Source of the DNA: Anabaena sp. UHCC 0204
Lineage (GTDB): Bacteria > Cyanobacteriota > Cyanobacteriia > Cyanobacteriales > Nostocaceae
Direction of reading: 5' to 3'
DNA: 64,000 bases
Assembly (NCBI RefSeq): GCF_009711975.1
Contig: NZ_VIKW01000005.1
Location: 136,825-200,824, forward strand
The notes beneath the pieces were generated by a model, which saw only the letters and a list, made by a program, of their open reading frames with translations, had not been told where the DNA came from and made no database searches. Position numbers and translations under genes: made by a program. Shown here one piece after another: positions 1 through 64,000 of the stretch (positions within the stretch are counted from its first letter, which is position 1; each line of letters starts with the position of its first letter).

Positions 1-488
1 AACCAGAAGTTTATATTCCGTCTGTAGTTACACCAGCACCAGCGCCTGTAGCTTCAGAACCAGAACCAGAAGTTTATATTCCGCCTGCGTATGTACCTCA
101 AATAGACCCCATACCAGTCGCTGAACCAGCAGGAAATGTGTCAAAAACACAATTACAACAGATAGTAGCGCGGTTATTCTATGTTCAAGCTAACCAAGAA
201 ATAGAATTACCACAAAATCTTTCGGTTATTCATATTGGTAAGCCTAATGATCGGATTCCTCCAGATATAGACGTTTCGGGATTTGCTAATTCGGAAATTG
301 TGTCGCGGATTCATGCAGATATTCGCATTGAGGGAGATTCATGTTACATAGAAGATGTAGGTAGTTCCAATGGTACTTACATCAATAACTTACCTCTATT
401 ACCTGGAAACAGACACCGCCTCCGTCCAGGCGATCGCATTAGCTTGGGTAAGGGAGATTTAGTAACTTTCTTGTTTCAACTCTCTTAG
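1..488 (+). CDS. FHA domain protein, 5' end outside the window
   Basis: The reading frame is open from the first bases of the window, so the N-terminus lies upstream; an internal GTG at 138 is probably not the true start. The visible part opens with a Pro/Glu/Val-rich linker in which PEPEVYIP-type units recur, then a C-terminal forkhead-associated domain of about 100 residues. The FHA core is recognisable by VSRIHADI (the SRxH phosphothreonine-binding motif) and SSNGTYIN. FHA domains bind phosphothreonine peptides, so the protein is probably a partner or substrate of a Ser/Thr kinase. What precedes the linker cannot be seen. Confidence 0.85.
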   Translation, partial: PEVYIPSVVTPAPAPVASEPEPEVYIPPAYVPQIDPIPVAEPAGNVSKTQLQQIVARLFYVQANQEIELPQNLSVIHIGKPNDRIPPDIDVSGFANSEIVSRIHADIRIEGDSCYIEDVGSSNGTYINNLPLLPGNRHRLRPGDRISLGKGDLVTFLFQLS

Positions 489-523
489 GAATAGGGAACA
501 CTTCGACAAGCTCAGTGCATCGC

Positions 524-569
524 AGGGAACAGGGAACAGGGAATAGGGAACAGGGAACAGGGAACAGGA
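524..569. repeat. heptamer tandem repeat (AGGGAAC)n
   Basis: Imperfect tandem copies of AGGGAAC between the FHA gene and argB. This is one of several short tandemly repeated sequences in the window; the same unit recurs near 4,254-4,275, 8,771-8,800 (as its complement) and 56,442-56,471. Non-coding here. Confidence 0.85.
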
Positions 570-670
570 AATAAATATTTCCCCTGCTCCCTTGCTATGA
601 TCACAACAGCTTATTAGCTCTAGTTGCTAGTTATCCCATAAACTATATAACTAGCAACTTGGGTAATAAC

Positions 671-1564
671 ATGATTAATGATACGGAGTATATCAGGAAA
701 GCTGAAGCTAATCGCGTAGAAGTTCTCAGCGAAGCACTACCTTACATTCAACAATTCGCCGGTCGTACCGTTGTTGTTAAATACGGTGGCGCAGCAATGA
801 AGGATAGCACCCTCAAGGATAAAGTTATTCGTGATGTGGTCTTTTTATCTTGTGTCGGCTTGCGGCCAATTTTAGTCCATGGTGGTGGACCAGAAATTAA
901 TAGTTGGTTAGGTAAGCTGGGAATTGAAGCACAATTTAAAAATGGTTTGCGCGTAACTGATGCGGATACAATGGATGTAGTCGAGATGGTGTTAGTTGGG
1001 CGTGTGAATAAAGAAATTGTGGAACTGATTAATCAAGCTGGAGGGATGGCTGTAGGACTTTGCGGTAAAGATGGTAACTTAATTACGGCTCGTCCTCAAG
1101 GTGATGAAGGGATTGGTTTTGTTGGGGAAGTTAGTAATGTCAATATCAAAATTTTAGAAACACTTTCTAGTAATGGCTATATTCCCGTAGTTTCTAGCGT
1201 TGCGGCTGATGAGACTGGACAGGCTTATAATATTAATGCTGATACTGTAGCGGGAGAAATAGCCGCAGCTTTAGGTGCAGAAAAGTTAATTTTGCTGACT
1301 GATACTAGAGGTATTCTCAAAGATTATAAAGATCCATCTACCTTAATTCCCAAGGTAGATATTCGGGAAGCGCGGCAATTAATTGCTGATGGTATAGTCA
1401 GTGGAGGGATGATTCCTAAAGTGAATTGTTGTGTGCGATCGCTCGCTCAAGGTGTTAAAGCCTCACATATCATTGATGGCCGCATTCCTCACGCTTTATT
1501 ATTAGAAGTGTTTACAGATGTGGGGATTGGAACAATGATTCTTAGTTCTCAATTTCGACAATAA
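671..1564 (+). CDS. argB: acetylglutamate kinase ArgB
   Basis: N-acetyl-L-glutamate kinase (297 aa), the second and PII-controlled step of arginine synthesis in the cytoplasm: ATP plus N-acetylglutamate gives N-acetylglutamyl phosphate. The amino-acid-kinase fold is marked by VVKYGGAAM near the N-terminus, VHGGGPEI, the [11 protein letters not shown] segment and GGMIPKV near the C-terminus. Length fits the family. ATG at 671 is chosen over an upstream in-frame TTG at 659, which would add only four residues. It stands alone between an FHA gene and a TPR protein. Arginine is a precursor of cyanophycin in nitrogen-fixing cyanobacteria. Confidence 0.96.
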
Positions 1565-1684
1565 GATGATTTAAAAGTCAAGATATTTTGGATTTTGGAT
1601 TTATTCCCTAGATAAAGCTATTTTTTCTGGACAAAAAAATCTATCCAAAATCCCCTCATCATAATTAAAACCGACAACTGACTA

Positions 1685-2206
1685 ATGACTACAGAAAGTT
1701 TAGAACTTGCTAAATCTCGATATCAAATTGGCAAAATTGCCTTTGAAAATGGCCAATATCGGGAATCCGTAGAAAATTTAGAAAAAGCCAGCGCCCTATT
1801 GGTAAAAAATACCCGTTTGGGTGGTGAAGTAGAAATTTGGTTAGTGAATGCGTATGAGGCTGCGGGACGTTCTGAAGAAGCGATCGCTCTTTGTCAACAA
1901 CTCAGTCGTCATCCCCACTATGAAGTGCGTCAACAAGCAAAACGTCTAGGCTATATTTTAAAAGCACCTAAACTAAAAAGACCCAAAGAGTGGATGACAG
2001 AAATTCCTGATCTGGGGACAATTTCTGATAATAAATCCAAAATAATTGTCACTGCTCAACCTAAAAAATCTCCCTCTAAAGCAAAACCTGTAGAACCAGA
2101 ATATATTGATCTTAGCACAGTCAATACCAGAGATAATCGCTTTGTGTGGGTAGCTTTAATCGCTGTTGCTTTGACAATTTCCTATCTAGTTTGGTTAAGT
2201 TTTTAG
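1685..2206 (+). CDS. TPR-like protein with C-terminal membrane anchor
   Basis: 173 aa. Residues 1-95 form helical pairs of TPR character (FENGQYRESVENLEKA and YEAAGRSEEAIALCQQLS). A Lys/Pro-rich linker follows, then a single C-terminal hydrophobic segment (FVWVALIAVALTISYLVWL), so the protein is probably tail-anchored with the TPR part in the cytoplasm. I recognise it only as a conserved cyanobacterial type without a name. It follows argB by about 120 bases in the same direction and may be co-transcribed. No catalytic motif is visible. Confidence 0.8.
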   Translation: MTTESLELAKSRYQIGKIAFENGQYRESVENLEKASALLVKNTRLGGEVEIWLVNAYEAAGRSEEAIALCQQLSRHPHYEVRQQAKRLGYILKAPKLKRPKEWMTEIPDLGTISDNKSKIIVTAQPKKSPSKAKPVEPEYIDLSTVNTRDNRFVWVALIAVALTISYLVWLSF

Positions 2207-2289
2207 CAGATGTTACAATTCTGCAAATTGCATCATGAATATCTATTAGGAAATAGGTTTGAATTTCTCTAATTAAATAGGAGTTTTAT

Positions 2290-3084
2290 ATGTTGATGAA
2301 AAATATCTCACGGTTGGGAAAATATTTTATTTCTCCAATTAACAAAATTAGAAAATTTGCCAAAGCTAATCCTATTTTATTAGTGGTATTATTGGCATCA
2401 TTACTTCTATCTGGTTGTGTAAAGTACGATTTAGGAGTTACATTTAACAGCACAAATAATGGTGAATTAGTCCAGCATATTAAGTTATCGGAAAAAATTA
2501 GCCTTTTTAGTAATGATTATGTATCTGAATGGTTAAAAACTTTAGAAAATCGAGCGCGAACCTTATCCGGTTCAGCAGAGAAGATTTCCTCAGAAGATAT
2601 AGTTGTTAAAATTCCTTTTACTAATGTTAAGGAATTACAAGAAAAGTTTAGCGGTTTCTTTAACTCTCGAACAGATGAAGATATTGATGGTTCGGAAATT
2701 TCTAATATTACTTCAACTTTAGTAGCCGAAGATCAGAATTTTCTTTTATTATCTAGAAACCACCTAATCTATGATTTGGATTTACGTTCTTTGGCTATGC
2801 TGACTAGCAAAAGCAATAATTCTATCATCAATTTAGATTTTAGCTTACAAACACCTTGGGGTGTTAAGAATATTCAAAATAACGAAAATTCTATCCAACC
2901 CGAAAAACATAATAATCAATTAATCTGGCAACTTAAACCAGGTTCTATAAATCACATAGAAGTAGTTTTCTGGTTGCCTAATTTCTTGGGAATTGGTACT
3001 TTATTAATTATCTCATTTGTCTGGTTGGGCTTATATCTGAGATATACCCTATTACCAGATCCTAGTACCGCAAAGCAGAATTAA
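2290..3084 (+). CDS. DUF3153-type lipoprotein
   Basis: 264 aa. The N-terminus has a basic region, a hydrophobic stretch and a lipobox (LLLSGC, lipidated Cys about residue 43), then a soluble domain opening with YDLGVTFNSTNNGELVQHI, which resembles the cyanobacterial DUF3153 family. A second membrane segment lies near the C-terminus (GIGTLLIISFVWLGLYL). A Shine-Dalgarno-like TAGGAG lies 7 bases before the ATG. The function of the family is unknown; membrane-associated and facing the periplasm or thylakoid lumen is likely. The lgt gene in this window encodes the enzyme that would lipidate it. Confidence 0.8.
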   Translation: MLMKNISRLGKYFISPINKIRKFAKANPILLVVLLASLLLSGCVKYDLGVTFNSTNNGELVQHIKLSEKISLFSNDYVSEWLKTLENRARTLSGSAEKISSEDIVVKIPFTNVKELQEKFSGFFNSRTDEDIDGSEISNITSTLVAEDQNFLLLSRNHLIYDLDLRSLAMLTSKSNNSIINLDFSLQTPWGVKNIQNNENSIQPEKHNNQLIWQLKPGSINHIEVVFWLPNFLGIGTLLIISFVWLGLYLRYTLLPDPSTAKQN

Positions 3085-3093
3085 AAAAGCAGA

Positions 3094-3247
3094 TTAAGGG
3101 ACTTCCAAGAAATAAATTATCCAGATTAACGTTAGCGTAGCGTGCGTGAAACGCATACCGCAGAGGCGCAGAGGACACAGAGGAATAAGGGTTTGAGAGG
3201 TTTTTACGTTAGGTGGTTGAGTGTTTTTTTATTTGGAAGTCCCTTAA
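3094..3247. mobile_element. MITE-like element with 15-bp terminal inverted repeats
   Basis: A 154-bp non-coding segment begins with TTAAGGGACTTCCAA (3094-3108) and ends with its exact reverse complement (3233-3247). The interior contains the palindromic GCGTAGCGTGCG-type sequence and a GCAGAGGCGCAGAGG motif common in cyanobacterial intergenic DNA, and has no open frame. The size and perfect termini suit a miniature inverted-repeat transposable element. I could not define a target-site duplication. A closely similar terminus lies at 29,041. Confidence 0.6.
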
Positions 3248-3480
3248 ACAGCTTTGTGTAAATTTTTAATAATTGGTTGATTTACGCCATTGTGTACGAG
3301 TTAGAGAGATTGTCAAAAATGACTAACGCCTCCCATTAGGGATACAGGATGTCCAGGATGATAACTGGAATTTCATTACCAATCACCAGCCGCAAATTGA
3401 CATTTAATGTAGGGGCGCAGGGCGTGCGCCCAAAATTTATTATAAGCAAAGCCACACTACGCTATATTATGCAAATAAAT
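3248..3480. other. intergenic region
   Basis: Between the MITE-like element and cytM. It contains a short GC palindrome (GGGCGTGCGCCC around 3420-3431) within a GTAGGGGCGCAGGGCG sequence of a type repeated elsewhere in the window (7551-7569). I see no gene. Confidence 0.6.
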
Positions 3481-3855
3481 TCATAGGCTTTCTAAATAAC
3501 TTAAAAGGTCTGCCATTTCTTGGCTACTAGGCTGAAATTTTGGCATAGGGGGAGTGTCACCGCTAGTTACTTGATGAATTAGCCCATAGCGGGATTTGTA
3601 TTTAGAGATTTCATGTAAGCTAGGACCAACTAGACCGTTGGCTTCTAAACCATGACAGCCAGCACAGTTGATTAGGAAAATAGCTTTTCCCTGTACTGGG
3701 TCTCCCTGAATGGATAGAACACTTTTGACATAAGGATCAGAGGCTTGTACTATCTGAATACAAAAAAGGACAAGAGGGATGGCTATCAACATCGCTACGA
3801 CGAAGATAATAATCTGTTGAATCAGAGTTTCAGGTTTAATTAGCTGGTTATCCAA
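3481..3855 (-). CDS. cytM: c-type cytochrome, CytM-like
   Basis: A small membrane-anchored class I cytochrome c. After an N-terminal hydrophobic segment comes the haem attachment motif CAGCH, and a C-terminal axial-Met region (TPPMPKFQPS) followed by MADLLSYLESL, the arrangement of cyanobacterial cytochrome M. The frame is open upstream to 4011, but that extension is basic, unlike a cytochrome leader and runs towards the petG promoter; a TTG at 3855 gives MDNQLIKPE and the usual size (124 aa). CytM is linked to respiratory or alternative electron flow and modulates photosynthesis under stress. It is divergent from petG, a cytochrome b6f subunit. The start is uncertain; the family call is fairly firm. 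Confidence 0.8.
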   Translation of the reverse strand: MDNQLIKPETLIQQIIIFVVAMLIAIPLVLFCIQIVQASDPYVKSVLSIQGDPVQGKAIFLINCAGCHGLEANGLVGPSLHEISKYKSRYGLIHQVTSGDTPPMPKFQPSSQEMADLLSYLESL

Positions 3856-4052
3856 AAGAGTTGCTTTGACAATCCCAAAGTTTTCATTTCCTACACATAG
3901 CTTAAAATTTCTTGATTGTGTTAGCAAGTACAAATGATGATTTTTACAACTATTTTGATTTAAAACTCTGATAGGACGCGGGATTAGTGCCAGATTTGTT
4001 AAAATCAACAACAGGAAACGAATCTTTCATAATTGTAACGAGGAGATTTACA

Positions 4053-4166
4053 GTGGTTGAACCCCTACTATCAGGTATTGTGCTTGGGTTGATTTTTGTG
4101 ACTTTAAGTGGATTGTTTTATGCTGCTTATCGGCAATATAAGCGTCCTAACGAGTTGGGTGGCTGA
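4053..4166 (+). CDS. petG: cytochrome b6f subunit V, PetG
   Basis: A 37-residue protein starting at GTG (reads [15 protein letters not shown], ending YKRPNELGG). It is a single membrane helix followed by a short basic tail, matching PetG, needed for assembly or stability of the cytochrome b6f complex in the thylakoid. A strong Shine-Dalgarno AGGAG (4041-4045) lies 7 bases before the GTG and decides the start. It is divergent from cytM and followed directly by a heptamer repeat array. Confidence 0.95.
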
Positions 4167-4174
4167 TATTAATT

Positions 4175-4232
4175 AGGTGACAGGTGACAGGTGACAGGTG
4201 ACAGGTGACAGGTGACAGGTGACAGGTGACAG
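4175..4232. repeat. heptamer tandem array (AGGTGAC)8
   Basis: Eight exact head-to-tail copies of AGGTGAC plus two bases, directly after petG. Variants (TCACCTG) recur at about 56,512-56,537. Tandem and perfect, so probably recently expanded by slippage. Confidence 0.95.
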
Positions 4233-4252
4233 TAAAAGAGAGAATCACTAAA

Positions 4253-4810
4253 TTACCTGTTCCCTGTTCCCTGTTCTTGATAAAATGTTAAGGCTGTGTT
4301 GCCGTAAGTTTTTTGAAGGCAGATTTCCCAGTTGGGGATATTTGGTGGTGTCCAATCTTGGTGACGATGTTCGACTGCTATTTCTCCCTGGGGATCTAAA
4401 AGCTGATATTGGGCGATCGCTTCTAATACTGGTTCATATAATCCACTGGCATAAGGTGGATCAAAATATATTCTGTCAAATTTTTGACCTGATAATTTTT
4501 TTAACTGCTGGGTGACGTTTCCCCGCAATAGCTGAAATTTCTGTTCTGGCTGGGCTACTTGTTGCCAGTTGGCTTGAATAATGGCACAGGCTTGGCTTGA
4601 TTGTTCAATGCCGATGACTAAGCTGGCTTCCCTACATAAAGCCTCTGCACCCATTGAACCACTACCGGCGCACAAATCCAACCAGCGACAACCACTGATT
4701 GTCCCCTGCCAAATATTGAATAATGCTTCCCTGACTCGCGCACTGGTAGGTCTGGTATTTTCACCTGGTAAAGTTTTAAGCAGACGATTCCCGTAAATTC
4801 TCAGACTCAT
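4253..4810 (-). CDS. rsmD: 16S rRNA (guanine-N2) methyltransferase RsmD
   Basis: 185 aa. RsmD methylates G966 of 16S rRNA in the 30S subunit, using S-adenosylmethionine. Seen: N-terminal RIYGNRLLKTLPG and TRPTSARVREALFNI, the SAM-binding LDLCAGSGSMGAEAL and the catalytic FDPPYASGLY motif. The coding sequence ends inside an AGGGAAC heptamer repeat, which supplies the last residues (EQGTGNR), an unusual repeat-encoded tail. It is followed by hisH, transcribed in the same direction, with a 65-base gap. Confidence 0.94.
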   Translation of the reverse strand: MSLRIYGNRLLKTLPGENTRPTSARVREALFNIWQGTISGCRWLDLCAGSGSMGAEALCREASLVIGIEQSSQACAIIQANWQQVAQPEQKFQLLRGNVTQQLKKLSGQKFDRIYFDPPYASGLYEPVLEAIAQYQLLDPQGEIAVEHRHQDWTPPNIPNWEICLQKTYGNTALTFYQEQGTGNR

Positions 4811-4875
4811 TACTTATTGATCATTAAATCTTCAACTTTGAGAAAATAAACACCTGAAAATATTGCAAACTTTTA

Positions 4876-5511
4876 TTAAGCAAAAACTTTTTCGCGGACT
4901 TGAGCCACAAAATTAGATAAGATTTGCAATCCGACATTTGATGATTTTTCGGGATGGAATTGAACAGCCATGAGATTTTCATGAGCGATCGCCGCCGTTA
5001 CCGTTTGATTGCCATGAGTAACCGTGGCAGCGCGAACTTGGGGATTTGTTGGTTCAACATAGAAAGAATGAACAAAATAAACCCAAGGATCGATAGGTAA
5101 ATGTTCCCATAAAAGACTTTTTGGCTGAGAAAGTTGCAGTTGATTCCAACCCATGTGAGGAATTGTCATTCCTGGTTCAGAACGAAAACGACGAACTTTT
5201 CCCGGCACAATTCCTAGTCCTGGTAACGTCCCTTCGGCGCTGGATTCAAACAAAATTTGTAACCCTAGACAAATACCCAAGAACGGTTTCCCAGAAGCGA
5301 TCGCATCTTTAATAGGTTGTTCCAAACCACGCGATCGTAGATGTTGTACAGCCGGATCAAATGCTCCCACTCCTGGCAAAACTATAGCATCTGCTTTTGC
5401 CATCTCTTGAGAACAATAAGTAACTTGAGGAGTTGCACCAGCTTTTTCTAATCCTTTGCAAACAGAGTGCAAATTTCCCATGTCGTAATCAACAACTGCA
5501 ATCACTGGCAT
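4876..5511 (-). CDS. hisH: imidazole glycerol phosphate synthase glutaminase subunit HisH
   Basis: 211 aa. The glutaminase half of IGP synthase: it frees ammonia from glutamine and channels it to HisF in histidine synthesis. Class I amidotransferase marks are present: GICLGLQILF with the nucleophile Cys, and QFHPEKSS with the catalytic His and Glu. The N-terminus VVDYDMGNLHS is typical. hisF is not adjacent, as is usual in cyanobacteria, where his genes are scattered. Confidence 0.96.
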   Translation of the reverse strand: MPVIAVVDYDMGNLHSVCKGLEKAGATPQVTYCSQEMAKADAIVLPGVGAFDPAVQHLRSRGLEQPIKDAIASGKPFLGICLGLQILFESSAEGTLPGLGIVPGKVRRFRSEPGMTIPHMGWNQLQLSQPKSLLWEHLPIDPWVYFVHSFYVEPTNPQVRAATVTHGNQTVTAAIAHENLMAVQFHPEKSSNVGLQILSNFVAQVREKVFA

Positions 5512-5577
5512 TTAGCTGCTCCTTGTAAATTTATGAGGGAGGGCATTTAATTATTCTAATTCTAAATATTATTTATT

Positions 5578-6123
5578 ATGCAAAAAAAAATACTATTAAC
5601 TTCTTTTGACATTTGGTTGAGCCAACAAGAGTCAAATTCATCCGATGACTTATTACTCGCACTAGCCAAAATGGCTTCACTCTCCCATGACTTAAATTTT
5701 TTGCACCGTCTCCCTGTAAATGTGCAATTGTCTAGTTCTCGTGTCATTGCCAAAATTAAGGAAATTCAACCTGACTATATTATCTGTTGTGGCATGGCTG
5801 CAAGTCGTTCCCAATTAAGCGTAGAAGTCCTTGCTAGTAGTACAGCTATCTTACCTGTAGAGACAATAAATTCTCCCGAAAATGTTTTGCAAACCAGCGT
5901 TGATATCGAAAAATTATTAGCCCAAACAGCCGCAGTTGAGATTAGCTACGACTGTGGTAAGTTTGTCTGCGAGGGACTTTACTATTCAGTCTTGGACTAT
6001 TTACGTCAGTCCCAACTGTCAATTAAGTGCATTTTTGTTCATGTACCAATCTTAAATCAAGAAAACTTGATAGATATAGTTGCCGATTTTATTTTGATCA
6101 TTAACAATTTGGCACTTCTTTAG
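5578..6123 (+). CDS. pyroglutamyl-peptidase I-like protein (peptidase C15)
   Basis: 181 aa. It resembles pyrrolidone-carboxylate peptidase, which removes N-terminal pyroglutamate. Seen: KILLTSFDIW at the N-terminus, a CGMAASRSQLSVE block where the family has the catalytic Glu region, FVCEGLYYSVLDYL holding the nucleophilic Cys, and FVHVPIL with the His. The protein is shorter than most C15 enzymes (about 200-215 aa) and the TGFGPF loop is changed to TSFDIW, so substrate specificity may differ. It is divergent from hisH and ends 38 bases before the next gene. Confidence 0.75.
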   Translation: MQKKILLTSFDIWLSQQESNSSDDLLLALAKMASLSHDLNFLHRLPVNVQLSSSRVIAKIKEIQPDYIICCGMAASRSQLSVEVLASSTAILPVETINSPENVLQTSVDIEKLLAQTAAVEISYDCGKFVCEGLYYSVLDYLRQSQLSIKCIFVHVPILNQENLIDIVADFILIINNLALL

Positions 6124-6161
6124 AAAAGTTAACGTCTGTTAGGACAAATTTACTCAGTATT

Positions 6162-7520
6162 ATGTTGCCACTATTACTTTCTTTGACTCTTTCCCAAGCT
6201 GTTCCTGCTACACCACCACCGACAGAAATATTACAAGTGCAATCAGTACGCCCTTTGCCAGGAAAATTGGATGCCGTGCCGGTATTTAATAGCAATAGTC
6301 CAGAACTGGTATTAAAGGAAGGAATCTTACTTTCTACGTTTCCAAGCGCGGGAAAAAAAGTCACATCAGCCCATTTAGACTTTCCCTTTCGCGGCCGATT
6401 TGATATTTTTGCCCACCATGTTGCCAAAGCAGATCCACCCGAAAATTTACGTTCTCTTTACTTGGGCATAATCTTACATAATCCTGGTTCTCAACCAGTA
6501 ACCGTGAATATATTGGAAGGTGCGAGTTATTTAAGTCAACCAGATGCACCATTTATCCCATTATCATCTTTCGTTCCCAATAACTTAGGAACAGTTTTTG
6601 CCGGACCCGGTAGCCGAGTCACATCTGATGTATTACGAGGTAGAAAACAAGATATTTTCCCCTCACAAATTATTATTCCTCCAGGGGAAAGTCAGATGTT
6701 ATTAAATTTACCAATTCCTGTTCAAGGACTCACTCCACCACTGAATGGCCGTTCTACATATATGCGACTGCGGAGTAATGGTAATATTTACGCGGCTAGT
6801 TTGGCTATGTTCGCACGTACAAATACTGATGGTAGTGAGCGATCGCCCAATTTGGAAGAATGGCAAAATTTATTAGATCAGGGTGAATTATCTACGCCTA
6901 GAGATAAAGTCCCCACTCCCATAACAGGAAATAATAAACCGGAAATTTACGGACGTGTAGCCGGAGTATCTAAAGGTTCTCGGTGGCGAGCTTATGTAGT
7001 AGATAAACCAACAAGTAAGTATTTAACTATTCCTCAACCTGGTGAAGCATTTTCCTACGGTTTAAGCACCTTACATGGGGGAATGTTGGGAACTGGTCAA
7101 ATTCAAACTGCACCTATGTTAGTGCGCTATCCTGATACCGCTTATTACGCCCATGGTAATTATGGTATTCAATATAGTATCAAGTTACCTTTATATAACA
7201 ATACTCAAAATCAACAAACTGTGAGTATTGCGGTACAGACTCCCATTAAGGAGAATGAATTAAGCAAATCTGGACTCCGCTTTTTTGTTCCTCCAGCGCG
7301 TCAAGTCTTTTTCCGAGGAACTGTACGCTTACGTTATCAAGCAGACGGAAAATGGCAAAACAAGTTTGTGCATTTGGTTCAAAAGCGTGGTGAAACTGGA
7401 GAACCTTTAGTATTATTGAATCTTAAACCAGGTGAGAATTCTTTAGTAGAAGTAGATTTTCTTTATCCACCCGATGCTTCACCACCACAAGTTTTAACGG
7501 TATCAACTCAATCTAATTGA
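6162..7520 (+). CDS. DUF3370 family exported protein
   Basis: 452 aa with an N-terminal hydrophobic signal (MLPLLLSLTLSQAVPA) followed by EILQVQSVRPLPGKLDAVPV, typical of the cyanobacterial DUF3370 family. The remainder is rich in beta-strand-type sequence and Pro/Gly turns, with no catalytic motif I can name; secretion to the periplasm or cell surface is likely. The function of the family is not known. It lies 38 bases after the C15-like gene and may be co-transcribed. Confidence 0.8.
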   Translation: MLPLLLSLTLSQAVPATPPPTEILQVQSVRPLPGKLDAVPVFNSNSPELVLKEGILLSTFPSAGKKVTSAHLDFPFRGRFDIFAHHVAKADPPENLRSLYLGIILHNPGSQPVTVNILEGASYLSQPDAPFIPLSSFVPNNLGTVFAGPGSRVTSDVLRGRKQDIFPSQIIIPPGESQMLLNLPIPVQGLTPPLNGRSTYMRLRSNGNIYAASLAMFARTNTDGSERSPNLEEWQNLLDQGELSTPRDKVPTPITGNNKPEIYGRVAGVSKGSRWRAYVVDKPTSKYLTIPQPGEAFSYGLSTLHGGMLGTGQIQTAPMLVRYPDTAYYAHGNYGIQYSIKLPLYNNTQNQQTVSIAVQTPIKENELSKSGLRFFVPPARQVFFRGTVRLRYQADGKWQNKFVHLVQKRGETGEPLVLLNLKPGENSLVEVDFLYPPDASPPQVLTVSTQSN

Positions 7521-7550
7521 CATTCCTGGCGATTTATTGGGAATAATGCA

Positions 7551-7569
7551 GGGCGCAGACCCTGCGCCC
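7551..7569. terminator. GC-rich hairpin downstream of DUF3370 gene
   Basis: GGGCGCAG and CTGCGCCC form an 8-bp stem with a 3-base loop, about 30 bases after the DUF3370 stop. There is no clean T-run, so it could be a short palindromic repeat and not an intrinsic terminator. Confidence 0.45.
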
Positions 7570-7635
7570 CTACAGGATTTCGCCCTTTTATCTCCCTGGT
7601 TTTTAGCCTTTGGTATTACTTAACAAAAATAAATC

Positions 7636-7652
7636 TATGACAGGTTGTCATA
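7636..7652 (+). promoter_or_regulatory. palindromic candidate operator in the petE promoter
   Basis: A perfect inverted repeat TATGACA-GGT-TGTCATA lies 64 bases before the petE start. Its right half includes TTGTCA, which can serve as a -35 element with a weak TATTTA -10 sixteen bases on. An operator overlapping -35 fits the known copper control of plastocyanin genes, exerted in Synechocystis by a BlaI-type repressor, but binding here is inference. Confidence 0.45.
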
Positions 7653-7715
7653 TTTGGCGTGAATTGTATTTAAAATAGGAGTAAGAAAGTAAAAGTATTT
7701 CTGAGGAGAGTAGGC

Positions 7716-8135
7716 ATGAAATCTATTTTGGCAAATTTGCGACGCTTTACCCTAGCTGCATTGACAGTGGTTGTAATTTTTAGTAGCTTCGCTGTGTTTA
7801 CTCCCACTGCATCTGCGGAAACATATACAATCAAGTTGGGTAGTGATAAAGGTTTGTTGGCTTTTGAACCTAAAAAGCTGACTGTTAAGCCAGGTGATAC
7901 TATTGAGTGGAAAAATAATAAAGTTCCTCCTCACAACGTTGTATTTGATCCTGCTAAAAACCCTGCTAAGAGTGCTGATTTGGCCAAATCTTTGTCTCAC
8001 AAGAAATTGTTGATGAGTCCTGGACAAACTGAAACCACTGTTATTCCTGCTGATGCTACTCCTGGTGAATACACCTTCTACTGCGAACCTCACCGTGGTG
8101 CTGGCATGGTTGGTAAACTCATTGTTGAAGGTTAG
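7716..8135 (+). CDS. petE: plastocyanin PetE
   Basis: 139 aa: an N-terminal signal peptide (about 34 residues, ending TASA) exports it to the thylakoid lumen; the mature blue-copper protein starts ETYTIKLGSDKG. Copper ligands are visible as the His in PPHNVVFD, Cys and His in YCEPHRGAG, and the Met in GAGMVGKL. It carries electrons from cytochrome b6f to photosystem I. The start has a GAGGAG Shine-Dalgarno. A palindrome lies in its promoter and a terminator follows. Its presence implies a copper-responsive choice between plastocyanin and cytochrome c6. Confidence 0.97.
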   Translation: MKSILANLRRFTLAALTVVVIFSSFAVFTPTASAETYTIKLGSDKGLLAFEPKKLTVKPGDTIEWKNNKVPPHNVVFDPAKNPAKSADLAKSLSHKKLLMSPGQTETTVIPADATPGEYTFYCEPHRGAGMVGKLIVEG

Positions 8136-8164
8136 ACTAGTCTACTTTTTTCACTGAAGATTAT

Positions 8165-8228
8165 AACGAGTTTTATCCCTGCTGACGCTAATCAGTATAA
8201 GTGAAGGGGTGAGACTCGTTAATTTTTT
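8165..8228 (+). terminator. intrinsic terminator of petE
   Basis: AACGAGT (8165-8171) pairs with ACTCGTT (8214-8220), with further pairing inside the loop, and is followed by AATTTTTT. Position 30 bases after the petE stop fits a rho-independent terminator. Confidence 0.7.
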
Positions 8229-8245
8229 GTATTTAGGCTTTGCTG

Positions 8246-8311
8246 CAACTAACAACTGACAACTGACAACTGACAACTAACAACTAACAACTGACCACTG
8301 ACAACTGACAA
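8246..8311. repeat. heptamer tandem repeat (AACTGAC)n
   Basis: Imperfect array of AACTGAC/AACTAAC units between petE and the next gene. It is the complement of the GTCAGTT array at 20,191-20,330, so the same repeat family occurs in both orientations. Confidence 0.9.
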
Positions 8312-8319
8312 CAATTAGT

Positions 8320-8697
8320 TCAATCTTCTCCTTGTCTGCGTCCTAGTTCATAGACACCAGCACCCATACAAGCAAGAATACCAATACTAATTCCCCAGCT
8401 ATTACCTAAACTTATATCTAAAATCCAGTTAGATAAACTACCAAATATTAGGAAAGGGAAAATGCTAAATAATGAAGCATAGAAGAAGTTTTGTGCTTCT
8501 CTAGCTTTGCGCGTCTTTTCAAATTCTGACTGACTGGTGTAGAGAGAACGTTCTGCAAAATTGAACCAGCGGTTGAGTTGTGTAATTACCCATTCTCTAG
8601 TTTGGGAAAAACCCAGATATAAAGCCAAAGCCCATAAACAAGCTCCGGCGATCGCAATCTTATCTAACTCAAAGCGAAAAGGCAATATATCAAACAT
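8320..8697 (-). CDS. small membrane protein, conserved in cyanobacteria
   Basis: 125 aa with three likely membrane segments: residues about 12-30 (IAIAGACLWALALYLGF), 73-92 (FFYASLFSIFPFLIFGSL) and 99-115 (GISIGILACMGAGVYEL). A charged amphipathic stretch (about 35-70) separates the first two. The function is unknown to me and no family motif is recognised. Transcribed towards petE, it is the last gene after the coaD/coiled-coil pair on the minus strand. Confidence 0.7.
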   Translation of the reverse strand: MFDILPFRFELDKIAIAGACLWALALYLGFSQTREWVITQLNRWFNFAERSLYTSQSEFEKTRKAREAQNFFYASLFSIFPFLIFGSLSNWILDISLGNSWGISIGILACMGAGVYELGRRQGED

Positions 8698-8835
8698 GGC
8701 ATTGGTTAACTCTCCAATTGCTAATTTTAGCTTTTATTCGCCGTTAAAGAGGTAATTATCAATATTATCTATTCCCTATTCCCTGTTCCCTGTTCCCTGT
8801 CAGCTTGCCATAGACAATTTTTAACACCAACCTAC

Positions 8836-9531
8836 TTATCTCTTTTTAGAATTATGTGCAGGCCGCTGTTGTGATTCATCTCCTCTTAATTGTTTGCGAC
8901 CATTAGTAATAATTTGTAGCATTTCTTGAATATCCTGCTCAATATTACCCAGAACGTTATCAGCGTATTTATCAGCACCATCTTCAATATCTTGAGCTTG
9001 AGCGATCGCAGTTTGGCGCATTTCCTCTAATTCTTGCTGACAGGCGCGACGCTTGCGTTCAATCTCTGTCAGGGTTTCCTGCATCATCGCTTCACAATCT
9101 TGCTGCACTTGTCGCCGTAATTGGTCAGCTTCCCGTTGAGCTTGTCTGATAATATCACTTTCCGCCAAAATTTGCGCTCGTTTGGCTTGGGCTACATCTA
9201 CAACCTGTTGTCCATATTCTTCAGCCTCTAGGAGAATTTCATCCTTTTGTTCCAAAATATCTAATGCTTCCTGGAACACTGATGGCAGAGAAAGGCGGAT
9301 AAAATCAAGTTGTTCAAGTAATTTATCTTCATCTATGAGAGTACGTCCCGTGAGTGGAATCCTCAAACTGGAGAGAACTATTTCCTCTAAGCGGTTGAGT
9401 TCCTGCTGAATATCTACCCCTCCAGCAGGTGTTGGCAGCCCATTTGGGGGAATTCCATTCACATACTCTCGTGGGGTAAGGTTATTTCCGTTGTGGTTGG
9501 ATTCGAGGCTAGAGATTTTTGGTTGTAGCAT
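8836..9531 (-). CDS. long coiled-coil protein, DivIVA/AtpF-like in character
   Basis: Up to 231 aa, dominated by Glu/Gln/Ala-rich helices from about residue 90 to 215 ([33 protein letters not shown]), a coiled coil of the kind seen in DivIVA or ATP synthase b-subunit-like proteins. The N-terminal 45 residues are Gly/Pro/Asn-rich. The ATG at 9531 lies 73 bases inside coaD; a GTG at 9462 would give a classic four-base GTGA overlap with the coaD stop and a 208-aa product, so the start is open. Overlap implies translational coupling with coaD. The role is unknown; structural or cell-division-related is a guess. Confidence 0.75.
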
Positions 9532-9992
9532 TGGTATATATCTAGGGCAATGTGTGGAGGAACAAGATGATCAACAGAGCCACCAAACCTGGCAATCTCT
9601 CGTACCACACTACTACTTAAAAAACTATACTCATTTGATGTTGCCAGAAAAACAGTCTCAATTTGAGTAGACAGTGTTTTATTGGTATGAGCCATTTGTA
9701 GCTCAATTTCAAAGTCAGAAACCGCTCTTAACCCCCGCAACAAAACTTGCGCTTGTTGCATTTGAGCATATTCTACGGTTAAACCATCAAAACTGTCTAC
9801 TCCCACATTTGGTAAATGTTTTGTAGCCAGAGTAATTTGTTCTAATCTTTGCTTTACTGTAAACAAGGGCATTTTATTAGGATTTCGTAGCACGGCAACT
9901 ATCACCCGTTCAAACAGACGACTACTGCGCTGTATGAGGTCTAGGTGTCCCAAGGTGATGGGATCGAAACTACCAGGATAAATAGCAATCAC
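9459..9992 (-). CDS. coaD: phosphopantetheine adenylyltransferase CoaD
   Basis: 177 aa. It transfers AMP from ATP to 4'-phosphopantetheine, the penultimate step of coenzyme A synthesis. The N-terminal [16 protein letters not shown] carries the (H/T)xGH nucleotidyltransferase motif; [19 protein letters not shown] and the SSSVVREIA block are also family marks. The C-terminus is about 15 residues longer than the enzyme core, and this tail overlaps the start of the downstream coiled-coil gene. Confidence 0.96.
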
Positions 9993-10133
9993 AATGTTAT
10001 TTTAGGTGATTATATTGACAGTTTTTTCGTAGAACTTAATTAAATCTAACATCTCCTGCTTCAGGATTGAGGATTAGTCGCTCAGACATACTATATTATT
10101 GTTTTTCATCCATACTCCTATAGGTAATTTCTC

Positions 10134-11009
10134 ATGGTACTGGATTTTTCTGTTCTGCCCTTAGGGTTTCAATTTACTTCTCCTGGTCCGATTCTAGTGA
10201 AAATTGGACCAATAGTTATTCGCTGGTATGGATTGTTAATAGCCTGTGCTGTATTAATTGGTGTTAGTCTTTCCCAGTATCTAGCCAAGCGTCGTCATGT
10301 AAATCCAGATTTAATCAGTGATTTATCAATTTGGCTAGTAATTGGTGCTATTCCCGCCGCCAGGTTATATTATGTTTTGTTTGAATGGTCAGAATACTCT
10401 CAAAACCCAGAACGGATCGTTGCAATTTGGCAAGGGGGTATTGCTATTCATGGGGCGATTATTGGCGGTGTGGTAGCGGCGCTCATCTTTGCTAAAATCA
10501 ATAAAGTTTCTTTTTGGCAATTGACTGATTTAGTTGCCCCTTCGTTAATTTTAGGGCAAGCAATTGGTCGGTGGGGAAATTTTTTCAACTCAGAAGCATT
10601 CGGAAGTCCCACAAATTTACCTTGGAAACTGTACATTCCCCCAGATCGTCGTCCTTTAGATTTAGTGAATTTTGAATATTTTCATCCCACTTTCTTATAT
10701 GAATCGCTGTGGAATTTAATGGTATTTGCCCTGCTACTAACTTTATTTTTTCGGGCTTTATCTAAAAAACCACGTTTAAAAGTAGGGACTTTATTTTTAG
10801 TTTATTGGATAGCTTATAGCTTAGGGCGGTTTTGGATTGAAGGTTTACGCACAGATAGCTTAATGCTCGGACCTTTACGGATGGCACAGATGATCAGTTT
10901 AGGGGGAATAACTTTAGGAGTAGTTGGTTTGGCGTGGTTGTATGTCATTAAGCGGCCTTTACCTGATGTTGTGCCTCCGTTATATGGAGAAAAAAATGCC
11001 CCAGAGTAA
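10134..11009 (+). CDS. lgt: prolipoprotein diacylglyceryl transferase Lgt
   Basis: 291 aa, about seven membrane helices. Lgt transfers diacylglycerol from phosphatidylglycerol to the lipobox Cys of prolipoproteins in the plasma membrane. Seen: [15 protein letters not shown], the [12 protein letters not shown] segment with the essential His, [16 protein letters not shown] (the Lgt signature region) and a C-terminal [12 protein letters not shown]. Length is normal. It is followed in the same direction by cobM. Confidence 0.96.
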
Positions 11010-11020
11010 TTAATCTCTAG

Positions 11021-11097
11021 GGCTTAACCAGGGTGCATCTACCATTTATTTCTACTAGGGAAAGAGGGTGAATCCGGACGGGTACTGAGGAAAAGCC
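11021..11097 (+). promoter_or_regulatory. possible cobalamin riboswitch before cobM
   Basis: Between lgt and cobM, a segment contains in order GGTGCAT, AGGGAA, GGTGAATCC and CGGG, resembling the conserved blocks of cobalamin-sensing leaders, and is enclosed by a GGCTT/AAGCC stem (11021-11025 with 11093-11097). A run of A and T follows. The position just upstream of a corrin-ring methyltransferase gene fits. Some consensus bases are missing, so it may be a variant or chance. Confidence 0.45.
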
Positions 11098-11135
11098 AAA
11101 AAAACTTTTTTGTGGCGTTGTGAAGAGGAAATTTG

Positions 11136-11942
11136 ATGAGTGAATCTACTAATAATTTAAGTTCATCTAAGTATATAAATGCCTTAGAACCAGCGGTTTA
11201 TATTGTGGGGGCAGGTCCTGGAGATCCTGATTTATTAACGGTTAGAGCGCAAAAGTTGTTGGCTACGGCTGATGTAATTTTATTTGCAGATTCCTTGATT
11301 CCCGAACAAATTTTAGATGTTTGTCGTGGAGATGCGGAAATTGTGAAAACGGCAAATCGGACTTTAGAAGAAATTTTACCAATCATGGTGGCTGCGGTGC
11401 GATCGCATAAATCTGTCGTTAGACTGCATTCTGGTGATCCTAGTCTCTATAGTGCTATTCATGAACAAATGCAGCTATTAGCAGAGGCGGATATTCCGTT
11501 TGAAATCATTCCTGGTATCAGTGCATTTCAAGCCGCCGCAGCTAAACTTAAAATAGAGTTAACTGTTCCTGGTTTAGTACAAACTATCATCCTCACCCGC
11601 ATTAGTGGCCGCACCCACGTTCCTGCTACTGAAGAGTTAGCGTCTTTAGCGGCACATCATGCTAGTTTATGTTTATATCTCAGTGTGCGTCATATCACTG
11701 AAGCCCAAGCCAAATTGTTGGAATATTATAACCAGGATACTCCGGTAGCGATTTGCTATCGCTTAGGATGGCCAGATGAAAAAATTCGGGTTGTTCCTCT
11801 AGCACAAATGGCAAATTGTACTCATGAAGAACAATTAGTGCGGACTACACTTTATGTGATTAGCCCAGCATTATTACCAGTAAATGGACGTTCACGTTTA
11901 TATCATCCTGAACATAATCATTTATTCCGTTCATCACATTAA
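11136..11942 (+). CDS. cobM: precorrin-4 C11-methyltransferase CobM
   Basis: 268 aa. A SAM-dependent methyltransferase of the corrin pathway that methylates C11 of precorrin-4. Tetrapyrrole methylase marks: VYIVGAGPGDPDLLTVRA at the N-terminus, VRLHSGDPSLYSAIHEQ and a PGISAFQAAAA block. ATG at 11136 is preferred to a TTG one codon earlier; a GAAGAGGAA Shine-Dalgarno precedes it. A leader resembling a cobalamin riboswitch lies upstream. cobK, another step of the pathway, is at 32,588-33,352. Confidence 0.94.
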   Translation: MSESTNNLSSSKYINALEPAVYIVGAGPGDPDLLTVRAQKLLATADVILFADSLIPEQILDVCRGDAEIVKTANRTLEEILPIMVAAVRSHKSVVRLHSGDPSLYSAIHEQMQLLAEADIPFEIIPGISAFQAAAAKLKIELTVPGLVQTIILTRISGRTHVPATEELASLAAHHASLCLYLSVRHITEAQAKLLEYYNQDTPVAICYRLGWPDEKIRVVPLAQMANCTHEEQLVRTTLYVISPALLPVNGRSRLYHPEHNHLFRSSH

Positions 11943-12047
11943 GTAGGTGAAAAATTAGATGGTTGAGGATACATATTTTCACTACTTTGGTAGTTGCGAT
12001 AAAATTGAATCCAATAAATACAAATTTAGCAATTTAAAATCCTGATT

Positions 12048-12401
12048 ATGCCATTAATTAAAGTCCAAACTTCTGTTTCTAATCCTGAAAAATCTCAGGT
12101 TGAATCTATGCTCAAGGTTCTCTCCGCTAAGTTAGCTAAACATACGGGTAAACCAGAATCCTATGTGATGACAGCTTTTGAAGCCGGAGTTCCCATGACT
12201 TTTGCTGGTACTACAGAACCAGTTTGCTATATAGAAATTAAGAGTGTGGGAACAATGAAACCTGAGCAAACTAAAGCAATGAGTCAGGATTTTTGTCAGG
12301 AAATTAATCAATTTTTGAATATACCTAAAAACCGCATTTATTTAGAATTTTCAGATGCTCAAGGCTCAATGTGGGGTTGGAATAGCACAACTTTTGGCTA
12401 G
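12048..12401 (+). CDS. MIF-family tautomerase-like protein
   Basis: 117 aa, the usual size of the macrophage migration inhibitory factor/phenylpyruvate tautomerase family. Pro2, which becomes the catalytic N-terminal proline after Met removal, is present (MPLIKVQTSV), and the C-terminal NIPKNRIYLEFSDAQGSMWG matches the family. Known relatives tautomerise keto-enol substrates such as phenylpyruvate; the physiological substrate in cyanobacteria is not known. It stands alone. Confidence 0.88.
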   Translation: MPLIKVQTSVSNPEKSQVESMLKVLSAKLAKHTGKPESYVMTAFEAGVPMTFAGTTEPVCYIEIKSVGTMKPEQTKAMSQDFCQEINQFLNIPKNRIYLEFSDAQGSMWGWNSTTFG

Positions 12402-12633
12402 ATTTTGATCAAAGTTTATCGAGTTAAACAATTTTTGATTTTGGGTAGCATAATTCAAAATCAAAAGCGCATTTTTTTCTATTACCTCCTATAGCTCCAA
12501 CAGGATTCGTAGGTAATTTACAGCAGATTGCAGGTAAATGAGGTACACAAGTTAAGAATTAAGCCATATATAAAAATACATTCAACCCAGTTAATATTTC
12601 CCTGTTCACTGCTGTAATTCTGATTTTATCCTT

Positions 12634-15600
12634 ATGAGCAAAAGCAATATCTGTGCAATTACTATTCCTGGTTATAAAATTACTGAACTCATCTATGCTA
12701 GTGAAAAAACTACAGTTTATCGTGGTGAACAAGAAAAAAACCAGACTCCAGTTATTATCAAAATTCTCAACTCACAATATCCCCGGTTGCAGGATTTAAT
12801 TGCTTTTAAAAATCAGTTTGCTATTAGTCAACAAATTGATCATCCAAATATTATTAAATGTTATGGTTTAGAAAAATATGGCAATAGTTATGCTCTGGTT
12901 TTAGAAGATTTTCAAGGTATATCTTTGAGTGAATATGCTAATTATCAAAGTTTAGATTTAATCTCTTTTTTACCCATTGCGATCGCAATTACCAAAGCTT
13001 TAGAATTCCTATATGATCATAAAATTATTCACAAAGATATTAAGCCTAAAAATATTACAATTAATTCTCAAACGCAGCAAATTAAGCTGATAGATTTTAG
13101 TATTTCTTCCCTATTACCCAAAGAAACTGCGGATATCAAAAACCCAGAAGTGTTAGCAGGGACACTTACTTATATGTCTCCTGAACAAACAGGAAGAATG
13201 AATAGAGGGATAGATTACCGCACAGATTTTTATTCTTTGGGAGTGACTTTTTATGAATTACTCACCGGAAAATTACCTTTTTATAGTCAAAATCATTTAG
13301 AATTGGTATATTGTCATCTTGCAAAAGAACCGATTAATCCTAGAGAAATTAATCCACAAATTCCGCCAATTATGGCAGATATGATTTTGAAATTAATGGC
13401 AAAAAACCCTGATGAAAGATATCAAACAGCCAGAGGAATTAGACATGATTTAGAAATATGTCAACAAATGTTATTAATGCAGGGAGAAATTAGTAATTTT
13501 AAATTAGCAGAAAAAGATATATGCGATCGCTTTTTGATTCCAGAAAAGCTTTATGGTAGAGAACAGGAAATTATTACCTTACTAAATACTTTTAAAAATG
13601 TCAGTGCTGGGAATACAGAATTAATGTTAGTAGCAGGTTTTTCTGGTATTGGTAAAACTGCTGTTGTTAATGAAGTTCATAAACCAATTGTGCGGGAAAA
13701 AGGTTACTTTATTTCTGGTAAATATGATCAATTCCAACGAAATATTCCTTTTTCGGCCTTATTACAAGCATTTCGTAGTTTCATGACACAACTCCTCACT
13801 GAAAATACAAATCAGTTAGAAGACTGGAAAATGAAAATTTTATCAGCATTAGGAGAACAAGGAAAGGTAATTATTGATGTTATCCCTGAACTAGAAAATA
13901 TTATTGGCCAACAACCGTCAGTTCCAGAACTGACAGGTAATGCTTCCGAAAATCGCTTTAATTTACTATTTGGTAAATTTATTCAGATATTCGCTACTAG
14001 TGAACATCCATTAGTAATTTTCTTAGATGATTTACAATGGGCTGATATAGCTTCTTTGAAATTAATCAAATTATTAATGAGTGCAAAAGACACCAAATAT
14101 TTATTATTAATTGGAGCATATAGAGATAATGAAGTCAAGCCCGGACACCCTTTAGTCATGACTTTAGATGATATTCGACAAGCGAATGTCACCGTTCATG
14201 AAATCAGGTTACAACCTTTAGATAAATCCCATCTGCGGCTATTAATTACAGATACTCTAATTTGTTCAGAAGCACATACTGAATCTCTCATTGAATTACT
14301 TTTAAAGACAACTCAAGGGAATCCATTTTTTACAAATCAATTATTAAAATCACTGCATGAAGATGGATTAATTGTTTTTAATTCTAGTCTAGGTTATTGG
14401 AAGTGTGATATTAATGCAGCCAAAGCTTTATATCATAATGAAGATGTTGTTAATTTTCTAAAAAACCAGTTAAAGAAATTATCTAAAAATACTCAAAATA
14501 TCTTAAAAGTAGCTGCTTGTATTGGTAATAAATTTGATTTATATACTTTGTCTATAGTCTGCGAAAAATCCCAAATCCAAATAGCATCTGAGTTATGGAA
14601 TGCTTTACAAGAAGAATTAATTATCTCTCAAAATGAAGTTTATAAATTTTTTACAGATGATGAAGAATCATCATTAAATATTTTTGACTCAAATTTAACA
14701 GCTAATAGTAATGAATCAATTATAGTTCAATATAAATTTCTTCATGATAGAGTTCAGCAAGCAGCTTATTCATTAATTTCTGATGAAGATAAACCAGCAA
14801 CACACTTAAAAATAGGTCAATTGCTGTTAAAAGATAGCAGTTCTGAGGAAGGGGAAGAAAAGATATTTGAGATAGTTAATCAGTTAAATATGGGGATAAA
14901 ATTAATTTCCAATCAGTTAGATAGATATGAATTAGCTAAATTAAACTTAATTGCTGGTTGTAAAGCTAAATCTTCAACTGCTTATGAAGCTGCTGTCAGA
15001 TATTTAAAAGTAGGTTTAGAACTTTTAGCAGCAGATAGTTGGGAATATCAGTATGAATTAACTTTAAATCTTTATATTGAAGCTGTAGAAGCAGAATATT
15101 TAAACATTAATTTTGAGCAAGCAGAAATATATATAGAAGCAGTTAAGCAAAATGCTAATAGTCTGATTGATCAAGTAAAAGTGTATGAAGCACAAATACA
15201 AATATATATGGCTCAAGTGCAAATACAACAAGCAATTGAGACAGGTTTAACTTTAGTAAACTTGCTGGGAGTGAATTTAGAAACAACACCTCCACTTAAC
15301 TTAAATGTTGATGATTTAATCAACTTACCGGAGATGATAGCTGCTGATAAACTTGCTGTCATGCGGATTTTAACTAATATGACTGCTGCTAGTTATTTTG
15401 TTGATCCAAAACTATTTCCAGCTATTATATTTACAATGATTCATCTATCTGTGAAATATGGTAATTCTCCATTTTCTGCTCATGGATATGTGAATTATGG
15501 TTTATTATTGTGCGGTTTCTTTGCGGATATTGAAACTGGATACCGTTATGGTGAATTGGCTTTAAGTATATTAGATAAATTTGATGCTAGAAGTATTGAA

Positions 15601-18048
15601 TGCCGAGTTTTAGTGATGTGGAATAGTAATATTCTCCCTTGGAAACAACATTTGCGAAAAACAATAACTAGTTTACAAGAGGGTTTACAAAGTGGAATGG
15701 AAACTGGAGATATAGAATACTTTGGTTACTGTTGTGCAATGTATGATATAAATATGCTCCTTAGTGGTAAAAATTTATCTTATCTATTTGAGAATTTAAA
15801 AAATCATATCCTTTTAATGTATAGCATCAAGCAAGAAGGCACAGTGCTGCTTCATAAAATATGGTATCAGCTAGTTTTTAATTTTTCAGAAATTAATGAA
15901 AATAAACAAATATTTGATGGTGATATTTTTGATGAATCAGAATTATTACCAATTCTTATAGAAACTCAAGCTTCCACCACACTCTTTTCATTATATTTAG
16001 CAAAAACCATATATTATTACTTCTTTGGTTTCACAAATATTGCTGTTGATAATTCCATCAAAGGTGGAGAATATTTGCAATTTGTTGTTGGACAAGTGAC
16101 AATTAGTCAATATAATTTTTACTATTCTTTATCACTTTTAGCTGAATATCCTTATCAGTCTGCAAGTGAACAAAAACGATTTTTAGAAAAAATTCTATCT
16201 AATCAAGAACAAATGAAAAATTGGGCTAATTACGCCCCCATGAATTATCAACATAAATATGAATTGGTAGAAGCAGAAAAAGCCAGAGTATTAGGAAATA
16301 ATTGGCAAGCAATGGAGCTTTATGATCAAGCAATTGCGGGAGCTAAGGAAAATAAATATATTCAAGAGGAAGCACTAGCTAATGAACTAGCAGCTAAATT
16401 TTACCTGGGTTGTAATAAAGAAAAAATTGCTAAAGCTTACTTAATAGATGCTTATTATTGTTATGCTAATTGGGGAGCGAAGGTAAAAATTGAAAATTTG
16501 GAAACAACCTATCCTCAATTACTTGAACCTATCATTAATCAAACAAAAACTAAATTAACAGAAGGTGAAGTAAGTACCCTTATTAGTAAACCTAGTTTGA
16601 CAGGTGTTTCTGCATTATTAGATTTAGAAACTGTGACTAAAGCCTCTTTAGCAATTTCTTCAGAAATTCAGATAGACAAGTTATTACATACTCTCATGCA
16701 GATGATATCAGAAAATGTTGCTGCTAATAAATCTGCGTTAATTTTGCAAAAAGAGGGAAATTTAGTCTTGGTAGCTCAATGTATAAATGAGCATGAATAT
16801 GAATTATCGAATACACCAATTAACAATTGTCAATATTTACCTTTAAGTATTATTAATTATGTTGCTCATACGCAAAAATATTTGCTAATTAGCAATGTCA
16901 AAGATTCTCCAGAATTTGCTCATGATTTATATATTATTCAATATCAACCAAAATCTATCCTCTGTACTCCTATTTTGAATAAAGGGGAATTAATCGGTAT
17001 CATTTATTTAGAGAACAATCTAACTGTAGGAGCTTTTACCACTGAAAGATTGAGAATATTAAATTTGCTATCTTCCCAAGCTGCTATTTCTCTAGAAAAT
17101 GCTCAACTCTATAGGAGTTTAGAGGAAAAAGTTACACAAAGAACTCAGGAATTAAATGAAAAGAATCAGCATTTAGAAGAAGCAATGTATGAATTAAAAA
17201 CCACACAATCTCAACTTATTCAAACAGAGAAAATGTCCAGTTTAGGACAAATGGTTGCAGGTATTGCCCATGAAATTAATAATCCGGTAAATTTTATCTA
17301 TGCTAATGTTGAACACGCCAGCAATTATATTGAATTTATGATCAATATGCTGAATATATATCAACAGGAATATCCTCATCCTTCAGCTATTATTGAAAAC
17401 TATAAAAAAGAGCATGATTTTGATTTTATCATGCAAGATTTACCGAAAATTCTCAATTCAATGATGGTAGGTTCAGAACGAATTCGCAAGATAGTTTTAG
17501 GTTTACGTAATTTTTCTCGTCTTGATGAATCAGCCATGAAACCTGTAGATATCCATGAAGGAATTGATAGTACATTAATGATTTTACAACCTCGATTCCA
17601 AGAAAAATTAGGCTATTCTAATCAGATAGTAATTAAAAATTATGGTGATATTCCCTTAGTTCAATGTTATGCTTCCCAATTGAACCAGGTATTTATGAAT
17701 ATCATTAGTAATGCAATTGATGTTCTGAAACAGCAGCAGGAAAATTCATCTCAAGTAGAACAAAAAAATAATTCTAGCCAAATTATGATTAGTACCCAAG
17801 TTGTTAATGATAATTGGGTACAAATTGCCATTAAAGATAATGGTATGGGCATAAATCCCGAAGTTAGACAACGCATATTTGATCCTTTTTTCACCACCAA
17901 ACCTGTAGGAGAAGGAACAGGTTTAGGATTATCAATTAGTTATCAAATCATCGTAGATAAACACGGTGGTAAATTAGATTGTATTTCTGCACCCGGAAAA
18001 GGAACAGAATTTATCATTGAAATTCCCATTAAACTACATCAACAATAA
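12634..18048 (+). CDS. Ser/Thr kinase - ATPase - GAF - histidine kinase fusion
   Basis: 1804 aa signalling giant. Order: Ser/Thr protein kinase domain (about 10-280; catalytic loop HKDIKPKN at residue 133), AAA/STAND-like ATPase with Walker A GFSGIGKT (about 335-342) and a FLDDLQWAD Walker B, a long helical TPR-like region (about 700-1320), a GAF domain (about 1345-1500), a coiled coil, then HisKA with GIAHEINNP (His1546) and a HATPase with NGMGIN and GTGLGLSIS. In the kinase the DFG triad reads DFS (LIDFSISSL). This architecture is known in filamentous cyanobacteria and some other multicellular bacteria. Stimulus and partners cannot be read. Expression stands alone; it converges with the DUF1611 gene. 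Confidence 0.93.
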   Translation: MSKSNICAITIPGYKITELIYASEKTTVYRGEQEKNQTPVIIKILNSQYPRLQDLIAFKNQFAISQQIDHPNIIKCYGLEKYGNSYALVLEDFQGISLSEYANYQSLDLISFLPIAIAITKALEFLYDHKIIHKDIKPKNITINSQTQQIKLIDFSISSLLPKETADIKNPEVLAGTLTYMSPEQTGRMNRGIDYRTDFYSLGVTFYELLTGKLPFYSQNHLELVYCHLAKEPINPREINPQIPPIMADMILKLMAKNPDERYQTARGIRHDLEICQQMLLMQGEISNFKLAEKDICDRFLIPEKLYGREQEIITLLNTFKNVSAGNTELMLVAGFSGIGKTAVVNEVHKPIVREKGYFISGKYDQFQRNIPFSALLQAFRSFMTQLLTENTNQLEDWKMKILSALGEQGKVIIDVIPELENIIGQQPSVPELTGNASENRFNLLFGKFIQIFATSEHPLVIFLDDLQWADIASLKLIKLLMSAKDTKYLLLIGAYRDNEVKPGHPLVMTLDDIRQANVTVHEIRLQPLDKSHLRLLITDTLICSEAHTESLIELLLKTTQGNPFFTNQLLKSLHEDGLIVFNSSLGYWKCDINAAKALYHNEDVVNFLKNQLKKLSKNTQNILKVAACIGNKFDLYTLSIVCEKSQIQIASELWNALQEELIISQNEVYKFFTDDEESSLNIFDSNLTANSNESIIVQYKFLHDRVQQAAYSLISDEDKPATHLKIGQLLLKDSSSEEGEEKIFEIVNQLNMGIKLISNQLDRYELAKLNLIAGCKAKSSTAYEAAVRYLKVGLELLAADSWEYQYELTLNLYIEAVEAEYLNINFEQAEIYIEAVKQNANSLIDQVKVYEAQIQIYMAQVQIQQAIETGLTLVNLLGVNLETTPPLNLNVDDLINLPEMIAADKLAVMRILTNMTAASYFVDPKLFPAIIFTMIHLSVKYGNSPFSAHGYVNYGLLLCGFFADIETGYRYGELALSILDKFDARSIECRVLVMWNSNILPWKQHLRKTITSLQEGLQSGMETGDIEYFGYCCAMYDINMLLSGKNLSYLFENLKNHILLMYSIKQEGTVLLHKIWYQLVFNFSEINENKQIFDGDIFDESELLPILIETQASTTLFSLYLAKTIYYYFFGFTNIAVDNSIKGGEYLQFVVGQVTISQYNFYYSLSLLAEYPYQSASEQKRFLEKILSNQEQMKNWANYAPMNYQHKYELVEAEKARVLGNNWQAMELYDQAIAGAKENKYIQEEALANELAAKFYLGCNKEKIAKAYLIDAYYCYANWGAKVKIENLETTYPQLLEPIINQTKTKLTEGEVSTLISKPSLTGVSALLDLETVTKASLAISSEIQIDKLLHTLMQMISENVAANKSALILQKEGNLVLVAQCINEHEYELSNTPINNCQYLPLSIINYVAHTQKYLLISNVKDSPEFAHDLYIIQYQPKSILCTPILNKGELIGIIYLENNLTVGAFTTERLRILNLLSSQAAISLENAQLYRSLEEKVTQRTQELNEKNQHLEEAMYELKTTQSQLIQTEKMSSLGQMVAGIAHEINNPVNFIYANVEHASNYIEFMINMLNIYQQEYPHPSAIIENYKKEHDFDFIMQDLPKILNSMMVGSERIRKIVLGLRNFSRLDESAMKPVDIHEGIDSTLMILQPRFQEKLGYSNQIVIKNYGDIPLVQCYASQLNQVFMNIISNAIDVLKQQQENSSQVEQKNNSSQIMISTQVVNDNWVQIAIKDNGMGINPEVRQRIFDPFFTTKPVGEGTGLGLSISYQIIVDKHGGKLDCISAPGKGTEFIIEIPIKLHQQ

Positions 18049-18099
18049 AACTTCTACTCTTTGCGCCTGGAGCGTCTCTGCGTGCAGAAAATCTTACAT

Positions 18100-19146
18100 C
18101 TAACTTTGCATAACAGCATCCAATAGTAACCCAGCCCCAAAACGGATAGGATCTGTGCAAGGTAGTTTAGTTTCTGCTATGATTTGAGCGATCGCATTTT
18201 TTGCCTCTACTTCCTCTAAATTCTTCGTATTCAACGCTATCCCCACCACAGGAACGTGCTTAAAAGCACCAGCAGCACTAGCCACAATTTCATACATCCG
18301 AATTACTTCCGGTAAAGGTGGAATCGGGATAGTGGGATTATTACGGTTATGAGTTTGTCCTGCTTGATGCACTAATATTAAATGTGTGGGTTGAGAACCC
18401 CGAATTAAAGGTAAAGTTGCCGTCGAGCCAGGGTGTAAAAGAGAACCTTGCCCTTCAATTTGCAGAATATCGTAATGTTGACCAAAACGCATTACCAACT
18501 GTTCTACAGCACCAGCCGCAAAGTCCACCCGCACAGCATCTAAAGCTACCCCTTCCCCTTCCAACATTAACCCAGTTTGACCGGTAGCCAAAAACTTAGA
18601 ACGTAAACCCCGCAACTTAGCCGCCCGGTGTAATTCCAGACTGGTGGACATTTTTCCAATCGCCATATCTGTCCCCACAGTCAAAACCCGCCGACAGGCC
18701 AGAGTTCGCGCCATTGCTGATGCTACATCTAAATTAGCTGGTTCTCTGCGGACATCCCAAATTAATTGTCCTGGTTTAAGGAGGGCGGTTAATTCCGGTA
18801 TATTTGCCATTGGTGTATGTAATCCATTTACCAAAGACATTCCCGCTTTCAGGGCATCTTTGATATCAGACCAATAATTATTCGGTACAGCACCACCTTT
18901 AGGCGCAATTCCAATTACTAAAACGTCTGGATTGTACTGTAGTGCTGCTGTTACAGATGCCACAATTGGCACATCTCGCTGAATACCTGTTAATTCTCCT
19001 AAACTTTTACCAACAGATTCTTGATCAATCACCGCGACAATTTGAGATTCACTGTAACGTAAAATTGATAAACCCGTCTTTCCCTGCAATCCTGTAATTC
19101 CTTCATGGAGAAGAATGGCTACTTTTTGATTAAGCGACAAACGCAC
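18100..19146 (-). CDS. DUF1611 protein, DgcN-like
   Basis: 348 aa. DUF1611 proteins have an N-terminal Rossmann-like domain (KVAILLHEGITGLQGKTGL) and a C-terminal P-loop-like domain (VLTVGTDMAIGKMSTSLEL). A characterised branch, DgcN, acetylates D-glutamate and works with the racemase DgcA to form N-acetyl-L-glutamate. Here the gene overlaps by 17 bases with an epimerase of the DgcA type just upstream in the same operon, which supports this reading. Other possible roles exist, since the family was long listed as unknown or NAD-dependent. LHTPMANIPEL and HQAGQTHNRN are conserved-looking blocks. Substrate is inferred from neighbours. Confidence 0.8.
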   Translation of the reverse strand: MRLSLNQKVAILLHEGITGLQGKTGLSILRYSESQIVAVIDQESVGKSLGELTGIQRDVPIVASVTAALQYNPDVLVIGIAPKGGAVPNNYWSDIKDALKAGMSLVNGLHTPMANIPELTALLKPGQLIWDVRREPANLDVASAMARTLACRRVLTVGTDMAIGKMSTSLELHRAAKLRGLRSKFLATGQTGLMLEGEGVALDAVRVDFAAGAVEQLVMRFGQHYDILQIEGQGSLLHPGSTATLPLIRGSQPTHLILVHQAGQTHNRNNPTIPIPPLPEVIRMYEIVASAAGAFKHVPVVGIALNTKNLEEVEAKNAIAQIIAETKLPCTDPIRFGAGLLLDAVMQS

Positions 19147-20182
19147 TATGTTTCACTCCCAAACCAGGTAAATTATTCGGTAAAACTCGCCCATTTTCTA
19201 CGACTGCACCAGTAAAAGGATCATCAATTAAATTTAAGTGACTGTCTAAATCCAAATAATCAGCTAGTGGTGCAAGTTGTAATGCGGCGGTATTAGCCAG
19301 AGAACTATCAGAATAACAGCCAAACATGACTTGTAAATTATGGGCTTTGGCTGTATGCACCATTCTCATAGCCTGGGTTATACCCCCAGATTTCATTAAC
19401 TTGATATTAATTCCATCTACATGATCTGCTAATTGGGGAATATCAGCACTGGTAAAACAACTTTCATCCACAAAAATTGGTAACGGGGAATTTTTTTGCA
19501 AATTAGCTAAATTTGCTTCTTCACCTCTGGCTAGAGGTTGTTCTACATACTTTATCCCTAAGTCAGCTAACCAACCACACATATTTATAGCATCCGCCAA
19601 ACTCCAACCACCATTAGCGTCAACAAACACATCTTTTCCTGCGGCTGCTTCCCATACCGCTAACAACATTTTTTGATCTGCTTCTATTCCCTCGGTTGAA
19701 CCTAATTTTACTTTTAATAACTGCACATCCATAAATTGTAACCAGTCTTGCGTCCTGGCCTTTGCACCTGCTGGGGAATTAATACCAATTGTTACAGAAG
19801 TGGGAGCGATCGCATTTTTATCTAGTCCCCAAAGTTTCCACAATGGTAAATCCACCCGCTTACCCAACCAATCATGTAATGCCATATCCACAGCCGCTTT
19901 AACGGCGGAAGGAATTTGCATTCGTTCTAATACTGCCTCAATTTCTTGCCGTTGCCAAGGGCTAAATTTTTGTAAAATCGGTGTAATTTGCTGCAAACCC
20001 TCTTGGATTTTCTCAGTAGATTGCCTATGGTTGCCCACACCAAAAGGAGATGCTTCTCCCCAACCCACAATTCCCTCTTGGGCAATTTGTAACCAGATAT
20101 TTGTCGTTTGTGCTGTTGTCCCTCTACTAATGGTTAAGGGAAATCGCTTGTTAACGGTAAAGCTTTGAAAATTTATTTGCAT
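19130..20182 (-). CDS. enolase-superfamily epimerase (dipeptide epimerase / DgcA-like)
   Basis: 350 aa. A muconate-lactonising-type enolase-superfamily enzyme: the KVKLG catalytic Lys segment, DANGGW with a metal-binding Asp, the EQP motif, and VDESCFTSADIP and GINIKLMKSGG in the barrel. Relatives are L-Ala-D/L-Glu epimerases that recycle peptidoglycan peptides; the DgcA branch racemises N-acetyl-D-glutamate. Overlap with the DUF1611 gene favours the second role, but sequence alone does not separate them. It is the first gene of a two-gene operon; an array of GTCAGTT heptamers lies just upstream. Confidence 0.87.
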   Translation of the reverse strand: MQINFQSFTVNKRFPLTISRGTTAQTTNIWLQIAQEGIVGWGEASPFGVGNHRQSTEKIQEGLQQITPILQKFSPWQRQEIEAVLERMQIPSAVKAAVDMALHDWLGKRVDLPLWKLWGLDKNAIAPTSVTIGINSPAGAKARTQDWLQFMDVQLLKVKLGSTEGIEADQKMLLAVWEAAAGKDVFVDANGGWSLADAINMCGWLADLGIKYVEQPLARGEEANLANLQKNSPLPIFVDESCFTSADIPQLADHVDGINIKLMKSGGITQAMRMVHTAKAHNLQVMFGCYSDSSLANTAALQLAPLADYLDLDSHLNLIDDPFTGAVVENGRVLPNNLPGLGVKHSAFVA

Positions 20183-20190
20183 AAATATAT

Positions 20191-20330
20191 AGTTGTCAGT
20201 GGTCAGTGGTCAGTGGTCAGTTGTCCGTTGTCAGTTGTCAGTTGTCAGTTGTCAGTTGTCAGTTGTCAATTGTCCGTTGTTCGTTGTCAGTTATCAGTTG
20301 TCCGTTGTCAATTGTCAATTGTCAATTGTT
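20191..20330. repeat. heptamer tandem array (GTCAGTT)n
   Basis: About 140 bases of imperfect head-to-tail heptamers, GTCAGTT with variants GTCAGTG, GTCCGTT and GTCAATT, upstream of the epimerase and before ftsH. Complement of the array at 8246-8311. Confidence 0.93.
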
Positions 20331-20482
20331 GAACCGTCACCTTCTTCTCTGTCACCTGTCAATAGTTAGGTCTGGCAGTTAAACTAGATAGGAGAACTGT
20401 AATTTCTACAAATGGCCATTTCTGAGACAAAAGGGCATAAAACATCCTCTCAGCTTTTGCTAATAGATAAAAGGTAAATTTT

Positions 20483-22369
20483 ATGAGAAATTTCGACAAA
20501 AAAGGTCTAATGAACCAGCGTCATGTTTTAACTGGAGTTGTAGCGGCTGGGTTGATGATGTTGCCGGGAGCATTCGGTAGTAGTTCTGCATTAGCGCAGC
20601 AAAAAACAGAGCGTAACACTTTAAGCTATGGAGAATTAATCCAGAAGGCTGATAAAGGGGAAATTAAAAAGGTAGAGTTGGATCAAGTTGAGCAGACAGC
20701 TAGGGTTTATTTAGCTGGACAAAAGCCAGATACACCTCCTTTACAGGTACGACTTTTAAATCAAAATCCGGAGTTAATTAATAAACTTAAAGAAAAAAAC
20801 GTTGATTTTGGCGAAGTTTCCTCTGCTGGTAATAGAGCCGCTGTTGGGTTGTTAATCAATCTAATGTGGATTTTACCACTGGTGGCTTTAATGCTGTTGT
20901 TCCTGCGTCGTTCAGCAAATGCTTCTAACCAAGCTATGAGTTTCGGTAAATCTCGCGCTCGGTTTCAAATGGAAGCAAAAACGGGGGTGAAATTTGATGA
21001 TGTCGCTGGAGTCCAAGAAGCAAAAGAAGAATTACAAGAAGTTGTTACCTTCCTAAAACAGCCAGAAAAATTTACGGCTGTGGGAGCAAAAATTCCCAAA
21101 GGTGTGCTGTTAGTTGGACCGCCGGGAACTGGGAAAACTTTACTCGCAAAAGCGATCGCCGGTGAAGCAGGTGTACCATTTTTCAGTATGTCTGGTTCGG
21201 AATTTGTAGAAATGTTTGTCGGTGTGGGCGCTTCCCGTGTCCGTGACTTGTTCAAAAAAGCTAAAGATAATGCTCCTTGTTTGATCTTTATTGATGAAAT
21301 TGACGCAGTAGGTAGACAACGGGGTGCTGGTATTGGTGGTGGTAATGATGAACGGGAACAAACCCTCAACCAACTATTAACAGAAATGGATGGTTTTGAA
21401 GGGAATACGGGAATTATTATTATTGCTGCTACTAACCGCCCAGATGTCCTAGATTCAGCTTTGTTACGTCCCGGACGCTTTGATAGACAGGTGATTGTGG
21501 ATGTCCCAGATTTGAAAGGAAGACAGGATATTTTGACAGTCCATGCTCAAAATAAGAAGATTGATCCTACTGTATCCTTAGAAGCGATCGCTCGCAGAAC
21601 TCCTGGTTTTACTGGCGCAGATTTAGCTAATTTACTCAACGAAGCTGCTATTCTCACAGCCAGAAGACGCAAAGAAGCTGTTACCGATTTAGAAATTGAT
21701 AATGCCATAGATAGAGTAGTTGCCGGTATGGAAGGAACTGCTTTAGTAGATAGCAAAAATAAACGCCTGATTGCTTACCACGAAGTCGGACACGCTTTGG
21801 TAGGTACTTTAGTCAAAGGTCATGATCCTGTACAAAAAGTTACTCTTATTCCTAGAGGACAAGCATTAGGTTTAACTTGGTTTACTCCCAATGAAGAACA
21901 AGGTTTAATTTCCCGTTCCCAAATTTTAGCCCGAATTGCCGCTGCTTTGGGCGGTCGGGCAGCAGAAGAAATCGTCTTTGGGAAAGCGGAAGTTACCACA
22001 GGTGCAGGAAATGACTTACAACAAGTTACCAATATGGCACGACAAATGGTAACTAAATTTGGGATGTCTGATTTGGGTCCGGTTTCTTTGGAAAATCAAA
22101 ATAATGAGGTATTTTTAGGGCGTGACTGGATGAATAAATCAGAATATTCTGAGGAAATCGCCGCTAAAATTGATGCCACAGTCAGGGAAATTATTAACCG
22201 CAGCTATGTTCAAGCTAAGGAACTACTACAAGAAAACCGTTTAATTTTAGAGCGTGTTGTAGATTTGCTCATAGAACAAGAAACCATTGATGGTGATGTG
22301 TTCCGGACAATTGTCGCTGACTACTCTAAACTCCAAGTCACTAATGAGCAGGTAGCCGTACCTTATTAG
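20483..22369 (+). CDS. ftsH: ATP-dependent zinc metalloprotease FtsH
   Basis: 628 aa membrane protease that removes damaged membrane proteins (in cyanobacteria including photosystem II D1) and some soluble substrates. Two N-terminal membrane segments (about 13-32 and 115-135) enclose a lumenal domain, then the AAA module with Walker A GPPGTGKT (212-219), Walker [12 protein letters not shown] and the second region of homology, and the zinc site HEVGH (433-437). Length is normal. The N-terminus ([12 protein letters not shown]...ALAQQ) is typical of thylakoid FtsH. Cyanobacteria have several ftsH paralogues; which one this is I cannot say. Confidence 0.96.
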
Positions 22370-22662
22370 TTTTAGTTGTAGGGTGTGGTTCGGCAAGCTC
22401 ACCAACCACGTCAGATTGCATAAATTCTGCAAATAAACAGATTGTTGCCTTCTGACGCACCTTACCAATGTGCCAGTTGCATAAATCCAGACTCTTTTGA
22501 AATCACATCAAAAAAACTGTTCTAGAAAAATTTTTCACTGGTGGAGGGAAATTTGAATGCTATTTTATATACATACTGCTAAAAAGTAAATATATTCTGC
22601 GGAATACTATTGAGAAAACGATAGGATCACCAATTCTTAGTTAATTTAAGGAATCTACAACG

Positions 22663-23049
22663 ATGTCTGGTAATACGTCTTTTGATCAACTCCAACCAGC
22701 AAGTCAGCAACAAGCCACAGTGTATCTACCGTATATTCAGGGGAACAAGCGAAATTTATTACCCTATGCTATTAGTCTTTATCAAAAAGGCGTATTAGAA
22801 GGACACCGTAAAATTGAAGCCAGTGATAATATTTCCTTTGTTGCTACTTGGAATGTTGCCACCTTACCCTCCGATTTAACTCGTTGCCGGATGCAGTTTG
22901 ATACTGATTCTGATCTAACTTATGAAGTAATGATGGCTAGTTTTGAATTTATTAATTTTTTGATTGAACTGATGGAAAATTATAAGCGCCATCGCATTAC
23001 TGATTTTTCTAAACCTTTTTACCGCAAATTATTACGCGCAGACGATTGA
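22663..23049 (+). CDS. ebsA: EbsA-like type IV pilus biogenesis protein
   Basis: 128 aa. Segments YLPYIQGNKRNLLPYAISLY, FVATWNVATLPSDLTRCRM and the C-terminal FSKPFYRKLLR match my recollection of EbsA, a cyanobacteria-specific protein needed for type IV pilus assembly and biofilm self-suppression in Synechococcus elongatus. Soluble, with no membrane segment. It is monocistronic, converges with dnaX and shares a terminator hairpin with it. Identification is by pattern memory, so moderate certainty. Confidence 0.7.
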   Translation: MSGNTSFDQLQPASQQQATVYLPYIQGNKRNLLPYAISLYQKGVLEGHRKIEASDNISFVATWNVATLPSDLTRCRMQFDTDSDLTYEVMMASFEFINFLIELMENYKRHRITDFSKPFYRKLLRADD

Positions 23050-23075
23050 GTCAAGATATCCCCTGACTCCTTTGA

Positions 23076-23094
23076 GGGCGGGGAAACCCCGCCC
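23076..23094. terminator. GC-rich hairpin between convergent ebsA and dnaX
   Basis: GGGCGGGG-AAA-CCCCGCCC, a perfect 8-bp stem with a 3-base loop, lies in the 48 bases between the two stops. It could stop transcription from both sides, though neither side has a long T-run. Confidence 0.55.
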
Positions 23095-23097
23095 CTA

Positions 23098-25023
23098 CTA
23101 AATATATTCATCATCAACGTAGGATTCATATATCTCAGTTGTTTCAGTAGCTGTCACAGAATTCGATAGATGGAAAGTATCATCTGTCATGCGGATGATT
23201 TCTCCAGAAAAGAATTTCGCTAAACTTTCCGCAGCTTTGACTACGCCATCATGATCCCAGTTTGATGGGGATGGTTGCACTGGTAGTGGAGAAATGGTTT
23301 TTACGGGCGCTGTGTTGGTAATAACAGGCTCAGTTTTTACCATTTCGGGTAACGGTGTAGGTACTGGCTGTGGTACGGCTGGAGGCGGTTGTGGAGTGGG
23401 TTGTGGAGTGGGGATTTGCTGGTTGTAAGTAGGTTGGGGTGGTTGTTGTACAGGGGGAGAAGTTTGTGGTGGTGGATTTCTCCTAGTTGAAGTAGGGTTT
23501 GCAGATGTGACTTTTTCTAAAGTGACTTGAATTTCCTGTTGGAAGGTTTGCCTAAAAGCTGTGATGATAATAGGTAAATAAGATTTTACTTTGTCAAACC
23601 AAACTGCTTTTACACCTATCCGGGCATGAGAACCATTGAACTCAATTAAATGGCACATTTGACCCAACAATGCTTGGGTGGGTAACTGTTGAATATGTCC
23701 ACGAACTTGCTGCCACAGTTGAGTTACGTCGTATTGTGAACCTTCTCCAACTGGTTGTACTGCTGCTGGTTGATTGTCAATAGGTGGAGGTGGTGCAGAT
23801 ACAGGTTCTGGGATGGGTGTTGGTGGTGAATGAGTTGGATATGTTGGTGGGGGTGCAGATACAGGAGGGTAAGCTGGGGTTACAGAGGTTGTATGAACTT
23901 GCTGGGGGATATTTACAGGTTGGATCTGAATATTGGCGCTGGGTAATAATCCCAGTAATGTTACTTCTAGCCATAAACGGGGTTGAGTGGTGTTTTTGAG
24001 TTGGACTTCTGCTGTTCTCAGGTGTTGTTGTCCTCGCAAGATTGTACTGATATCAAGTTTTTGGGCAAAGTTGACTAATGCTGTCCAGGTTGATTGAGTA
24101 CAAGCAACTAAATCTTGACGATTGGGAGCGGTTTTGGCTATTAGTAAATCTCGGTAAAAAGCGGCGAGGTTTTGGAGGATGATCAGGGGTTCTCGTCCTC
24201 GATCTAGGATTTTGCGAGTAGTATCTAAGACTATTTCGGCATGATCTTGAGCGATCGCTTCTAATAATCCAAATAGGTCTTTTTCACTGACTGAACCCAC
24301 TAAATCCCAAACTTTATCCGGTGTGACTTCCCCAGCGACTAAAGCTAATTGATCAAGTAAACTTTCTGCATCTCTTAATCCCCCTTGAGCAATTTGTCCA
24401 ACGAGGGTGAGGGAGTCATGAGCAATATTAATATTTTCGTTAGCAGCAATATAAGTTAAATGCTTTACCATCGCTTCTAACTGAATTCGTCTAAAATCAA
24501 ATCTTTGACAACGAGAAATAATTGTTGGTAATACCCGCTGTGGGTCTGTTGTGGCGAGGACAAAAACAACGTGCTTAGGTGGTTCTTCTAATGTTTTTAG
24601 TAACGCATTAAATGCTGCTGTACTTAACATATGACATTCATCAACCACATAAACTTTATAGCGGCATTGCATTGGGGCAAATTGCGCCCGTTCAATCAGT
24701 TCACGAATATTATCAACACCTGTATTACTGGCAGCGTCAATTTCAATAACATCTGTAGAATAGCCTTTAGTAATGCCCTGACAGATTTCACAAACGCCGC
24801 AGGGTTGTGGAGTTGGCTGATTTCCTTGGAGACAATTGAGAGATTTAGCGAGAATTCTAGCACTAGAAGTTTTTCCTGTACCTCTGGGGCCAGTGAACAA
24901 ATAAGCAGGGGCGATTTTCGCTGAAAGAATGGCGTTAGTCAGGGTAGTAGCGATCGCCTCTTGACCCACCAGTTCAGCAAAACTCTTTGGCCGATACTTA
25001 TGGTGCAGGGGTTCGTAAGACAT
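23098..25023 (-). CDS. dnaX: DNA polymerase III subunit gamma/tau DnaX
   Basis: 641 aa clamp-loader subunit. N-terminal YRPKSFAELVGQE, Walker A GPRGTGKTSSARI, a four-Cys zinc module (CLQGNQ...PCGVCEIC), Walker B VVDECHML and the sensor motif ATTDPQRVLPTIISRCQRF. After domain III (to about 370) comes a Pro/Gln/Thr-rich linker, a second folded segment (about 425-510), another proline-rich stretch and a cyanobacterial tail. There is no intein and no obvious programmed frameshift site. Convergent with ebsA. Confidence 0.96.
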   Translation of the reverse strand: MSYEPLHHKYRPKSFAELVGQEAIATTLTNAILSAKIAPAYLFTGPRGTGKTSSARILAKSLNCLQGNQPTPQPCGVCEICQGITKGYSTDVIEIDAASNTGVDNIRELIERAQFAPMQCRYKVYVVDECHMLSTAAFNALLKTLEEPPKHVVFVLATTDPQRVLPTIISRCQRFDFRRIQLEAMVKHLTYIAANENINIAHDSLTLVGQIAQGGLRDAESLLDQLALVAGEVTPDKVWDLVGSVSEKDLFGLLEAIAQDHAEIVLDTTRKILDRGREPLIILQNLAAFYRDLLIAKTAPNRQDLVACTQSTWTALVNFAQKLDISTILRGQQHLRTAEVQLKNTTQPRLWLEVTLLGLLPSANIQIQPVNIPQQVHTTSVTPAYPPVSAPPPTYPTHSPPTPIPEPVSAPPPPIDNQPAAVQPVGEGSQYDVTQLWQQVRGHIQQLPTQALLGQMCHLIEFNGSHARIGVKAVWFDKVKSYLPIIITAFRQTFQQEIQVTLEKVTSANPTSTRRNPPPQTSPPVQQPPQPTYNQQIPTPQPTPQPPPAVPQPVPTPLPEMVKTEPVITNTAPVKTISPLPVQPSPSNWDHDGVVKAAESLAKFFSGEIIRMTDDTFHLSNSVTATETTEIYESYVDDEYI

Positions 25024-25257
25024 GGAGACAGGTTTAAATCCGTATAGCTCTGGTGAATTTAGAGCTTTACCATTCTAACAACTCATGGCAATTTCCCTGA
25101 TAGATAGCCGCCAGTAAAGGATGATGTAAGTTAAACAACTATGAAAAATTAGCAAAAAGCTTGTATAGTCTGCTTTTTTAATTTTTAATTATTAATTTTT
25201 AATTCCACTCACGGGAGTCACCGACATGGCTAAAATTTGAATAAGCAACAAATATCA

Positions 25258-25968
25258 ATGGTGTATCAGATGCTCAAGCGGCTAATTCAATGGCTTAAAA
25301 AATTTTTCCGACGCTTGTTTGGTAGTCAGGAAAATCTCACCTCACGTCCAGAAAATATCCCCAAACAAGCAGCACCACCTCTGAGCGATACAGATTTAGA
25401 ATTTCTATTTACAGAACTTTTAGAAGGTGTTCATCAAGCCAAAGGACAGGCTTGGGCGCAAAAATGGTTACATAATCTTCAGCATCGTGTCAGCATAGAA
25501 CGCTGGTTGGAATGGCTAAATCGGTTTGGTGACAGATTATTAGCATCCTCCAAACCCCATAATGAATTAGCAGTTAGATTAGTTCAATTAGGTGAGTTAG
25601 GTGTTGGGGAAATCGGTAATCTGTCCTATGACATCGGCATGAAAGTGTTAACACGCAATCCAGGAGAACCGATTTGGGAATATGCTGGACCTGATGCAGT
25701 CCAAAATAATCCCCCAGCACCTCCGCAAGAGCCAGAAGACTCACCAGAGGGAGAATACAAAACTGTTACTCTAGAGGAGTTACTGATTATGTTGCAACAG
25801 GATGAACATTTGTGTCAACAAGTTGCCCAACAACTAGGGATAGAAACAGATAATCCAGAAGTGATTATTCAAGCCTTGGTGAATCAGTATAATGAGGCTA
25901 ATGAGTCTTCTACACAATCCAAGACTGAGGACACAGCAGAATTTTTGACTCCATCTCCTGATGACTAA
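25258..25968 (+). CDS. unknown protein sharing the N-terminal domain of the next gene
   Basis: About 236 aa. A basic amphipathic N-terminus (LKRLIQWLKKFFRRLFG) precedes a helical domain containing LEFLFTELLEGVHQAKGQAW, GDRLLASSKPHNELAVRLVQ and LGVGEIGNLSYDIGMKVL. Almost the same domain opens the TPR-CHAT gene that follows, so the two are paralogues by duplication. The C-terminal third is acidic. No catalytic residues are evident; the basic helix suggests membrane or nucleic-acid contact. The start is uncertain: ATG at 25258 is used, a TTG at 25237 and an ATG at 25270 are alternatives; the last aligns best with the paralogue. Function unknown. Confidence 0.75.
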   Translation: MVYQMLKRLIQWLKKFFRRLFGSQENLTSRPENIPKQAAPPLSDTDLEFLFTELLEGVHQAKGQAWAQKWLHNLQHRVSIERWLEWLNRFGDRLLASSKPHNELAVRLVQLGELGVGEIGNLSYDIGMKVLTRNPGEPIWEYAGPDAVQNNPPAPPQEPEDSPEGEYKTVTLEELLIMLQQDEHLCQQVAQQLGIETDNPEVIIQALVNQYNEANESSTQSKTEDTAEFLTPSPDD

Positions 25969-26117
25969 TTGCAGTAATTATGTTCTAATTGTTCAAAGTA
26001 GCTATCAGTATTTTTACGCGAGTAAATCTAGATTTTGTAGTCCATTCCGTAATTAATAATTTTTTTGACACAACGATAGCTACAATCTAGGAGAAAGAAA
26101 ACCCAATAAAGTGGCAG

Positions 26118-29030
26118 ATGTTCAGGTGGCTCTTGCAGTGGCTTAACAAATTTTTAAAGTACCCCTTTGGCAGCCTTGGGATCAATGATCCCCGGTTTAG
26201 TCAAGGCGAACTGGTGGTAGATAAACCCCCAGAACTCACGAATGCGGATCTAGAGTTGTTGTTTAACGAACTACTAGAAGGCGTGCATCAAGCGCGAGGA
26301 CAACAGTGGGCGTTGAAGTATTTACAGCGGATGGAACCACGAATTACTATTGACCGTTGGATAGATTGGCTGTTGATATTTGGTGATAAATTATTAGCCT
26401 CTCCTGCTCCCAATCATCAGTTAGCCAAGCGGATGGTGCAATTGGGTGAATTGGGGCTGGGTGAGGTTAGTAACCTGGCTTATGATATTGGGATTCAATT
26501 ATTGCGGCGCAATTTGAATCAAGAGTATGAGCGTAAGCAAGAGCCACTGGAATTGGACATCTTTATCCCTACTGAAGAGGAGTTAGATAGTCCAGGACAA
26601 GAATTGCTGCGCCAATTTGGTGAACAGCTTTGGGAATATCAGGAAGCAGACAGTGTAACTAATCCACCAACGCCTCAAGTAATTGAGGAGGTGTTGACTG
26701 ATTACTCTTTAGATTTGAGTGATGAGTTTTTGATCAAAGATGTTGAGAATGAAAATCTACATGATGTTTATGTTCAGTCGGAAACTGAGCAGCTAAGTTA
26801 TGAGTATACAATTCAGGAATTTTCTGAGAATGTTGAGGAAGTAGTTGCAGTATCTCTAACTGAGGAAAATTTGCATCATTCTTTGGCGAATGTAGAACCG
26901 CAGTTAGCATCCACTTTAGATGAGTTGGTAGTGCGGTTGGAGCAAAGTACCAATCTTGTCCAGCAGTTGGCTTCAGATTTGGCAATTCGGGATAGTCAAA
27001 CATCGCAAATTGTTGTTGCTAATCAGGCGGAAATTTTATTTTACGAAGGTTTGCAGCAAGCTAAATCTGGGAATTTATTGGCAGCTTTGGCTTTATATGA
27101 GCAAGCAAGTCAAATAGAATCTGGAGCTTATGAATATTGGTTTAATCAGGGATTGACACTTTATTATTTGCAACGGTTTCCAGAGGCGATCGCCGCTTAT
27201 GACCAAACACTGGCACTCAAACCAGATTTCTACAAGGTTTGGTACAGTCGTGGCTGTATTCTCGGCGAGTTGGGAGACTTTGATGGGGCGATCGCATCTT
27301 TTGATCAGGCGATCGCTATTAAAGCTGATTATGAAGAGGCTTGGTCGAGCCGGGGTTTAGCATTATTGAAGTTAGGTTTAATCTGGGAAGCAATTTCTAG
27401 TTACGATCAAGCTCTCAATCTCCAACCCCAAGATCCAGAAACTTGGTACTACCGAGGTATAGCTTTAGCTGTGGGTGAGCAATATCCCGAAGCGATCGCT
27501 AGTTATGATCAAGCCCTCAATCTCCAACCGGACTATCATGAGGTGTGGATTGATCGAGGTGTAGTGCTGTTTAATTTGAAACAATGGTTAGAAGCCATTG
27601 AATCTTGGGATCAAGCCCTCTCTGTTCAACCTGAATTTTATTTAGCCTGGTATAACCGGGGCGTGTCCTTTGAAAACCTGGGACGACGGGAAGATGCGAT
27701 CGCCTCTTATCAACAAGCGATCGCCATTAAACCCGATTTCCACCCCGCCTGGTATAACCAAGCCGTAGCCCTCTTTTATTTAGAACGTTTTGCTCAAGCT
27801 ATTTCCTGCTATGACAATGCTTTACAAATTAAACTAGACTACTGGGAAGCTTGGCTCGGTCGTGGTGCTGCTGCTGGTAATTTAAACCCTCATCAATCAT
27901 CATTGATTGTCGTTAGTAGCATTTCTGCTGCCAATCCCGCCCTCAATTTAGGCGGATATCCAGGCAAATTAGCCAGTTATCAAGAAGGTTTAAAACATCT
28001 TCGCCCAGATACTCACCCCGAAGGCTGGGGAAGATTACATATAGCTCTTGGTAATACTTATTACGAGCAAGGCAAAAAAGAATCCAACCCCCGTGATTAT
28101 TGGCATCATGCTATATCTGAATATCAACTAGCACTATCCACTCTCACACCAGAAGATTTCCCCGAATTGCATCTAGAAATTTTGCAATCTCTGACCAAAA
28201 TGTTGATCTGTTTGGGAGAAACAGCAACTGCACAAGAATTGCAAAAATGGGGTATGGAATTATTACAACAATTACTCACTCACCCCACTCGTTCTGATGA
28301 AAACAAAAAACAACTAGCACTGAAATTTGCTGGTTTGGGACAACTAGCCGTTGATTTGTCTGTAAATACAGGAGACTTAGTAGAAGCTTGGGAAATTGCC
28401 GAACAAGGTAAAAATAGTTGTTTACATTGGTTAATGTCTGAAGCAAATTATCACATTAACAATGTTAACTATACATCTATTCAACAATTACTTAATCCCT
28501 CCACAGCCATAATTTACTGGCATTTTAGCCCAGCCGCTTTACACACATTTATCATCAAAGATCAAGCACCGTCTCCCATTCTTCTACTTACGCCTATACA
28601 AGATATTGAGGCTATACCAGAAGCAGTACGACGTTTAATTGAATTTGAAAATTGGTTAGCAGATTGGCAACAATTAGCAATTCCATCCAAAGTTTTGGAA
28701 TTACAAAATATCTTGAATATTCCGATAATTATTCAAGAATTAGAAGGGATAGATACAATCATCTTAATTCCCCACCGTGATTTGTACAAGTTACCTTTAC
28801 ACAGTTTATTTAATCTGTCTTTTTCTGCAATCTCGTCTTTAAATTCGGTGGACTATAATATTAGTTATCTACCTAGTGTGGCTATAGGGATTTCTTTACA
28901 ATCTCAGTCATTTTCATCTTGGCATCAAAATAATGGTAGTAAAACTTATCCTCAACTCAAATTTGATCAGTTAGCATCGGAAATTGTGAGCGAAACCTTT
29001 GCTATTTCTAAGGATTTTCTCAGTTATTAA
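26118..29030 (+). CDS. TPR protein with truncated C-terminal CHAT domain
   Basis: 970 aa. Residues 1-145 repeat the domain of the preceding gene; an acidic linker follows to about 300; then eight or so tetratricopeptide repeats (about 305-590; units such as YYLQRFPEAIAAYDQTLALK). After a helical region comes a CHAT-like start (AIIYWHFSPAALHTFIIKD, TIILIPHRDLYKLPLHSLF, NISYLPSVAIGI). CHAT is a caspase-like peptidase domain; its catalytic His (AtHG) and Cys (LSAC) normally lie further on and are absent here, because the frame stops soon after the LASEIVSETF stretch. The break sits 10 bases before a transposon-like terminus and the restriction-modification cassette. Probably a 3'-truncated remnant, though the TPR part may still be made. 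Confidence 0.85.
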   Translation: MFRWLLQWLNKFLKYPFGSLGINDPRFSQGELVVDKPPELTNADLELLFNELLEGVHQARGQQWALKYLQRMEPRITIDRWIDWLLIFGDKLLASPAPNHQLAKRMVQLGELGLGEVSNLAYDIGIQLLRRNLNQEYERKQEPLELDIFIPTEEELDSPGQELLRQFGEQLWEYQEADSVTNPPTPQVIEEVLTDYSLDLSDEFLIKDVENENLHDVYVQSETEQLSYEYTIQEFSENVEEVVAVSLTEENLHHSLANVEPQLASTLDELVVRLEQSTNLVQQLASDLAIRDSQTSQIVVANQAEILFYEGLQQAKSGNLLAALALYEQASQIESGAYEYWFNQGLTLYYLQRFPEAIAAYDQTLALKPDFYKVWYSRGCILGELGDFDGAIASFDQAIAIKADYEEAWSSRGLALLKLGLIWEAISSYDQALNLQPQDPETWYYRGIALAVGEQYPEAIASYDQALNLQPDYHEVWIDRGVVLFNLKQWLEAIESWDQALSVQPEFYLAWYNRGVSFENLGRREDAIASYQQAIAIKPDFHPAWYNQAVALFYLERFAQAISCYDNALQIKLDYWEAWLGRGAAAGNLNPHQSSLIVVSSISAANPALNLGGYPGKLASYQEGLKHLRPDTHPEGWGRLHIALGNTYYEQGKKESNPRDYWHHAISEYQLALSTLTPEDFPELHLEILQSLTKMLICLGETATAQELQKWGMELLQQLLTHPTRSDENKKQLALKFAGLGQLAVDLSVNTGDLVEAWEIAEQGKNSCLHWLMSEANYHINNVNYTSIQQLLNPSTAIIYWHFSPAALHTFIIKDQAPSPILLLTPIQDIEAIPEAVRRLIEFENWLADWQQLAIPSKVLELQNILNIPIIIQELEGIDTIILIPHRDLYKLPLHSLFNLSFSAISSLNSVDYNISYLPSVAIGISLQSQSFSSWHQNNGSKTYPQLKFDQLASEIVSETFAISKDFLSY

Positions 29031-29040
29031 AAGATGATTG

Positions 29041-29062
29041 TTAAGGGAGTTCCAAAAATAAA
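29041..29062. mobile_element. single terminus resembling the MITE end
   Basis: TTAAGGGAGTTCCAAAAATA closely matches the end of the element at 3094-3247 (TTAAGGGACTTCCAA). It begins 10 bases after the CHAT gene's stop. No second inverted copy was found nearby, so it may be a remnant or the scar of an insertion or deletion. Confidence 0.4.
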
Positions 29063-29110
29063 ATCCCTAATTGATGCTAATGATCATCATTGGTAATGTC
29101 TTTTAATTCT

Positions 29111-29139
29111 CCCTCTTATATGTTTAAACTTTAAGAGGG
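29111..29139 (-). terminator. hairpin after the restriction endonuclease gene
   Basis: CCCTCTTA and TAAGAGGG form a perfect 8-bp stem 25 bases downstream of the endonuclease stop (minus strand). No clear T-run follows, so termination is plausible but not certain. Confidence 0.4.
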
Positions 29140-29163
29140 CTGTTCTCTTAGTCATCTATATCT

Positions 29164-30489
29164 TTACTCATCAGAAATCATACTTAATATCCATTCTATC
29201 CATCGTCTAACAGTGCTAGAACGTCTATCCGCAGTTTTATACTTTAACTTTGTACAGGATAAAATTATCTTAATAATTTCATTTTTATCCGGTATTTCAC
29301 CATTTAAAAGGGTAGATTCAAAAGTTTTATAAAAAACCTGATATTGTAAAATTTTTCTAATAAAATATAGTATTTTTATTTTATGCCTTTTTTTCAAATA
29401 ATCTGTGCTTTCATCACTTAACTTAAAGTTGATTTCTTTAGTATTTCTGTCTTCATATTTATCAACAAATCCAAGATATCTAGCAGCATCAGTATAATAA
29501 TTAGTCTGTCGTTGATCAAATTGATAATTTGCTGTAATCTCTTCCTTTGTAAGCTCTTTATTTAACAAAATTGTGAGTAAATCTATAATTCTTGCAAATG
29601 TATTTGCTTGTGGAAATGGAATATTTGTTGGTTCAGGAGCTATCTTAATAGATTTAAATATTTCAGATACATCATCATGAGTTATTATTTCGGGTGCTAT
29701 AACATAATTTTTTTGTTCTACTAACTTTATAGAATTGTAATCTAATAAATTCTCAAATTTATATATAAAGAAGCTAAATATATTACTAGAATTAGAGTAA
29801 GTCATTAAAACTGGAATCACCTGCTTTGTTCTAATTTTATTAGACCATAGTTGATATGGATAATAAAGCTGCCTAATTAAAAAATTATCCACATCATATA
29901 ATTTAGCTTCCACCAAAACAAAATAATTTTCACTCTCAAACCCTGCATCTATTTCACACTGAGAATTATCAACTTCAATTTGATACTGGTTGTTATCTAC
30001 TCTATCTTTTATAAAGAATTTAAACTGACCTGTAGACATTCGACCATAAACAGTTTGTTTAAAAATTTCTCCATTACTATTTATTAAATCATCTATAATA
30101 TCTATATTGAAAGCACAACTTAAAGCTGCACTTTCTGAAAAGAGATTACAATAATCTATACTTTCTATACTGGAAGGAAAATCAACAGGAGTAGGTTCTA
30201 AACAAGCGTCATAATCAACATTTAAATAAGTATCAAATCTGCCTATTATATATTTCTTTCTGGAAATAGGTAATATAGACAGCTTATGTTGTTTAAATAT
30301 TTTAGGCAAAGTATGATAATGATCAAACTTTGCCATTAACCTACTTTCTCTGAATTCATTAATACTATTTGACTCTATCTTAAAGTATCCTATTTCATTG
30401 ATTTTTTCCAAAATAGAGTATTTTTCAAATAGTGCTTCCCAAGCAATATCATTTTTGTTTTTTGCTTTTTTAGTATTTTTATCACTCAT
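29164..30489 (-). CDS. type II restriction endonuclease (candidate)
   Basis: 441 aa, very AT-rich and Lys/Asn/Ile-rich compared with the surrounding genes. A PD-(D/E)XK-type nuclease core is suggested by CEIDAGFE followed by YFVLVEAKLYD (Asp181, Glu194-Ala-Lys196). The C-terminal third looks like a DNA-recognition or winged-helix region (KELTKEEITANYQFDQRQTN). It overlaps the Dam-type methylase gene by 8 bases in one operon, which is the main reason to call it the cognate nuclease. If the methylase modifies GATC, this enzyme should cut it unless methylated. I do not recognise the exact subfamily. Confidence 0.78.
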   Translation of the reverse strand: MSDKNTKKAKNKNDIAWEALFEKYSILEKINEIGYFKIESNSINEFRESRLMAKFDHYHTLPKIFKQHKLSILPISRKKYIIGRFDTYLNVDYDACLEPTPVDFPSSIESIDYCNLFSESAALSCAFNIDIIDDLINSNGEIFKQTVYGRMSTGQFKFFIKDRVDNNQYQIEVDNSQCEIDAGFESENYFVLVEAKLYDVDNFLIRQLYYPYQLWSNKIRTKQVIPVLMTYSNSSNIFSFFIYKFENLLDYNSIKLVEQKNYVIAPEIITHDDVSEIFKSIKIAPEPTNIPFPQANTFARIIDLLTILLNKELTKEEITANYQFDQRQTNYYTDAARYLGFVDKYEDRNTKEINFKLSDESTDYLKKRHKIKILYFIRKILQYQVFYKTFESTLLNGEIPDKNEIIKIILSCTKLKYKTADRRSSTVRRWIEWILSMISDE

Positions 30490-31327
30490 AGTTTTTTACT
30501 AAAATCTCATCCACTTTACCTCTTTTTTTACCATTACAATTTATCGCTCTTATAGCTGATATTTTTGTGTGTGGATAATCTTTATATAGGTCTTTAATAA
30601 ATTCTGTATAAGCATTGCTTAGTAAAATATGACAACCCCTATTATTTAGATCATCAAATACCTCTTTTAATCTTCGCTGTTCCTGTTTATTGAAACCGTT
30701 AACATCGTAGCCAGTAAAAGAAGCAGTTTCAGAAACTGGATCATAAGGAGGATCGAGATATATAAAATCTCCTCTTTTTGCATCTTTAACAACTTCTTGA
30801 AAATCAGAGTTTAATATTCTAACTTGATTTTCATTTAAATATTTATTAACTGCTTTTAAAACAGCTATATCTAAAATATTTGGATTTTTATATTTGCCGA
30901 AAGGTACATTAAATTGACCTTGAGAATTAACTCTAAATAACCCATTATAACAAGTTTTATTTAAGAAGATAATTCTGGATGCTCGTTGAACTTCTGTTTT
31001 AGACTTAAAATTCTTTTCTCGATCCCAGTCTCTAATATCATAATAATAATATTCATCATTTTTGTGATTTTTTAAATCTTCAATTAGTTCATCTAAAGAA
31101 TTTTTAATTATTTTGTAACAATTTATCAATTCAGCATTACTGTCATTAATGACAGCTTTTTTAGGTTGCAAACTAAACAAAAGCGCACCACCACCAATAA
31201 AAGGCTCGTAGTAGGTTTGAAGATTATGATTTTTAGGGAGGTGATTGGCTAGAATTGTCGGCACAAGCTGTCTTTTTCCTCCTGCCCACTTTACAAATGG
31301 TTTGACTAACGGATTAACTGATACCAT
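30482..31327 (-). CDS. DNA adenine-N6 methyltransferase, Dam/DpnM class
   Basis: 281 aa alpha-class adenine methylase. Motif X FVKWAGGKRQL, SAM-binding EPFIGGGALLF, the KTCYNGLFRVN segment shared by Dam, DpnM and MboI methylases, and catalytic YLDPPYDP (DPPY 192-195). These enzymes mostly modify GATC, although relatives such as M.EcoRV recognise other sequences. It protects host DNA from the nuclease encoded just downstream. A perfect inverted repeat lies 14 bases before the start, a likely control site. Low GC suggests horizontal acquisition. Confidence 0.93.
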   Translation of the reverse strand: MVSVNPLVKPFVKWAGGKRQLVPTILANHLPKNHNLQTYYEPFIGGGALLFSLQPKKAVINDSNAELINCYKIIKNSLDELIEDLKNHKNDEYYYYDIRDWDREKNFKSKTEVQRASRIIFLNKTCYNGLFRVNSQGQFNVPFGKYKNPNILDIAVLKAVNKYLNENQVRILNSDFQEVVKDAKRGDFIYLDPPYDPVSETASFTGYDVNGFNKQEQRRLKEVFDDLNNRGCHILLSNAYTEFIKDLYKDYPHTKISAIRAINCNGKKRGKVDEILVKNYE

Positions 31328-31340
31328 TTTATGACCTGCA

Positions 31341-31386
31341 AATTATATAGTACAATAGTTTATTAATACTATTGTACTATATAATT
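31341..31386 (-). promoter_or_regulatory. perfect 19-bp inverted repeat upstream of the methylase
   Basis: Arms 31341-31359 and 31368-31386 are exact reverse complements around an 8-base spacer (TTATTAAT). The element ends 14 bases before the methylase ATG and contains TATAAT in each arm, so it overlaps a likely promoter. An operator for autoregulation is the natural reading; a terminator for the upstream gene is less likely because no T-run follows on the minus strand. Confidence 0.65.
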
Positions 31387-31456
31387 GATATTTTCGTATA
31401 GAGTCACGATTATACTATATTTTTTGAAAAAATCTGGATTTTTGAGAATTAGTGAA

Positions 31457-32536
31457 CTATTCCCAGTTTAATTGACATTCATGTTGATCAAATTCCCAAT
31501 CAATACACACATCAGATATGGAGTCTATCGAATTTATTATATTAAACACTTGAAGCTTATCTTCTTGTTGATATAAGCTAACAGCATATAAAATAGTAGC
31601 AGCTAACCAAGCATCAAGTCGTCTAGCAAATTCAAGTGTCCAATCATATCTTTCTTCAACAGTAGGTTGATAATTAATCACAGGAGAGGCAGTTGATTTA
31701 TATGATGGAGGGTAAGGGAGTTGAATCAATCCAGGTAAAACACCTAAAATATGAAATTCAGTTTCATTATCACTCACATCAATTAATTGCCACTCAGTAT
31801 TATTTGAGTATAAAGGCATATTAAAAAATAAATAATTTCCTCGTTCGTAAGTGTTACATATATTCCATATATCCCAAGAGCGTAAAGCTTTTATTAGCAC
31901 TTCCTGCCATTGTATATAAACATCAGGTATTTGCAACATATCAATTGAGGAATTTAAACTTAGTAAACTTTGATCATAAAATTCTGATTCCTGATTATAA
32001 ATAGCTTTTGGTAATTTATTCCATTGAATTTTAGAGTCATCTTGAGAAAATTGTAATGATTGGCAAACTTCAAATAATGTAGGATGAGAATTTATATTGG
32101 CAATGAGATTTAGCCTATCTTGTTTTGAAAGGAGATTACCATCATAAATAATAGCAGCCATTAACCAAGAATCAATTATTCTAGAAAAGTTTAAAGTCCA
32201 GTCGGATCTTTCTATGGGAATAGGCTGATATCCATATAAAGGTTCTGGATATCCATATTCCTGCAATTGATTTATTCTGAAAGCTGGTGGAAGAGGAATT
32301 AAGTAAAGTATTTCATGAGATAATAATGACCAACTTTCTCTAAACTTATTAAGTTCAATATTTCCCCAATTAAACCCAGAAATGAACTCTGTCGGATTAC
32401 TAAAAAATAAAATTTCTCCCATTTCATCAGTATTGCAAGTATTCCAGAATTTTTGTGAACGAATCTGCTCTAGAATACATCTATGAGAATCCACATACTT
32501 ATTAAAAATAATATTTTGTAACCGTTTTGAAACCAT
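31457..32536 (-). CDS. two-repeat protein of unknown function in the R-M cassette
   Basis: 359 aa built of two related halves. The first (about 15-170) has FWNTCNTDEMGEILFFSNP and YGYQPIPIERSDWTLNFSR...DSWLMAAIIY; the second (about 200-358) has IWNICNTYERGNYLFFNMP and INYQPTVEERYDWTLEFAR...DAWLAATILY. Conserved positions are the W-N-x-C-N-T, LFF, YQP and DWTL...R.D.WL motifs. No signal peptide or membrane helix; predicted soluble. I recognise no family. It is AT-rich like the R-M genes and precedes the methylase in the same direction (130-base gap), so it may belong to the cassette. Confidence 0.75.
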   Translation of the reverse strand: MVSKRLQNIIFNKYVDSHRCILEQIRSQKFWNTCNTDEMGEILFFSNPTEFISGFNWGNIELNKFRESWSLLSHEILYLIPLPPAFRINQLQEYGYPEPLYGYQPIPIERSDWTLNFSRIIDSWLMAAIIYDGNLLSKQDRLNLIANINSHPTLFEVCQSLQFSQDDSKIQWNKLPKAIYNQESEFYDQSLLSLNSSIDMLQIPDVYIQWQEVLIKALRSWDIWNICNTYERGNYLFFNMPLYSNNTEWQLIDVSDNETEFHILGVLPGLIQLPYPPSYKSTASPVINYQPTVEERYDWTLEFARRLDAWLAATILYAVSLYQQEDKLQVFNIINSIDSISDVCIDWEFDQHECQLNWE

Positions 32537-32587
32537 AATATATTATGTATTATGAAATTTTAGAACATCAATAGTAATATTATAGGA

Positions 32588-33352
32588 TTATTTACCATCC
32601 TGTAACAAAATATCCATCTTGTAAAATAACCATTTTATAGCACTTTCCACATCTGAAACTTGTTCTCCTGGGGGTACAGGTGGACGGTTTACCATCACAA
32701 CTTTTATTCCTAGTTTTCGGGCGGCGATAATTTTCGGATAGGTAGCACTACCACCGCTATTTTTACTAACAATAGTATCTATATTGTATTTGAGGAGAAT
32801 TTCCTGTTCGTTTTCTAAAGTAAAAGGACCGCGATCGCATATAATCAAACCAGGTGGCACTAAAACATCATTGTTTGGCGGATCAATCATCCGCATTAAA
32901 AACCAAACTTTCTGTAAATGTGCAAAAGTCGCAATTTCCTGTCTACCAATTGTTAAAAATACCCGTTGGCTTTGGTTTTCCAACGCCGCAGCAGCAGCAA
33001 TATTATTTTCTACTTCTAACCAATGATCATCCTCTAGTTTTTCCCAAGGTGGACGAATTACCATTAATCTCGGAATACCAACTTCCTGTGCGGCTGCGGC
33101 TGCGTTCCCAGAAATCTGATTAGCAAAAGGATGAGTAGCATCAATTAAGAGATCAATTTGCATTTCTCGCAAATAACTAACCAACCCAACTACACCACCA
33201 AAACCGCCAATCCGCACATTACCAACGGGAGTAGAAGGTTCACGGGTTCGACCGGCTAAAGAGGTGATCGCTTCAATACCAGAAATATTTGCTACCCTAG
33301 CAGCCAATTCTGCCGCATCACCAATTCCACCTAGAATTAAAACCCGCAACAT
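32588..33352 (-). CDS. cobK: precorrin-6A reductase CobK
   Basis: 254 aa. It reduces precorrin-6A to precorrin-6B with NADPH in the cobalamin pathway. Seen: RVLILGGIGDAAELAAR at the N-terminus, LIDATHPFANQIS (family signature) and the C-terminal IVSKNSGGSATYPKIIAARK with the conserved Ser/Gly stretch and KL-GI-VVMVNRPP ending. HIP1 sites reappear here (32,831), so this gene belongs to the chromosomal backbone beyond the accessory block. cobM lies elsewhere in the window. Confidence 0.93.
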   Translation of the reverse strand: MLRVLILGGIGDAAELAARVANISGIEAITSLAGRTREPSTPVGNVRIGGFGGVVGLVSYLREMQIDLLIDATHPFANQISGNAAAAAQEVGIPRLMVIRPPWEKLEDDHWLEVENNIAAAAALENQSQRVFLTIGRQEIATFAHLQKVWFLMRMIDPPNNDVLVPPGLIICDRGPFTLENEQEILLKYNIDTIVSKNSGGSATYPKIIAARKLGIKVVMVNRPPVPPGEQVSDVESAIKWLFYKMDILLQDGK

Positions 33353-33377
33353 ATCAATTTAAAATTTTTACAAGCTA

Positions 33378-33977
33378 TTATCTATCACCTGTGATAGATT
33401 CCAAAGCTTTGACTTGGTTTTGCAATTTTTCCACAGTTTGCAAATGCGCTTGCTGTGATGAATAACCTAGCCAAATCAAACTACCACTAAACATTGTCAC
33501 CACAGTCACTAAAAGACTGATTAGCAATTTTACCTGGGAATGAAGACGCTTTACCTGCTGTATCTGATTCTGCTCTGGATACGGGGGAGCATAAACTAAA
33601 CTCGGATTTTCATTTTCCCCCACCACCTCTATTTGAGGGTTTTCTACACGAGGAAAAGCAACTTTACTTTGCAACCATTGAGTAATCAAATTCGGGCAAT
33701 TTTTCTTAAACCATTGCCAAGCCAAAAGTTTAAATGCAGGCTTAGACATTTTAGTTATAAATTTCAGTGTTTTATTCAAAGTTCCCAACTTGAACTTCTG
33801 ATTTACCAAATTAGTTGATCCCACATCATAGAGACAATCCAAAATTGCCTTAATTATAGCTTCTTCCTGATAAACCAACGTTGTTAATAATAGTTCAACA
33901 TCACTGATCAATTTCTCTTCTCTGTTTTTCTCCCTAGATTTTTGTGTTAAATCATTTGGTATTTTTACTTGTTTCAT
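33378..33977 (-). CDS. membrane-anchored protein of unknown function
   Basis: 199 aa. A helical N-terminal part (about 20-100) is followed by a Pro-rich stretch, one strong membrane segment (LLISLLVTVVTMFSGSLIWLGY, about 148-170) and a short C-terminal coiled coil (QTVEKLQNQVKALE). Ends 25 bases upstream of cobK in the same direction. No catalytic motif; family not recognised. Confidence 0.7.
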   Translation of the reverse strand: MKQVKIPNDLTQKSREKNREEKLISDVELLLTTLVYQEEAIIKAILDCLYDVGSTNLVNQKFKLGTLNKTLKFITKMSKPAFKLLAWQWFKKNCPNLITQWLQSKVAFPRVENPQIEVVGENENPSLVYAPPYPEQNQIQQVKRLHSQVKLLISLLVTVVTMFSGSLIWLGYSSQQAHLQTVEKLQNQVKALESITGDR

Positions 33978-34313
33978 GATCTTGCGAGTATAAATTTTGA
34001 TTTTTCAAAGCTATATTCTCATCATCAATATGGTTGATTTAATTCAATTGTATGGTGGACTTGTAACCGAGAAATCTCGACGGATCAAAATTTTTATTAA
34101 TTTCTGTGCTTCACTTTATAGCAGATGCCAATTTAAAGCCTAATATCAAGTAAAGACGTTCTAGCAGCACCTCTCTACTCAATACTTGTCGGTTAAGTTA
34201 AAAACATTAAATCAGGCAGGTTGGGTTGAAATTAGGAAACCCAACATTTACGGACTTTGGTTGGGTTGTGCTGTCGCTTACCCAAGAGTATTGCCTCTCT
34301 ACTCACGTTAATT
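33978..34313. other. intergenic region with an inverted repeat
   Basis: No gene seen. Around 34,218-34,280 there is a GGTTGGGTT...AAACCCAAC inverted repeat followed by another GGTTGGGTTGTG, a repetitive sequence common in cyanobacterial intergenic DNA. Confidence 0.5.
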
Positions 34314-34526
34314 CTATAGCAAGACAGGTATTTTTGCCAAAATACTGTTTTTTAAGGGTTCTGGCCGTTCTGACCAACGGAGAAGACTATCAGCCATAAC
34401 GTAATATTTACTACCATATTCTCATACTGCTTCAGCACCGCCAGCAATAGGTAAATCGTCAAAAAGATCCGTTAACTTACTTTGAGCAACAAAAGCTACG
34501 ACATAGGAATAGTTACAAATACTCAT
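34314..34526 (-). pseudogene. small frame of 70 codons interrupted by an in-frame TGA
   Basis: From an ATG at 34526 the frame reads MSICNYSYVVAF...AGGAEAV, meets TGA at codon 35 (34422-34424), then continues protein-like in the same frame (EYGSKYYVMADSLLRWSERP...) to a TAG at 34314. A -10-like GTATAAT lies about 70 bases upstream. Either a short 34-residue gene with a chance continuation or a small gene broken by one stop. Not recognised. Confidence 0.35.
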
Positions 34527-34600
34527 AGATTCAACAGATTTAACCCCTAAATCCCAAATTTGGGCAAATTTCTGAATCTTACAGTAGTTTCTAATTATAC

Positions 34601-34636
34601 AAAAAAATAAAGCCCTTGGGATATTACCAGGGCTTT
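34601..34636 (-). terminator. intrinsic terminator downstream of the globin gene
   Basis: On the minus strand, AAAGCCCTGG pairs with CCAAGGGCTTT (one mismatch position) around a short loop and is followed by ATTTTTTTG. It lies about 200 bases after the globin stop. The classical stem plus T-run makes this one of the clearest terminators in the window. Confidence 0.75.
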
Positions 34637-34839
34637 GGAAAATATAGGTAAAAAAGGTTTTTCTGTCTCTTTCTCTTGACAAAGAAAGATTTTAAACCAA
34701 TTGTCAATTATCCATTAATAACGCATTTCCTAGTCTAATGAAGTACAAAATTATCTGTGTTTATCTGCGTCCATCTGCGGTTAATTCTTTCTTCTTATAC
34801 CTCACTAAAATGGGAATTGCTATATTTTCATCATGTAAA

Positions 34840-35394
34840 TTACATATCAGATGCACCAGTAGCAATTAAACGTCTGAATAAAGCTGCCGACCAACCAGTT
34901 TCTTTGAGTACAGCGGCTGAAGAAACTTCTACATAAGCTTGCTCAATAAAAGCTAAATCAATCATGCAAATTCTACCCAATGCTTCTTTTAATTCTTCTG
35001 ATTTACCATCAGCTTTAAGCTTTTTGCCAACTTCATGAACTACAACAGCCATTGCTGGAACTACGTGCTGAGGAGCAATACCAATTTTGACGTGAATTAG
35101 ACCAATGTGCCAACGACATTTTGCATATTCATCGCCCCAATTATCCATACCTGTAAACATTTGAGAAAACCATTCAATAAAGGTTTTATGTAAACGATGA
35201 GCGCGTCCTTCAGTTGCACTTAAAATGCCACTCATTTCTGCGTCACGTCCGAGATAAGCATAAAAATGATTTGCCATTTCTTCAGCAATACTGCTTCCCC
35301 AATCTGCATTTTCTTTCATGACAGATTTATCTTCTGGAGTCAGACCAATACGAGTTTCCATAGTGGTCAAAAAAGCGCGAGGTTCAATAGCCAT
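34840..35394 (-). CDS. single-domain sensor-type globin (protoglobin/GCS-like)
   Basis: 184 aa, all alpha. HIGLIHVKIGIAPQHVV contains the proximal His (about H101) in the context of globin-coupled sensors and protoglobins; Trp and Phe positions of the E-helix side are seen in FIEWFSQMFTG. No transmitter domain is attached, so any signal must pass by contact with a partner. Known relatives bind O2, NO or CO through haem. It is the last gene of the roadblock-GTPase-PATAN-V4R cluster, separated from the V4R gene by an element that also precedes the latter. A T-run terminator follows. Confidence 0.86.
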   Translation of the reverse strand: MAIEPRAFLTTMETRIGLTPEDKSVMKENADWGSSIAEEMANHFYAYLGRDAEMSGILSATEGRAHRLHKTFIEWFSQMFTGMDNWGDEYAKCRWHIGLIHVKIGIAPQHVVPAMAVVVHEVGKKLKADGKSEELKEALGRICMIDLAFIEQAYVEVSSAAVLKETGWSAALFRRLIATGASDM

Positions 35395-35421
35395 GATTAA
35401 TCCTTAAAAACTGTTAGAAGT

Positions 35422-35510
35422 GGATTTAATTAACTTTTGTGGAAACTTGATCAAAGATAGAGTATGGATTTTTTTCCAAATCACATAGTAGCGGTAGAAG
35501 TATAATTAAT
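35422..35510 (-). promoter_or_regulatory. repeated upstream element A (before the globin)
   Basis: This 89-base spacer shares its plan with 36052-36140: GGATTTAATTAACTTTTGT, then AAAGATAGAGT, then AGTATAATTAA near the end. Both lie upstream of a gene of the cluster on the minus strand, so a duplicated control element is likely. Confidence 0.5.
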
Positions 35511-35522
35511 ATATACCCGTTA

Positions 35523-35987
35523 CTAGAAAGGAACTAATTCAAATACATCATGAGTACCTCCTTGGAGGACTGATTTAGTATGTGTTCCTCTCAAACACTT
35601 ACCAAGTATTTGTTCGATAGCACCCCAAAATGCACCCATAGTAAAAGTGCATTTACGAGGTGAATTTAGTGGTTCACCAGCAGAACAAAAGGTTTCAGAA
35701 GTATAGACTTTAATGATTTCACCTTCAGCAACAATTTTCTCAACAATACACAACCGTGTGCCTTCTTTGCCTAAAGCCAGGTTTAATTCATTTGCTGCAT
35801 CATTTAATGAATGTGAAGCTTTTGTAAAACCTAAATTTTCAGCTACCTTTTTCCCCCTGGCTCGACCTGCTGTGGTTAGTGCAATAGCTGTAGCTTTTTC
35901 TCCTAAAGCTTCTTCCATACCTGTAATGGCTGCCTTAAAACAGATAATACTATTAAAGTCGCCTAGTTCTTTTCGTAACTCTAACAT
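35523..35987 (-). CDS. V4R (hydrocarbon-binding-like) domain protein
   Basis: 154 aa from the ATG at 35987, chosen because CAGGAA lies 10 bases upstream; an ORF extension to 36020 is less likely. The C-terminal TSETFCSAGE...PRKCTFTMGAFWGAIEQIL fits the V4R pattern of two Cys and a Gly-rich end; V4R domains bind small hydrophobic ligands or metals and share the fold of TRAPP Bet3. A conserved Cys also sits near the N-terminus (SIICFKAAI). In this operon-like cluster it may be a ligand sensor for the roadblock/GTPase pair. V4R assignment is by motif only. Confidence 0.68.
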   Translation of the reverse strand: MLELRKELGDFNSIICFKAAITGMEEALGEKATAIALTTAGRARGKKVAENLGFTKASHSLNDAANELNLALGKEGTRLCIVEKIVAEGEIIKVYTSETFCSAGEPLNSPRKCTFTMGAFWGAIEQILGKCLRGTHTKSVLQGGTHDVFELVPF

Positions 35988-36051
35988 AATTTTAAATTCC
36001 TGGATAAACCATTTTACCAATTGATAGTTAGATTTAGATTTAGATTTTATC

Positions 36052-36140
36052 GGATTTAATTAACTTTTGTTGAGACTCTATAAAAGATAGAGTTGGAAAA
36101 TTTTTCAAAATTTAAGATAGCAGCAGTATCAAGTATAATT
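36052..36140 (-). promoter_or_regulatory. repeated upstream element B (before the V4R gene)
   Basis: The counterpart of 35422-35510. It contains a perfect inverted repeat ACTCTAT-AAAAG-ATAGAGT (36075-36093); element A retains only ACT...AGT and part of the centre. Situated between the PATAN stop and the V4R start. Confidence 0.5.
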
Positions 36141-37014
36141 AACCTGTTTTACTCCGCAAAAATCCTACTAAACTTTTGAGAAATGATTGACTCACAGCAG
36201 GCTTTTGACTGGGTACTGGGACTGATTCGATTAAATGTATTTCGGTAGTAGATTCTTCCATCATGGGAATAGAAGTAGCCGCAACCATAAAATGTTCTTT
36301 TGCCAAACCGACGACAATCAAACGGAAAGCTATTTGCAATACTGTGTCTACAGTAAGATTGAGTTGATTGGCAATTTTTTCTAAGGGAACTTCACCATTG
36401 GCAAATTCCCATACTTGCCATTCTTGAGCATTTAGCTGTAACCGGGGCTGTTTTGCACTTAATCCTGATAAACCCGATGTAGGATCTGGTAGTTTCTCTG
36501 CTAAAGCATTCCAGTCTCGCAATGCTCGCAAACCGATTAATATAACTTCGGTTGCGGACATACTCAAACCTGTCATTTCTCCTAAGGGTAAGGCTGAGAT
36601 TGGATCAAATTTAAACTGGCCATCTTTGATTTGGAATAAAGCACAAACTGGACGGAGAACTTGAGAGTTAAACAAGAGTTTTAGTTGTTCTGGCTGTACT
36701 AAACCTTGGGATTTCAAACATAGTCCCAGAGGGGAATTAATAAAACAAGAGGAAATGTTTGTCACCCTAGAGATTACACGTTCACTTACCCATCCACGTT
36801 GAGCAATCATTAAGGTTAAACCCTGTTGATCTAAACGATCAGATGCAGCTATAACCCGTCCTTGATGCAGCCAAATATAATAAATTTGTTTGCTACTAGT
36901 TTGATTTTTGTCAGATGATAATTCAATATGAAGTACACCTGTTTTTTTACCTTGATCTAAAAATTGGAGCAGTTCTGGTAAAGAAAAATCTGCAAAGTTA
37001 CCATTAATAGACAT
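36139..37014 (-). CDS. PATAN (DUF4388) domain protein, copy 1
   Basis: 291 aa. N-terminal FADFSLPELLQFLDQGKKTGVLHI is the DUF4388/PATAN signature first seen in PatA; PATAN-REC proteins act on type IV pili and phototaxis in cyanobacteria. Here there is no receiver. The C-terminal half (LNAQEWQVWEFANGEVPLE...LIVVGLA) looks like a winged-helix module. It is almost identical to the protein at 48786-49661 and more distantly like 47798-48655. It lies between the GTPase and the V4R gene on one strand, so it is a likely GTPase effector, by inference. Confidence 0.88.
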   Translation of the reverse strand: MSINGNFADFSLPELLQFLDQGKKTGVLHIELSSDKNQTSSKQIYYIWLHQGRVIAASDRLDQQGLTLMIAQRGWVSERVISRVTNISSCFINSPLGLCLKSQGLVQPEQLKLLFNSQVLRPVCALFQIKDGQFKFDPISALPLGEMTGLSMSATEVILIGLRALRDWNALAEKLPDPTSGLSGLSAKQPRLQLNAQEWQVWEFANGEVPLEKIANQLNLTVDTVLQIAFRLIVVGLAKEHFMVAATSIPMMEESTTEIHLIESVPVPSQKPAVSQSFLKSLVGFLRSKTG

Positions 37015-37098
37015 AACTGACCTCCTTTATTCATAAGAAATTTATTAAAACCCAGAATTTAAACTGCTAATTTGTACTTTTAAAAAAGCTTTTAATTT

Positions 37099-37638
37099 CT
37101 AAACAACACAGCTTTCCATTAAGTGTTGTACTAAATGAATTACTGCTTCTGCTACTGAGTCTTTTTCGTTGGGATTAACCTTAACTAGAGGAGGCCGATT
37201 TTGCTCATCTACATAACCAATTGCTAGATATATATCTTCCTCTGCCCAAGCTCCAGGACAATCGGTATGGGTGATACCAATAATCATAGGAACACTTACT
37301 CGCGCTTGCATGAAGTTAAGAATATTCCGTGCCTGACGAAATTCTCTCGGCCTATGGGCAGCTACTAAGAGAATATAAGCGTGCGCTTTGTGTATGAGAA
37401 TATCCCACATAAAATCAAAGCGAGTTTGTCCAGGCGTTCCATAAAGGTGTAATGCCATATCAGGACCAAATTGCAATCTGCCGAAGTCAAAGGCTACAGT
37501 GGTTCTTTTCTTCAGCAATGCTGTTTCATCAGTTGCACGGGTATCTGTATCTACAACTTCAATTTCACTAACGGAACGGATGAAGGTAGACTTACCCGCT
37601 CCTACAGTTCCCGTGACAACCAAGCGCATAACTTCCAT
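37099..37638 (-). CDS. small Ras-like GTPase (MglA/Rup type)
   Basis: 179 aa. Walker A GTVGAGKST (10-18), switch I region near TTVAFDFG, switch II/G3 LYGTPGQTRF (66-75). G4, normally (N/T)KxD, reads THTD (123-126), so nucleotide preference may be altered. Similar GTPases work with roadblock proteins as regulators of polarity and motility (MglA-MglB in Myxococcus) or in Streptomyces conservons. The roadblock gene is immediately upstream. A degenerate copy of its 3' end survives at 49,743-49,778. No membrane anchor is seen. Confidence 0.9.
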   Translation of the reverse strand: MEVMRLVVTGTVGAGKSTFIRSVSEIEVVDTDTRATDETALLKKRTTVAFDFGRLQFGPDMALHLYGTPGQTRFDFMWDILIHKAHAYILLVAAHRPREFRQARNILNFMQARVSVPMIIGITHTDCPGAWAEEDIYLAIGYVDEQNRPPLVKVNPNEKDSVAEAVIHLVQHLMESCVV

Positions 37639-37858
37639 CTTTATCCACTCCGATACGAAAATGTTAATAATTGCTCACATTTTTTTCCTGTTTCACTCTG
37701 GCAACGTTGGTGCTATCCAGTCCACAGGCTTATACGACCAATCTAGACGCGTGCTGCAAAAATAAACACATTCAAAAATCAAATATCAAGTTCCCTAGAA
37801 TCAGCAGCACTTATCTACCAGGGAACTCTAAATTAAGTTACCTGTAAGGTGCTGTCAT

Positions 37859-38230
37859 TTACTGGAGGATCAGTTTTAATTCTGCCAGTACCCGCTTAAT
37901 TTCTAGCATTAGCAATCCCTGTTTAGCACTTTCACTAGCTAAGACTAGAAGAACTGCATCTTGACCACAACCAGTTAGTATGCCAAAGCCTTTATTGCCT
38001 TCTACAAAGATCCGGTCAATAGTTCCTCTGGCTAATTCCATCCCAATTCTTTCACCCAGGGATAGCATAGATGCTGACATCGCTGATACTCTTTCTTCAT
38101 CCATCCCACCAGGTAAGCTTGCTCCTAGTGGTAGACCATCTGGAGTTACAAGTGCAGCACCCTGTACATCTGTAGTACCACTAACAAAATTTTGCAAAAC
38201 CATACCAAGTTTTTCTGAGTTGATAGCCAT
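37859..38230 (-). CDS. roadblock/LC7 domain protein
   Basis: 123 aa, the usual length. MVLQNFVSGTTDVQGAALVTPDGLPL and the GIL...AVLLVLASESAKQGLLMLEIKRV tail match the roadblock/LC7 fold, which forms dimers that regulate or accelerate partner GTPases. The partner is probably the GTPase downstream, 220 bases away. It is the first gene of the cluster on the minus strand. Confidence 0.92.
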   Translation of the reverse strand: MAINSEKLGMVLQNFVSGTTDVQGAALVTPDGLPLGASLPGGMDEERVSAMSASMLSLGERIGMELARGTIDRIFVEGNKGFGILTGCGQDAVLLVLASESAKQGLLMLEIKRVLAELKLILQ

Positions 38231-38888
38231 TATAATTATTCTCCGTTGTGTTGAATGGGAAAGTGAGTATGGAAATCAAGCAAATACTAAATTAGCTTAA
38301 CCCTTTTTTGCCTGTAAAAATACAGATTTTTTTATTCTAAAGTCGTAACTTAGAATACATAATTATCATCACTCTTTAAATGCACAGCTTAGTTACTAAT
38401 TGTACTAGTACACAACGGTGTAATTCAACCAACCATTAAAAATTCTTAAGAAGCTTGTGTAATCTGCTTTTTTAATTTTTAATTGTTAATTCCCCCATCC
38501 GGTACTAGCTTTTTACATCATGTTTCCAAATTCATGTTTTAACAATCACGGAACTGTGTAAATGGATGCCTCTTCACTAGCTGCCTTGTGATTTAAATTA
38601 TGCCCCAGTGACAACTAATATCATACCGAGAAAATACTGAAATTCAATTTATCTTATCATTTATATAAGTTTCAGGCTATGTGTAAATTTGACATGAGTT
38701 GCTTTACGCGGTGTAATTCATAGAAAATCAGCTTTTCTGACAGTTTGACCCTAGTAAGTTTTGAGTATTTATATTAAGTTGTGTAAAATTTATTAGCTAT
38801 ATGTACATAAATATAGTTAGACCCAAAAGATATGATTCAGGAATTAATACATAAATAAAAATAAGTGCTATTTATTTTACGTATTATT
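38231..38888. other. intergenic region, upstream of the roadblock gene
   Basis: AT-rich, no gene. Includes the roadblock promoter side. The part 38,565-38,671 (GATGCCTCTTCACTAG..., CTTGTGATTTAAATTATGCC, ATACCGAGAAAATACTG) is repeated closely at 49,971-50,076 upstream of the second copy of the unit. Confidence 0.75.
38565..38671. repeat. duplicated spacer, copy 1 (with 49,971-50,076)
   Basis: Shared blocks in the same order and spacing with 49,971-50,076: GATGCCTCTTCACTAG, CCTTGTGATTTAAATTATGCC cut to 20 bases at most, ATACCGAGAAAATACTG, TTATCATT. It marks the two units as a segmental duplication. Confidence 0.85.
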
Positions 38889-39044
38889 TTCCAAATAAGT
38901 GAAAAAAGTATGAGCTAGGATCGCGGCTTGAGTACAATCACGTAAGTTAAGTTTATCCAAGATGTTAATAACATAATTCTTGACTGTTTTTTTGAAAATG
39001 TAATGCGATCGCATAATAGAAACCGATTGACGCACATCTTGTAA
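38889..39044 (-). pseudogene. remnant of a NarL-type response regulator fused to a kinase scrap
   Basis: On the minus strand 38,889-39,003 aligns base by base with the C-terminal end of the response-regulator gene at 50,278 and still reads TVKNYVINILDKLNLRD...AAILAHTFFTYLE. Beyond it, 39,003-39,044 (GCGATCGCAT...GATTGACGCACATCTTGTAA) matches an internal part of the kinase gene at 51,345-51,390, so the middle of the pair has been deleted; a HIP1 site sits at the junction. No start codon remains. Confidence 0.8.
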
Positions 39045-39109
39045 TTTTCATAGATCAACTTCCGTAATCACCGATGATGAGAGTTAACAGTGGGAAATGA
39101 GGGGTATAA

Positions 39110-42100
39110 CTATTTTAGCTGTTTTGGTAAATATTCAACACATAACTGGACAATTTTATCGAAGTGAAAATCATAGACTAAATCTGTTATGGTCTTAGCT
39201 AACTTTTTTTGAAATTCAGGGATTTGAGATATTAATTCCATCGTTTGACTTTTACTACATCTACTAGCAGCATTATATAATTGGATAATCCATTCATCAG
39301 GCATCAAATCTAAGGATGAATATTGTTCTTCTTCTTTTTCTACATCTTTTATATTTTCTTCATAAATGTAGCGAAGTTTTAAATGTTCAGCAAGTTTATT
39401 TAACAGAAATTCTTCTTGAAAAGGCTTATGAATAAAATCATCACAACCTATAGATAAGATATGATTTCGTTGTTCCTCAAAAGCACTAGCCGTCAAAGCA
39501 ATTATTTTGATTGGTAGGTGTGAAGAAGCCATATTTTGCTTTTCTAAAGTGCGAATTCTCTTAGTTGCTTCGTAACCATCCATGACAGGCATCTGCATAT
39601 CCATTAAAATTAAATCGGGTTGGTAAAGCTGCCATAAAGCAATTCCTTCTTGGCCATTTTCAGCTTGATAAATATCGAATCCCAATGGGATAAGTAACTC
39701 AACCAAAAGTTTTCTGCTATCGCTATGATTTTCTACGATTAATAATCGGTAACTTCGTTGTTCAGGTACTAGGCTAATAATGTGGCGGTTAGGCTGTTTG
39801 GCAGGAATACTTACTTTTTCAGCACAATCTACCTGAATATGAAATCTAAATATACTTCCTTGATCAACAATACTCTCAATCGTGATCTCACCGCCCATCA
39901 ACTTAACAAATTTTTGACTAATAGTTAATCCTAGTCCTGTTCCTTGATGGTACTGAGCTATTTTTGTTTGGACAAAAGCATTAAATAATTGTTTAATATC
40001 TTCGGTGGAAATACCAGGTCCAGTATCTTCTACTTCAAATAATAACAAAGTAGAAATTATACCTTCTTGATCTTTATTGCTTTCTGTTCTAACACGCAGT
40101 GTTACTTGCCCTTGCTCGGTAAACTTAATCGCATTTCCTAGTAAATTCAGTAAAATCTGACGAAGTTTCACCTCATCAGTAGTGATATATTGGGGAATAT
40201 TAGGAGCGCGATCAAAAATAAGTTGTAACTGTTTATAAGCAGCTTTTAGACTTAATAAATCTTCCAAATTATTAAGTAAATAATATAAATCAAAGCTAGA
40301 AGGATTGAGTTGAATTTTACCTATTTCAATCTTCGACATTTCTAGTATGTCATTAATTAGTTCTAGCAGGTGTTGTCCACTGCGATTAATAATTTCCAGA
40401 TGTGCCTGATGTTTTGGACTTAAGAGTAAATCTCGGTTAATGAGTTGAGTAAAGCCCATTATGGCATTGAGGGGAGTCCGTAATTCGTGACTCATATTGG
40501 CCAAAAATTCGCTCTTAGATCGGTTAGCTAATTCCGCTGTATCCTTAGCTTTTTCTAGTTCTAGTGATTGTTGTTGAATTTTATTAAATAACTGTGCTTG
40601 GTGCAGTGCTATTCCTAACTGGTTACTAATTTGGATAACAAGATTAATTTCATTTTGTTTCCACGAACGGGGAGCAGAGTTTTGATAAACTGCTAAAAGT
40701 CCCCACAATTTATGAGCTTTGAAGATCGGGACAATAATATATGCCTGAGCTTGAAATTTATTTAATATCTGTATGTAGCAATCAGAAAAACCAGCTTTGT
40801 AAATATTGTCAACAACAAATTTTGATTGATCTGATATTTGATTGACTTGATTGTTTTGGAGGTAGGTATCTGCAAACCAGTTGGGTTTTAAATTTTCCCA
40901 TTTAGAGTTATAAAGATGTTGTTGAAGAACGATATCATGGCATTTTTCTTCTAATAAGGATTTCCACCCAGGAGCAACTGCTTCAGAGACAAATTCACCA
41001 CTCCAGTCGGAATGGAAATAATAAATGGCGACGCGATCGCATTTCAATAATTCTCGTAATTCTTCTGTCGTAGCTCGGAATATTTGTTGAATATCCAAGG
41101 TCTGCCGCATTCGTTCTACTACTCGTAGAGTTCCCTGTTGCTGTTCTAAACTGTCTTGTAAAGTATCTTCAAATAAGAGCCTCTCTAACTCTGCACCAGC
41201 GCGGGCTGCAAAAATTCTTAAAATTAGTTCTGTCGTCTGGGTTTTTAGCATTGGCTTGGTATCTAACACATTTAAATGTCCTAGAATATTGCCCATTGAA
41301 TCATGTAATGCGATCGCTAAATAACTTTCTACCTCTAACTTAGCTAAATGTTCATAATCAGGAAAAAACGACTGAATATTTTGAGGATAGTAAAGTATTT
41401 CTCCCGATAATATATGTTGACAAGGTGTTCCTACTAATTTATACTCCAAGTCTTCACCAAAGTCTTCTCCTCGCCAAAATGCCAGGGTACGAACTTTAGT
41501 ATTTGTAGGTTCTACAAATCTAGTTACAAAAGCATAACGAACTTCTAAAACTTCTGCTAGGTAGCGAACTAAGGAACGAAAAAACTCATTACCTGTTTTA
41601 GAAGCTGTCCCTTCAACAATCAGTTGCAATGCAGTTTGTTGCCGTTTGCGATCAGTAATATCTTCAGCTATACCTAGTAGGTATTTTGGATTTCCCATTT
41701 CATCAAGAATTGGCAGTTTCTTTGTATGTAGAATTCTTATTCCTTGGGATCTGGTATGAATAAATTCTTCAAAAATATCTATATTTTTTTTCTTAGTTAA
41801 AACTTCTCGATCTTTGGCATTAAAAAAATCTGCTTCCTCTGCTGGAAACAAATCATAGTCACTCTTGCCTATTAATTCTTCTCGGGAATAGCCTAATAGC
41901 TCTTCAGCTGCTTTATTAATACGGACAATTTTTAAATTTTCTGCATTCTTAACAAATATCATGTCAGGAATATTTTCAATAATTGAATCTAGAAATGCTT
42001 GAGTTTCCCTGATTTCTCTTTCACTTATTTTTAATTCTTCTTCTGCCTGTTGGCGTTTAATTTCTGTTCTGTGAGCGCTAATAAATTTACCAATACTTTG

Positions 42101-43003
42101 AGCCATCAACTCAATAATTTGTTTCTCATGACTTTGAAATTTTTTAGATCTGACATTAGTAGAAAAAAAGCAAAGTGTCCCATAAATTTTTCCATCTACC
42201 CAAATGGGAGTACCAATATAAGATTCTATTTTTAAGCTTTGATAGAGACTATGACAACGCATCTCTTCTATTTCTCCTACATGATCAAATGTAACTGTTT
42301 GTCTTTGATCAACTACTTTTCCACAATAAGCATCTGATAGATTGATTTGTAACCCAGGTACTAAAGAATTAAACTCAGATTTAACAGCTAAAAATGAATA
42401 ACTTTGATTATTAATTTGGCCAACTGCTCCGGCTGAAAACTCCAGGACTTGACAACCTGTATCTAAATAGTCAGTAAAGAGTTCTTCAACATTATTAAAA
42501 TCAGTGATATTGATGCGATGTAATTGCTTTAAACTAGAACTAAAATTTGCTAGTGCTTGAGTTTTTTGTAGTAATTCTGTATTCTGCTCAACTAATTGAT
42601 CCTGTAAGCGTCGCAACCGCAGTTGATTTTCAATTCTGGCAATTACTTCTTGTGTTTGAAATGGTTTAGTAATATAATCAGCACCACCCACATTAAATGC
42701 TTTTACTTTATCAAAAGGCTCATCTAATGCACTAATAAAAATAATGGGGATATCACGAGTGCTTTCATTTGCTTTCAGCTTTTGACAAAGCTCATAACCA
42801 TTCATATCACCCATTATGATATCCATTAAAATCAGATCAGGTAAATTTGTTTGCAGATATCCTAATGCTGAATTAGCATCTATAGTTGGGTAAACTTTAT
42901 AACCATACCTAGCAAGTACCTTGGAAAGTAAAAGTAAATTTACCTGATTATCATCAACTACTAAAATAGTAGCGGGTAATTGTAACTTTTCTATCTGGCT
43001 CAT
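39110..43003 (-). CDS. hybrid histidine kinase REC-GAF-PAS-GAF-GAF-HK-REC
   Basis: 1297 aa. N-terminal receiver ([29 protein letters not shown], about 14-130), GAF (about 165-310), PAS (about 335-455, [20 protein letters not shown]), two more GAF domains (about 460-620 and 640-810), HisKA with [12 protein letters not shown] (about 840), HATPase with EVEDTGPGI and GTGLGLTIS, and a second receiver ([16 protein letters not shown]). A helical C-terminal 70 residues may be a degenerate Hpt. Soluble, so it senses a cytoplasmic signal. Lies between the decayed regulator remnant and the EAL gene. Confidence 0.94.
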
Positions 43004-43098
43004 CTTTTTATCAAAATTTATTTTAAAAATCCGTATTTAAGCATCGCTGAAAAACTGAAATTTTTATCACATTAAAAACTAGATAAACTAACAACAAA

Positions 43099-44154
43099 TT
43101 ATTGAATTTCACCACAAACAAAAGGGGCAATTGCATATTTTTCCAAAGGCTTGGACAAGAAATATCCCTGTACTTGATGGCAACCAAGTGATTGAAGCTT
43201 TAAAATTTGTTCAGAAGTTTCTACTCCTTCAGCAATCACTTCTAGTCCTAAGTTGTGTGCCATATTAGTAATCGCTTCAATTATATGGTTTCCATTAGGG
43301 CAATCTAATTTCTCTACAAAGTAACGATCAATTTTGATAACATTTAAAGGTAGCTCATAGAGTCGGCTAAGAGAAGAATAACCCATGCCAAAATCATCTA
43401 TATATATCCGAATTCCTGCATTTTGTAGTTTAGTTAGTGTTTCTTTAGCTTGGATATCGTTATCAATTATTGCAGTCTCAGTAATTTCTAAAACCAAACT
43501 TTGAGATTTCAAGCCAGTTTCTTGCAAAATCTGCTGAACTTCTGCTGCGAAATCAGGGTTTGCTAACTGTTTACTAGAAACATTAACACTCACTGTTAAG
43601 GAAGCAAAATGTTCAGGAAATTCCTGTTGCCACTTGCATAATTGAGAGCAAGCTTCTTTTAAAACCCATTTGCCAATTTTGATAATCGCACCGCTTGTTT
43701 CTGTCAAAGGAATAAATGTATCAGGAGAAATTGTCCCTAAGGTAGGGTGTTGCCAGCGTATTAATGCTTCAAAACCGATAATTTTATTATTCTTCAAAGA
43801 AAGTATTGGTTGATAGCATAGGCTAAACTCATTCCGCGACAATGCTTTTTCTAGATCCTGCTCAAATTTTATTTGAGCAAGTTCTTTTTCCGAAATGACC
43901 GTATTTACAACTTCTCTATCTCCCTTACTGGCGCTTGTTAGCCGAATTAAGCGCTGTGCATTATTAGCTGCAATCTCTACTATATGATGTTGTTGTTTAG
44001 ATAGAGTACCTAGCTGGCCACAGCTTAACAGATCAAGAGCCATCTGAATTGCAGTTAAAGGATTACGCAAATTATTACTAATGTCCAAGAATATTCCATC
44101 TTTTATTTCTGTGCTAACAGGATAATGGAAATTCAAAAATTGGGTACTTGTCAT
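43099..44154 (-). CDS. EAL phosphodiesterase with degenerate HisKA domain
   Basis: 351 aa. N-terminal about 20-75 resembles a HisKA dimerisation domain, but the phosphoacceptor His is Asn (ISNNLRNPLTAI where kinases have SHELR), and there is no ATPase domain. Then a full EAL domain: GFEALIRW (EAL at 129-131), NVSSKQL, EITETAI, IDDFGMGYSSL, KIDRYFV, EGVET and QGYFLSKPL. All expected metal and substrate residues are there, so it probably hydrolyses cyclic di-GMP. No GGDEF domain. The pseudo-HisKA may pair with a kinase from the neighbouring genes, by inference. Confidence 0.92.
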   Translation of the reverse strand: MTSTQFLNFHYPVSTEIKDGIFLDISNNLRNPLTAIQMALDLLSCGQLGTLSKQQHHIVEIAANNAQRLIRLTSASKGDREVVNTVISEKELAQIKFEQDLEKALSRNEFSLCYQPILSLKNNKIIGFEALIRWQHPTLGTISPDTFIPLTETSGAIIKIGKWVLKEACSQLCKWQQEFPEHFASLTVSVNVSSKQLANPDFAAEVQQILQETGLKSQSLVLEITETAIIDNDIQAKETLTKLQNAGIRIYIDDFGMGYSSLSRLYELPLNVIKIDRYFVEKLDCPNGNHIIEAITNMAHNLGLEVIAEGVETSEQILKLQSLGCHQVQGYFLSKPLEKYAIAPFVCGEIQ

Positions 44155-44251
44155 ATTTAATACTCTTGGAAAAAATAATTAGCTGATACTCAAAAGTTAT
44201 AGTCTGTAATTGTGGAAAAATCGTGGATATCCGTCAAAACTCCAGAGGATA

Positions 44252-44632
44252 TTATTTACTCCAATTTAAGGCTACTAATAACTGTTCAGCTAATTGAGCA
44301 GGTTTAAAGGGTTTAGTGATCACCGCTTTAATGCCTAGAGTCGCAAAGCGACGTTGATCTGAGTCCTGGACTTTAGCCGTTAGCAAAATTACTGGTATAT
44401 GCTTTGTGTGGGGATTAGACTGAAGTTGCTCAAATGTGATTAAACCATCCATGTCAGGTAACATCACATCTAGTAAAATTGCATCTGGTTGCTCAGTTTC
44501 GGCTTTTTGTATTCCTTCCCGACTCGTTCGAGCCACAATCACCTCTAATCCAGCCATAATTTCTAAACTAATTTGAGCAACTTCTCGAATATCCTCTTCA
44601 TCATCAATTATTAAAACTTTTTTACTTTTCAT
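44252..44632 (-). CDS. single-domain response regulator
   Basis: 126 aa, receiver only (VLIIDDEEDIREVA, ILLDVMLPDMDG with the phosphoacceptor Asp, LLTAKV and TKPFKP). No output domain, so CheY-like, or a phosphate carrier between the hybrid kinases on either side. It precedes the EAL gene, in the same direction, by about 97 bases. Confidence 0.92.
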   Translation of the reverse strand: MKSKKVLIIDDEEDIREVAQISLEIMAGLEVIVARTSREGIQKAETEQPDAILLDVMLPDMDGLITFEQLQSNPHTKHIPVILLTAKVQDSDQRRFATLGIKAVITKPFKPAQLAEQLLVALNWSK

Positions 44633-44920
44633 CAGTAACCTTTATTTAGTATTCTTTATCTGTATTAATACAGCAGATTGCGCTCTTTTGAGATACAAAC
44701 TAAAATTATGAAACTCTTGTGGTGTAGGCATCTTGATGGCTAGAATTGTACCTCATAACACCGCGAAGTGCTGTATAGAGTTTACCAAATCAAATACTAT
44801 ACTTAATTCCGTTAGTGTCTAAAAGGGCAAGGCTTTAAACCCATTTCTTTGGTAAAATTTCCTTAAGCTATAGGCTCAATCTAGGATTGTATCATTTAGG
44901 ACTGCTATATATTACAACTG

Positions 44921-46414
44921 ATGAGAATTTTGCTAGTAGATGATGATGAAACTATAATAAAAGTCTTAACCGAGCTTTTATTAAAGCAAAACTATATTGT
45001 TGATGTTGCTCACGATGGTGAAGCTGGTTGGGACTTTCTCGAAAGCTTTCAATATGATTTAGTCCTTTTAGATGTGATGCTCCCCAAATTGGATGGAATT
45101 AGTTTTTGTCGCCGCTTAAGAGAGAGAAAAAATCCAGTTTTAGTTATGCTTTTGACGGCTCGTGATACTACGACTGATAAACTTGTCGGCTTAGATAGCG
45201 GTGCTGATGATTACATGGTGAAGCCATTTCATGTTCAGGAACTGGCTGCTCGAATTCGGGCTTTAATTCGTCGTGGCAGCACATCAGTTTCTCCTATCCT
45301 AGAATGTGGTGATATCACCCTTGATCCAAGTATGCACGAAGTGAGTTATCAGTCACAAGTGCTGAAACTTAGCCGTAAAGAGTATCTGTTAGTGGAATTG
45401 TTTCTTCGCAACCAAAAACGGGTTTATAGTCCCAGAGATATTGTTGATCACCTCTGGTCATTTGATGCTGAACCACCTAATGAATCTACAGTCAGATCCC
45501 ATATTAAAAATATTCGTCGAAATTTAAAAGTGGTTGGTGCGGATGATTTCCTGGAAACAGTTTATGGACAGGGGTACAGAATTAATCCGGCTTTTACTTT
45601 ACCCAAAAATAATCAAACAATTCCCACTGTAGCCAAAGAAGAAATATTAAATGTATCTTTGGGGAAAATTTGGAACCAGACCAAAAATTTAAGTTTTGAC
45701 CGATTAATTGCTATAGAAGAAACTATATCTTCTTTATTAGTTGGTGTTTTTGATGATAATTTATGCCAAAAAGCTCTTCAAAATGCTCATAAACTTGCTG
45801 GATCTTTGGGTATGTTTGGCTTAGATGAGGGAACTATTTTGGCTCGAAAAATAGAAGTTATATTGGAGTCAGAATTTAAGTTATCATCACATTTTACACC
45901 GGTTCACCAACATAAAGTTGCTCAAAAATTAGATCTGTTAGTCAGAAATTTACGCCAGCATTTAGAAGGGTATGCTCAAGAGGTAATTAGTTTACCTACT
46001 ATAAATGAGTATGAAGAAATTAATGCCAAAATCTTGGCAGTTGATGATGATCCACAAATTTTGATCACCCTAAAAAAATTAATTGAACCTTTAGGTGTTG
46101 AGCTTACTTGTTTGGAAAATCAATATCAGTTCTGGGAAATATTGGCATCAATTCGTCCAGATTTTCTGATTCTTGATATTAATATGCCTAGTGGCACAGA
46201 AGGGTTAGATTTATGTTTAGCTGTCCGCCAAAATCATGATTGGAACTGGCTGCCAATTCTAGTTTTGACTGGCTCTAATGATGCAGAGATGTTACACAAA
46301 GCCTTTATTATGGGTGCAGATGATTACTTAAATAAACCTATTGTTCCTAAAGAACTCTTAACCAGAATTAGCAATCGCCTTCAACGTATTCGCACAATCC
46401 GAAATCACGTTTAG
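44921..46414 (+). CDS. REC - OmpR DNA-binding - Hpt - REC response regulator
   Basis: 497 aa. Receiver (MRILLVDDDETIIKVL, VLLDVMLPKLDG), winged-helix OmpR-type DNA-binding domain (about 125-225; LSRKEYLLVELFLRN and VRSHIKNIRRNL), Hpt domain with NAHKLAGSLGMFG (the phosphoacceptor His), and a second receiver (ILAVDDDPQILITL, FLILDINMP, DDYLNKPI). This architecture lets one protein receive and pass phosphate and bind DNA. It is the first of two plus-strand genes, divergent from the single-domain regulator. Confidence 0.93.
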   Translation: MRILLVDDDETIIKVLTELLLKQNYIVDVAHDGEAGWDFLESFQYDLVLLDVMLPKLDGISFCRRLRERKNPVLVMLLTARDTTTDKLVGLDSGADDYMVKPFHVQELAARIRALIRRGSTSVSPILECGDITLDPSMHEVSYQSQVLKLSRKEYLLVELFLRNQKRVYSPRDIVDHLWSFDAEPPNESTVRSHIKNIRRNLKVVGADDFLETVYGQGYRINPAFTLPKNNQTIPTVAKEEILNVSLGKIWNQTKNLSFDRLIAIEETISSLLVGVFDDNLCQKALQNAHKLAGSLGMFGLDEGTILARKIEVILESEFKLSSHFTPVHQHKVAQKLDLLVRNLRQHLEGYAQEVISLPTINEYEEINAKILAVDDDPQILITLKKLIEPLGVELTCLENQYQFWEILASIRPDFLILDINMPSGTEGLDLCLAVRQNHDWNWLPILVLTGSNDAEMLHKAFIMGADDYLNKPIVPKELLTRISNRLQRIRTIRNHV

Positions 46415-46471
46415 ATAGATTTTTTAACATCATATAAATTCTTGTTTTTATTTTTTAGTGAAGTGTATTAA

Positions 46472-47638
46472 ATGATGAATAATATTCAATATGAACCATA
46501 TAAAGGAACTATTTTAATAGTTGACGATACACCAAACAATCTACATTTGCTCTCTAATATGCTAGAAGAACAAGGATATGATGTGCGTTGTGCAAACAGT
46601 GGAGCGATCGCACTCAAAGCTGTGGCAATAGAGCATCCAGATCTAATCATGTTAGACATCAATATGCCCAATATCAATGGCTATGAGGTCTGTGAACAGT
46701 TAAAGCTAGATTCCAATACTTGTGAAATCCCAGTAATTTTTCTGAGTGCTTTGAGCGAAACTATAGATAAAATTAAAGCTTTTCGCATTGGTGGAGTAGA
46801 CTACATCACTAAACCATTTCAAGTAGAAGAAGTTCTAGCTCGGATTGAAAATCAGTTACGATTACGACGGATGCAAATAGAACTGGAAGAAGCAAAAGAT
46901 CAAGCTCTCAAAGCTTTAGTGCAAGAACAAGAACTTAATCGGATGAAATCAGAGTTTGTTTCCATGATTTCCCATGATTTTCGCAATCCGCTTACCAGTA
47001 TTCAAGGTTTTGCCGGATTACTTGAATGTGGTGGCAATATTCCTCCTGCTGAAATCATCAACCGTTATATTGGCAAGATTAATACTGCTGTTGATCAATT
47101 GCTATTATTATTAGATGAAATCCTGCTTGTTGGCAATATGGAAGCAGTTAAAATGCAGTATGAACCTGTAAATATCAACTTGAAAGAATTTTGTCAGCAA
47201 GTTATGGATACTTTGGAATATAGTTTAAATAATCAACATCAAATTTGCTTTACTTGCCCGGAAGAACCTACAGATGCAGAGATGGATTCTACATTAATTC
47301 AGCGAATTCTGACTAACTTACTCTCCAATGCAATTAAATATTCTTCACCTGAATCAAAAATTTATTTTGACTTAGAATGTCAAAATCAGAAGGCTATATT
47401 CCGCATCAAAGATCAAGGAATTGGTATTCCTGTAGAGAGTCAATCAAGATTGTTTGAAACCTTCTATCGTTGTAGTAATGTGGGTAATATTAAGGGAACA
47501 GGTTTAGGATTAGCAATTGTCAAAAAATGTGTTGAAGTCCATCAAGGTACTATTTCTTTAGAAAGCCAGGAGAATTTAGGCACAACATTTATTATATCCT
47601 TGCCTCGTTATCCCTATCCAAGATTGCCAGAGATTTAA
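46472..47638 (+). CDS. receiver-histidine kinase hybrid
   Basis: 388 aa. N-terminal receiver (LIVDDTPNNLHLLSNML, LIMLDINMPNINGYE), short coiled coil, HisKA (MISHDFRNPLTSIQGFAG) and HATPase (LTNLLSNAIKYSS, IKDQGIGIP and GTGLGLAIVKK). It lies 57 bases after the REC-OmpR gene in the same direction and may phosphorylate it. Soluble. An upstream ATG one codon apart gives either start. Confidence 0.94.
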   Translation: MMNNIQYEPYKGTILIVDDTPNNLHLLSNMLEEQGYDVRCANSGAIALKAVAIEHPDLIMLDINMPNINGYEVCEQLKLDSNTCEIPVIFLSALSETIDKIKAFRIGGVDYITKPFQVEEVLARIENQLRLRRMQIELEEAKDQALKALVQEQELNRMKSEFVSMISHDFRNPLTSIQGFAGLLECGGNIPPAEIINRYIGKINTAVDQLLLLLDEILLVGNMEAVKMQYEPVNINLKEFCQQVMDTLEYSLNNQHQICFTCPEEPTDAEMDSTLIQRILTNLLSNAIKYSSPESKIYFDLECQNQKAIFRIKDQGIGIPVESQSRLFETFYRCSNVGNIKGTGLGLAIVKKCVEVHQGTISLESQENLGTTFIISLPRYPYPRLPEI

Positions 47639-47797
47639 AACAATAGGTAAAATTAGATAGATATTTATAGTATGAAATTAGGTGGTAGATGCATAAGAAA
47701 TTTTAAGCACAAAGTCTAGACTACGTTCACAAAAATTCCATCGAAGTCTTATAGTTCTATAATCATTCATAGATCATAGATATTTTTGATTGAAAAT

Positions 47798-48655
47798 TTA
47801 AACCTTGTTCTTGAGAAAACCAACTAGACTATGAAGAAAAGACTTACTCACAGGAGCTTGTTTTTTGCTTGGTTCAAATTCTAGCTCAAGCATGGTGGAT
47901 TCTAGTTCAGATAGCCGACCTAGTGCTTCGGAAACAATCGGCACTTCTTCTAATAAGCCGACAACTATGAGCCGAAATGCAACTTGTTGGATCTTGGCTA
48001 TAGGCATCCCTAACTGTTCAGCGATCGCTATAATTGAAACTGTGCCTTTGGTGAATTCCCAAACTTGCCACTCTAGTTGATTTAAGCGCAATCGAGGCTT
48101 CTCATTAATTGTACTGACTAAAGCAAAACTTGGATCTGGTAACTTGTCTTCCAGCACTTGCCAATTACGCATAGCTCTTAAGCCCATCAGTATAACTTCC
48201 TTGGGTACAGCAGTTAGACCTGTCATTTCTGAAGTAGGTAAGGGCATTTTGGTATCAAACTGAAATCTTCCATCTTCTAACTCAAATAATTGGCAAATTT
48301 GATTCAAAACTTGATAATTAAATAATATTTTTAATTGCTCTGCTTCTAATACTCCTTGGGATTTGAGGCACAAACCTGCTGGTTGATTAGTTGCACAAAC
48401 ATCTGTAATTCGAGCCGCAGCACGCATACTAAGCCAACCTCGTTGTTGGATGATGGATAACAATCCTTGTCCATCTAACCTATTAGCCGCAGCAACAATA
48501 TGTCCTTGCTTAAACCAAATATAAAAGTTTTTTTCGTGTTGAGAGGAAAGATGTGATTGGGCTTTAATTGTTAACCGGCCTGTTTTATTTCCTTGCTCAA
48601 GCAGTTGAAAGATTTCTGCGAGGGAAAGTTCAGATAGGAATCCTGAGATAGCCAT
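47798..48655 (-). CDS. PATAN (DUF4388) domain protein, diverged paralogue
   Basis: 285 aa. Starts MAISGFLSELSLAEIFQLLE and has the family motif QGNKTGRLTI; the later parts LCLKSQGVLEAEQLKILFNYQ and WQVWEFTKGTVSIIAIAEQL parallel the two 291-residue PATAN proteins but at clearly lower identity. No receiver. Position next to 48786-49661, in the same direction, suggests an older duplication of the same gene. Confidence 0.87.
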   Translation of the reverse strand: MAISGFLSELSLAEIFQLLEQGNKTGRLTIKAQSHLSSQHEKNFYIWFKQGHIVAAANRLDGQGLLSIIQQRGWLSMRAAARITDVCATNQPAGLCLKSQGVLEAEQLKILFNYQVLNQICQLFELEDGRFQFDTKMPLPTSEMTGLTAVPKEVILMGLRAMRNWQVLEDKLPDPSFALVSTINEKPRLRLNQLEWQVWEFTKGTVSIIAIAEQLGMPIAKIQQVAFRLIVVGLLEEVPIVSEALGRLSELESTMLELEFEPSKKQAPVSKSFLHSLVGFLKNKV

Positions 48656-48785
48656 AGTTTACCTTGCTCTGAGTGCTATATTCAAGAATATAAAGGCAGA
48701 ATGTGGAAAACTTGTGCAAAATATCTGGCTATTTGGATTATTCCCGATGAATTGGGAAGCCCTGTCTGTCTTACAACAGGGTAGT

Positions 48786-49661
48786 TTATATAGTTTTACT
48801 TCTCAGAAAACCTACTAAATTTTTGAGGAATGATTGACTAACAGATGGCTTTTGAGTAGGCTCTGGTACTGATGTTACCAAAGGTATTTCGGGGTGAGAA
48901 TCTTCTATCATGGGGATAGAAGCAGCCGTAACCATAAAATGCTCTTCTGCCAAACCGACGACAATCAAACGGAACGCTATTTGCAATACTGTCTCTACGC
49001 TTAGATTGAGTTGACTGGCAATTTTTTCTAAAGAAACTTCACCATTAGCAAATTCCCATACTTGCCATTCTTGAGCATTTAGATGTAACCGAGGCTGTTT
49101 TGCGCTTAACCCTGATAAACCGGAAGTAGGATCTGGTAGTTTTTCTGCTAAAGCTCTCCAGTCTCGTAATGCTCGCAAACCAATTAATATAACTTCGGTT
49201 GCAGACATACTTAAACCTGTCATTTCTCCCAAGGGTAATGTTGAGATTGCTTCAAATTTAAATTGACCATCTTTAATTTGAAATAAAGCACAAACTGGCC
49301 GAAGAACTTGGGAGTTAAATAACAATTTTAGTTGTTCGGGTTGTACTAATCCTTGGGATTTTAAGCATAGCCCAAGAGGTGCATTAATAAAACATGAGGA
49401 AATTTGAGTCACCCTGGAAATTACACGCTCACTTATCCATCCTCTTTGAGCAATCATTAAGGTTAAACCTTGATGATCTAAACGATCAGATGCACCTATA
49501 ACTCGTCCTTGATGCAACCAAATATAATAAATTTGTTTGGCGTTAGTTTGATTTTTGTCAGAGGATAATTCAATATGAAGTATACCTGTTTTTTTGCCTT
49601 GATCTAAAAATTGTAGTAGTTCTGGCAAAGAAAAATCTGCAAAGTTACCAGTAATAGACAT
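48786..49661 (-). CDS. PATAN (DUF4388) domain protein, copy 2
   Basis: 291 aa, near-identical in sequence and length to the protein at 36139-37014 (differences are scattered substitutions such as HLD for PLD-region changes and a different C-terminal linker). Upstream spacer and even the start-proximal CCTCCTT Shine-Dalgarno complement are shared. In this copy the GTPase and roadblock genes that should precede it have gone (see 49743-49778), so it may have lost its partner or may be controlled by the other copy's GTPase. Confidence 0.88.
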   Translation of the reverse strand: MSITGNFADFSLPELLQFLDQGKKTGILHIELSSDKNQTNAKQIYYIWLHQGRVIGASDRLDHQGLTLMIAQRGWISERVISRVTQISSCFINAPLGLCLKSQGLVQPEQLKLLFNSQVLRPVCALFQIKDGQFKFEAISTLPLGEMTGLSMSATEVILIGLRALRDWRALAEKLPDPTSGLSGLSAKQPRLHLNAQEWQVWEFANGEVSLEKIASQLNLSVETVLQIAFRLIVVGLAEEHFMVTAASIPMIEDSHPEIPLVTSVPEPTQKPSVSQSFLKNLVGFLRSKTI

Positions 49662-49742
49662 AATCGACCTCCTTATTAATATGAAAATTAAAACCCAGAA
49701 TTCAAATATGCCGATATTTACTTGGAAAAAAAGCTCTGAGCG

Positions 49743-49778
49743 TTAAACTACGCAACTTTCCATCAGGTAACACATTTT
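49743..49778 (-). pseudogene. 3' remnant of a second GTPase gene
   Basis: On the minus strand the sequence reads YLMESCVV then a stop, the same last residues as the GTPase at 37,099 (HLMESCVV). It sits in the matching position, 82 bases before PATAN copy 2. The rest of the GTPase gene is missing. Confidence 0.8.
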
Positions 49779-50277
49779 TCCTGATTTCACTACAGGCTGA
49801 CACTGCGAATCTATCCGACTGCTGCAAAAATAAACATAATCTAAACTAACTAATTTTAAAAATCAGGTAACTGTGTAAATAAGTAGTCGGACAAAATCAA
49901 ATTCACTTGTTGAGAGAGGTAACAGGGAACAGAAAGATCAGTTGTGTAATTAATTATGTCCTATTACTTAGATGCCTCTTCACTAGTGTCCTTGTGATTT
50001 AAATTATGCCGAAAAAAAGATTAATATAATACCGAGAAAATACTGGATTCAGTTTATTTTATCATTAACATAAGTTAAGCATATAAATGAGATATTTGGG
50101 TTAAATAAGTCTAAAAAAGTCATGTAGAATAAGCATTACCAGCATTTTAGCCATGCTAAGTTTACCCAATTATATATTAATCTTTATTAAGAATTAAGTT
50201 ATAGATACGTAACTATGGTAAAGGCAAAAAAATAGCCATCTAGTATTTATCACTTAAATTAATTAGGTGCTATTTTT
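49779..50277. other. intergenic region with relics of the duplicated unit
   Basis: No gene. It includes CTGCTGCAAAAATAAACA, shared with the region upstream of the GTPase (37,750s), and 49,971-50,076, the second copy of the spacer at 38,565-38,671. The roadblock gene expected between them is absent. Confidence 0.75.
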
Positions 50278-50940
50278 TTAAGTATCTTGTTCTAAGTAAG
50301 CAAAAAAACTATTGGCTAGGATAGCAGCTTGAGTGCGATCGCGTAAATTGAGTGTATTTAAAATATTTGTCACATGATTTTTGACTGTACCCTCAGAAAT
50401 GTAAAGTTTTTGGGCGATTTCTCGATTATTATCACCAATAGCAATGAGTCGTAAAACTTCTTTTTCTCTCGGTGTGAGTTCCACTAAGTTCTGTGGTACA
50501 GATAATACAGGTTGGGGTGGATGAGAAGAAAATTGAGTTAAAAGCTTTTTAACTATTCCTGGTCCTAGCTGGGAATATCCTTTATCAACAGCGCGAATGG
50601 CAACTGCTAATTCTTCTGATGGTGTATCTTTGAGTAAATAACCCATTGCTCCATTTTTGAGTGCAGCTTTAACATATTCTTCATCATCAAAGGTTGTTAA
50701 GATTAAAACTTTGCTATGGGGGAAATATTGGCTAATTTCTCTAGTAGCTGCAACTCCATCCATGATGGGCATTCTGATATCCATTAAAATTACATTGGGT
50801 TGTAATTCTTTAACTAGATCAATGGCAATTTTACCATTTTCTGCTTCTCCAATAATTTCTATATCTGTTTCTAATTCTAATAATGCTCTTAAACCTTGAC
50901 GAATAAGACTTTGATCATCAACTAGCAAGAGTGTAATCAT
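50278..50940 (-). CDS. NarL/LuxR-type response regulator
   Basis: 220 aa. Receiver ([41 protein letters not shown]) and a LuxR-type helix-turn-helix ([21 protein letters not shown]). Its start overlaps the stop of the upstream kinase gene (TAATG), a sign of translational coupling. Its C-terminal 35 codons have a decayed copy at 38,889. Confidence 0.95.
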
Positions 50941-52145
50941 TATTTATATCTGGGTAAAGGGATATCAACGAGAATTTTAACACCATGATTATGACTGCTA
51001 TGAATCTGAAATTCACCTCCTAATGCTAAAGTGCGATCGCGCATACTTTGTAAACCAAATCCAGTCGTATTTTTCTCCAAATCAAAACCTTTGCCATTAT
51101 CCTCAATTATTAACCTTAAAGTGTCTATTGTTGTGGTTAATTCTAGTTTAACTTCTGTAGATTGTGCATATTTAGAAATATTTGTCAATGATTCCTGAAT
51201 AATGCGATAAATCGGGGTACTAATTTCTAGAGACAATGGAGATATAATAGAAATATGACAACTAGGTAAAATGCCATTAGAACGGTGAAAATCTGTAGAT
51301 AAGAGATATATAGCCTTTTCTAAAGTTTCTCCTTGCAAAGGATGCGATCGCATTGTAGAAACAGATTGACGCACATCTTGTAAGGCTTTTGAACCGAGTT
51401 CTTTGGCAGTGGCTAAAAATGTCATAGCTCTAGGTATATCAGATTTTGATAATTTTAAAGCAGTTTCTAATTGCAAATTTAAAGCAGTGAGAGAATGTCC
51501 TAAAGAATCATGAATTTCTCTAGCAATGCGGTTACGTTCTTCTAAAGTAGCTTGATTTTCAATTTTCAGTGCATATTGACGAAGTTTTTCATTGGCATTT
51601 TCTAATTTATCTCGACTTTCACGTTCAGATAATACTGCATTCATTAATAATAAAATAAATACTAAACTTAAACCAAATATAACAGCTAAACTAAAACTAA
51701 AAAATCTAAATCTTTCTTGGGCTATGGGTGCAAATTTACCCGGAGGCATCCTTTGCCTAAGATTAAATAAGAATAAAACAAATGACGCAAGAGTTATTGT
51801 TAACCGCCCTGGAAGTTTAAATATTAAACAACTGCGAGTTACTAAAATTAGATAAAGAAAAGGAAAAAGTCTGGCACTTCTACCACCAAAAAAACCAGTA
51901 ATTAAAATTAATATTACCTCAATAGCTGTATAGATAACTTTATTAGTTTTATTGTAAGTAGGCAACCTTAAACCCATCAACCCAAAAATTGCCAAACTGC
52001 AAATTGTCAGTTCTGGATACAAGACAGAAAAGCGCGGTGATGGAGATGGCATTAATGCCATTAAAGTAGAAAATCCTAATAGTAGCCATTCTAAATACAG
52101 TAAAAATCGAAAGGGATGATTATTAAACTGAATAGGACGATTCAT
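50940..52145 (-). CDS. membrane histidine kinase (HisKA_3, NarX/DesK-like)
   Basis: 401 aa. The N-terminal 160 residues hold about five membrane helices ([29 protein letters not shown] and others), then a coiled coil, the HisKA_3 box [16 protein letters not shown] with the phosphoacceptor His, and a HATPase ending in [16 protein letters not shown]. It is the partner of the NarL-type regulator, whose start overlaps its stop. There is no extracellular sensor domain, so it may sense the membrane itself, as DesK does. A Spy/CpxP-like gene is divergent from it. Confidence 0.94.
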
Positions 52146-52149
52146 AAAT

Positions 52150-52182
52150 AATTGACAATTGATAATTGAAAATTGACAATTG
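52150..52182. repeat. AATTGACAATTG-type direct repeats
   Basis: Between the kinase and Spy-like genes, imperfect repeats of ATTGACAATTG with variants, again of the heptamer-like repeat kind. They overlap the presumed divergent promoter region. Confidence 0.6.
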
Positions 52183-52374
52183 AAAAGATGGAAGCCTAAC
52201 CCGGATTTAAAATAGTTGTATCACGATCAAGTTCAATAGGATGAGAGCCAGATATCTGAATGCTAATGTCATGACTAAAGTAATGGATGTAGACGTGACT
52301 TTTGCCTCATGTCGTTACTGGGCATTAGTCCCTATGATAGAAGCATGGAAAACCGAGATAACTAAGAGGTTACT

Positions 52375-52866
52375 ATGAAACTGAAAACATTATCACTCAT
52401 TGCTGGTACTTTGGCTTTGACTTTAACCGCAACTCCTTTTGCAGTTCAAGCACAACAAAATCCATCTTCTCCTCAACCTGGCAAAGAATGGCAAAAAAAA
52501 GGCCAATTCCAAAAATTGAATTTGACTCCCGAACAAAAAGCTAAAATGCAGGAAATTGGCCGCAGTACCCGCGCCCAAATGGAAGCTGTTTTAACTCCCG
52601 AACAAAAAGCTAAATTAACGGCTGCAATGGCAGAACGTAAGGCTCAACGCCAACAAGGACAAGGGCAACGTCAGGGTAGACGTGGTAAGAAGGGTAATCT
52701 CTTTGCTTCTTTGAACCTAACGGAAGCACAGAAAAATCAAATGAGACAAATTAAAGAATCATCTAAACAACAAATGCAAGCTGTATTAACTCCTGAACAG
52801 CAAGCACAAATGAAGCAAATGCGGGAAGATATGCGTTCTCGCCGTCAACAAAATAAACCTCAATAA
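52375..52866 (+). CDS. Spy/CpxP-like periplasmic protein
   Basis: 163 aa with a signal peptide (about residues 1-26, ending VQAQQ). Two LTPEQKAKM-type motifs and a later LNLTEAQKNQMRQIKE and LTPEQQAQM follow the LTxxQ pattern of Spy and CpxP, small helical periplasmic chaperones induced by envelope stress. The central stretch is rich in Gln, Gly and Arg. An inferred target of the adjacent divergent kinase/regulator pair. A hairpin terminator follows. Confidence 0.82.
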   Translation: MKLKTLSLIAGTLALTLTATPFAVQAQQNPSSPQPGKEWQKKGQFQKLNLTPEQKAKMQEIGRSTRAQMEAVLTPEQKAKLTAAMAERKAQRQQGQGQRQGRRGKKGNLFASLNLTEAQKNQMRQIKESSKQQMQAVLTPEQQAQMKQMREDMRSRRQQNKPQ

Positions 52867-52898
52867 TTCTTAATTATTTAAATAAGTTTAATAAATTA

Positions 52899-52928
52899 GG
52901 GGTGGGCATAACAGCCCATCTCATTTTT
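52899..52928 (+). terminator. terminator of the Spy-like gene
   Basis: GGGGTGGGC pairs with GCCCATCTC over 9 bp with two G-T pairs, loop ATAACA, and ends ATTTTTG, 33 bases after the stop. Confidence 0.6.
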
Positions 52929-52956
52929 GTATGATTGACTGTAAAACCTGGCATAA

Positions 52957-53322
52957 TTAATAAACCCAGTTGCTTAAAAACTCTACTTGCCCCTGCATAT
53001 CTTCTGCTGATTTGGTATTAATCAATCGCAAAACCCCACGCATTAATTCACCAATTCCATATCGTTGTTGTGGTGCTAGAATTATTCCAGCATGAGATAA
53101 ACCCTGTTCCAGCAGATTAGTATGAATCTGGTAAAAGTCTCTGGCGTTAAAACTAAATATAACTCGGTTGTTTTCCTTAGCCCAAGTTAGCTGTTCTGGA
53201 TCAGATTTGTACAACATTCCCACATCTGCAACCGTTAATACATCTACATTGCGGGAACGCAAAGCTTGAACAAAGTCTTCATCCATAGAATCCTCATCAA
53301 TATAAAGTCGGATCTTATTCAT
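52957..53322 (-). CDS. DUF5615 PIN-like protein, putative toxin
   Basis: 121 aa. RLYIDEDSMDEDFVQALRS at the N-terminus carries the acidic residues of the PIN-like DUF5615 family, and VIFSFNARDFYQIH is a second block. Small RNase-type toxins of this kind are paired with DUF433 proteins. Its start overlaps the end of the DUF433 gene by 8 bases. Confidence 0.85.
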   Translation of the reverse strand: MNKIRLYIDEDSMDEDFVQALRSRNVDVLTVADVGMLYKSDPEQLTWAKENNRVIFSFNARDFYQIHTNLLEQGLSHAGIILAPQQRYGIGELMRGVLRLINTKSAEDMQGQVEFLSNWVY

Positions 53323-53617
53323 CTGCTTTTTTATCTTTCTGGCTGTGTAAAGTTGCTAAACTCCAATATTCAGCCTCTGCTTCAGTTAACTCAGCCTCAA
53401 TCTGATCACGATTAGCGTGGTAGTAAGCTAAAGCTGCATATATTTGAGCAAGGTTGAGGTAACTTATCCGACGGGCAATTTCTTCAGCATTTGCACCTTG
53501 TTTGTAAAGAACAACCACCCGACTTACAGAAGTTTTAGTCCCTGTAATCACGGGACGACCATTATTTACATCTGGAGAACAGGTTACTAGCGTACCAATG
53601 TTAGTCGCAGTTAGCAT
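53315..53617 (-). CDS. DUF433 protein, putative antitoxin
   Basis: 100 aa. LVTCSPDVNNGRPVITGTKT is the DUF433 pattern (GRPVI-GTR), followed by a winged-helix-like region with ANAEEIARRISYLNLAQIYAALAYY. These proteins are found as antitoxins to DUF5615 PIN-like toxins. First gene of the two; translationally coupled. Confidence 0.87.
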   Translation of the reverse strand: MLTATNIGTLVTCSPDVNNGRPVITGTKTSVSRVVVLYKQGANAEEIARRISYLNLAQIYAALAYYHANRDQIEAELTEAEAEYWSLATLHSQKDKKADE

Positions 53618-53785
53618 AGTTGAGAGAATTTTTAGCTAAGGTTATTTAATTTTAGTTTATTGTTGGCGCATCGCACCACAGGCGATCGCTCATAATATAG
53701 ATTACTTGCTGGTAAGATTTCTACATTGTGATACATAGAAAAATACTTTATAATTGTTGATGCAATAATCAAGATTAATTAAAGT

Positions 53786-54607
53786 GTGAATTTATCAGAA
53801 CAAACAATATCGGCACTCGGATCTATTATTACAGGTGATAAACAAATTTCGCCATACCGAACTGGTCCACAACTCATTGATTTTTTCCGTACCTTTGGTT
53901 CAGATGATATATATGAGAGCGGTTTTCCTTCTCGTTGGCGTTATACAAAGGATAAACTGTATGACTTTAATAATACAGTTTCCATGAAAAATATCTTAGA
54001 AACTGCTTTTCATCCTCTGGACTTTCTCAATGGAGGTAAAGATATTAAAAGTGCAGTTGATTATCTTAACGAATTTCTTAAATTTGATGGATATCAATTA
54101 ATAGCTGTTGGTAATAAATGGAAAGTTTCTCAATTAGTTGATACTCAAATTGATCTATTACATCCTTATGAGAATTCAGTTGAGATAACACACATATTTA
54201 TTGATGAGCAAATTAAAAAGTGTGATAGAAAACTTACTGAAGGGGACTTTGATGGTGCTATAACTAATGCGCGGTCTCTTATTGAAGCAGTTTTATCTGC
54301 AATTGAAAAAGAGTTTGATCCTCAGCCACCAAAATATGATGGTAATCTTCCAAAACTTTACAGGAGAGTTCAAAATCATTTGAATCTTTCTCCAGGACAG
54401 GAAAATATTGGGGAGTGCTTACAACAAATCCTTTCAGGGTTGACAAGTATTGTTTCTGGTTTGGCTACATTACGAAATACAATGAGTGATTCTCATGTAA
54501 TTTCCTATAAACCGTCAGAACATCATGCAAGATTAGCAGTTAACTCAGCTAAAACACTTTGCAACTTTCTCTTTGATACCAAGGAATATCAAATGAAAAA
54601 AAGATAA
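53786..54607 (+). CDS. abortive-infection (Abi C-terminal) family protein
   Basis: 273 aa from a GTG start. The N-terminal 110 residues are unassigned (MNLSEQTISALGSII). The C-terminal half (NARSLIEAVLSAIEKEF, GLTSIVSGLATLRNTMSDSH) resembles the Abi_C/HEPN-type domain of abortive infection proteins. These limit phage by stopping the infected cell. A HEPN R(x4-6)H-like site may be formed by RNTMSDSH. It lies next to a toxin-antitoxin pair, divergent from it, forming a small defence cluster upstream of the apc operon. Function inferred from family. Confidence 0.78.
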   Translation: MNLSEQTISALGSIITGDKQISPYRTGPQLIDFFRTFGSDDIYESGFPSRWRYTKDKLYDFNNTVSMKNILETAFHPLDFLNGGKDIKSAVDYLNEFLKFDGYQLIAVGNKWKVSQLVDTQIDLLHPYENSVEITHIFIDEQIKKCDRKLTEGDFDGAITNARSLIEAVLSAIEKEFDPQPPKYDGNLPKLYRRVQNHLNLSPGQENIGECLQQILSGLTSIVSGLATLRNTMSDSHVISYKPSEHHARLAVNSAKTLCNFLFDTKEYQMKKR

Positions 54608-54683
54608 ACTAAACTAAACTCTTACTACTCTCACTCTCTGTGACTCTGCGCCTCTGCGTGAGCTAAATACTCTTAATTGTAAA

Positions 54684-54712
54684 CAAAAAAAAGAGGTCAT
54701 CACTGACCCCTT
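54684..54712 (-). terminator. intrinsic terminator of the apc operon
   Basis: On the minus strand AAGGGGTCA-GTGA-TGACCTCTT is followed by TTTTTTG, directly after apcC. A classic stem and T-run. Confidence 0.85.
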
Positions 54713-54747
54713 CCAAATCTACTAAAATAATCTCTGATTTATAGAAA

Positions 54748-54954
54748 TTAAGACAAACCAGCATTAGTACCTTGCTTACCAGTTGCCAATTCCACCTTAA
54801 CAATTTTGCCACCCATTTTTTGAATCCGTTGTTGTTCACGGAACCAATTTTCATAAGGAACTAACTTAGTAAAGTAAGTATTTTGTAATTCGCGTTGGGT
54901 GCGAGTACGACTTAGGCTAGGAACACAAGCAGTTACTTTAAATAAACGAGCCAT
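54748..54954 (-). CDS. apcC: allophycocyanin core linker ApcC
   Basis: 68 aa. The 7.8-kDa core linker that caps allophycocyanin trimers of the phycobilisome core. MARLFKVTACVPSLSRTRTQ and NTYFTKLVPYENWFREQQRI are typical. Last gene of the apcE-A-B-C series, followed by the operon terminator; a spacer of 215 bases separates it from apcB. Confidence 0.96.
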   Translation of the reverse strand: MARLFKVTACVPSLSRTRTQRELQNTYFTKLVPYENWFREQQRIQKMGGKIVKVELATGKQGTNAGLS

Positions 54955-55169
54955 TTTGTTTCAAATCTCCTGATATTGTTTTGGAAACTTTTTATCTCAA
55001 ATATGTTGAGTGAAAATCTTTAAATTATTCTTTCCAAGGCTGGGAATCAACCATCAATACTAGACTGATAACACTTACAACCAATCAGCAAGAGAACCTT
55101 CTAGCAATCATGATTGATTTCCAGACCTTAATAAAGTCGCACCTACATGACTAAGTGCAAACCTAACTC

Positions 55170-55655
55170 CTAGCTCAAGCCAGAGGAGATATAGTCAAAG
55201 TAAACGCCCATTTCTTTACCAGCGTCAGGACCAACCAAACTAGCGGTTACTTCCTTCATAGCTTGGATAGCTTGAACGGTAGCGCCTACGGGTACTCCCA
55301 AGGAATTGTAGGTTTCTTTCAAGCCATTCAATACACGCTCATCCAAAATGGAAGGATCGCCAGCGAGCATAGCGTAGGTAGAATAACGCAAGTAGTAATC
55401 CAAGTCACGGATACAAGCTGCGTAACGACGAGTGGTGTACATATTACCACCGGGACGGGTGATATCAGAGTACAACAAGGACTTAGCTACAGCTTCTTTA
55501 ACGATCGCAGCAGCATTAGCACTGATTGTTTGAGCCGCACGAACGCGCAGTTCACCAGTAGCGAAGTAGCCTTTTAGCTTTTCGAGAGCAGCGGTATCAA
55601 GGTATTTACCTTGAACGTCTGAAGAATTGATAACGGAGGTAATTGCGTCTTGCAT
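55170..55655 (-). CDS. apcB: allophycocyanin beta subunit ApcB
   Basis: 161 aa from [10 protein letters not shown]; a longer open frame to 55679 adds eight residues not found in the family, and a good ribosome site precedes 55655. Chromophore Cys81 ([17 protein letters not shown]) binds phycocyanobilin; Asn71 (GGNMYTT) is the site of the usual gamma-N-methylation. Part of the phycobilisome core. Confidence 0.97.
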
Positions 55656-55723
55656 TGTTGTTTTTTTCCTTATTTCCAACCTGATTGCAACAGTATTCGT
55701 TTGAGCCTAGAAATAGCTAAAAC

Positions 55724-56209
55724 TTACTGCATTGCACCAACAACGTAGTCGAAGTAAGAACCAGCTTCACCAGCGTCTTCAGCAGACAACAAGGTAGCAG
55801 CAACGTTCTTCATAGCGGCAACGCCACCAGCAACTGCATCAATGGGAGTACCCAAAGATTTGTACATTTCACGAACACCAACGATACCGATTTCTTCGAT
55901 GGGGGTTACATCACCAGAAACGATTCCGTAGGTAACAAGACGCAAATAGTAGTCCAAGTCACGAAGACAAGTAGCTGTCATTTCTTGTCCGTAAGCGTTA
56001 CCACCAGGGGAAACAACATCAGGACGCTTTTGAAACAGTTGGTCGCCAGCTTGCTTAACGATGCGTTCGCGGTTTTCGGTCAAAACTTGAGCGATGCGGA
56101 GGCGTTGTGCGCCACCAGCAGCAAAACCTTTGATTCTGTCTAATTCACCGGGGCTGAGGTAGCGAGCTTCTGCATCAGCATTCACGATAGCTTTCGTGAC
56201 GATACTCAT
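55724..56209 (-). CDS. apcA: allophycocyanin alpha subunit ApcA
   Basis: 161 aa. [20 protein letters not shown], with chromophore Cys81 in [17 protein letters not shown]. It forms the alpha-beta monomer with ApcB; the apcB start follows 69 bases after its stop. Light energy passes through this pigment to ApcE. Confidence 0.97.
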
Positions 56210-56441
56210 TAATGGACTCCTCCAAAACTAATGGAACCAGAATTTGATTAAACTGGTACGACTTTATGCGGTTGATAGGGACTTAACATCTTGATTTACA
56301 TTTTTAGCCAGATTGACCGGATTTAGTGTAAACAAGGTGGAAACTCAACTACCTCCCGGAAAACATTGTCCAGTATTATGTTGAGCATTTATTACTGCTC
56401 TTAATATTTTGTAACATTTATTTTCAGATTTGCTCATTCTG

Positions 56442-56471
56442 AGGGAACAGGGAACAGGGAACAGGGAACAG
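56442..56471. repeat. heptamer array (AGGGAAC)4
   Basis: Four exact AGGGAAC units between apcE and apcA, with a second short array of TCACCTG-type units at 56,512-56,537 touching the apcE stop. Confidence 0.9.
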
Positions 56472-56535
56472 TAAAAAGCCAGTAGGAGCAAGATCAAAAG
56501 CTCTTTTCTATCACCTGTCACCTGTTACCTGTCAC

Positions 56536-60512
<3,977 letters not shown>

Positions 60513-62714
60513 TTATTTTGCACGATTACTTACTAGTGGAGTTTCTACAGATTCTGGATGAGTTGGTTGTAAATAGTCTTCTTTAGTAAAGTAATAATAA
60601 CTGTGAGGTTCATTTTTGAGAATTACACCATTAACCACCTGTCCCAAAACATTTTGACCAGATTTGGCTAATAGTTCTTTGGCAAAATTAGCATTTACAG
60701 AATCAACAACACCAGGACGAACTACTAATAAAACACCATCAGCCATTTGTCCCAAAGTAACCGCATCAGCAGCTACATTTAAGGCTGGTGTATCAACAAT
60801 TACGTAATCATATTTATCAGAAAAATTCGCCATTAAAGCCGCCATTCGTTGTGAATCAAGAAGAGATGCAGGACTAGGAGGAACTATTCCAGAAGTCAAA
60901 ATATCTAAATTAGGCATGATTTTTTTGATTGTCGTGGTCATATCTTCCTGTCTGACAATCAAATTACTTAAACCTTGATTATTCATCAAGTTCCAAATTT
61001 TATGTTGAACTGGACGATGCAAATCTCCATCTATTAATAACACTTGACGGTCCATTTGAGCGATCGCTGTAGCTAAATTAGCTGCAACTGTTGATTTACC
61101 TTCATTGGGTACTGAACTAGTGACAACAATAACTTTTAGCTCTTTATCAGCACTCATAAAGTTCAAATTTGCCCTCAGCATTCGGTAAGCTTCACTAATA
61201 GAAGAGCGCGGAAAATCTCGAATCACAACTCTTTGTTGATAGGATTCCAGATCATCTTTTTTCCGCATATATGGTTTAAGGTTATTAATTGTCGGTAGTA
61301 TTCCCAATAAAGTCATTCCTAGTAATTCCTGAGCTTCTTCAATAGTCTTGATAGATTTATCTTTGACTTCTAAAATATATATAGTTGCCAAGGCAGCTAT
61401 GATACTTAATAACGCTGAACTGAGATAGGAAATCAGAGGAGAAAAATTAGGTTCGTCAGGAATTCTAGCTTCAGCAATCTTAGTTGCATTCCCTAAATTT
61501 TGATTTTCCGCAATACGACTTTCTTGTAACTTCTGAAGTAACAGAGAATAGGTAGACTGTGCGGCTTGTAGTTTACGGTCTATTTGACGTTGTTGCTGAT
61601 CTAGTCTGGGTAAATTATTCAATCGTTGTTTATAAGCAAATTGTAAATTTAATAAAGACTTAGCTTGACTTGCTAAACCTAGACGGTTAGATTCTAATTC
61701 TACTAATCTACTAGCAAGTGATTGTTGTAAGGTACTTAATTCTAAATTGCCTTTTAGTTGTTGTTCATTTTTGCCTAAAACCTGAACTATTCTATTATCA
61801 ATAACTCTATTTAAAGAGGTAATTTTATCTTGTAACTCTATGATTTGTGGATGACTATCCTGTAACACAGTCCGTCTAGTTGCTAATTGTGATTGTAGCT
61901 GTTGAATTTCCTTGAGAATATCTTGAACTCCAGAAATTTGGCTAATAGAAGTTGCTACTAATGCCTGTTGTGGGTTCATTCCTAATTGTTGACTAATGAT
62001 TAGAGCCTGTGACTCAAAATTAGCTAATTGAGATTGAGTATCGTTAATTCTTAATTGTAGATCCCCAATCACTGCTATGGCATTTGTAGCTTCTTCCTGT
62101 AACGAAACAACTTTATTTTTCTCTTTAAAAGCTGCTAATTCAGATTCAGTTTTACGAACTACTAATTCAGCTTTTGGGAGTTGTTTTTCTATAAATTGAC
62201 GTGCTGTGGCTGCTTCGGCTCTACGTGAAGATACATTTTGCTCTAAATAGATTTTGATTAATTCATTGACAACTTGAGCAGCAATTTTAGGGTTAGTATG
62301 ATTGAAAGTAATTTGGATAACATCAGCACCTTTAACTTCTTTGACAGTAAGTTGATTGAGAAATTTCTTAATTTTTAAAGGAACACCTTGACTATCTTGG
62401 AGATTTAGTCGGTTAATAGTTGTTTCTATCAGAGGCAGAGAACGAATTACTTCTACTTCTGTAGTGAGAGGATTACTCATTTCTATGAGAGGATCTAATC
62501 TACTTATTTCTGTTCCTAATCCTGTCATAGAAGAAGTAGCATTATTTCTGTGAAAACGCAATTTACCTTCTGCCAAATAAATAGGTTTTTTTAAAGATGT
62601 AGCTAACTGAGCGACTACGAAAACAGAAACAGTAATAAATAAAGTAGCGAGCCAGCGACGTTTAATGATTGTCCAATATCTTTCTAGTGATATAGAAGGT
62701 TCTTGTAGTTCCAT
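60513..62714 (-). CDS. polysaccharide tyrosine autokinase (Wzc-like)
   Basis: 733 aa. N-terminal Wzz-type chain-length domain flanked by membrane helices (about 20-38 and 425-448), a long coiled coil (about 170-400), then the BY-kinase with Walker A VPNEGKSTVA, Walker A' VLLIDGDLHRP and Walker B VIVDTPA. A Tyr cluster (SYYYFTKEDY) at the C-terminus is the autophosphorylation site. Such proteins control export and chain length of capsule or exopolysaccharide at the plasma membrane. It is the last gene here, preceded by an aminotransferase gene. Confidence 0.94.
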   Translation of the reverse strand: MELQEPSISLERYWTIIKRRWLATLFITVSVFVVAQLATSLKKPIYLAEGKLRFHRNNATSSMTGLGTEISRLDPLIEMSNPLTTEVEVIRSLPLIETTINRLNLQDSQGVPLKIKKFLNQLTVKEVKGADVIQITFNHTNPKIAAQVVNELIKIYLEQNVSSRRAEAATARQFIEKQLPKAELVVRKTESELAAFKEKNKVVSLQEEATNAIAVIGDLQLRINDTQSQLANFESQALIISQQLGMNPQQALVATSISQISGVQDILKEIQQLQSQLATRRTVLQDSHPQIIELQDKITSLNRVIDNRIVQVLGKNEQQLKGNLELSTLQQSLASRLVELESNRLGLASQAKSLLNLQFAYKQRLNNLPRLDQQQRQIDRKLQAAQSTYSLLLQKLQESRIAENQNLGNATKIAEARIPDEPNFSPLISYLSSALLSIIAALATIYILEVKDKSIKTIEEAQELLGMTLLGILPTINNLKPYMRKKDDLESYQQRVVIRDFPRSSISEAYRMLRANLNFMSADKELKVIVVTSSVPNEGKSTVAANLATAIAQMDRQVLLIDGDLHRPVQHKIWNLMNNQGLSNLIVRQEDMTTTIKKIMPNLDILTSGIVPPSPASLLDSQRMAALMANFSDKYDYVIVDTPALNVAADAVTLGQMADGVLLVVRPGVVDSVNANFAKELLAKSGQNVLGQVVNGVILKNEPHSYYYFTKEDYLQPTHPESVETPLVSNRAK

Positions 62715-62735
62715 AATAAATTAAATTTTTATTTT

Positions 62736-63869
62736 TTAAGTTGTAGAGTAAATGGCTTGAATAGCATCAATCACTCGCTCTAACTCTGCATTTGTAAGAT
62801 TAGAACCAGAAGGTAAACAAAGACCTTTTGTAAATAAATCTTCGGACACTTCACCACCAATACATTCACATTCAGAAAACACAGGTTGGAGATGTAATGG
62901 TTTCCAAACAGGACGAGCTTCAATTTGTCTGCGAGCAAGTTGCAGCCGGATATATTCTCTATCTGCACCAAATTTATCAGCATCAATAGTTAAACAAGTT
63001 AACCACCGAGTAGAAATTCCAAATTTTGCTTCAGGCATAAATTCTATTCCAGGAAGATCATTTAAAGCCTGTTGGTAAACTTCAAAATTGCGTCGTCTTG
63101 CTGCTACTCTTTGATTTAAAACTCGTAATTGACCCCGACCAATACCCGCTAAAACATTACTGAGACGATAGTTATAACCAATTTCTGAATGTTGATAATG
63201 GGGGGCAGGATCGCGGGCTTGAGTTGCTAAAAATTTAGCTTTGGCAATTAATAGATCATCATGAGAAACCAACATTCCTCCACCAGATGTAGTGATGATT
63301 TTATTACCATTAAAAGAGTAAATGCCAAATCGCCCAAAAGTACCTGGAGACAGCCCTTTATAAGTAGCACCTAAAGCCTCAGCCGCATCTTCTATGAGAG
63401 GGATATTATAGTGATCACAGACTTTGAAAATAGGTTCAATATCGGCACTTTGACCATATAAATGAACAACAATAACTGCTTTGGGTAACTTACCAAGATA
63501 GGCACGTTTTTGTAAAGCTTCCTGCAACAAATCTGGGTTCATATTCCAGGAAAGGCGATCGCTATCAATAAAAACTGGTTTTGCCCCTAAATAAACAATT
63601 GGATTAGCGGTAGCTGCAAAGGTTAAAGTAGAGCAGAAAACCTCATCTCCTGAAGTGACTCCAACTAATTGCAAAGCTAAATGTAAAGCCGCAGTTCCCG
63701 AACTAACAGCAGCCGCATAACTAGCACCAGTAACTTGACAAAATTCCTGTTCAAAAGCATCAACATGGGGTCCAACAGGGGCGATCCAATTAGTATCAAA
63801 TGCTTCTTTAACAAATTCTAATTCTTGATTTCCGATATGAGGAGTTGAGAGGAGAATTGGTTTATTCAT
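62736..63869 (-). CDS. DegT/DnrJ/EryC1/StrS-family sugar aminotransferase
   Basis: 377 aa, PLP-dependent. FDTNWIAPVGPHVDAFEQEF, SSGTAALHLALQ, EDAAEALGATY, and the FNGNKIITTSGGG block containing the PLP Lys are family marks. It aminates a keto-sugar nucleotide for a surface polysaccharide or glycan, likely in partnership with the acyltransferase just upstream. Close relatives are PglE and perosamine synthases. It lies 21 bases before the Wzc-like gene. Confidence 0.92.
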   Translation of the reverse strand: MNKPILLSTPHIGNQELEFVKEAFDTNWIAPVGPHVDAFEQEFCQVTGASYAAAVSSGTAALHLALQLVGVTSGDEVFCSTLTFAATANPIVYLGAKPVFIDSDRLSWNMNPDLLQEALQKRAYLGKLPKAVIVVHLYGQSADIEPIFKVCDHYNIPLIEDAAEALGATYKGLSPGTFGRFGIYSFNGNKIITTSGGGMLVSHDDLLIAKAKFLATQARDPAPHYQHSEIGYNYRLSNVLAGIGRGQLRVLNQRVAARRRNFEVYQQALNDLPGIEFMPEAKFGISTRWLTCLTIDADKFGADREYIRLQLARRQIEARPVWKPLHLQPVFSECECIGGEVSEDLFTKGLCLPSGSNLTNAELERVIDAIQAIYSTT

Positions 63870-64000
63870 TTAATTTAAAGTAGTTTCTTTAATTAATCGA
63901 GCAGGTACACCTGCTACTGTACTGTTTGGCATCACATCCCTCATGGCTACTGAGCCGGCACTGACAGTAGCCCAAGCTCCCACCTGAATTCCTGGCAATA
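63870..64000 (-). CDS. hexapeptide acyltransferase, C-terminal part only
   Basis: The frame is cut by the window edge. It ends in IQVGAWATVSAGSVAMRDVM and TVAGVPARLIK, the left-handed beta-helix (hexapeptide) and C-terminal cap of NeuD/PglD-type sugar N-acetyltransferases. Stop (63870-63872) directly abuts the aminotransferase start. A PglD-PglE-like pair is consistent with making an acetylated amino sugar. Confidence 0.78.
   Translation of the reverse strand, partial: LPGIQVGAWATVSAGSVAMRDVMPNSTVAGVPARLIKETTLN

Follow-up and report, generated by a model that had tools for sequence, protein, structure and literature searches.

A DUF1611 gene and an enolase-superfamily epimerase gene overlap on the minus strand of a 64,000-nucleotide stretch of DNA from Anabaena sp. 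UHCC 0204 (the whole stretch analysed, referred to here as the window), and the locus raises the question of what reaction two such proteins carry out together in a cyanobacterium. Yu et al. 2023 reportedly described a DgcN-DgcA pathway in marine Proteobacteria and haloarchaea, in which D-glutamate (D-Glu) is said to be acetylated and the product flipped to the L-form. The initial annotation had proposed a DgcN-DgcA-like route of this kind for the window pair, with its product feeding ArgB, arginine and cyanophycin. No literature on a DUF1611-epimerase pair in cyanobacteria was found among open-licence papers. In a trench metagenome, dgcN has been reported from 32 class-level clades; the word 'cyanobacteria' is absent from the main text of that article (PMC12363236).

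Table 1 Features of the window that bear on the gene pair.
Feature	Position	Strand	Remark
Enolase-superfamily (MR/MLE) epimerase/racemase gene, DgcA/YcjG-like	19130..20182	-	350 aa, ATG start; gene 1 of the unit
DUF1611 gene, DgcN-like	18100..19146	-	348 aa, GTG start; gene 2 of the unit
Overlap of the epimerase and DUF1611 genes	19130..19146	-	17 bases
Multi-domain kinase gene	12634-18048	+	flanks the pair
ftsH-type gene	20483-22369	+	flanks the pair; divergent from the epimerase gene
argB, acetylglutamate kinase	659..1564	+	metabolic context, outside the unit
AGTTGTC tandem array	20191-20329		just upstream of the epimerase gene

The overlap described in the initial annotation was confirmed, with both minus-strand open reading frames lying at exactly the coordinates in Table 1. 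The DUF1611 protein comprises an N-terminal Rossmann-like domain and a C-terminal P-loop domain, and it matched PF17396 (95.9 bits) and PF07755 (249.7 bits); the epimerase matched PF02746 (56.5 bits) and PF13378 (127.2 bits), and all of these scores are above the respective cut-offs. The GTG start of the DUF1611 gene fits the solved structure 2obn, as the alignment begins at the corresponding methionine of 2obn. Spacing between the epimerase and DUF1611 genes was identical in nine of nine sampled genomes of the genus, and the two genes are probably co-transcribed. The flanks of the pair in the window hold the multi-domain kinase, FtsH, a 128-aa open reading frame and DNA polymerase III gamma/tau, and no transporter, regulator or deacetylase gene adjoins the pair. 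The heptamer array, of 19.9 copies, occupies the intergenic space common to the epimerase gene and the divergent ftsH-type gene.

A sample of 244 genomes from the phylum was searched for DUF1611 and for the window epimerase. DUF1611 was found in 72 genomes and the epimerase in 73, and 71 genomes carried both (Fisher p 4e-58, with kinship ignored). The single-gene genomes were G211, whose only DUF1611 gene is of a second, Orr-linked type described below, and G047 and G053, which hold a distant epimerase only. Six genomes with weak partial PF07755 matches alone (G130, G131, G142, G154, G172 and G182) were scored as DUF1611-negative, and the counts also leave out a weak third hit in G105 and a second piece in G174. 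Genes were called linked when they shared contig and strand and less than 5 kb separated the DUF1611 domain match from the epimerase (largest gap, 2406). By this definition the pair was linked in 66 of the 71 two-gene genomes, with the epimerase gene first in 61 and the DUF1611 gene first in five, all from one family (f37); both genes were retained but unlinked in five of the 71. The pair was absent from 173 of the 244 genomes, and from 48 of the 114 in the window's own class. In G174 (C1:2888875-2889475) the DUF1611 match is split in two and the second piece contains an internal TGA, while the adjoining epimerase gene is free of stops.

Named genomes from across the phyla were scanned with a ten-row DUF1611 alignment, the first row of which came from another class of the phylum, and 80 of the 569 matches were kept as loci. 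In 53 of these 80 listed loci (of 569) an epimerase gene was encoded on the same strand no more than 1.5 kb away. Listed loci with an adjacent pair came from Cyanobacteriota, Bacteroidota, Planctomycetota, Actinomycetota, Vulcanimicrobiota, Verrucomicrobiota, Pseudomonadota and Halobacteria, so that among the loci listed the unit recurs in other phyla, in either gene order. Whole genomes were searched for the epimerase for the 27 non-adjacent listed loci and three adjacent controls, all of them DUF1611 carriers. A match was obtained in 28 of these 30 genomes, including 25 of the 27 non-adjacent ones (24 at E 1e-46 or better); the two genomes without a match were those of L115 and L140. Each of the eight cyanobacterial genomes of this set has the epimerase, at 58-75% identity. 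Few neighbours beyond the two genes recurred in the operons of the 80 listed loci, in nine of which the rough ORF caller had missed the DUF1611 gene. DUF1611, epimerase and M20 amidohydrolase genes are consecutive in a planctomycete (L100, 4986-8326), the sole case with an M20 gene, and this cluster is a possible complete route from D-Glu to L-Glu. Across 45 adjacent pairs the identities of the two proteins were correlated (r 0.94; none of 1000 permutations exceeded 0.24), and host kinship alone would raise r too. The pair is a co-inherited functional unit, far beyond chance.

Comparison with curated models pointed to DgcN and DgcA at scores short of family membership. The best NCBIfam model of the DUF1611 protein was DgcN (NF041892; 239.2 bits against a cut-off of 480, not reached) and that of the epimerase was DgcA (NF042940; 214.5 bits against 400, not reached). 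The dipeptide-epimerase models NF041118 and NF011708 gave 149.6 bits (cut-off 500) and 147.2 bits (cut-off 343) on the window epimerase, again too low for membership, and the order of these model scores favours DgcA over the dipeptide epimerases. Because the DgcA model matched 12 of 14 control genomes, only one of them above the cut-off, a sub-cut-off match to DgcA means little alone.

Quick trees with SH-aLRT support only were made from selected rows (72 for the epimerase, 73 for DUF1611). They included five reference DgcN/DgcA pairs, four annotated and one, from Tritonibacter (L070), unannotated and 99.3% identical to the 7xrj segment. The main groups were common to both trees, with the cyanobacteria next to a mixed group of Bacteroidota, a gammaproteobacterium (L113), an alphaproteobacterium (L147) and a verrucomicrobium (L171); since this mixed group defies species relationships in both trees, it suggests that the two genes move together. 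In these quick trees the window epimerase fell outside the reference DgcA clade, in a clade of its own with other cyanobacteria, and the window DUF1611 protein fell outside the reference DgcN clade, a nine-row clade on a stem of 1.57 changes per column. YcjG from a Citrobacter plasmid (L209) was nested inside the clade of five DgcAs (L063, L064, L070, L208 and L213), with a support of 91 within a clade of 100, so a label taken over from the nearest neighbour may confuse the functions of YcjG and DgcA. As a result of the sub-cut-off scores, the separate clades and the position of YcjG, sequence does not separate N-acetyl-D-Glu from L-Ala-D-Glu as the substrate.

The fold of the DUF1611 protein was searched with its AlphaFold model (pLDDT 95.5). 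Matches were 2obn (Z 52.8), 2g0t (Z 36.9) and 7xrj (Z 35.6; rmsd 4.0, 329 residues), the last of which is titled N-acetyltransferase DgcN-25328. The original paper on DgcN is said to have assigned the enzyme to the GNAT superfamily; GNAT membership is not shown by the listed fold matches of the DUF1611 model.

The active site of the window epimerase is complete, with the catalytic residues K157, K159, D188, E214, D239 and K264, and it also holds Arg20 and a DxD motif (D311-L-D313). The loop with Arg20 reads ISRG in the window protein and in all five reference DgcAs and IARG in YcjG; the same loop reads ATYS in 3iji, IALG in 3jva and ISLG in 3q45, none of which has Arg20. Arg20 was present in 45 of 47 DUF1611-linked epimerases, the exceptions being L067 and L093, and in 15 of 25 others (72 rows). 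In dipeptide epimerases the arginine of this loop contacts the Glu side chain, and Arg20 would favour a Glu-type substrate while being silent on the nitrogen substituent. The DxD motif, presumably the contact for the free amino group of the dipeptide, was found in all 72 epimerase rows; as DgcA has it too, it was ruled out as a discriminator between dipeptide and N-acetyl substrates. At the haloarchaeal locus L067 (3758-5877) the epimerase beside DUF1611 belongs to a different subfamily and has no Arg20; enolase-type racemases may have joined DUF1611 on more than one occasion.

A second type of DUF1611 gene was found in six of the 244 phylum genomes, and in all six it adjoins an Orr-like gene. 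For five of these six cyanobacterial neighbours the ornithine racemase Orr was the only NCBIfam match, below the cut-off, and the sixth (L219) was recognised by phmmer. The same arrangement is seen on two Vibrio plasmids (L069 and L071) in addition to the cyanobacterial loci L085, L086, L087, L088, L089 and L219; all eight Orr-like open reading frames adjoin a second-type DUF1611 gene, in loci that had been picked because they contain DUF1611 or the epimerase. As a family, DUF1611 seems to accompany amino-acid racemases generally.

Four alignment positions of DUF1611 follow this division. Rows linked to the epimerase carry D208 (39/39), A213 (38/39), T307 (36/39) and R335 (36/39, with Lys335 in the other three), and the reference DgcN rows carry D208 (5/5), A213 (4/5), T307 (5/5) and R335 (5/5). 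All seven Orr-linked rows have Q208, E213 and H307 and no Arg335. The window protein has D208, A213, T307 and R335, as DgcN does. At these positions, known from the alignment, loss of an arginine and gain of a glutamate would suit a substrate that has changed from an acidic amino acid to a basic one. The proposed Glu code does not hold throughout, since L067 and L093 lack Arg20 and Arg335 is missing from the epimerase-linked L067 protein, which has D335, and from the plasmid proteins L066, L068 and L211, which have no adjoining epimerase; the unlinked row L148 also has E213. Joint loss of Arg20 and Arg335 in L067 may mark yet another substrate. These exceptions (L067, L093, L066, L068 and L211) leave the odds of the readings unchanged, because the window protein has the shared residues. 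On a broader view, which we hold as a possible but doubtful one, DUF1611 would be a general family of D-amino-acid N-acyltransferases, each with its own racemase (enolase-type for Glu, Orr-type and PLP-dependent for ornithine or a like amino acid), and the cyanobacterial Glu pair would form a side entrance from cell-wall D-Glu through N-acetyl-L-Glu into arginine.

For the window we consider it fairly probable that the pair acetylates and racemises D-Glu, as a DgcN-DgcA-like two-step unit of a separate lineage. The DUF1611 protein would block the amino group of D-Glu with an acetyl group from acetyl-CoA. At the metal site of the epimerase, the KxK lysine and the second catalytic lysine would take off and return the alpha-proton, which is the established mechanism of the enolase superfamily, and N-acetyl-D-Glu would be equilibrated with N-acetyl-L-Glu. 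The flow would run from the D- to the L-form, and the N-acetyl-L-Glu could then serve as substrate for ArgB or lose its acetyl group to an M20 amidohydrolase. The DgcN-DgcA identity proposed in the initial annotation stood in part. It agrees with the top NCBIfam models, the fold shared by the DUF1611 protein and 7xrj, and the co-inherited unit; it is at odds with scores at about half of the cut-offs, a position outside the reference clades, YcjG within the DgcA clade and a DxD motif that is common to DgcA. The exceptions to the Glu code, the Asp/Glu racemase family protein of the own genome and the lack of a transporter, regulator or deacetylase gene next to the pair also weigh against the D-Glu reading. 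It is the best available reading when it is understood as a pair that works like DgcN and DgcA.

Alternatively, the epimerase could be a true L-Ala-D/L-Glu epimerase of murein-peptide recycling, with DUF1611 catalysing a different reaction on that peptide or on the D-Glu released from it. The nearest solved epimerase, 3iji (203 bits), is nearly identical to a Bacteroides finegoldii protein (L207) that adjoins a C40 peptidase gene, and YcjG, which adjoins mpaA, nests with DgcA and has Arg20. DxD is kept in the window epimerase, the organism's own genome has two matches to Peptidase_S66 (the LD-carboxypeptidase family) above the cut-off, and a D-Ala-D-Ala ligase gene is present within the same 8-kb stretch at two of three picocyanobacterial loci (L077, 6138-7265; L078, 283-1335; not seen in L092). 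However, no murein peptidase gene (mpaA or C40) is among the genes flanking the window pair, the epimerase has DUF1611 as its partner in 66 of 71 genomes, 3iji lacks Arg20, and the dipeptide-epimerase models (150 and 147 bits) fall below DgcA (214 bits). On these grounds we judge murein recycling unlikely.

The remaining alternatives concern what the DUF1611 protein does. It could follow the same two-step logic with another substrate, D-Asp or another acidic D-amino acid, or with another acyl group; members beside Orr-like genes imply that amino-acid specificity may change within the family, but the reference D-Glu proteins share both Arg20 (epimerase) and R335 (DUF1611), and we regard this variant as improbable. 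The P-loop domain also counts against the D-Glu reading, as it is akin to ATP-dependent enzymes such as dethiobiotin synthetase. After 2obn, 2g0t and 7xrj, the C-terminal domain next resembles MinD, ParA-type proteins, cobyrinic acid a,c-diamide synthase and dethiobiotin synthetase (Z 13-14; Foldseek, VIA-align), and a protein of the dethiobiotin-synthetase kind would use ATP, as a ligase or kinase, to activate the Glu carboxylate or couple it, with the epimerase acting on the product. Against such a function, which is very improbable in our view, the P-loop lysine is followed by Met, Lys or Arg and never by Ser/Thr in all 73 DUF1611 rows, a pattern that would fit the binding of a CoA phosphate better than Mg-ATP chemistry, and 7xrj, of the same fold, is titled an N-acetyltransferase.

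If the pair does make N-acetyl-L-Glu from D-Glu, the genome offers several fates for it. ArgB, on which the initial annotation had relied, is indeed present in the window some 17 kb from the pair and scored above the cut-off (290.6 bits against 151.3). The own genome also has ArgJ above the cut-off (493 bits) and no ArgA above the cut-off, the 147-bit ArgA match being the window ArgB and the second match reaching 26.9 bits. Because ArgB and ArgJ are present and no ArgA exceeds the cut-off, N-acetyl-L-Glu made here could enter arginine synthesis; such a role would be optional, given the 173 genomes of the phylum and 48 of the own class without the pair. The route into arginine that had been suggested is thus a possible one and not a requirement of the phylum. 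For Synechocystis, a passage of PMC7133116 describes no ArgA or ArgE and a bifunctional ArgJ instead. Two full-length M20 amidohydrolases in the own genome matched TIGR01891 above the cut-off, a third M20 match reached 27 bits, and no ArgE model was among the matches of the own M20 proteins at E 1e-30. The own genome encodes one Asp/Glu racemase family protein, presumably MurI, which could return D-Glu to L-Glu without acetylation.

The special link to cyanophycin drawn in the initial annotation was rejected. Once picocyanobacteria were set aside from the class, the share of genomes with CphA above the cut-off did not differ between those that have the pair (55 of 58) and those that lack it (30 of 33; p 0.66). 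Over all 244 genomes, 55 had both, 16 the pair only, 38 CphA only and 135 neither (p 7e-16), a correlation that, read without a species tree, is taken as kinship; the corresponding counts for the window's class were 55, 11, 30 and 18 (p 0.016). No CphA above the cut-off was present in 16 of the 71 pair genomes.

Were the D-Glu reading true, the DgcN-DgcA route would have a distinct cyanobacterial branch with the gene order reversed, and some of the existing 'dipeptide epimerase' annotations would be mistaken. The structure 2obn, solved in 2007 without a function, would gain one, and DUF1611 would have its explanation in a partnership with amino-acid racemases, its choice of amino acid being set by a code that can be tested.

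Among known systems, the DgcN-DgcA pathway resembles the window pair in both protein families, in adjacency, co-inheritance and catalytic residues, and in the fold that the window DUF1611 protein shares with 7xrj. It differs in gene order, which is dgcN before dgcA in the pathway and epimerase before DUF1611 in the window. Identity of the window proteins to three plasmid DgcN-DgcA pairs is 28-33% for the epimerase and 34-35% for DUF1611. An aminotransferase, ABC transporter or LysR gene adjoins the DgcN-DgcA loci L063, L064 and L208, whereas none of these lies beside the window pair. The L-Ala-D/L-Glu epimerases YcjG and YkfB share the KxK motif, the DxD motif and the catalytic lysine with the window epimerase; Arg20 is also shared by YcjG, to which that comparison is limited because the YkfB row begins inside the Arg20 loop. 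YcjG adjoins mpaA, whereas the window epimerase adjoins DUF1611. Orr-linked DUF1611 genes resemble the window gene in adjoining an amino-acid racemase gene, but that racemase is, by its annotation, PLP-dependent and of another family, and the DUF1611 protein there has Q208, E213 and H307 and no R335. The solved protein 2obn, deposited as a DUF1611 family protein under a title without a function, is Ava_3511 of Anabaena variabilis; it is 78% identical over its full length to the window DUF1611 protein and is the same protein in a relative.
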